Assembly (NCBI GenBank): GCA_030612365.1
Contig: JAUWOA010000013.1
Coordinates: 1-32,629, forward strand
Source of the DNA: Candidatus Thorarchaeota archaeon
GTDB lineage: Archaea; Asgardarchaeota; Thorarchaeia; Thorarchaeales; Thorarchaeaceae
Length of the DNA: 32,629 bases
Direction: 5' to 3'
The notes below the pieces were generated by a model. That model saw only the letters and a list, made by a program, of their open reading frames with translations. It did no database searches and was not told the origin of the DNA. This document shows, one piece after another, positions 1-32,629 of the stretch; the first letter of the stretch is position 1, and every line of letters starts with the position of its first letter. A program made the translations under genes and the position numbers.

Positions 1-335
1 GCTTCCAGTTCCTTTAGTTTTCTATTGGCGGCTCTGATATCTCGCTGGATTTCATAAAGACGTCCTTCAACCTCTCTCTTCACCTGGACGATCTGCGTTG
101 AAGTGAGCCATAGCTCTCGATACTGTTCCACATGAGCGGCATCGTCTATCTCACCCTTCTGCAGCTTGAGGTCTAGCTCAGTGAGTTGACCCTGTACGAC
201 ACTGAGTTGAGCTTTCACTTCCCCATACGATTGTCTTAGCGCAATCCATTCTACACTGTATTGTGAAACCACCTCGCTAGGCTCAAGGTAGTATGGATCC
301 TCATCGTCGTGTCGCATTCCGTCGCCGTGACTCAT
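1..335 (-). CDS. Partial coiled-coil hypothetical protein, running off the left edge
   Basis: Manual reverse translation from ATG at 335..333 stays open to the window edge: MSHGDGMRHDDEDPYYLEPSEVVSQYSVEWIALRQSYGEVKAQLSVVQGQLTELDLKLQKGEIDD...; charged and helical. Not in the ORF track because it is truncated. Confidence 0.65.
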   Translation of the reverse strand, partial: MSHGDGMRHDDEDPYYLEPSEVVSQYSVEWIALRQSYGEVKAQLSVVQGQLTELDLKLQKGEIDDAAHVEQYRELWLTSTQIVQVKREVEGRLYEIQRDIRAANRKLKELE

Positions 336-470
336 CAAAACCAGCTCGTCATTAGCTAGGTGCATCTCTTAAGGAATTCTCTGATGCACTGTCTTTGTGT
401 GTGCATTTCCTTTTTCGTTTTGGCTTTCTGCCTTTTTGGACCGTACCTAGGGCGCCAACCTCTAGCTCGC

Positions 471-722
471 TTATTCCCATGAAGGAGCAGGGTCTAGTTT
501 TGCTTCCTTCTCCAAAGGTTCGCCAAGTTCCTCAATCGTTTCTTCAAGCTGTTCTGTCATGCTCAAGTTGAGCTTACCATCCTCAACCAAGTCAATGAGC
601 ATCCTGAAATTCCGTTCGACATTGAGAGTTTTTCCTCTTGCTGCGAACCACAGGTCTCCAAGCTGGAATTCAATCTCTAGGTAGTTGTCCTTCTTCTTAG
701 CTTTCTTCTCGGGGGTGCTCAT
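471..722 (-). CDS. Small hypothetical protein (83 aa)
   Basis: ORF with ATG start and plausible charged composition, in a gap between other genes. Confidence 0.5.
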   Translation of the reverse strand: MSTPEKKAKKKDNYLEIEFQLGDLWFAARGKTLNVERNFRMLIDLVEDGKLNLSMTEQLEETIEELGEPLEKEAKLDPAPSWE

Positions 723-813
723 AGTTAAAACCTTGAATTTCTAGCAACTTGATAACCTAATAAATTGTTCAGCTGACATTTGCTGATTACCAAAGCTTTT
801 AGCATACAAACAC

Positions 814-1350
814 ATGCAAGTGCGCTCCCCCGAGGTGGTGTGGCTGCCATCACAGTTGACAGTTGATTACACGAAATGTACTGGATGCAGAATCTGTGAG
901 CTAGCTTGTTCCGCAAAACACGAAGGCCGCTTCCAGCCAAGCTTGGCAAGACTCAAGATAATCCGATACGACGACTTGGGCATTGACATACCTAATGTCT
1001 GTGGGCCTTGCGAGGAAGCCCCTTGCGTTGAGGTGTGTCCTGTATATGCCATGAGGCGAGATCCGATATCTAAGATGGTCTTCCTCGACCATGACAAGTG
1101 CATTCTCTGCAAATCCTGCGTTGGTGCCTGTGTCAATGGAGTTATTCTGTTGGATACAGCAGAAATGCGCATCATCAAGTGCGACCACTGCGGTGGGGAT
1201 CCCGAGTGTGCCAAGGTCTGTCCGACCGGCGCAATTCAGTATGGGCCCATATCCAGTGCTACAACATTCGAACGCCATGGCAAGGTTACAAGTTATCTGC
1301 GAGAGATAGAACACAGCGCAGAAACACAGCTGTCCGATGGAGGATCCTAG
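814..1350 (+). CDS. Polyferredoxin-like 4Fe-4S protein, probable AOR electron-transfer partner
   Basis: Four Cys clusters: CTGCRICELAC, CGPCEEAPCVEVCP, CILCKSCVGAC, CDHCGGDPECAKVCP. Stop overlaps the start of the downstream AOR gene. Confidence 0.9.
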   Translation: MQVRSPEVVWLPSQLTVDYTKCTGCRICELACSAKHEGRFQPSLARLKIIRYDDLGIDIPNVCGPCEEAPCVEVCPVYAMRRDPISKMVFLDHDKCILCKSCVGACVNGVILLDTAEMRIIKCDHCGGDPECAKVCPTGAIQYGPISSATTFERHGKVTSYLREIEHSAETQLSDGGS

Positions 1351-3253
1351 ATTGGCAGCTGGTGGCTACACGGGGCGTATTCTTAGAGTCCAGCTTGGCG
1401 AAGGGAACTTCAAGGTTGAAAAGTTGCCCCCGGAGTGGATACGAGATTACATAGGCGGTGATGGCTTTGCAGCGAAACTGCTGTACGAGGAAGTACCCGC
1501 AAGATGTGATCCACTTAGCAGCCACAACAAGCTAATCATGAGCACCGGTCCGATAACAGGGACTCTTTGGCCAATGAGCGGGCGCACAGTATTTGTGTCA
1601 AAGGCCGCCCAAACGGGAATATGGGGGGAAAGCCACGTAGGCGGCTTCATTGGGCCCGAACTGAAGTATGCCGGATACGACATGTTGGTCATCGAAGGTC
1701 AGTCTGACAAACCTGTCTACATTCTAATCGAGGATTCGAACTTGCAGATTTTAGATGCTGGCAAGTTCTGGGGAATGAAAACCCATGAGGTTACTGCTGC
1801 CATCAAAAGGGAACATTGCGATCCTGACATCCAGATAGCAGCCGTGGGTCCAGCTGGTGAAAGGAAGGTCCGATTCTCGTCTCTTATCATAAATAATGCT
1901 CGAGCAGCTGGAAGGACTGGCATGGGGGCAGTCCTCGGTGCAAAAAACGTGAAAGCTATCGCAATAAGAGGCCATGGGGCCGTTGAAGTTAACGACCATG
2001 AAGCGTTTACTAAGCTCGCTAAAGCAGCGCATATGAGGGTCCGAACGAATCCACAGGCTCAAGAGATGGGTAAGTGGGGGACTTGGATTCTTACTGCTGT
2101 GAAACAGGAGATAGGCGAGCTTCCAACTTACAATCATCGCACCGGCGTGTTCCCCGGATGGGAGAAGCTGAGCGGGGACTACATACGCCCAAGGTACACA
2201 ATCTCCGATAGGGCTTGCTTCGGTTGCAGTCTTGGCTGCAAGAAGATGAACTATGTTCGAGAAGGTCCGTTTGCGGGTACATTGGGCGAAGGACCGGAGT
2301 ATGAAGGGTTGATGGCATTTGGCAGCAATCTTGGCATTGCAGATTACCCCACAACTCTGAAAGCGAACCAGATTTGCAACGAGTATGGAATGGATACTAT
2401 TTCTGCTGGAGCGACAATTGGTTTTGCGTTCGAGGCATTCGAGAACGGCTTAATCACCACGAAAGATACTGGTGGACTTCAACTGGAATGGGGTGATAGC
2501 CAAACTGTCATCGAACTACTGGAAATGATGGGTAAGCGAGAAGGCTTCGGCGATATCTTGGCAGAGGGAAGTCGGGCTGCTGCAAAGCGGTTAGGGCGAG
2601 GTACCGAACAGTATGCAATCCATGTTAAGGGTCTTGAAGTTTCCGGGCAGGACGGGCGTACACATCGCAGCATTGCTCTAGGGCATGCAACAGGAGCTCG
2701 AGGGGCGGACCATCTTCGGAGCTTGGTTGTCGTTGACCAGCTTGGTTACGAAAAAGTGGCCAGAGAGCGATGGGGCGCTGACAAGCTACCCGAGATAATC
2801 GACCCGTACACTGAGAAGTACAAGGCCACAGCGGTGGTTGAGAGCGAGAACGCCTACTGCATTCGAGATACTCTTATTGTCTGTTGGTATTCTGTGTCAT
2901 GGCCGCCCATCTTCTGGATGAAGGATTTCGCGGACATGTTGCCTTTAGCTACTGGTGAGAAGTCGTTGGGTGATGTCAAGAACCTCACAAGGATCGCGGA
3001 AAGACAGGTAACCCTCAAACGGCTCTTCAATACACGGGAGGGAATCACTAGAGCTGATGATAATCTTCCAAGGCGGTTCACTCACGATCCAATGCCCGAG
3101 GGGCCTGGTAAGGGACAGACCGTAGATCTTGAGCCGATGCTAGATGACTACTACCGGCTCAGAGGTTGGGACTTGGAAACTGGTCTACCTACTGAGCAGA
3201 AAATACGTTCACTGTCCCTAGAATGGACAAAGAAATACGCACCAAGTCATTGA
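1337..3253 (+). CDS. Aldehyde:ferredoxin oxidoreductase (tungstopterin AOR family)
   Basis: N-terminal GGYTGRILRVQL...DYIGGDGFAAKLLYEE, GPITGTLWPMSGR, RAAGRTGMGAVLGAKNVKAIA and the CFGCSLGCKK cluster are typical of AOR. Confidence 0.95.
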   Translation: MEDPRLAAGGYTGRILRVQLGEGNFKVEKLPPEWIRDYIGGDGFAAKLLYEEVPARCDPLSSHNKLIMSTGPITGTLWPMSGRTVFVSKAAQTGIWGESHVGGFIGPELKYAGYDMLVIEGQSDKPVYILIEDSNLQILDAGKFWGMKTHEVTAAIKREHCDPDIQIAAVGPAGERKVRFSSLIINNARAAGRTGMGAVLGAKNVKAIAIRGHGAVEVNDHEAFTKLAKAAHMRVRTNPQAQEMGKWGTWILTAVKQEIGELPTYNHRTGVFPGWEKLSGDYIRPRYTISDRACFGCSLGCKKMNYVREGPFAGTLGEGPEYEGLMAFGSNLGIADYPTTLKANQICNEYGMDTISAGATIGFAFEAFENGLITTKDTGGLQLEWGDSQTVIELLEMMGKREGFGDILAEGSRAAAKRLGRGTEQYAIHVKGLEVSGQDGRTHRSIALGHATGARGADHLRSLVVVDQLGYEKVARERWGADKLPEIIDPYTEKYKATAVVESENAYCIRDTLIVCWYSVSWPPIFWMKDFADMLPLATGEKSLGDVKNLTRIAERQVTLKRLFNTREGITRADDNLPRRFTHDPMPEGPGKGQTVDLEPMLDDYYRLRGWDLETGLPTEQKIRSLSLEWTKKYAPSH

Positions 3254-3297
3254 AGGTATGGCGTAGCCAAGAGATGAATCCCAAAGAAACGGGGATG

Positions 3298-3510
3298 CTA
3301 TTGTCGGGGAATTGACAAGTAAAGTATGTCCTCATAGCCAAGTATGCCAAACCCACTTGGGTTCTCTAGATTAACATGGTCATCGAAAACTTCCTTGACT
3401 CTTACGTTCGGAATCTTCGCCAGAGTATCCTTCTGCATGTATCGCAGGTAGACAGTAAAAGTCGCCCCGGTTCCCTTCAGTTCTTGGAATACATTCCTCC
3501 AATCAGTCAC
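3298..3510 (-). CDS. Small hypothetical protein (70 aa)
   Basis: Short ORF MTDWRNVFQELKGTGATFTVYLRY...; no family recognised. Confidence 0.4.
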   Translation of the reverse strand: MTDWRNVFQELKGTGATFTVYLRYMQKDTLAKIPNVRVKEVFDDHVNLENPSGFGILGYEDILYLSIPRQ

Positions 3511-3545
3511 AAAGTATGCCTCCAGTATTGGCTAGCTAAGTCGGT

Positions 3546-4031
3546 CTACGTTTGCTTAATAGTTATTCTCTTAGGGCTAGTGTTATTTTCTGCTATGACA
3601 GGGGTCAAACCCAATTCCGAGAGAATTCCTCGGATACTTCCGTCGGGCTTGCCAAGTCCTGTGAATCGGAACAGATGCGTTCCACAGCCTCTAGTGCAGT
3701 CCGAAGATCCAAAGCCCCTTGGTCCCGCCATGAATTGGGGCGACTTGTTCATTTCTCTTGCTAGATTGCATTCTGCCTTGCGACTGGCTTCGGCCCAAAT
3801 TGCACGAAGGGGACTCGCGTTTGCTTTCAGAAGATAGTCGATGTGCCAGTGTACGGCTTTCTCATCCGTGAAGTGCCGCCTGATTCTATTTTCCAGGTTG
3901 GTTGATCCCGTTCCCGTTGCCGCCCCCACATAAATCCAGATTCCCTTCTGAAACCAGACTTGACCCAATGCACCTACGGTAGTTGTAAGGTTCTTCTCGA
4001 TTTGAATCACAAGTGCATACACACCTTTCAT
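3546..4031 (-). CDS. DUF123 / GIY-YIG-nuclease-like protein
   Basis: MKGVYALVIQI...GIWIYVGAATGTGSTNLENRIRRHF...KAVHWHIDYLL resembles the archaeal DUF123 (COG1833) family. Confidence 0.85.
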   Translation of the reverse strand: MKGVYALVIQIEKNLTTTVGALGQVWFQKGIWIYVGAATGTGSTNLENRIRRHFTDEKAVHWHIDYLLKANASPLRAIWAEASRKAECNLAREMNKSPQFMAGPRGFGSSDCTRGCGTHLFRFTGLGKPDGSIRGILSELGLTPVIAENNTSPKRITIKQT

Positions 4032-4153
4032 CTTTCTGCCTCATCGATGAGAACTCTTATTTCTTGCACTGGAACAGTGGTTTGAATTCCGCTGATAAGG
4101 CTCTCGTCGTCGATATTATCATAAGGATTGGAAGGGGTTCTCTTAGATGGACG

Positions 4154-5101
4154 ATGAGTGCGAAAGAGATTGTACCCGGTATTCATGTTGTAAAGGGCAA
4201 ATTTGCCGATGAGTTTGGTTTCATCGCTAGCTACCTTGTGGTAGATGATGGTGAGATTCTAGTCATAGACCCCGGAACAGCTGGAGACCCCGGAAAGGCA
4301 ATTCTGAAGGCGATAAAGGACCTCGGCCTTAGTCATAGGAAGGATGTTGTGGGCATACTGTGCACACATGGACATCCGGATCACATCGGCGGTGCTGCAC
4401 GCTTGCATAAGGCGACGGGCGCTCCTGTAATGATTCATAGGAACGACGCTGAGCTACTAAGTACGCCTCAGGTGTTTATCAAAGAGCGACTCAGGATGGA
4501 CTTTGCGGGGCGTGTTGCAATGAAATTTGACAAGAGTCCATTACGAGTCAACTTTCGAGGAATCGAGACAGACCGTTTCATTGAGGATGGAAACACAATC
4601 CGAGTGGGAGGTACAGCTCTAACAGTCATCCTGACAGGTGGACATTGCTCTGGGCACTGTGTCTTTTACGATGCCGCAAGGAAAGCATTGTTTTCAGGCG
4701 ATGAGGTCAACAACTTTCCAAATGATCCTAGGAAATTCTACGTTGACCTAACCGGCAGTCTCTCAGCTAAGCTGGCTGCAATTGAACATCTTCGGACACT
4801 GGATATTGAATTCCTTCTACCTGCTCATGATGTAGCTCATATCCTGCGTGATGTTTCCCTACAGTTCGAGGAGGTCAGCAATGGAGTTATCCAATTTCAG
4901 GACTTCTTGCTGGAACACATCTCCTTGAGAGGTGATGCAGATGTCAATCAACTGACATACGACATGATACGGGCCCGGAGTGTACCAGTTCCACAGAGTA
5001 ATCCTGCATTGCTGCCCACAACAATACAAGTTGCGCTGAAAGCACTTGAAAAAGCTGGGCTTATTCGAGAAGACAACCACGGAGTCTGGCACCCCGCTTG
5101 A
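4154..5101 (+). CDS. Metallo-beta-lactamase-fold hydrolase
   Basis: THGHPDHIGG (HxHxDH), GGHCSGHCVFYD, SGDEV, LLPAHD motifs. Start ATG 4154 (MSAKEIVPGIHVVKGKF) preferred over ORF start 4013, which overlaps the opposite gene. Confidence 0.9.
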   Translation: MSAKEIVPGIHVVKGKFADEFGFIASYLVVDDGEILVIDPGTAGDPGKAILKAIKDLGLSHRKDVVGILCTHGHPDHIGGAARLHKATGAPVMIHRNDAELLSTPQVFIKERLRMDFAGRVAMKFDKSPLRVNFRGIETDRFIEDGNTIRVGGTALTVILTGGHCSGHCVFYDAARKALFSGDEVNNFPNDPRKFYVDLTGSLSAKLAAIEHLRTLDIEFLLPAHDVAHILRDVSLQFEEVSNGVIQFQDFLLEHISLRGDADVNQLTYDMIRARSVPVPQSNPALLPTTIQVALKALEKAGLIREDNHGVWHPA

Positions 5102-5241
5102 TTCCCTTCAATGTACAATCGAGTTAGATTCAAAAGATACCCCCCCAAAAGTCCCTCACCAGAAACCAGAGCAGTATCGGGCAGCACTGTTCATAGTTTC
5201 TGCTAACCTATGAGTTACAAGATCGTTGAGGAGACCGATTG

Positions 5242-7860
5242 ATGAGTGGACCATCCAGAAAAAAGGTGCAAGCTCCAAGCACCATTGAGGCAATCAGAAT
5301 GGCTTCGGCCTCGGTACTTGGAGTTTCCACAAGCCGTGGGAACCCCCTTGGCAGTGCAATAGGCTCTGGTAGCATGATGGAACAGAACTCCCAAGCTGTT
5401 GCCATGAATATATCGTCTCTAATCTTCGCAATTAGGAACGCTCTAAGAAAAACAGAAGGTCTGGAGCTACTCTCATTGGTATGGAACCTCGATCGTGCTC
5501 AAGGCTCTGAAGTTCTCCCAGAACAGCTCTCCATCGCTGGTGCATTATCAAACGAGGTTAGTTCTCATGTGTGTGTGCTGAGCTGGGAAGAGGGCATTGT
5601 AGATCCGTTCAAGATTGACAGTCATATGCAGAGATTATCAAAGAAGATTGCAGACGTGGAGGCTGCAGTTATCAATAACAACTTAGACTACGAAACCGAT
5701 GGGATGGCCATACTAGGCAAGTTCGTAGATCGCTTGAATAGCGTTGTCTTTGTTGAAATGATGGACCGTCAGTTCAAGAGTTCATGGGATTCGATTCAGC
5801 TGAAACCTGAAAACATCGACGAGGAAGTTGTCATCAAATTGCAGTACCGAGACGACTTCACAACGTTGCCTCCCGGGATGACAATACTAGAACGCACCGA
5901 CCTTAGGTTTGAGTTTCCTCAATTGAGCGAGATAGATACTATCCAGCACTTCAAACAAAGAATCCTGACGCCTCTAGCTATTGAAACGATATCATCAAGC
6001 ATTGCCAATACGGGCAGAGCGATTCTAAGCGAGTTGAACACATTCGCCTACGGCATAGAAGAGGTGGATATCGTGCGCGCATCGATTGCTGCCCTTGTTC
6101 GGTTTCTTGGAAGTGAGCAAGCGGAAATACGCGAACTCGATTCACTCAAGAAGAGGACAAACGAGTTTGCTAAGCTCCTAGTTGACACTGTTGATTCGTT
6201 TGAAGTGATTATTGAGCAGCACGTTGGTTCTGGACTCACACTATCGCTCTCTGAACACAAATCCAAGCTCAATTCCGAGATAGAATCTGACAAGACGCAG
6301 TTTGATGGATTCAAGGTTGAACTCGCGAAGGACCTTGTGAGTTATATGATGGAGTCCGTTGAACGTGAGTTCCCCGTTGACGACAAGCTGAGGGCATGGC
6401 AACTGAAGAGCACCATGAGATATTTCGTCGTTCATGCTAAGAAAGTGTCTCAGTACTTCGTGCTGGATTTACAGCAATATCTGATTGTGGGGACAACCAG
6501 AAGAGCGATATTCGAAACTATGCGGGCTTTCCGGGATGAGATGTCAAGTCAAGAGATGGGTCCCACTGAAACTATGCTATTCTACAAGTTCTTCGATGAC
6601 TTGCATAGTCAACTGAATGCGGTCATTGGTAAGAAGGCATTCGAAGGCTCTAAGCACAATCACCCTGCTGAGTTGATCAGCGTGATTGTCAATGATATCC
6701 AGAAGTCATTTGAAAAGATGGATGCATGGGCCTTGATAAGATTCAGCGACGTGGCTCAGATTGTTCGCTCTGAAATCGAGAGCAACCACTCGGCTGGAGT
6801 CAAGGATGGCAGTGCCACACTCTCAGAAACCGGCATAGCACTTCAGAATTTGCTTTCAGACTTCGAAACCCTTGTAGCAGATGTAGTGCCCGATGTAGCG
6901 GACCACCTCCTAAGCAAGGCATTGATTTCAAAGGCTATTGATGCAGTTCTAGATGAAGCCTTTGACCTGGCGGAAGCGCTTCTGTCGATAATAGAACAAC
7001 AAAGTGAGAAACCCGAGATGTGGAAAACTGAGGCTCGGCTTTGGGTTGAGGACTTTCGCATTCAAGGAATGGATGATAACCTCTCCAGCAAGCTGATGGA
7101 TTTCCTACAGTTTATTCATGATAAGGCCGGACGCAGGGGAACTGCACGGTCAATAGTTGAGCGAATTGCCAGCGAAGCTAATGTGCGAGAACAGGAGTAT
7201 CAGATTCTGGTTCAGAATTGGGAACAAGAACGCCAAGAAATAGAGACTGAGAATGCCAAGATACGGGTTCACAACGAGAAGAGGGATGCTCTGATTCAGC
7301 AGGCTCAATCCCAATTCAAAGAGGAAACGGCTGAGTACGAGTCAATCCAGGAGAAACAAAGACTTGCTCAAGCATCTCTTGATAGCACCGGCATCATTAT
7401 CCCCGACAAACCTAATGCTCCTCGGAGCATGGAATCGCGCATTGCTGAAGTTGATGATGAGTACTCACCCGGCCTTTCAGAACGTTCGATTCCACCCAAA
7501 CCCGAGCTTTCACAAGAAACGTTCCTCTACATCGAGCTGCGCGACACCATAACAAAGACGCTCTCAATGATGAATGAGAGTCAAGAGAAGATGGAATCCA
7601 TTTTCCTTGAAAGGTTGAAGCAACTCCAATCCGAGGGGTCGACAGCCACCGAAACAATCTTTCTCAGCATTGATGACGAGCTTCTTGAGTATCTGATGAG
7701 TTCGGTCATAAGAGGGTTGAGTAGACTACTTCCGCGGCCAACAAGAGCATACCTCAGAAATCCCGATTCTCCTGACATCATCTACGTTGTGACGTATGAA
7801 CAAAAAGGAAGTGAACTCACAATCAAAATCGGTGGAAGCAAAATGGGAGGTGCAGTCTAG
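5242..7860 (+). CDS. Large uncharacterised helical/coiled-coil protein (~872 aa), first gene of a coupled pair
   Basis: Long ORF with a GAGGAG Shine-Dalgarno at ~5228 and ATG 5242. Mostly helical with a central coiled coil (EYQILVQNWEQERQEIETENAKIRVHNEKRDALIQQAQSQFKEE). No family recognised. Confidence 0.85.
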   Translation: MSGPSRKKVQAPSTIEAIRMASASVLGVSTSRGNPLGSAIGSGSMMEQNSQAVAMNISSLIFAIRNALRKTEGLELLSLVWNLDRAQGSEVLPEQLSIAGALSNEVSSHVCVLSWEEGIVDPFKIDSHMQRLSKKIADVEAAVINNNLDYETDGMAILGKFVDRLNSVVFVEMMDRQFKSSWDSIQLKPENIDEEVVIKLQYRDDFTTLPPGMTILERTDLRFEFPQLSEIDTIQHFKQRILTPLAIETISSSIANTGRAILSELNTFAYGIEEVDIVRASIAALVRFLGSEQAEIRELDSLKKRTNEFAKLLVDTVDSFEVIIEQHVGSGLTLSLSEHKSKLNSEIESDKTQFDGFKVELAKDLVSYMMESVEREFPVDDKLRAWQLKSTMRYFVVHAKKVSQYFVLDLQQYLIVGTTRRAIFETMRAFRDEMSSQEMGPTETMLFYKFFDDLHSQLNAVIGKKAFEGSKHNHPAELISVIVNDIQKSFEKMDAWALIRFSDVAQIVRSEIESNHSAGVKDGSATLSETGIALQNLLSDFETLVADVVPDVADHLLSKALISKAIDAVLDEAFDLAEALLSIIEQQSEKPEMWKTEARLWVEDFRIQGMDDNLSSKLMDFLQFIHDKAGRRGTARSIVERIASEANVREQEYQILVQNWEQERQEIETENAKIRVHNEKRDALIQQAQSQFKEETAEYESIQEKQRLAQASLDSTGIIIPDKPNAPRSMESRIAEVDDEYSPGLSERSIPPKPELSQETFLYIELRDTITKTLSMMNESQEKMESIFLERLKQLQSEGSTATETIFLSIDDELLEYLMSSVIRGLSRLLPRPTRAYLRNPDSPDIIYVVTYEQKGSELTIKIGGSKMGGAV

Positions 7861-10310
7861 TGGCAAGTTCATGGATTCTCAAGACTAGGCAGATGTCCGA
7901 GGCTGGAAAGGAGATTCTTCTGAGAGAAGCGCTTGTCAACCACATGCGGAGCAATAGAGATCGTCAGCTCTTGATGGAAATTGCAGAAGGTCCTCGACCC
8001 ATGGAGGATATCCTGTCTTTCTTTGCATCATTCTGGTTGTACCATTACCAAGGTGTTAAGCTGATAGGGTTTGATGAGGCGCAAGACCTTACTATCGAGC
8101 TTAAGGACGAAGCAACGCGCGAGGAACGTCGTCAGCTTGAGCTAGAGATTCGGCAGCTGCTCGGTGTCAAATTTCAAGCGGAGATTGATGTATCCCGACT
8201 TGTAAGTGAGTTCTTCATCAATGCCGTAGAAACGATAGGCGGCAAGAGTGCAACTGATCAAAGCACGAAGGATGTGGCACTATCCTTGGTGAAGGAATAT
8301 CTTGGAAAGATACCGACTGACTATTCGCCAAATCATGACATTGATTTCATCAACGAAGTAACTGGCTGGGGCGCAGCATGGCGGCGAGAACTCTACGCAA
8401 AGGCGTCTGGCCTGAAAGAAACCGCTCTTTCTTTGAGGGATGAATTGCTCAGGCCCAGAGATGAAGAAACTGCTGAAATCACGGTTCTAACTCGTGGTCT
8501 GAGCCAAATTTCCGGAACTGCCAAGTATGCAGAGGGACGGCCCATGCAATCCATCTCTAACTCAACTTGGAATACCATTGCTGACGCCGTGCTGAAACGA
8601 TTAGGCCAGAGTCCTGTGGAAATACAGGCGATACGAGCTGCCCACGAGTTGAAGCTTGATTTAGTCGAAGCTGTCGAAATCGATCTCGAAACGCCCACAA
8701 CGCTTGAGGAGTATGAGGCAAAGATGGGTCAAGTAGTCGCGAAGCACTTGAGTGAGATGATTAAGGCGGAGCCTGACAGCATCTACAACATGCTATCACA
8801 GTTGCTTCAGATCAACTCTAGCGATATTCAAGCAGCGCTGCGAGTGAAGGGCATCAAAGACATTTCACAGCTAGCGGATGGTTTGATGAGTGTGGCTGAG
8901 CCGTCTACTGTCAAAATCGAAAGCCCCTCAATCAACAAGGAAGAACTTGAGGCAATGGAGCGGTCGTTGAGACGACTTGAGAAACTTGAAACCACCCTCC
9001 AAAAGCAGGTTAAAGGCATGATGAAAGCAAAAGGGTGGAGAGCATCAGAGATAGATAAGATATCATTGGACCTTCTTACTAAGGATCGCAGCACTCTGAT
9101 GGGCATTGAGGTTCAAGTGCTGGAAACCCTTGAATCAAAGATGCGTGTTCCCTCTCCAGAGGACCTCAAATTACTCATCAAGCAGCGCGAGCAAGTACAT
9201 GATGGCGCTCTAAGTTCACTGGGTATGGCCTCCGTTTCTGACATAAGTCATCAACTCAGGCAAGAAGAAGTCGCGAGAGCTATCAAGCTAGACTTGGTCT
9301 GGCATTTCACCATAGGTCTGTTGACGAATCTCACACGCATAGTGGAAACCTACATGCGATCGAAGCAAGACATGCTCCGCATGAAGGCGTTACTCAAGAG
9401 CATTTATGAAGATACAGAAACCGAGCTTCAATTCCTGCGCGAGGAGATATTGATTGACCTTACAGCTATCCGCATCTACGAGCTAAAATGTGTGCATCCT
9501 GAACTCGATGCGTCAACACTAAGCGCATGGATGCATGCACGTTTGGCAAGTAGGGCATTGGATGCTGCTTCTTCGAACCTTGAATCAACGCCAAGTCCAG
9601 TATTCGAGGGTGTAGTGGAAACCCCTCTCGTCCGGGATGGCCTTACGTTTGATAATTACGCCATCGCATATGATGTAATGCATCGCTTCTTGAAACAGGA
9701 ACGGTCTGAAAAGGCGGCAAAAGAGGAGCTGGCCATTGACGCAAAACGACAACAGCAAAAGCTCGCTGAGCGCAAAAAGGCATCGCTCGATGCGCTATCC
9801 TTTGTTTACACAAAGGCCCATACCGTCTTCAGGGCAATAGTCCGGGTAGGAACCGCAGGTCTGGAGTGGACAGCAAACGACGATACAAAGCTCGCTAACC
9901 TTCTTGCATTCTATGTGCGAACAAGCCGAGGACGTTCTGTCTGCACCAATTGCGGTGCAATACCTAAAGAGGGAGCTTGCTCTGAACATGGTTCCAACCA
10001 TATGATTCAGTGCAAGGATTTGGACAGTCTTGCTGTGTTCGTGATGCGATCCATTTCTGACATAAAGAGAGGTCTGATTGGCTCCAAAGCCGAAGCCATG
10101 ACGTGGGATGAGGCCAGGGTCATTGTCCAGAGAGAAATTGGGAATCTGAAGAGGAGCGGCAAATTGACGTCCAAGACGAATTTGAATGCAATGCTCCCAG
10201 GTGAGATAAATTACATTGTGGGGCCCGCACTAGCTAAGGTGATAGGGCAGTACTTCAACAACTCGCTGCAGTACGCAGCACGACGTGCTAATTTGGCGAA
10301 ATCCTATTAA
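7860..10310 (+). CDS. Large uncharacterised helical protein with C-terminal zinc-ribbon-like motif (816 aa), second gene of a coupled pair
   Basis: GTG start overlaps the previous TAG by one base (TAGTG). Long helical ORF. CTNCGAIPKEGACSEHG motif at ~9942-9992. Confidence 0.85.
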   Translation: MASSWILKTRQMSEAGKEILLREALVNHMRSNRDRQLLMEIAEGPRPMEDILSFFASFWLYHYQGVKLIGFDEAQDLTIELKDEATREERRQLELEIRQLLGVKFQAEIDVSRLVSEFFINAVETIGGKSATDQSTKDVALSLVKEYLGKIPTDYSPNHDIDFINEVTGWGAAWRRELYAKASGLKETALSLRDELLRPRDEETAEITVLTRGLSQISGTAKYAEGRPMQSISNSTWNTIADAVLKRLGQSPVEIQAIRAAHELKLDLVEAVEIDLETPTTLEEYEAKMGQVVAKHLSEMIKAEPDSIYNMLSQLLQINSSDIQAALRVKGIKDISQLADGLMSVAEPSTVKIESPSINKEELEAMERSLRRLEKLETTLQKQVKGMMKAKGWRASEIDKISLDLLTKDRSTLMGIEVQVLETLESKMRVPSPEDLKLLIKQREQVHDGALSSLGMASVSDISHQLRQEEVARAIKLDLVWHFTIGLLTNLTRIVETYMRSKQDMLRMKALLKSIYEDTETELQFLREEILIDLTAIRIYELKCVHPELDASTLSAWMHARLASRALDAASSNLESTPSPVFEGVVETPLVRDGLTFDNYAIAYDVMHRFLKQERSEKAAKEELAIDAKRQQQKLAERKKASLDALSFVYTKAHTVFRAIVRVGTAGLEWTANDDTKLANLLAFYVRTSRGRSVCTNCGAIPKEGACSEHGSNHMIQCKDLDSLAVFVMRSISDIKRGLIGSKAEAMTWDEARVIVQREIGNLKRSGKLTSKTNLNAMLPGEINYIVGPALAKVIGQYFNNSLQYAARRANLAKSY

Positions 10311-10332
10311 TCTGAAACTCTCAAGCGGAACC

Positions 10333-10340
10333 TTTTATAC
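10333..10340 (+). promoter_or_regulatory. Candidate archaeal TATA box for the DapA-Fae pair
   Basis: AAGCGGAACCTTTTATAC with purine-rich upstream bases, ~38 nt before ATG 10378; an AGGTG SD-like element lies at 10366-10370. Confidence 0.4.
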
Positions 10341-10377
10341 GACCGCACAGCCCGCGAAGCCTGTCAGGTGGTTCTTG

Positions 10378-11775
10378 ATGGCTAAATACGAACCCAAGGG
10401 TGTTATGCCCGCCTTGGTGACTCCTTTCACAAAGGATGGCGACATAATAGAAGAAGGATTCAAGGACATAATCGATTACACGATTGAGAAGGGTGCGACC
10501 GGTCTTGTGCCTGCTGGGACGACTGGAGAATTCGTCTATATGCGGACCGAGGAGCGGAAGAAACTCTTCAAAATGTGTGTAGAATTCGCGGATGGTCGCG
10601 TGCCCGTGGTGGCTGGGACTGGAGAAACTAGCACAGAAGCAACAGTCAAGATGACCAAGTATGCCGCAGACATAGGATGCGACGCGGCCCTAGTCATATC
10701 ACCATTCTATCTTCGCCCGACAGATAAGGGATACTACGAGCACTATGCAGCCGTAGCGGGAAAGGGCGGGCTGCCAATCATCATGTATAACATTCCACAA
10801 TGTACGCTCGGGGTTCTACAATCGAATATCGTAGAGGACTTGGCCGAGCTTGACAATATCGTTGGGATCAAGGATAGTAGTGGCCATATAGGCCATACTC
10901 TTGAACTGATCCAGAAGCTAGATGGCAAGATGCCGGTGCTTATTGGCCATGATGAGTGCTTCCTTTCTGCGGTTGCGGCAGGATCGAGTGCGGCAATCTT
11001 GGCATCCGCAAACGTGATGCCTCACATATGGCTCGACATCATGGACAAGGTGCAAAAGGGCGACATGAAGAATGCAGCGAAGCTTCAGCTCTCAGCACAG
11101 ACCTTTGCACGAATAGTTACTAGAAAGGGAGGTGCACCTCCCGTGAAAGCGGCACTTAGAATGATGGGGATAAACGCAGGCTATTCCAGAATGCCCCTGA
11201 ATTCAGGCGGCACTCTGACTCATGAGCTAAGGGCCGAGATTCAAATAGAACTGGAGAATCTTGGATTGATAGAAACCCTGACTCATCCCAAGGCTACAAA
11301 GGACATCGACATACAAAGAGCTCTTGGGAAGTTCGGAGTTGGACCGGACTACCTTCAGGACGCGGAAATCGGAAAGGGTTCTGAAGATACCGTGTCAGTG
11401 GCCATTATGACCGGGCCAAAAAATGGCGCTCTGGGTTCAGCATTCGTTAAGCTGCTGATGAATCCAAAAGTGGGTCACGAAGCTCTAACGGTGATCTTGG
11501 AACCTAATCTTCCTGTAAGACCGACAAGCATCATGGTGCCTATCAAGAAAATCAAGTCAATGCGTCAGGCTACCCTCTTCTACGGACCTGTACAGTCAGG
11601 AGCCGCAAGAGCTGTGGCAGCATTTCTCAAGAGCGGCAAGGTGCCGGATCAAGTCATCGTTGACAATGTGGTGATTATGGCCCTGGACATTGACCTGAAT
11701 TCCAGAAACCGAAGGCAAGTAACAGCGGCGACTGAGAGAGTCGTGTCAGCTGCTCTGGGACAGATATGGAAGTGA
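10378..11775 (+). CDS. DapA/NAL-family aldolase fused to a C-terminal Fae-like domain, copy 1 (Schiff-base Lys present, Fae catalytic His absent)
   Basis: DapA motifs VPAGTTGEF, MYNIPQ, IVGIKDSSG (Lys codon 10870-10872). C-terminal region HEALTVILEPNLPVRPTSIMVPIKKIKSMRQATLFYGPVQSGAARAVAAFLKSGKVP matches the remembered Fae core ([54 protein letters not shown]). Confidence 0.88.
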   Translation: MAKYEPKGVMPALVTPFTKDGDIIEEGFKDIIDYTIEKGATGLVPAGTTGEFVYMRTEERKKLFKMCVEFADGRVPVVAGTGETSTEATVKMTKYAADIGCDAALVISPFYLRPTDKGYYEHYAAVAGKGGLPIIMYNIPQCTLGVLQSNIVEDLAELDNIVGIKDSSGHIGHTLELIQKLDGKMPVLIGHDECFLSAVAAGSSAAILASANVMPHIWLDIMDKVQKGDMKNAAKLQLSAQTFARIVTRKGGAPPVKAALRMMGINAGYSRMPLNSGGTLTHELRAEIQIELENLGLIETLTHPKATKDIDIQRALGKFGVGPDYLQDAEIGKGSEDTVSVAIMTGPKNGALGSAFVKLLMNPKVGHEALTVILEPNLPVRPTSIMVPIKKIKSMRQATLFYGPVQSGAARAVAAFLKSGKVPDQVIVDNVVIMALDIDLNSRNRRQVTAATERVVSAALGQIWK

Positions 11776-11781
11776 TCAGAA

Positions 11782-13254
11782 ATGACAGATGACTTCACAT
11801 TCAAGGGCGTATACCCCGCTTTAGTAACACCATTCAGCAAAGATGGCGTCAACGAGGAGCAATACCGTGGATTGATTGATCATGTGATCAAGAGTGGTGC
11901 GACGGGAATTGTTCCTTGCGGAACAACAGGCGAGTTCACTAGCATGAGCTTCAATGAGAAGGTCGATGCATTCAGGATTGCTTGTGACGCAGCAAAAGAC
12001 AGGGTTCCTGTAATGGCTGGCACGGGAGCTGCATCAACAAGGGAGGCAATTCAGCTCACAAGGAGAGCCGCTGAATTCGGTGCCTCCGCCGCGCTAGTGG
12101 TCACCCCGTATTTCCTCAAGCCCAGCACGAAGGAAATTTATGAGCATTATGAACGGATTGCCAATGCAAGCGATATTCCGATATTCCTTTACAATATCCC
12201 CCAAGTGACGGGAGTCAACATCGATTGGTGGCTTGTAGATGGTCTCCGAGAGATAGATGGAATCATCGGAATGAATGACTCGAGTGCGAACCTGCTCAAT
12301 CTCACGACGATTCTCGTTCGCAGACCGGAGAGCTTCCAGGTGGTCATCGGACACGATGAGGTTGCTCTTCCAGCCTTTGCTACCGGTTGTGATGGTGCGA
12401 TACTCCTGAGTGCCAATATCTTTCCAGACCGCTACATACGAATGCAAGCTGCGCTCGCCAGTGGTGACCTCAAGGAAGGCTTAATCATTCAACGAAGCGT
12501 GCAGAAAACAATCCGGCTGATGGTCAACAAGGGCGGAGGGCTTGCTGTAAAGGCCGCCTTGAATATGATGGGGGTTCCAGTGGGAACCGCTCGAGCTCCA
12601 TTGAATGAAGGTGACGCTCTAAGGTACGAGGACATAGACGAGCTTAGGACATGTTTGGAAGACCTCCAGCTCATTAAGCGAGGACCAGTCACGTTCAAAA
12701 TGGGTGATAAGACTTTGATTGCTGAGTCCTATCCTAAAATAAATGGAGTTCCGGAAGTCATCGACGACTTGACATTGCTCCATGGAGAGGCGCTTGCCGG
12801 AGAAGGGTTGGAGGTTGCTCACGTCGATCTTGTTATGGGTCTTCGAGACGGACCACTTAAGGAAGCATTAGCAGCCGCTGGGATAATGACGGAGGGCTTC
12901 CACGCTTCCAATATCATCAAGGATCTCGAACCCACAACCGTCTTCGTTTCAACAGTTACAATCGTCGATGAAAAGCATAACGCGCTGGTATACGAAGTAG
13001 CTCAGAAGGCCGTGGCTGATGCTGTGACACGCACCATAACTGACATGATAATTCCTGAGGAGCTCGTTCCTGACTTGGTGATAGCCGCCAATGTATTCGT
13101 GCATCCTAGTGCCAATAATCCAAAACGTGTGCACATCAACAACTTCCGCGCTGTTCGACACGCTATTCGTCGGGCGATAGAACGACGGCAAGGCGTGGAT
13201 GAGATTATAGCAAGGAAAGATTCAGCTCGACACCCCTTCGCGTATAATCCCTAG
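11782..13254 (+). CDS. DapA/NAL-family domain fused to a C-terminal Fae-like domain, copy 2 (Schiff-base Lys replaced by Asn, Fae His present)
   Basis: VPCGTTGEF, LYNIPQ, IIGMNDSSA (Asn codon 12274-12276). C-terminal GEALAGEGLEVAHVDLVMG matches Fae GEALVGDGNEVAHIDLIIG, and DLVIAANVFVHPSA...KDSARHPFAYNP matches the Fae C-terminus. Confidence 0.88.
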   Translation: MTDDFTFKGVYPALVTPFSKDGVNEEQYRGLIDHVIKSGATGIVPCGTTGEFTSMSFNEKVDAFRIACDAAKDRVPVMAGTGAASTREAIQLTRRAAEFGASAALVVTPYFLKPSTKEIYEHYERIANASDIPIFLYNIPQVTGVNIDWWLVDGLREIDGIIGMNDSSANLLNLTTILVRRPESFQVVIGHDEVALPAFATGCDGAILLSANIFPDRYIRMQAALASGDLKEGLIIQRSVQKTIRLMVNKGGGLAVKAALNMMGVPVGTARAPLNEGDALRYEDIDELRTCLEDLQLIKRGPVTFKMGDKTLIAESYPKINGVPEVIDDLTLLHGEALAGEGLEVAHVDLVMGLRDGPLKEALAAAGIMTEGFHASNIIKDLEPTTVFVSTVTIVDEKHNALVYEVAQKAVADAVTRTITDMIIPEELVPDLVIAANVFVHPSANNPKRVHINNFRAVRHAIRRAIERRQGVDEIIARKDSARHPFAYNP

Positions 13255-13553
13255 GAATGTCCAACGAGTACCCGCCGCTAAGGGTCTATTATGCGATATA
13301 TGCTAGTCGAGAAAGGCGTTGGCCATTTGTTAAGGTGGGAACATCATCAATGTTCTCTGTTACAGCACATTCTTTCGGTCCTAGAGGCTATGACTGAGCG
13401 CACAAGGTAGATGGCTTCTAAGACCATTCCGTTAGCCCCTCATGGCTACGATTGAGACGATTTGCGTATATATGCCACCGTGCGAAACATTGTACAAGCT
13501 TCGCACCGTTACAAGCTGGCCGCGCCACCCAGCATCCGTTGGAGCTGAGAACC

Positions 13554-13745
13554 ATGGCTGAAACCTACACAATACGCATTCGGGATCTCCCCACACGCAA
13601 GTTGCGGAAATCAGTGCGTAAATTCCTCTCAGGGGAATTCAAGGTGTCAGTTGAAGACATATTTGGACAGACATATCCAGTCGTCATTCGAAAACAGCGC
13701 AGAGCCCTGTGGGGTGACGACTTGCACATCGCTATAGGGGTATAG
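13554..13745 (+). CDS. Small hypothetical protein (63 aa)
   Basis: ORF MAETYTIRIRDLPTRKLRKSVRKFLSGEFKVSVEDIFGQTYPVVIRKQRRALWGDDLHIAIGV. ATG 13554 preferred; the upstream extension looks non-coding. Confidence 0.5.
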   Translation: MAETYTIRIRDLPTRKLRKSVRKFLSGEFKVSVEDIFGQTYPVVIRKQRRALWGDDLHIAIGV

Positions 13746-13875
13746 GGGAAAAAGAGTGCGGCTCAAACCGTCCCGTCTTTAACTAACCTGGAAAGGTTTC
13801 AGCCATACCACATTTTTCGTTTGGTACAGGTCACGCATTCGGGAATGTTATTATCGGGGTCAGGGATGATGCTGC

Positions 13876-15024
13876 TTGGGTGTCGATTTGATTAAGACCA
13901 ATCAATCACGGATGCTTTCACTTCTCAAAAACCTCATAGCCACGAATTCTGAGAGCCCCCCGGGCAGAGAAGCTGAAGTCGCCAAGGTTCTTCGAGACCA
14001 TATGGAGTCACATGGTATTGCTTGCGAGTCCGTTGGTCCAAGTGATCGACCGAACTTGATATTCTCTACAGCGGATGAGAAATCGGGTTCACTGGTCTTA
14101 CATGGTCATATGGATACTGTTCCAGCTGGTCCTCCAGATGCCTGGGCTTACGATCCATTCGGTGCGGAGATTGTGGATGGGCGTATGTACGGGCGGGGCG
14201 CATGCGATATGAAAGGACCAGTTACAGCCCTGACAGAAACCCTGATTCTTTACAGCGAGGAGAAGCACGATTCTCCCCTTCTCATGCTTGCCACATCTGA
14301 CGAAGAGAGTGGCTGCTCAGGTGCTGAAGAGGTTGCTAAGAGCGGGAAGCTAGCGGGTGTGAAGTTTGGCGTCTGTGCTGAACCCACAAGTCTCGCTGTT
14401 CTAGTCGGTGAGAAAGGTATGTTCTGGTCCAAGGTGAATGCCGGCGGCAAAGCAGCTCATGGGTCTAGGCCACACGAAGGGAGAAATGCGATTCAATTAT
14501 GCACGAGAGCATTGGATGTTCTTGCAAGCCAATCGTACACTTTTGAGCCAGATGCACTGATGGGCAACCCAACAATTAACGTGGGCATCATCAAGGGGGG
14601 CGTGAAGATCAATATCGTCCCTGACCATTGTGAAGCGCACTTGGATATGAGACTATGCAAGGGGCAGACCATGGAGTCCGTGCTTGCGGAGATGAATGCC
14701 CGCCTTGTGAAAGCAGGACTATCTGAATGCATCGAAATCGAGTACATACACGGCAAGCCTGCCGTTTCAACTCCCCGTGATGCTGAGATAGTCAGAGTTA
14801 GTCTCGACGCAGTTGAGCGGATTACAGGAAAGCGGCCAGTGCCCACGGCGGCAACTTTCGGAACGGACTGCTCAGTACTTCAGCCAAAGATAGGAATCAT
14901 CAATGTGATATGTGGACCCGGCTCCATCGAGCAGGCACACCAACCTGACGAATACATACACATTGATGAGATGTTTACAGCTGTTGATGTCTACCTTCAA
15001 ATCGCTCGACACTTCGGTGCGTGA
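13876..15024 (+). CDS. M20-family metallopeptidase (ArgE/DapE-like deacylase)
   Basis: LHGHMDTVPAG, GRGACDMKGP, TSDEESGCSG, CAEPTS, FGTDCSVL and C-terminal QAHQPDEY: the M20 metal-ligand pattern. Probable TTG start. Confidence 0.93.
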   Translation: MGVDLIKTNQSRMLSLLKNLIATNSESPPGREAEVAKVLRDHMESHGIACESVGPSDRPNLIFSTADEKSGSLVLHGHMDTVPAGPPDAWAYDPFGAEIVDGRMYGRGACDMKGPVTALTETLILYSEEKHDSPLLMLATSDEESGCSGAEEVAKSGKLAGVKFGVCAEPTSLAVLVGEKGMFWSKVNAGGKAAHGSRPHEGRNAIQLCTRALDVLASQSYTFEPDALMGNPTINVGIIKGGVKINIVPDHCEAHLDMRLCKGQTMESVLAEMNARLVKAGLSECIEIEYIHGKPAVSTPRDAEIVRVSLDAVERITGKRPVPTAATFGTDCSVLQPKIGIINVICGPGSIEQAHQPDEYIHIDEMFTAVDVYLQIARHFGA

Positions 15025-15044
15025 TGCGCGCGACTCCGTCTACA

Positions 15045-15827
15045 TCAGTCGGGTTTGGCTCTCCTTCTGGCAATGAGAGCGGCTATTGCTCCTGCGCCCA
15101 GACCGTTGCCGATGTTCACCACCGCAAGACCGGGTGCACATGATTGGAGCATTGAAGATAGAGCAGAAATTCCTTTGCCACCATAGCCGTAGCCAGTTGG
15201 CATTGGCACTCCTATCACGGGAATATCAACTAACGAAGCTATTACAGTTGGCAGTGCCCCCTCCATTCCTGCTAGGACAACTACCACATCTACATCCTTT
15301 TCGATTATTTGTTTCAAGGGATCAATGAGTCGGTGGATTCCTGCCACTCCTACGTCAAAGAACGATAGTGTTTCAACTCCCACGACCTTGGCAATGGCTT
15401 CCACTTCACGTGCATACGGAATGTCTGAGGTACCAGCGGTAATCACGGCTATTCTCCCCCGAGTTTCGGGTGGTTTCCAATTTTGAGCATGAACAAACAC
15501 GGTGAGATGATTTCTACTACCACTCACATTGATGACATAATCATCGATTGCACTCTCAAGGGCATCTACTTTCTTCCAATCTGCCCTTGTAAGTAGTGCG
15601 AATCCATTAGCGTCCAGCATGTTTCTCGTTATCTTGATGATTTCGTCGCTCTGTTTTGTTTCTGCCATGATTACCTCAGGTATGCCAGTCCGGTCTTGTC
15701 TACCATGGTCAAGGATAGCAAGATCCTCCACATGACTTAGCGTGAGAATCTGGAGCTTCTTCTCGGCCTCTTCAATCGTCAGCTTTCCGCTGGTTAGCGC
15801 CTTTAGTATACCTCTAGTAGTGTGCAT
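15045..15827 (-). CDS. larB: LarB-like nickel-pincer cofactor biosynthesis carboxylase (PurE/NCAIR-mutase-related)
   Basis: LDHGRQDRTGIPEVIMAETK, VITAGTSDIPYAREVEAIAKVVG, VVVLAGMEGALPTVIASLVDIPVIGVPMPTGYGYGGKG are characteristic. Confidence 0.9.
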   Translation of the reverse strand: MHTTRGILKALTSGKLTIEEAEKKLQILTLSHVEDLAILDHGRQDRTGIPEVIMAETKQSDEIIKITRNMLDANGFALLTRADWKKVDALESAIDDYVINVSGSRNHLTVFVHAQNWKPPETRGRIAVITAGTSDIPYAREVEAIAKVVGVETLSFFDVGVAGIHRLIDPLKQIIEKDVDVVVVLAGMEGALPTVIASLVDIPVIGVPMPTGYGYGGKGISALSSMLQSCAPGLAVVNIGNGLGAGAIAALIARRRAKPD

Positions 15828-15940
15828 AATGGATTCCTCACGCGTTTCTGATTTCAGGATTAGTCAGGAGAAAGTTTAAAGTTGTGGTTTCTCATGGATT
15901 CTTCTGTAGTGGTCCAAGACAACCACAGGGGCAGTTGCCT

Positions 15941-16468
15941 ATGCAAATAGATGAGATTATCCAAAACATCATCATGCTTTTTCAATCTCCTGCCATCTAC
16001 GCAGTTGCACTATTGGTAATCCTAGTCGTCTTGGGGGTTGCAATCAAACGGCGACCTAAGGGGCCTGAAGGACCGCCAATCGTCAAGTACATGAGCAAGA
16101 TGATGTCACGCATCGAAAAAGGCAAGCCTCTCAAGGATGTGCCGTCCAAATCCCGGCGAGACATTATCACTGAGAGCTTCGAAGAGAAGATGCACGCCAT
16201 AGGTTTGCAGCCCTCTACGGATTCTGGTCATATACCGACATCACGCACTCCCTTGGCGAAATATCTCTTGGATCACGGTGTTACTGAATCCACTACTGAT
16301 GCTATCGTCAGTGAACTTAGCGCATTGGAATCTAAAGAAGCAGTCAAAGAGATTATGGACGCCGCGGCAGAAAGTGAAGGTGTCAGTTTCACAAGCGTTG
16401 AACTTGATATGGCGAAGCAGCTAGCACTTGAAGAGTGGATGCGCGCAAGACGGAGAATTAGCTCCTAG
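15941..16468 (+). CDS. Single-TM hypothetical protein with cytoplasmic C-terminal region
   Basis: ATG 15941 preferred (MQIDEIIQNIIMLFQSPAIYAVALLVILVVLGVAIKRR), followed by a charged soluble region. Confidence 0.65.
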   Translation: MQIDEIIQNIIMLFQSPAIYAVALLVILVVLGVAIKRRPKGPEGPPIVKYMSKMMSRIEKGKPLKDVPSKSRRDIITESFEEKMHAIGLQPSTDSGHIPTSRTPLAKYLLDHGVTESTTDAIVSELSALESKEAVKEIMDAAAESEGVSFTSVELDMAKQLALEEWMRARRRISS

Positions 16469-16480
16469 GAGTAAGCGCAT

Positions 16481-17206
16481 GTGACTGAACTCCTCCATAT
16501 GAAGGACAACTACATCCGAGAGTTTGATGCGAAGGTTGTAGCAGTGGGCGACTGCTATGTTGCACTTGATCACACGGCATTCTATCCTGAGGGCGGCGGG
16601 CAGAGTGGAGATCGTGGGATGATAAGCGACGGCACTACCACTCTAACGATTGTGAATACGAAGAAGGACTCTGGAGAGGTTCAGCACTTGGTGGAGGCGC
16701 CCATTGCGATAAGTAATGGAGCTGATGTCCATGGTTCTCTTGATTGGAACTGGCGATACGAAAGCATGAGATTCCACACGGCGCAGCATGTTCTCTCTCG
16801 ATACCTCCAGCTGAATTACCAAGTCATCACTGTTGGCAACATGATTAAGCCCGACAAGAGCAGGGCCGACTACTCACCTCTCGAATCCTTTGATGATGAG
16901 ATGAAGCGCAAGGTCGAGGCTGGAGTGAATGAAATTCTGGCCAAGAACCTTGATGTTTCCATTAAGTTTATGCAACGTAGGGACGCAATTGATTATCTCA
17001 ATGAGAAAGGCTATCAAACAAGATACCTTGAGATGGTCCCCAAGTCAGTGAAGGAGTTCAGAGTGATTGCCATTGGAAACTACGACGTGGCTTCTTGTGC
17101 CGGAACGCACGTGAAAAACACGCGAGAGGTAGGCGCTATCAAAATCGGGAAGACAAAGAATGTGGGCGCTGGCAAGAGGCGCATATACTTCAGCTTGGTC
17201 AACTAG
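16481..17206 (+). CDS. alaX: AlaX-type alanyl-tRNA editing protein
   Basis: FYPEGGGQSGD, HTAQH (HxxxH) and CAGTHVKNT (CxxxH) motifs. GTG start. Confidence 0.93.
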   Translation: MTELLHMKDNYIREFDAKVVAVGDCYVALDHTAFYPEGGGQSGDRGMISDGTTTLTIVNTKKDSGEVQHLVEAPIAISNGADVHGSLDWNWRYESMRFHTAQHVLSRYLQLNYQVITVGNMIKPDKSRADYSPLESFDDEMKRKVEAGVNEILAKNLDVSIKFMQRRDAIDYLNEKGYQTRYLEMVPKSVKEFRVIAIGNYDVASCAGTHVKNTREVGAIKIGKTKNVGAGKRRIYFSLVN

Positions 17207-17245
17207 CCACGTGCGCAACAGCCAACAGTTTTATGAGCTAACCAG

Positions 17246-18568
17246 ATGCCTACTGTGAGTGTGAGTCGAATGAAGGCACTTGTATTGACTGCTGGAGTTG
17301 GTCAGAGACTTAGACCACTAACCGCTAACAGGTCAAAGACGATGTTGAAGATTGCAGGCCGCCCTGTGATGCAGTACATCATCAATAGCTTGAAGGAAAA
17401 CGGTTTCAAGGATATTGTCGTTGTTGTGGGGCATGGTCGTGATGAGATTATCGACCACTTCCAACATGGTGCCGACTCAGGCGTGAGGATACGCTATGTA
17501 GTCCAGCATGAGCAGAAAGGTGTCGAAGACGCGATATTAACTGCTCGTGATGAGATTGGAAATGACGATGAGTTTCTGCTTGTCAACGGTGATGTCCTTG
17601 TGGATCCTGAGATGGTTTCTCGCACTCTGGCTAATCACGAACACATGGAAGCAGAAGTGACAATGCTCGTGACTCTCGTGTCCAATCCCGAGCAGTTTGG
17701 CACGGTTCGGATTGGAAAGAACGGAGTTGTGGAAATGCTTGTAGAGAAGGGCGGACCCGATCGCTATGTCAGCAACTATGCGGTGGCTGGGGTGTCAGTG
17801 TTTTCAACAAGAACACTCCCTCTCCTTGAGGAGCATAAGACCATGGAGCGCACAATCGAGAAGATGATAGAGGCTAAATCCGTAATCGCTGCCGCTGTCT
17901 GGGAGAAGGAGTGGGCAGAATTTACTTGGCCTTGGGATGTGCTTGAAGCCAATCGGATTGTTATGGACAGGGAGATCCGTGGGCATGGAACCTTTATTGC
18001 TGAAACTGCTGAAATACACAGGCACGTTGTAATAGAAGGTCCTGTCTTCATCGATGAGAATAGCGTCATACGTCCGGGTACGACCCTAAAGGGGCCAGTC
18101 TACATAGGTAAGGGAGTGTATGTAGGCGACCACTCACTCATTCGGAAATACACCAGTCTATGTGATGATGTGCGTATCGGATATTCTGTTGAGGTGCGTA
18201 ACAGCGCGATCTTCGATAAAGTCACCGTCGGAAGGATGACCTACATAGCAGATTCAATCGTTGGTGCAAACACGTGCTTCGAATCCGGAGCGCAAACTTG
18301 GAACTGGCGTCCTGACAACAAACCGTTCCATCTCAACTACAAGGACGGGCGTGTGCAGATACCATTGAGCAAATTCGGCGCCATTATAGGGGATGGAGTT
18401 GTCGTGGGCATCAACTCAGCCATATACCCTGCTCAACGCATAGGGGAGCACAGCGTCATAGCCCCGGGTTGTATCATTGACAAAGACATACCTCCGAGAA
18501 GCGATGTTTCAGCCCAGCAGAAGCTAATCATAAAGCAACGCAAAGAAGTCGATTCCAACAGCAGGTAA
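17246..18568 (+). CDS. Sugar-phosphate nucleotidyltransferase with C-terminal left-handed beta-helix (GlmU/RmlA-like)
   Basis: MKALVLTAGVGQRLRPLTANRSKTMLKIAGRPVMQYII, LVNGDVLVD, hexapeptide-repeat C-terminus (VRPGTTLKGPVYIGKGVYVGDHSLI...). Start may be ATG 17270. Confidence 0.93.
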   Translation: MPTVSVSRMKALVLTAGVGQRLRPLTANRSKTMLKIAGRPVMQYIINSLKENGFKDIVVVVGHGRDEIIDHFQHGADSGVRIRYVVQHEQKGVEDAILTARDEIGNDDEFLLVNGDVLVDPEMVSRTLANHEHMEAEVTMLVTLVSNPEQFGTVRIGKNGVVEMLVEKGGPDRYVSNYAVAGVSVFSTRTLPLLEEHKTMERTIEKMIEAKSVIAAAVWEKEWAEFTWPWDVLEANRIVMDREIRGHGTFIAETAEIHRHVVIEGPVFIDENSVIRPGTTLKGPVYIGKGVYVGDHSLIRKYTSLCDDVRIGYSVEVRNSAIFDKVTVGRMTYIADSIVGANTCFESGAQTWNWRPDNKPFHLNYKDGRVQIPLSKFGAIIGDGVVVGINSAIYPAQRIGEHSVIAPGCIIDKDIPPRSDVSAQQKLIIKQRKEVDSNSR

Positions 18569-18651
18569 TTTCACATATCGATATGCCTAACTGCCAAAAC
18601 TTGCACGTCGCTTTCGCTCATAGCTGTTTTTTTGTTCTCATGCATGAGCAT

Positions 18652-18660
18652 CTTTAAAAG
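18652..18660 (+). promoter_or_regulatory. Candidate archaeal TATA box upstream of the S25e gene
   Basis: CTTTAAAAG about 55-60 nt upstream of the proposed start at 18712; SD-like AGGAG at 18703-18707. Confidence 0.4.
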
Positions 18661-18711
18661 CCGAACTCAAAACGTTCGCGGTGACCCCCTGGGAACAAAT
18701 CTAGGAGTGTA

Positions 18712-19482
18712 ATTGCTATCAGCCGCAAGAAGTGGGGACGAACAGCAACAAAGACAGAAAAGATTGTCAGAGATGCTGTACCCAAACCAGAAACAATTGG
18801 CGAAATCGATGAGTACGTGAAGAAGGCAAAATCCGTCACCAGTTATGACCTTGCCAAGCGGTTCAACATCAGGATGAGCATTGCACGTAAAATACTCAAG
18901 GACAAAGAAACTGAAGGCGTTATTGTTCCCTATATTCACGAAAGTGGCTTTGTTGTCTACACGACTCCTGCAGAGATTGAGAAGCGGGACGGCGGCAAAC
19001 CAATTATGATCGTGAACGTCCTTGAGGAAATCGCATCCTCTGTGCCCAAGCGTCCTGTGATTAGTAAAGAAATGGACATAGCTCCTAGTGCAGTTTCAGC
19101 GGTTGAATCCGCAAAACCTGGCAAACTTGCACGGCAGCGACGCGCTCTTGACGATCGCAAGGTGAAAGAAAAGGCTCGACAACGTGAGATTGTGGTTGAG
19201 CCCCTTACGGAAACTGCAGAATCTCTAACTGCCGAAGCTCCGAAACCTGAAGAGAAGAAGCCCAAGAAGAAAGTGACCAAGAAGAAGGCTGAAGCAAAGC
19301 CCAAGAAGAAAGTCACTAAGAAAAAGGGTGAAGAAACGCCCAAGAAGAAAGTGACCAAGAAGAAGACTGAGGCAAAGCCTAAGAAAAAAGTGACCAAGAA
19401 GAAGGCGGAAGCAAAGCCCAAGAAAAAGGTCACTAAGAAGAAGGCGGAAGCAAAGCCCAAGAAGAAGACTCCTAAGAAATAG
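18712..19482 (+). CDS. Ribosomal protein S25e with long Lys-rich repeat tail; start codon uncertain
   Basis: KTEKIVRDAVPKPETIGEIDEYVKKAKSVTSYDLAKRFNIRMSIARKILKDKETEGVIVPYIHESGFVVYTTP matches archaeal S25e. The reading frame is open upstream of the called GTG at 18817 back to TGA 18682, with conserved-looking sequence. Confidence 0.75.
   Translation: MAISRKKWGRTATKTEKIVRDAVPKPETIGEIDEYVKKAKSVTSYDLAKRFNIRMSIARKILKDKETEGVIVPYIHESGFVVYTTPAEIEKRDGGKPIMIVNVLEEIASSVPKRPVISKEMDIAPSAVSAVESAKPGKLARQRRALDDRKVKEKARQREIVVEPLTETAESLTAEAPKPEEKKPKKKVTKKKAEAKPKKKVTKKKGEETPKKKVTKKKTEAKPKKKVTKKKAEAKPKKKVTKKKAEAKPKKKTPKK
19255..19480 (+). repeat. Protein-coding tandem repeat, ~39 nt / 13 aa unit (KPKKKVTKKKAEA), ~5-6 copies
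   Basis: KPKKKVTKKKAEA KPKKKVTKKKGEE TPKKKVTKKKTEA KPKKKVTKKKAEA KPKKKVTKKKAEA KPKKKTPKK, with near-repeated DNA. Confidence 0.95.
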
Positions 19483-19742
19483 CACATCCTGCTTCTTGCT
19501 CAACCTCACAATACCTTAACCCAGCCCGTGCGCCTTCCCTCATCCCAACTCGACCCAAATCGGGTTCAAGTTTAGATTCTTGCTCATACTGCTTGAATGA
19601 ACATGATGTGAAAGAAAGAATTTCTTGCGACACCGAGGATTTGATTCTATTCCCCGATGCGCAAGTTAAGCTGCTTGATGACTGTGGTCATCAAGATGGG
19701 TTGATGGATATCATTAAGCTTGCTTCGAGTATGAAGATGCTT

Positions 19743-20357
19743 CTACTTCAGTCCCGCTATCTGTTTATCCAGATCCTCCAACTGCGTGTCCAATTCTCCC
19801 TCTTTGGCCTTGTAGTCGTCCTCAGGTATGTACCCGCGCATGTAATCAAAACGCAAGTCTGTAAGCTGTGCCTTCAGGCGATCTTTTTGCTGCAACAGGA
19901 AATCGAGCTGGTCATTACCTTCAGCTGCTTCAACTGCTGGTGCGGCCTCTGCTTCTGGCACAGGCTCAGGAGTGGGTTCAGGTTCTACCACTTCCGGCAC
20001 AGGCTCTACCACTTCTGGTGCAGGCTCGGGAGCTGGTTCTGCCACTTCTGGAGCGGGTTCAGGTTCCGGCTTAATCTCCGGCTCGGGGGTCGGAGTAGGA
20101 TCTGTTTCCGGAGCCGGAGCCTCAGCTTTTGGGGCTGAAGCCTTTATGCTTTCCATCATTTCCATATTCTTGCGAAGAGTATCGATTTGGTTTGCAATCT
20201 CCGTGAACGAGTCGTTGATTGTCTGGTTGATAGACATCTTCATCTTAGCAAAGTTCTCTGCCAACTCATCCGCCAATTTCTTGGTTTCAGCAACCTTGTT
20301 CGCGAATTCCGCGATCTCTTCCATCTGCTTCTGCATAGCACTGAAATCAAAGGACAT
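19743..20357 (-). CDS. Coiled-coil protein with acidic Pro/Glu-rich linker (204 aa)
   Basis: N- and C-terminal heptad-like helices flank APETDPTPTPEPEIKPEPEPAPEVAEPAPEPAPEVVEPVPEVVEPEPTPEPVPEAEAAP. Confidence 0.8.
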   Translation of the reverse strand: MSFDFSAMQKQMEEIAEFANKVAETKKLADELAENFAKMKMSINQTINDSFTEIANQIDTLRKNMEMMESIKASAPKAEAPAPETDPTPTPEPEIKPEPEPAPEVAEPAPEPAPEVVEPVPEVVEPEPTPEPVPEAEAAPAVEAAEGNDQLDFLLQQKDRLKAQLTDLRFDYMRGYIPEDDYKAKEGELDTQLEDLDKQIAGLK

Positions 20358-20462
20358 GTATAGCCACCTAGGTGTGCTCTTTATACTTGAAGCATCGATA
20401 TGCTCGTTCTTAACCTTTGTCGTGACCTACCCACAATTCAACATACCACTCTGCGCATCGAA

Positions 20463-21320
20463 CTATGTAGCTTTGTCAGCCTTTCCTTCGAGAATGGCCT
20501 TTCTGATGATTTGGATGAGCCTTTCACGGTATGAAATATCGATGGCTACTAGCTCGTAAGTGGGAATGCTTAGAATCTGGCCAACTCGCTCAGGAGTCAG
20601 TGCTGTTGGAAGGTCTTGTTTATTGGCAATGCCAATCACCTTGGCGTTCGGAACTTCCTCACTGACTAGAGTTACCAACTTTTTGCTTCTCAGCACATTC
20701 TCCAGCGTGCTATCAGTAACAATCACAACAACTTGTGCGTTGGCAATCATCTTGGCCCAAAGAATACTGAACCTTGATTGACCTGCGAGATCCCAAAGGA
20801 CGATATTGGCATTCTCTACTTCGGTGGGCAATTTCTTGATTGAAACGCCAATGGTGGGGTCATGGACAAGGGGGAGAGTTTCTCCTCTCAACAGGTGCAG
20901 AGTAGTTGTCTTCCCCACACCTGCGAAGCCGAGTATGGCAACTTTCACCAAAGTGACTGCAATTTCATCCACGATGGCATCGAGTCCATCAAGAGGCTGG
21001 TTTGCTATGGCAAGAGGGGCGAAGTCCTTCATGAACTTCACAATCAGGTCGCTCATCTTCCCCTTAATTTGTGCGCTGTCATCCGCCTTGTCGGCAATGA
21101 ACACGAATGTGAATACATCTTCTAAACCGTAGAATATTCTCCAGCTTGATATGCCCATTGACTCTACATTCCCGTCGAGCTCTACAGTCCTGATGAACTG
21201 TGTAAGATTCACTAGAAACTCGATCAGACTATCTTTGTGTTCGCTCTTGGCATACTCTTTTGAGAATATCATCTCACTCTGTTGTCCAAGAATGTAAACG
21301 CCTCTAATCACAGATTTCAC
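20463..21320 (-). CDS. Ras/Arf-like small GTPase with N-terminal longin/roadblock-like region
   Basis: G1 GFAGVGKTT, G2-like DPTIGVS, G3 WDLAGQ, G4 NKQD. GTG 21320 preceded by GAGGAG is preferred over ATG 21344. Confidence 0.88.
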   Translation of the reverse strand: MKSVIRGVYILGQQSEMIFSKEYAKSEHKDSLIEFLVNLTQFIRTVELDGNVESMGISSWRIFYGLEDVFTFVFIADKADDSAQIKGKMSDLIVKFMKDFAPLAIANQPLDGLDAIVDEIAVTLVKVAILGFAGVGKTTTLHLLRGETLPLVHDPTIGVSIKKLPTEVENANIVLWDLAGQSRFSILWAKMIANAQVVVIVTDSTLENVLRSKKLVTLVSEEVPNAKVIGIANKQDLPTALTPERVGQILSIPTYELVAIDISYRERLIQIIRKAILEGKADKAT

Positions 21321-22428
21321 CCCACTCCTCGATAAGGAGTTCAAGATGCCTAATTGCTGTTTCAGGTGCTAGCTCCTTGTCTGTCAGTTTCTTCGAAATC
21401 GTCGGGAGTATGAACTCAGGCATAAATGATTCAATGACAGGATCTGAAACAAGTACCCAAATACCATATTCATCAAGCTGGGCAGCCACTCTGTCTGATT
21501 CGAATGACCACAGAATGGATTGTACAATTTCAAGAGGAAGCGCCGTTTTCTGTGAAATATTTCCAATCTCCTGAGGACCTTCGCGCAGACATTCCAGGAC
21601 CATATAATGTAAACTCTTGGAGAGCAGTCTTGACATCTTCTCCCTGTCCTCAAGAAGGGGCGAGTTTGGATCGTCCACCGGCAATGTGGGATTGTAACCT
21701 TTCCCCGTCGGGGGAGAAAAGAAACTTGAAACAATCTGCTTGTACTTCTTGCCCATTTCAGGGTTAGCTTCTATAGCTTTCATAATTGATTTCACGGGTG
21801 GGGCACGATAACCGTGAATATCCTTAATCAGGAAAACAGTTTCTCCTGTCTTGCCTAGCATTTCGACCTTGACAACTCCGGATTTCATGAGTGGTTCCAC
21901 GATTTCACGAAGCTCGATTGTGTCTGTCTGCAATTGGCTTTGAAGCCAGATAGAAATCTTGGCCGCTCTTTCCACACCCTCTATCTCGAGTCTTTCTAGA
22001 AGCAACGCAGATGAAGGAGTAAAGAAGATGTCAGCCATCCTTTGCTCTTCATTCGGTTCATTGAGAACACTCTCATTACTGAGAATCTCGCGCAAGTTGA
22101 CTGTATCCGGCACTTCGCTCATCAGTTCCAAGATGAGTCGTGCCATGCCTGCCATGTTATTATCCTCGGTTTCGTAGTCTTCATCAGCTTCGAGAATAAA
22201 GCATACTACCCATCCGGGGTGTTTCCTTTCAGCGAATGAAACCACCCTCATTCCATCTATATCAGAGAATTTGAGATTCGCTACCTTCTCTTTCTCATGC
22301 TCATAGTACACAAGGTTTAGCGCTTTCTCATTGAGGGAAAGCGTGGAGGGATAGCGCTTCTCAACAATGAATCCTTGGTAGTCGTCCAAATGAACTACGA
22401 AAATCGCTTCTGGCATGTAACGCCCCAT
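21304..22428 (-). CDS. Uncharacterised protein with longin-like N-terminus and winged-helix-like segments, operonic with GTPase
   Basis: MPEAIFVVHLDDYQGFIVEKRYPSTL... then helical regions. 17-nt overlap with the downstream GTPase gene. Start ATG 22428 or 22416 more plausible than 22497. Confidence 0.75.
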   Translation of the reverse strand: MGRYMPEAIFVVHLDDYQGFIVEKRYPSTLSLNEKALNLVYYEHEKEKVANLKFSDIDGMRVVSFAERKHPGWVVCFILEADEDYETEDNNMAGMARLILELMSEVPDTVNLREILSNESVLNEPNEEQRMADIFFTPSSALLLERLEIEGVERAAKISIWLQSQLQTDTIELREIVEPLMKSGVVKVEMLGKTGETVFLIKDIHGYRAPPVKSIMKAIEANPEMGKKYKQIVSSFFSPPTGKGYNPTLPVDDPNSPLLEDREKMSRLLSKSLHYMVLECLREGPQEIGNISQKTALPLEIVQSILWSFESDRVAAQLDEYGIWVLVSDPVIESFMPEFILPTISKKLTDKELAPETAIRHLELLIEEWGEICD

Positions 22429-22657
22429 CCTCGGGATGTGTCTTGCTACATAAATGTTTGACCCTGATGAGCTCCCGCGACTGCAAATCGGGAACAATGA
22501 CTGGGTTTCCTCTTATCGTTTCACAAGGTTTCGAATTACACTGTTGATTAATCACTTTTGCAGGATTGGTCCTAGACAGGCGCCATCTGCGAGCATCGAG
22601 TTCCTCCCTAGAAAGGGTGAAAAGCGTAAATTTGCTGTTCGGTTCAAGGACAATACG

Positions 22658-25003
22658 ATGGACTCGCCGACTCGCCAACTCATAATCCCTGTCATGGCAA
22701 CCAGAACCACTCGGTTGGCTGATGGGCAGCCGGTTAAGCAAGCAGTGCCGGAAGATTATGCGTTGGCAGCAATCTTGATCAACGCTCTCACTACAAGGAA
22801 TGATAATGAAATCGAGTTCGTTCTCAAGACATATCTTCCGATTAGAGTGGTTCCCTCGACGCTGTCATCAGGATGCTTTCTTATCGAGTATCAGGGCATG
22901 AGTTCTGCTAGTCTGGTTAGCCATCAAGAAATCGATTTTGGAGATTTGCTGGAACGCGTAAGGGGTAGCCATTCTAGTTCCGAACTTCTTGATTGCATAA
23001 GCGACTGTCTGTCAGTAGTCGACACCGTTTCAAGCGCCACATCACAAGAGCACCTTGGTGTGCTATCTGGGCCATTAGCAGCATGTGTTTCACAGATGTT
23101 GGAATGGCCGACAAAAGAGAAACTTGAGGAGTACGCCCTCGCTCTTCCGAAGCTGTTGAAGGATTCAGATGTTGAAAAATGTGCTGAGGCACTTCAGAAA
23201 ACATTTCAAGTTCTTCGGAATGCCGGATCTGCTCTCTCTCGCGCCGATGAAGAAATCGCATCTCAGATGCGGAACATCCTTTCTGAAAAGGAATCACAAA
23301 CATCGATGAAAATCACCAGACTCAATCAACGTATAGATGTTCTTCGGAAAGAGGTCGCGAATTTGGAGTCGCGAGTTGAACAAATAACAGCGAGAGATTC
23401 TTCAGAAGGCAAACGGGCCTCAAAAAAGAAAGAAGTTGAAACGACGCTGAAGAGCAGGAAGAAAGCTCTGAAGAGAGATATCGCCAGACGTGAAGAGATC
23501 TTGACCCGGAACCAGAACGACTTCAGGGATCTGCTTATACAGCAAAAGGAATTGCATTCGCGAACTGAGAGCGCGCAAAGTAGAATTGAGAATCAGCGTC
23601 GGTTGTTGCACGACGCCTTTCTTGTTGCTTGCAGTGGTGTTGGCCCTGATAAAGACGGCGTCACCCTGATGATCCCTTTCATAATAATTGGGTTCTCCAA
23701 GAAAGGCCGCCTACGCGTCGTGGTACACCCTCCATCGCACTTGCGCTCCATTGACCAACAAGTTGGTCGGCGTCGTGACTTTGTTTACCCTCTTATCGCC
23801 GATTCCGGACTCAGCTCGATTACGGACGAACTCACACGCCGCGCCAACAGTGATGTTGGATTCAGGAATTTCTTGCGGACCTCCTCGAAAAAGAACAACC
23901 TTCTCGCCATTGGAGTCACTCGTTCCTTAATCAGGGAGGGTGGCAAATCTCTTCAATCCGATGGCTTAGTGAAGGCGAATCTGCTTGACGAAATCAGCGA
24001 CATCATTTCTGGATTTCCAGAAAGTAAAAAGAAACCAATAAAACTCAGCAAGGTGTCTCCTGTTCTTTCAGGTTCTGATGCAACCTGTTTTGTTAGATTT
24101 CACGTGCACGATGTTTCAGGCAAACCCATTGAGGGAGCTCTTCTAGAACTGGGCGCGTTTCTTCTTCGGTCAGATGCTGGCGGAGTGATTAAGGCATCAC
24201 TGCCTAAAAGCCGCTATGAGGGAGTAATTCGAGCAAACGACTATCGCGACCGACCAATCGAGTTCACTCTAAGCTCAACGAGTAATCTGGTTATACCGGT
24301 GACCCTAGATCCGTTTTCAGACGAGGAACGCCTCACCATTAGGTTCGATAAACTGATGGAACGGGCGCAACACATCGACGAAATAAGAGATAGGCTGAGA
24401 GATGCATTCCAAAAACAAGGAAGCACGCTGCTCAGCATACCTGCTTATAGAAGTGCATTTGAGGAGCTTCTAACCGAGCTCGGCTATGAACCTGAGTCAT
24501 GGATTGCTGAAGCGACGAAGAAGAAAGGAATGGTCAAACGTTTGCTTAAGCGGGACGATAGGGTTGAGGGTTTGAGACGCGACATCCTTCGATTAGCACA
24601 GGAATCCAAGGAGTCCGGGGGTATAATGATGTTCTCCGAATTCTTGGTTAGATTGGATTCCCTTGGATGGGCTACCAAGTCGAAAGAGATAGAAAACATC
24701 GTTACCTCCATGACCAAAGAAGGGCTAATCCAGGGCATGACAAGACTTGAGAATGGCACACGCCTAGTGAAATTCATACCTGTCGAACTAACTAGGGACC
24801 CCACACAAGTGCTAGGTCTCGCCGCAAAGACAGACGGTCGCTTAACAATCGAAGATGTTGTTGTTGGTCTTGGATGGACTGAGGATCGTGTAGCCAACGC
24901 ACTTGATCTTCTTGCTGAGAATGGAGTGGCAAAGGAGCAGAAGAGCTACTCTAAGAGTACGATATACTGGTTCCCAGGTTTTCGGGGGCGTCGGAAGAAA
25001 TAA
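22658..25003 (+). CDS. Large coiled-coil protein with C-terminal EAP30/SNF8 (ESCRT-II Vps22-like) domain
   Basis: C-terminus GGIMMFSEFLVRLDS...TRLVKFIPVELTRDPTQVLGLAAKTDGRLTIEDVVVGLGWTEDRVANALDLLAENGVAKEQ...YWFPGF aligns by eye with human SNF8 (GGLITLEELHQQV...TYLIQSVPAELNMDHTVVLQLAEKNGYVTVSEIKASLKWETERARQVLEHLLKEGLAWLD...YWLPAL). ATG 22658 has an upstream AAGGA; ORF start 22454 is possible. Confidence 0.82.
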   Translation: MDSPTRQLIIPVMATRTTRLADGQPVKQAVPEDYALAAILINALTTRNDNEIEFVLKTYLPIRVVPSTLSSGCFLIEYQGMSSASLVSHQEIDFGDLLERVRGSHSSSELLDCISDCLSVVDTVSSATSQEHLGVLSGPLAACVSQMLEWPTKEKLEEYALALPKLLKDSDVEKCAEALQKTFQVLRNAGSALSRADEEIASQMRNILSEKESQTSMKITRLNQRIDVLRKEVANLESRVEQITARDSSEGKRASKKKEVETTLKSRKKALKRDIARREEILTRNQNDFRDLLIQQKELHSRTESAQSRIENQRRLLHDAFLVACSGVGPDKDGVTLMIPFIIIGFSKKGRLRVVVHPPSHLRSIDQQVGRRRDFVYPLIADSGLSSITDELTRRANSDVGFRNFLRTSSKKNNLLAIGVTRSLIREGGKSLQSDGLVKANLLDEISDIISGFPESKKKPIKLSKVSPVLSGSDATCFVRFHVHDVSGKPIEGALLELGAFLLRSDAGGVIKASLPKSRYEGVIRANDYRDRPIEFTLSSTSNLVIPVTLDPFSDEERLTIRFDKLMERAQHIDEIRDRLRDAFQKQGSTLLSIPAYRSAFEELLTELGYEPESWIAEATKKKGMVKRLLKRDDRVEGLRRDILRLAQESKESGGIMMFSEFLVRLDSLGWATKSKEIENIVTSMTKEGLIQGMTRLENGTRLVKFIPVELTRDPTQVLGLAAKTDGRLTIEDVVVGLGWTEDRVANALDLLAENGVAKEQKSYSKSTIYWFPGFRGRRKK

Positions 25004-25062
25004 GACGAGTAACCGTTTGGAACAGGACCAAGGCAGAAGCCGGGAGCACACAGGAGTTCGTA

Positions 25063-25854
25063 ATGATGAATCGATTGTCACACATGGTTTTCGCGATAGC
25101 ATTGTTCGTAGGGCTTTACACATTGATCTATGTCTTCAGTGTCTGGCAGGCCGACGCCAGTCTGCTGTCTGATTTGCTATTCTACTACACTGCAGGCGGT
25201 CTTGCGACTAGCATAATCTCAGTCCCAATTCTGTACTACAGAGCACCCCACAGGGATATGGCAGCCCGTACCACCGGGAACAAAAGCTCAGTCAGTGCCC
25301 TTGCATTCGTTACCTTCTGTGTTGGCTCACTGATCGGTGCCGTCATCTATCAGTGGATCAACGATATACCGATTGTTGGAACCCTCTCGATATTCATAGG
25401 CGCTCTGATTATGGTTTCAGGCGCAATAATGCCTGATTTCGATATCACTTTTCTTGGCATCTCTCGTCACAGGAATCTCATTTTTCATTCAGCTGTGCTG
25501 CCATTCGTTTTTGTGTTGACGACCGTGGTCAATGTCGCTACGAGAATCGTTTCATCAGAAACGTTCAGTGTGGGTGCGGGCATCGAGTACTACATCGCAA
25601 GCCTGTTCCTCATTGGCTATGCCAGCCACCTGTACCTTGACATCTTTCCCAGTGATGCGAGCCCCTTGGAAATAATCTGGCGGGCAACAAACCCATATGA
25701 CAAAGCACCAACTGGGATCAAGCCACTTGGCCCAATCAAGATTACCCAGAAGAACGCTCGGAGCTGGCTTGTTGGAAATGCAACCATCCTGCTAGTTATC
25801 GCAATCGCCCTCATGGCACTCTACTTCTACAATCTGCCCGTGCCAAGTCCCTAG
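25063..25854 (+). CDS. Multi-pass membrane protein, YdjM/DUF457-like metal-dependent hydrolase family
   Basis: Several hydrophobic helices; MPDFDITFLGISRHRNLIFHS and GYASHLYLDIFPSD resemble the DxD/HR..HS/HLxLD motifs of the family. Confidence 0.7.
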   Translation: MMNRLSHMVFAIALFVGLYTLIYVFSVWQADASLLSDLLFYYTAGGLATSIISVPILYYRAPHRDMAARTTGNKSSVSALAFVTFCVGSLIGAVIYQWINDIPIVGTLSIFIGALIMVSGAIMPDFDITFLGISRHRNLIFHSAVLPFVFVLTTVVNVATRIVSSETFSVGAGIEYYIASLFLIGYASHLYLDIFPSDASPLEIIWRATNPYDKAPTGIKPLGPIKITQKNARSWLVGNATILLVIAIALMALYFYNLPVPSP

Positions 25855-25966
25855 ACTCCTATCAGCATAATCAGAGCATATGTGACAGTTCATGGCTCCT
25901 GCCCAATGAAGCACAGGGGCAATTTTCTAGAAAGCATATCCATGAGCGATTCTGAGATTGCGAACA

Positions 25967-26230
25967 TTAGCTCCATTCATCTTCGACATCGAGTGTATCT
26001 GCTTCCTCTTCGACATCGTCATCATCCTCAAAGAGAAAGGTCTGAGGATCAACTTCGTCATCATCGAAGCGGTTTACAGCTACTTCTTTGTTCTTAGCTT
26101 TCTTCAATGCCTCAGGAGCCATGCAGAGTATGTCTTGCTGATCAAAGTACTCACACTCTGGGCAGCATTCACTCTTGTGGTCACAAGTAAGAAACGCCCC
26201 GCACAATTTGCAACACTTCAATTCTGACAA
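25967..26230 (-). CDS. Small zinc-ribbon protein with acidic tail (87 aa)
   Basis: CCKLCGAFLTCDHKSECCPECEYFDQQDILC followed by FEDDDDVEEEADTLDVEDEWS. Confidence 0.75.
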   Translation of the reverse strand: MSELKCCKLCGAFLTCDHKSECCPECEYFDQQDILCMAPEALKKAKNKEVAVNRFDDDEVDPQTFLFEDDDDVEEEADTLDVEDEWS

Positions 26231-26370
26231 GCTACCACCCGATGCAATATTTCAACTAGAAATCCGCAGTGATGCCTTATAATCTTCACTTCGTGGTCCT
26301 CCTATTGCTCAGCTTCCTCTTACGCATTATTCCTCCAGTTAATGTTAAATTGTGTCGACTAACAACCTCT

Positions 26371-28119
26371 ATGGAGCTGTTCTGGTTGGATGAGTTAGAG
26401 TTCGAAATCCGCAAAGTCGTCTTGGACAACGCTGTAAAGTACGAAGGGAAACCGAATGTGAAGTCCGTGATGGGCGCTCTCCTCGGATCTCGGGCCGACC
26501 TAAGGTCACGTGCAAAAGAAGTCAAAGAAATCGTGTCCAAGGTAGTGAAGGAGGTTGAGAAGTTGACTCTTGAAGCCCAACGTTCAGAGCTTCGTGATAT
26601 CGCCCCTGAACTGCTTGAACAGGCGGTCAAGTTGGAGCCAGAATCGAAAGAACTCCCTGAACTCCCGAATGTAAGCACCTGGCCAAAGGTAGTCATGCGA
26701 CTTGCACCCTTTCCATCAGGTCCCCTTCACATTGGCAATGCCAGAATGGTCGTGCTGAACGACTATTACGTGAAGAGGTATGATGGTGAACTTATTCTCG
26801 TTTTTGATGATACGATCGGCTCGGATGAGAAACAGGTCGAAACTGAAGCTTTTGATATGATTCCTGAGGGTCTGGAATATCTTGGAGCTAAATGGCATCG
26901 CACTGTGTACAAATCAGACCGACTTGATATATTCTACAAGTATGCAGTTGATTTGCTGAAGAAAGGCGAGGCCTACGTGTGTGATTGTGATGCCGGACTT
27001 TGGAGAAAGGAGCACAAGATCAAAGGGAAACCTTGTTCATGTAGCCTCCTCTCTGTTGACGAGAATCTATCTCGTTGGGAGATGATGCTAGATGGCACCT
27101 ATCCCGAAAGAGGCGCCGCAGTCCGTCTGAAGACCGGGATGGACAATCCTGACCCCGCGATGCGAGACCATGTCATCCTTCGAATCTCCGAGACAGAGCA
27201 TCCCCGAGTGGGGACTCGCTATCGTGTGTGGCCTCTGTTGGAGTACTCATGGGGAATCGACGACCATGAACTAGGAATATCTCACATAATCAGGGGCAAG
27301 GATCTCGTGAAGGAGGGGAAGATTGAGCAACACATCTGGAGCGTCTATGGGTGGCAACATCCTGAACTTCTCTACTATGGCCGCCTGAAATTCCAAGACG
27401 CCACACTCAGCAAGAGCAAGTCTCGAAGAGAGGTCCTTGATGGAACCTACTCAGGATGGGATGATCCTCGCACCTGGAGTATGCAGTCATTGGCCAAACG
27501 GGGAATTGATTCTCAGGCCGTACGAAAGATTATGCTTGACCTTGGACTGAGCACTGTTGACATCTCAATCTCGATGAAAGCTCTCTACTCTGAGAACCGG
27601 AAGCTGCGAGACGCCGACACTCCACGCTTCTTCTTTGTTGAATCACCAACTTGGCTGGAGCTGTCGGGGATTCCGTCTGAAACCACCTATGCAGAAGCCC
27701 CTGTTCATCCTGATTTCCCGGACCGTGGAGTCAGGAATATTCCTCTTGGAATGGTTGATGACACAATTCTAGTTGGAATTCAAAAGAAGGACTACAATCG
27801 ATTCAAGAACGACACCCTCTTCAGGCTGAAGGATTTCGCCAACTTCAAACTCCTCAAGGGGAAATCGCCAGTTGGTCAATTCCACAGTCATGATGTGAAT
27901 GATGTCCGAACTACTGGAGGTCCAATAATCCAGTGGGTGCCTAAGAGGGGCTCCGTGGGGACGGAGATTACGATGATTGACGGCGATATAACAACGGGTT
28001 TCGCAGAACCAAGTGCGTCTAAACTAAATCCCGGAACATTCCTGCAATTTGAAAGATGGGGGTTTGGCTGCGTTGTTGAATCTGGTACGCCAATGAAAGT
28101 CGCTTTTGCGCACAAATAG
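26371..28119 (+). CDS. gltX: Glutamyl-tRNA synthetase, archaeal type
   Basis: APFPSGPLHIGNARM (HIGH-type), LVFDDTIGSDEKQVETEAFDMI, ATLSKSKSR (KMSKS-type). Start ATG 26371 preferred over 26269. Confidence 0.95.
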   Translation: MELFWLDELEFEIRKVVLDNAVKYEGKPNVKSVMGALLGSRADLRSRAKEVKEIVSKVVKEVEKLTLEAQRSELRDIAPELLEQAVKLEPESKELPELPNVSTWPKVVMRLAPFPSGPLHIGNARMVVLNDYYVKRYDGELILVFDDTIGSDEKQVETEAFDMIPEGLEYLGAKWHRTVYKSDRLDIFYKYAVDLLKKGEAYVCDCDAGLWRKEHKIKGKPCSCSLLSVDENLSRWEMMLDGTYPERGAAVRLKTGMDNPDPAMRDHVILRISETEHPRVGTRYRVWPLLEYSWGIDDHELGISHIIRGKDLVKEGKIEQHIWSVYGWQHPELLYYGRLKFQDATLSKSKSRREVLDGTYSGWDDPRTWSMQSLAKRGIDSQAVRKIMLDLGLSTVDISISMKALYSENRKLRDADTPRFFFVESPTWLELSGIPSETTYAEAPVHPDFPDRGVRNIPLGMVDDTILVGIQKKDYNRFKNDTLFRLKDFANFKLLKGKSPVGQFHSHDVNDVRTTGGPIIQWVPKRGSVGTEITMIDGDITTGFAEPSASKLNPGTFLQFERWGFGCVVESGTPMKVAFAHK

Positions 28120-28212
28120 TGATTTCATATGCGAGTTGTCACTAGGGGGCCGCAACCGTGCAGCCAAAGAGGACAAATAGTCATGTATCAGCCTTCTACG
28201 TAGTGGTATCCT

Positions 28213-28971
28213 ATGCCGAAGAAGAGGAAGAAGTCAGGAAAGAAAGCAACATTGTCACCCTCGCTCTTCAAGGTGACTGGTGCAAGTGCGAAACTGAAAG
28301 TGGACGATAAGAAGAAGAAGCTGTACTACTTCGGAACCAAAGTGAAGCCTAAGAAAGCAGCGAAGCTCGCTGCAGGGACTGGTGCTGAAATCTTGGGAGT
28401 ATCCAGTACTGCCCTTAAAATCAGCAAGCCATCTTTGAAATACGATTTCTACTGCGATTATGAGGCGAATCTCAAGATGGCGTTCGTTCGGGTGAGGAAG
28501 CAGGAGCTCGGTGTTCAGGATCAGATGAAGGCAGCCATGGTCGGGAAGGAAATCCTCACTCCAAGGAAGGGGAAGGGCATCCCTGGCAAGGCTATCCAAT
28601 TGGACATTGTGGAGCTCTTTGAAACCAAAGGTACGGATACAATGCTATTAGACGGGTCAACTGGCACTCCTGCTAGAAGCCTAGAGCGCCTTCTAAAGGG
28701 GCCTGGCAAGAAAAAGGCAACACCTGTCTGGGTTCGCAAGAATAAAATTTCTCCGGGGAAGTTCAATACTCTCGAAAAGGTCACCAAAGCAGTAGTCAAG
28801 ATGGCTGGTCGAAAGCCTGCCGAAGCGAAGCGCGTAGTAAGCCACAGTCTCACATTCAAGAAGATTGAGGGCTACTATGTGCCGACGTATTACGTGAAGG
28901 TGGCCGCTGGTTCGGAGTCAAGGATGATGCGCATCAACGCAGTGAATGGAAATGTGGCTCTAAAGGTATGA
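28213..28971 (+). CDS. Basic hypothetical protein (252 aa)
   Basis: Long ORF MPKKRKKSGKKATLSPSLFKVTGASAKLKVDDKKKKLYYFG...; no family recognised. Confidence 0.75.
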   Translation: MPKKRKKSGKKATLSPSLFKVTGASAKLKVDDKKKKLYYFGTKVKPKKAAKLAAGTGAEILGVSSTALKISKPSLKYDFYCDYEANLKMAFVRVRKQELGVQDQMKAAMVGKEILTPRKGKGIPGKAIQLDIVELFETKGTDTMLLDGSTGTPARSLERLLKGPGKKKATPVWVRKNKISPGKFNTLEKVTKAVVKMAGRKPAEAKRVVSHSLTFKKIEGYYVPTYYVKVAAGSESRMMRINAVNGNVALKV

Positions 28972-29003
28972 ACTTGAGTCCTGCCATGTCATTGAGTTTG
29001 ACG

Positions 29004-30590
29004 CTAACTAGAGGGAGGTTTTCCCCACCCTCCCCCTCCCGGCGTTTCGATGCGTACGATAGACCCTGAAGGAACGCTCAGAGTCGATTTCGCGGCGAGC
29101 TCTACCTCCTTGTTTTTCAGCACTAGGGTGTTTCGTCCGATGACTCCCGGTTCACCTGCGTTCAAGCCCCAAGGCTGCGAAGTTCTACGCTCAGACTGTA
29201 TTGATACGGTGCAGTCTTCTCCAAGGACCTCTATCTCTCGGATGATTCCGTCGCCACCATTCCACCTTCCCTTTCCTCCACTTGCACGGCGAATAGAGTA
29301 TGCAAGAACCCTTAGTGGATATTCGGTTTCGAGCGACTCTACGGGTGTGTTGAGGGTATTCGTCATGTGAGTGTGAATGCCGCTGCTGCCATTATATCCG
29401 CGCCCTGCTCCTGCTCCCCCTCCGATTGTTTCATAGAATGAGAATGCTCTACCGCTTCTTGGATCAATTCCCCCAATTGCCAAATTGTTCATAGTTCCTT
29501 GACTCGCAGCAGGCACTATATCCGGGTCAATCTGCGCAAGGGCTCCGAGAGTTGTGTCTACGATTCTCTGCGAGGTTTCCACATTTCCTGCAGCAACGGC
29601 CGCTGGGTATTCGGGATTAAGGACAGATCTCCTGGGCACATGGATATCGATGGCGCTCCAACACCCTTCGTTCATTGGGATTCCTTCGCCAAACAGTGCC
29701 TTGAAGACGTAGTATACTGAAGAGAGAGATGATGCAATGGGGCAATTGATGTTCCCTTTGACCTGTTCGGAGGTTCCAGTAAAGTCCACCTGTACTCGTT
29801 CGTTTGCGAAGTTTACAGCCACCTTAATGGGAATTCCACTAGTGCCTGCTCCATCACTGTCCATTACATCGGTGAATTCCGCATGTTTTCCTTGATACGG
29901 CATGAGTGTGCGTTTCATCATCTCCGCAGAGTAGCGCCTCAGCTCCCCAAATGTCTTGAGAAGCCTATTCCAAGTGTGCTTACTTGACAAATCCTCAAGC
30001 GTCCTAGAGCCAACATTGTTTGCTGCAACCTGAGCGGAGAGGTCGCCGAGTCGTTCATCCGGCGTCCGCGTCACTGACAGCAGGTCGTCTATGAAATCAA
30101 GAACAAGCTCATTATCCCTTACAACGACTCGAGGCCGTATCAAAATCCCCTCATCATCAATCGATGTCGATGTGCCTGGCATTGACCCTGGACTTGCACC
30201 TCCCACATCAGCATGGTGTGCCCGGTTTGCTACGAACGCCACTCTGCTGCTTCCATCGTAGACTGGCGCCACGAGAGTCAAATCTGGAAGGTGTGACCCC
30301 CCAGAGAATGGGTCGTTCAGAAGGGCCATCGTGCATTGGCGCATCTCGTTACCCACCTGCTCGATGCAAGCCTTAACCGATAGCGGCATTGCGCCAAGAT
30401 GAACCGGGATGTCTTTTGATTGGGCAACCAGATTACCTGCGTTGTCGAATATGGCGCAACTACAATCCCTGCGTTCCTTTATGTTAGGACTGAACGCAGT
30501 ACGCCTCAGGGCCTGACTCATTTCTCGGGCACAGGACTCCAGGGCGTTCTTAATAACCTCAAAGGATATCGGGTCATCCATCATTTTCAT
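29004..30590 (-). CDS. hyuB: Hydantoinase B / acetone carboxylase alpha-family protein (HyuB)
   Basis: DPISFEVIKNALESCAREMSQALRRTAFSPNIKERRDCSCAIFD..., GDLSAQVAANNVG, PGGGGWG C-terminus. Confidence 0.95.
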   Translation of the reverse strand: MKMMDDPISFEVIKNALESCAREMSQALRRTAFSPNIKERRDCSCAIFDNAGNLVAQSKDIPVHLGAMPLSVKACIEQVGNEMRQCTMALLNDPFSGGSHLPDLTLVAPVYDGSSRVAFVANRAHHADVGGASPGSMPGTSTSIDDEGILIRPRVVVRDNELVLDFIDDLLSVTRTPDERLGDLSAQVAANNVGSRTLEDLSSKHTWNRLLKTFGELRRYSAEMMKRTLMPYQGKHAEFTDVMDSDGAGTSGIPIKVAVNFANERVQVDFTGTSEQVKGNINCPIASSLSSVYYVFKALFGEGIPMNEGCWSAIDIHVPRRSVLNPEYPAAVAAGNVETSQRIVDTTLGALAQIDPDIVPAASQGTMNNLAIGGIDPRSGRAFSFYETIGGGAGAGRGYNGSSGIHTHMTNTLNTPVESLETEYPLRVLAYSIRRASGGKGRWNGGDGIIREIEVLGEDCTVSIQSERRTSQPWGLNAGEPGVIGRNTLVLKNKEVELAAKSTLSVPSGSIVRIETPGGGGWGKPPSS

Positions 30591-32614
30591 TGACCCCTCC
30601 TCACTAGTAGAGTTCCATCTCTACGCTGTTCTGCAGACCAGTCTGGTCCAAGATAAGTCGTCGAATCCACCTGTTCAATGATTGCCGGTCCGTTGATTTG
30701 CTGTTTCACTGATAGTTGCTCTCTCCTATAGACCTCAGCACGTGCACAGGAGCCATCCTCAAGAATTACGTCACGCTGACTGTGCGGGTTCATCACTTCC
30801 AGCTGGTCGTGTCGATATGGCCTCAAGTCCACCTGCTTGGCTCTGGCGACCACCCGCACGGTGACCCATTCGACTGCTCTCCGTTTCATTCTGTAGCCGT
30901 ATATCCTCTCATGTTCAGACTCGAATAGATGCCTAGACGCAGACAACAGTTCGCGCTGACGCCGTGGCAAACGGATGGAGAGTTCGTGTGACTGGCCTGC
31001 GTATCGCATGTCTATGGACCACTCACATGCGATATGCTGTTTCTCTGCCCCTTGCTCTATGAGCCTGTGTTTGGATTCCTCGGTGAGCTCGCTGAGAGCC
31101 GAAGTAACTTCTTTCGCTTCCATTTCGGAGTCAGTTGTGAGAACAGTCCTCATTAGGTCCACTCTTAGGTCAGCGCACACGAGTCCTAGGGCCGATGTTA
31201 TCCCTGGAAAAGGCGGGACTATAATCGTGTTGATGTTAAGAGCTTCAGCGATATCCACGGCTTGGGTGGGTCCTGCACCTCCGAACGGAACCAGTATGAA
31301 CTGCCGCGGATCGTGTCCTCGCTCCACCGTCACCTCTCTGATTGCTTGCATCATGTTTGAGGTCGAGATTCTGATGATACCCAATGCGACTTCGTTCACG
31401 GTCTTGCCTATCTTTCTTGAGAGCCTGCTAACCGCAGTTCTTGAGCAATCCACGCTAAGCTGCACTCTGCCGCCCAGAAAGAACTGAGGGTTTAGCCTTC
31501 CCAGCAATAGGTTGGCATCCGTGACCGTGGCCTTGAGTCCCTGTTTGTCATATGCTGCAGGTCCAGGATCAGCACCAGCGCTCTGTGGACCAACATGGAG
31601 TACGCCCGCATCATCAACCCACGCGATGCTCCCTCCTCCTGCTCCGATGGTCTTCACGTCAACTGAAGGCACACGTAGCGGAAGTCCTCCAACTTCATTG
31701 TCCGGTTTCACAACCACTTTTCCCACAATTGCGCTAATGTCGCAGCTGGTGCCCCCCATGTCCACTGTGATGGCCTGTTCTGCTCCGCTCTGACTTGCGA
31801 TATGCCAGCCACCCATCACCCCTCCAGCAAGGCCTGAGATTGCCAAGCCGATTGCTCGACCGCTGGCGCGACTGGAGTGAACTGTACCTCCATTAGACTG
31901 CATAATCAACAGTTTGCTCTTTGGACAAAGCTGCCTTAGCGATGTATCGAGGTTCCTTAGATACCCCAGAACCAACGGGCCGAGGTACGCCTCCAAAACT
32001 GTTGTAGACGTGCGTTCGAATTCTCTGAACTCTGGAAGTACTTGGGATGATGCAACGGCGTAGCATTTCATTTCCTGCTTAATGCGATCGAGCAGAATCA
32101 TTTCATGCTCAGAGTTGCAGTAGGAGAACAGCAACGAAACCGCGACCGCATCAGGTTTCTTCTTTCGAAGTAAGCTAACGATTCTCTCAACTTCATCATC
32201 ATTCAGGACCTCTATTACGTTGCCTTGTGCATCCAATCGCTCATGTACGCCAATCCTGTGCTCCCGTCCGACTAGGGGCCGCGGTCTTGTTGCTTGTAGA
32301 CTGTAGATTTCTTCTCTGTTCTGCCTTCCAATCTCCAACAAGTCTTCAAGGCCCGCAGTCGTAACAAGACATACCCTAGCCCCCTTTCTCTGGAGCATGG
32401 CGTTCGTGGCAACGGTTGTTCCATGAACAACTAAACTCACTTCAACGGGTGATGTTCCGTTATCCTCAAGGATTTCACGTATGCCTTGAATGACGGCAAT
32501 ATCCTGTGAGTGTGGTGTTGACTGAACCTTGTGAACGACCTGTTCGCCTGTATCTATGTCGACCATGATGATATCGGTAAAGGATCCTCCGACATCACAA
32601 CCTATGACCTTCAT
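30587..32614 (-). CDS. hyuA: Hydantoinase/oxoprolinase family protein (HyuA)
   Basis: GCDVGGSFTDIIMVD, VHGTTVATNAMLQRKGA, VDMGGTSCDIS, GAGGGSIAWVD, PFGGAGP. Four-nt overlap with hyuB. Confidence 0.95.
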   Translation of the reverse strand: MKVIGCDVGGSFTDIIMVDIDTGEQVVHKVQSTPHSQDIAVIQGIREILEDNGTSPVEVSLVVHGTTVATNAMLQRKGARVCLVTTAGLEDLLEIGRQNREEIYSLQATRPRPLVGREHRIGVHERLDAQGNVIEVLNDDEVERIVSLLRKKKPDAVAVSLLFSYCNSEHEMILLDRIKQEMKCYAVASSQVLPEFREFERTSTTVLEAYLGPLVLGYLRNLDTSLRQLCPKSKLLIMQSNGGTVHSSRASGRAIGLAISGLAGGVMGGWHIASQSGAEQAITVDMGGTSCDISAIVGKVVVKPDNEVGGLPLRVPSVDVKTIGAGGGSIAWVDDAGVLHVGPQSAGADPGPAAYDKQGLKATVTDANLLLGRLNPQFFLGGRVQLSVDCSRTAVSRLSRKIGKTVNEVALGIIRISTSNMMQAIREVTVERGHDPRQFILVPFGGAGPTQAVDIAEALNINTIIVPPFPGITSALGLVCADLRVDLMRTVLTTDSEMEAKEVTSALSELTEESKHRLIEQGAEKQHIACEWSIDMRYAGQSHELSIRLPRRQRELLSASRHLFESEHERIYGYRMKRRAVEWVTVRVVARAKQVDLRPYRHDQLEVMNPHSQRDVILEDGSCARAEVYRREQLSVKQQINGPAIIEQVDSTTYLGPDWSAEQRRDGTLLVRRGQ

Positions 32615-32629
32615 CTTCCTTGGGAGTTC

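Follow-up and report, generated by a model that had tools for sequence, protein, structure and literature searches.

What do two very large, overlapping genes of an Asgard archaeon encode, and do their products act together? The window, the whole stretch of 32,629 nucleotides analysed here, is a whole contig of a Candidatus Thorarchaeota genome (2.3 Mb, 88% complete). The earlier note had described two large ORFs overlapping in TAGTG, which the sequence confirms (Table 1); we call them P1 and P2. Both are real genes. They are under purifying selection, with dN/dS values against congeners of 0.13-0.23 for P1 and 0.10-0.14 for P2, and full-length homologues of both are found in dozens of genomes. 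An in-frame TTG at 5239 is an alternative start just upstream of the P1 ATG.

Table 1. Features of the P1-P2 gene pair, with positions in the window and residue numbers of the respective protein.
Feature	Position	Strand	Basis
Shine-Dalgarno-like GAGGAG, 5' of P1 ATG 5242	5228-5233	+	read from sequence
P1, 872 aa	5242-7860	+	ORF from ATG 5242, stop TAG 7858-7860; dN/dS
P1 14-145, conserved N-terminal alpha/beta domain, a-b-b-a-b-b-b-a	5281-5676	+	AlphaFold2; roadblock/longin-like topology
P1 635-798 (approx.), long helical hairpin/coiled coil	7144-7635	+	AlphaFold2; f1, f4 and f11 only
P1 812-867, C-terminal helix and three-strand meander	7675-7842	+	AlphaFold2; kept across families
Shine-Dalgarno-like GGAGG for P2, within P1 coding end	7846-7850	+	sequence
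TAGTG stop/start overlap of P1 and P2, 1 base	7858-7862	+	sequence
P2, 816 aa, all-helical	7860-10310	+	ORF from GTG 7860, stop TAA 10308-10310
P2 491-611, most conserved core	9330-9692	+	36 sequences, eight families
P2 zinc-knuckle-like C695-x2-C698-x8-C707-x2-H710	9942-9989	+	sequence, weak PF08271

The exact 1-bp overlap is common to the genus and two further genomes of the family, and in other Thorarchaeia the gap between the genes is 0-6 nt. A Shine-Dalgarno-like site of P2 lies within the last P1 codons in 27 of 29 thorarchaeal loci, as GGAGG, GAGGT or a shorter form, 6-15 nt 5' of the P2 start. The conserved feature of the junction in Thorarchaeia is this tight spacing with a Shine-Dalgarno site inside the end of P1, not the exact overlap. 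Coupled translation of the two genes is plausible, and P2 can probably also initiate independently of P1. The fixed ratio of the products that had been read from the overlap is not supported, because P2 carries a strong Shine-Dalgarno site of its own.

Neither protein has a credible match in Pfam, NCBIfam, PHROGs or PADLOC. The view that both are uncharacterised and lack an enzyme motif was borne out, as no enzyme signature or catalytic motif was detected with Pfam or NCBIfam, and a profile search placing them in a known family, named beforehand as the outcome that would speak against this view, assigned neither. A match to YfbU (Pfam: PF03887) was rejected with 19.3 bits against a cut-off of 25 bits, over 42 residues in two of 36 members, and so were weak shikimate kinase and CPBP matches, which were below cut-offs or covered short stretches. 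No PADLOC model for anti-phage defence and no PHROGs viral family matches P1 or P2, and P1 has no match among the viral folds of BFVD at E<=0.001 (Foldseek). Among PDB sequences, the P1 matches are coiled-coil noise, since residues 635-798 score against many coiled coils because of their composition, and the P2 matches are due to chance; beyond isolated noise of this kind no ABC ATPase, SMC or kleisin domain was detected in either protein. Foldseek searches against PDB folds returned nothing at E<=0.001 for P1 or P2, and proton-pyrophosphatase matches of P2 were rejected with a TM-score below 0.1. A literature search with partial coverage found no description of the pair.

Single-sequence searches of the 59 related genomes found P2 in 38 of them and P1 in 34. 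For a phylum-wide search we built profiles from divergent members, which detected P2 in 121, P1 in 118 and both in 116 of the 228 genomes of the phylum; the full spread of the pair is visible solely with such profiles. The pair-bearing genomes belong to eight families, f1 (Thorarchaeia), f2, f4 (Jordarchaeia), f11, f25, f26, f27 and f28. Five genomes, G204 among them, have P2 only by profile; in G205, G207 and G208 a diverged P1 adjoins P2, and the G144 genome is 69% complete. P1 alone was found in two genomes, with the match at a contig end in G124 and barely significant in G057 (E 8e-4). Both genes are absent from two f1 genomes of genus g11, which are 96-99% complete. P2 had no match outside the phylum in a search of 393 genomes, about 165 of them outside it by subtraction. 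The pair is restricted to Asgard archaea as far as searched, with roughly half of the Asgard genomes sampled carrying it and others, such as those of families f3, f5-f10 and f12-f18, lacking it, and both proteins are mostly single-copy. Besides these homologues, G025 encodes a 773-aa protein (L163:8016-10337) that has an apparent signal peptide; its match to the P2 profile is confined to P2 ~322-459 (E 1e-8 to 1e-15), and the gene beside it does not resemble P1.

P1 lies directly upstream of P2 at every examined locus of f1, f2, f4, f11, f26, f27 and f28. Judged partly on these loci and otherwise on the coordinates of the profile matches, only two of the 116 genomes with both genes have them apart, and in one more, G019, contig ends split them. 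In f25, P1 and P2 are unlinked, each lying on a separate contig and not near its ends. The synteny in other genomes that had been set beforehand as a check on the pair was found across the families except f25. The trees of P1 and P2 are largely congruent, with 21 of 33 splits in common. In G182 (f2, L162:5894-17748) the pair occurs in two tandem copies, one of them with a P2 about 65 aa shorter; in both trees copy a is placed with G177 and copy b branches apart, and this joint segregation indicates that the two genes were duplicated together. Additional matches to P1 and P2 of this type were seen in G189. The evolutionary rates of P1 and P2 correlate with r 0.855 (partial 0.607), the highest value among seven local genes and only modestly above other local pairs such as P1-MBL (partial 0.53).

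The shared occurrence and adjacency of P1 and P2, their largely congruent trees and their joint duplication argue that they are obligate partners, a reading that is well, though indirectly, supported by the comparative data. On the same grounds the suggestion that they probably make one complex gains support, and we consider it likely that the two proteins associate physically. They are not paralogues of each other (hhalign, 4.4%). Separately, one f28-binned genome carries a pair that groups tightly with f11 (L160, G206:C140); the contig is 10.9 kb long, its bin is 9% contaminated and it is probably mis-binned.

The neighbourhood of AFOR, MBL, DapA-Fae, M20 and LarB genes is conserved around the pair in Thorarchaeia only. 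A constant place beside DapA-Fae, which the earlier note had wanted checked, holds in that group and was rejected as a general rule, and the neighbouring metabolic genes differ among families; in f2, for example, a PLP-dependent enzyme is among the neighbours examined. No GTPase gene adjoins the pair. In two Jordarchaeia genomes a 404-aa gene lies directly 3' of P2 (L075:11812-13026 and L076:7926-9140), with a four-base overlap with the P2 stop in one genome and a start one base past it in the other. The scanned copy encodes a HEAT-repeat protein (Cnd1/Adaptin_N-like matches), and the second was assigned to it by equal length and position. Among the neighbours scanned in other families no such gene was found.

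Two further observations concern the window itself. At 10285-13254 there are two tandem genes, each a DapA-type aldolase domain fused to a formaldehyde-activating-enzyme (Fae) domain, only the second of which scores above the NCBIfam cut-off for Fae; this tandem adjoins P1-P2 at the Thorarchaeia loci examined. At 20463-25003 three proteins are encoded together: an Arf-like GTPase with an N-terminal extension of roughly 130 aa, a protein of 397 aa that has no Pfam match, and one of 849 aa whose C-terminus is an EAP30/Vps36 (ESCRT-II) domain.

AlphaFold2 models were built with 34-38 homologues and are confident for both P1 (pLDDT 86.4, pTM 0.78) and P2 (pLDDT 85.9, pTM 0.69). The N-terminal alpha/beta domain of P1 is 128-142 aa long in all eight families and single-copy, with no credible second copy elsewhere in the genomes. 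It is followed in the model by a beta-hairpin at ~193-223 and a helical body. The segment that forms the long hairpin measures 148-206 aa in f1, f4 and f11 versus 67-79 aa in f2 and f25-f28, and a coiled coil present in three of eight families was rejected as the defining feature of P1. What is conserved in P1 is its N-terminal alpha/beta domain and helical parts.

P2 is modelled as all helix except one tiny zinc hairpin. Its conservation is concentrated in charged residues of the core, where R493, E496, Y498, E528, R538, E541, R561, S579, Y600, D605 and R609 are invariant or nearly so in 36 sequences; E96, D162 and E206 are further near-invariant charged residues across the eight families. 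The C-terminal Cys/His motif is real, and its C-C-C-H ligands are present in f1, f4, f11 and f25. One f27 member also has them, two others have lost them, as has f2, and in f26 they are altered; the shorter P2 of f28 ends before the position of the motif. Zn_Ribbon_TF (Pfam: PF08271) matches four of 36 P2 homologues weakly, with E down to 0.00095. Lost repeatedly, the motif was rejected as a defining feature. The description of both proteins as mainly helical and coiled-coil thus holds for the helices, throughout P2 and in part for P1, and not for the coiled coil, as only P1 has a long coiled-coil-like hairpin. Nor are coiled coil and zinc motif the essence of these proteins: because both vary between families, the conserved essence lies in the N-terminal and helical parts of P1 and the core of P2.

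The N-terminal domain of P1 offers the most specific structural clue. Roadblock, longin and LuxR/PAS-like folds belong to the same five-stranded class. The best-probability Foldseek match of P1 is a weak one to the 105-aa chain 8glv_AK (prob 0.82, E 0.17), whose length and entry fit the dynein roadblock LC7a; we place it on the N-terminal domain because of the length of the match, as Foldseek gives no region. Weaker matches are to longin and LuxR/PAS-like folds, including 9rs9 Fuzzy-Inturned with prob 0.57. In the confident model the helix/strand order of residues 14-145 agrees with that of roadblock proteins. P1 has no sequence match to Robl_LC7 (Pfam: PF03259) at E<=1, Robl and longin are absent from the Pfam families listed for 36 P1 homologues, and profile-profile comparison with roadblock domains of the same genome, which has 11 Robl_LC7 matches over the cut-off, gave hhalign probabilities of 0.2-0.3%, so that membership was rejected. 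The domain is at most roadblock/longin-like and, on present evidence, not a member of the family; judging from the predicted model, the chances that it is roadblock/longin-like in fold are about even. Roadblock and longin proteins bind small GTPases from bacteria to eukaryotes, form dimers and are abundant in Asgards (PMC10933270), and since such dimers bind GTPases and are abundant there we propose by analogy that the P1 N-terminus might dock a small GTPase, which is a doubtful proposition when taken by itself. The Robl_LC7 matches of the genome and the Arf-like GTPase encoded in the window are in keeping with it.

Our best explanation, put forward tentatively, is an Asgard-specific two-subunit scaffold whose roadblock/longin-like P1 N-terminus would dock small GTPases. 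P1 and P2 would assemble into a large soluble scaffold, probably during translation from the adjoining genes, in which P2, helical and elongated, would be the body carrying the complex. The alpha/beta domain of P1 would be the platform docking a partner, most likely a Ras/Arf-type small GTPase of the host. In most families the zinc knuckle of P2 may serve for a further contact, and the coiled-coil arm of P1 would be an extra of Thorarchaeia, Jordarchaeia and one other family. Counted against this explanation are the missing roadblock sequence similarity, the lack of any Foldseek match at E<=0.001, the lack of an adjoining GTPase gene, a rate correlation little above that of other local pairs and the unlinked genes of f25. 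The earlier proposal of a large structural or scaffold complex stands in so far as there is probably one complex; P1, with its alpha/beta domain, is more than a helical scaffold.

A scaffold of purely structural or cytoskeletal type, in which P1 and P2 would use their helices and coiled coils to polymerise or to brace a large assembly and no GTPase would be involved, is somewhat unlikely. The mostly helical models, the long P1 hairpin in f1, f4 and f11, the coiled-coil nature of the P1 profile matches in PDB and the absent enzyme signature are all in keeping with it. However, five of the eight families lack the coiled coil, which therefore is not the function they share; in P1 it is the alpha/beta domain and the helical body that are conserved, and P2 is conserved mainly in its charged core. 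The GTPase-docking scaffold could also be extended to an Asgard-specific hub of membrane traffic or signalling, a roadblock/longin GTPase platform within a two-subunit helical machine that has no bacterial or eukaryotic homologue; this wider reading is unlikely.

It is improbable that the pair forms a chromosome- or nucleic-acid-linked complex, with the P2 zinc knuckle contacting DNA or RNA and a HEAT-repeat subunit in Jordarchaeia. The adjoining HEAT-repeat gene, the weak likeness of the zinc motif to the TFIIB zinc ribbon and the basic P1 and P2 of one f2 member (pI 8.7-9.0) would fit, but the HEAT gene was not found among the scanned neighbours in other families, thorarchaeal P1 is acidic (pI 4.9), the zinc motif is repeatedly lost and neither an ABC/SMC nor a kleisin signature was detected. 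Least of all do we expect an enzyme of novel fold in which the Arg/Glu/Asp cluster of P2 491-611 would be the active site and P1 the regulatory subunit: although these charged residues and E96, D162 and E206 are near-invariant in eight families, they can be buried salt bridges of a helical core, no catalytic motif or family match was found and the metabolic neighbours vary by family.

Among known microbes, Asgard archaea are the nearest relatives of complex cells, and their cell biology has so far largely been tracked through proteins recognisable from eukaryotes. P1-P2 are the opposite case, two large co-inherited proteins found in eight families and, in the present search, nowhere else. Should the GTPase-linked machine prove true, it would represent a regulatory cell biology of the Asgards' own. 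Whatever its function, the defined two-gene unit can easily be expressed and structurally solved.

P1 and P2 are new at the level of protein families, and their function may yet turn out to be a variation on a known type. P2 shares the CxxC...CxxH spacing of TFIIB-type zinc ribbons (Pfam: PF08271), but its one short knuckle is set inside a helical protein, repeatedly lost and accompanied by no other part of TFIIB. In contrast to SMC/kleisin/condensin complexes, the conserved unit has no ABC ATPase, kleisin or HEAT subunit, and a HEAT gene was seen beside the pair only in Jordarchaeia. P1 635-798 scores like coiled-coil scaffold proteins, in a segment that five of the eight families lack. The longin-based Rab GEFs Fuzzy-Inturned and Mon1-Ccz1 likewise consist of two large partners with a longin-like domain; there both partners carry a longin domain, whereas P1 has one candidate domain and P2 is all-helical, which sets the pair apart from that class, as do the lack of a sequence match and the absence of P1-P2 outside Asgards in our search. 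Finally, the roadblock/LC7 and longin proteins, such as dynein LC7a, MglB, LAMTOR2/3 and the TRAPP core, have the helix/strand order that is modelled for P1 14-145, but the P1 domain shows no sequence similarity to them and is instead single-copy, fused to a helical protein of about 700 aa and tied to P2.
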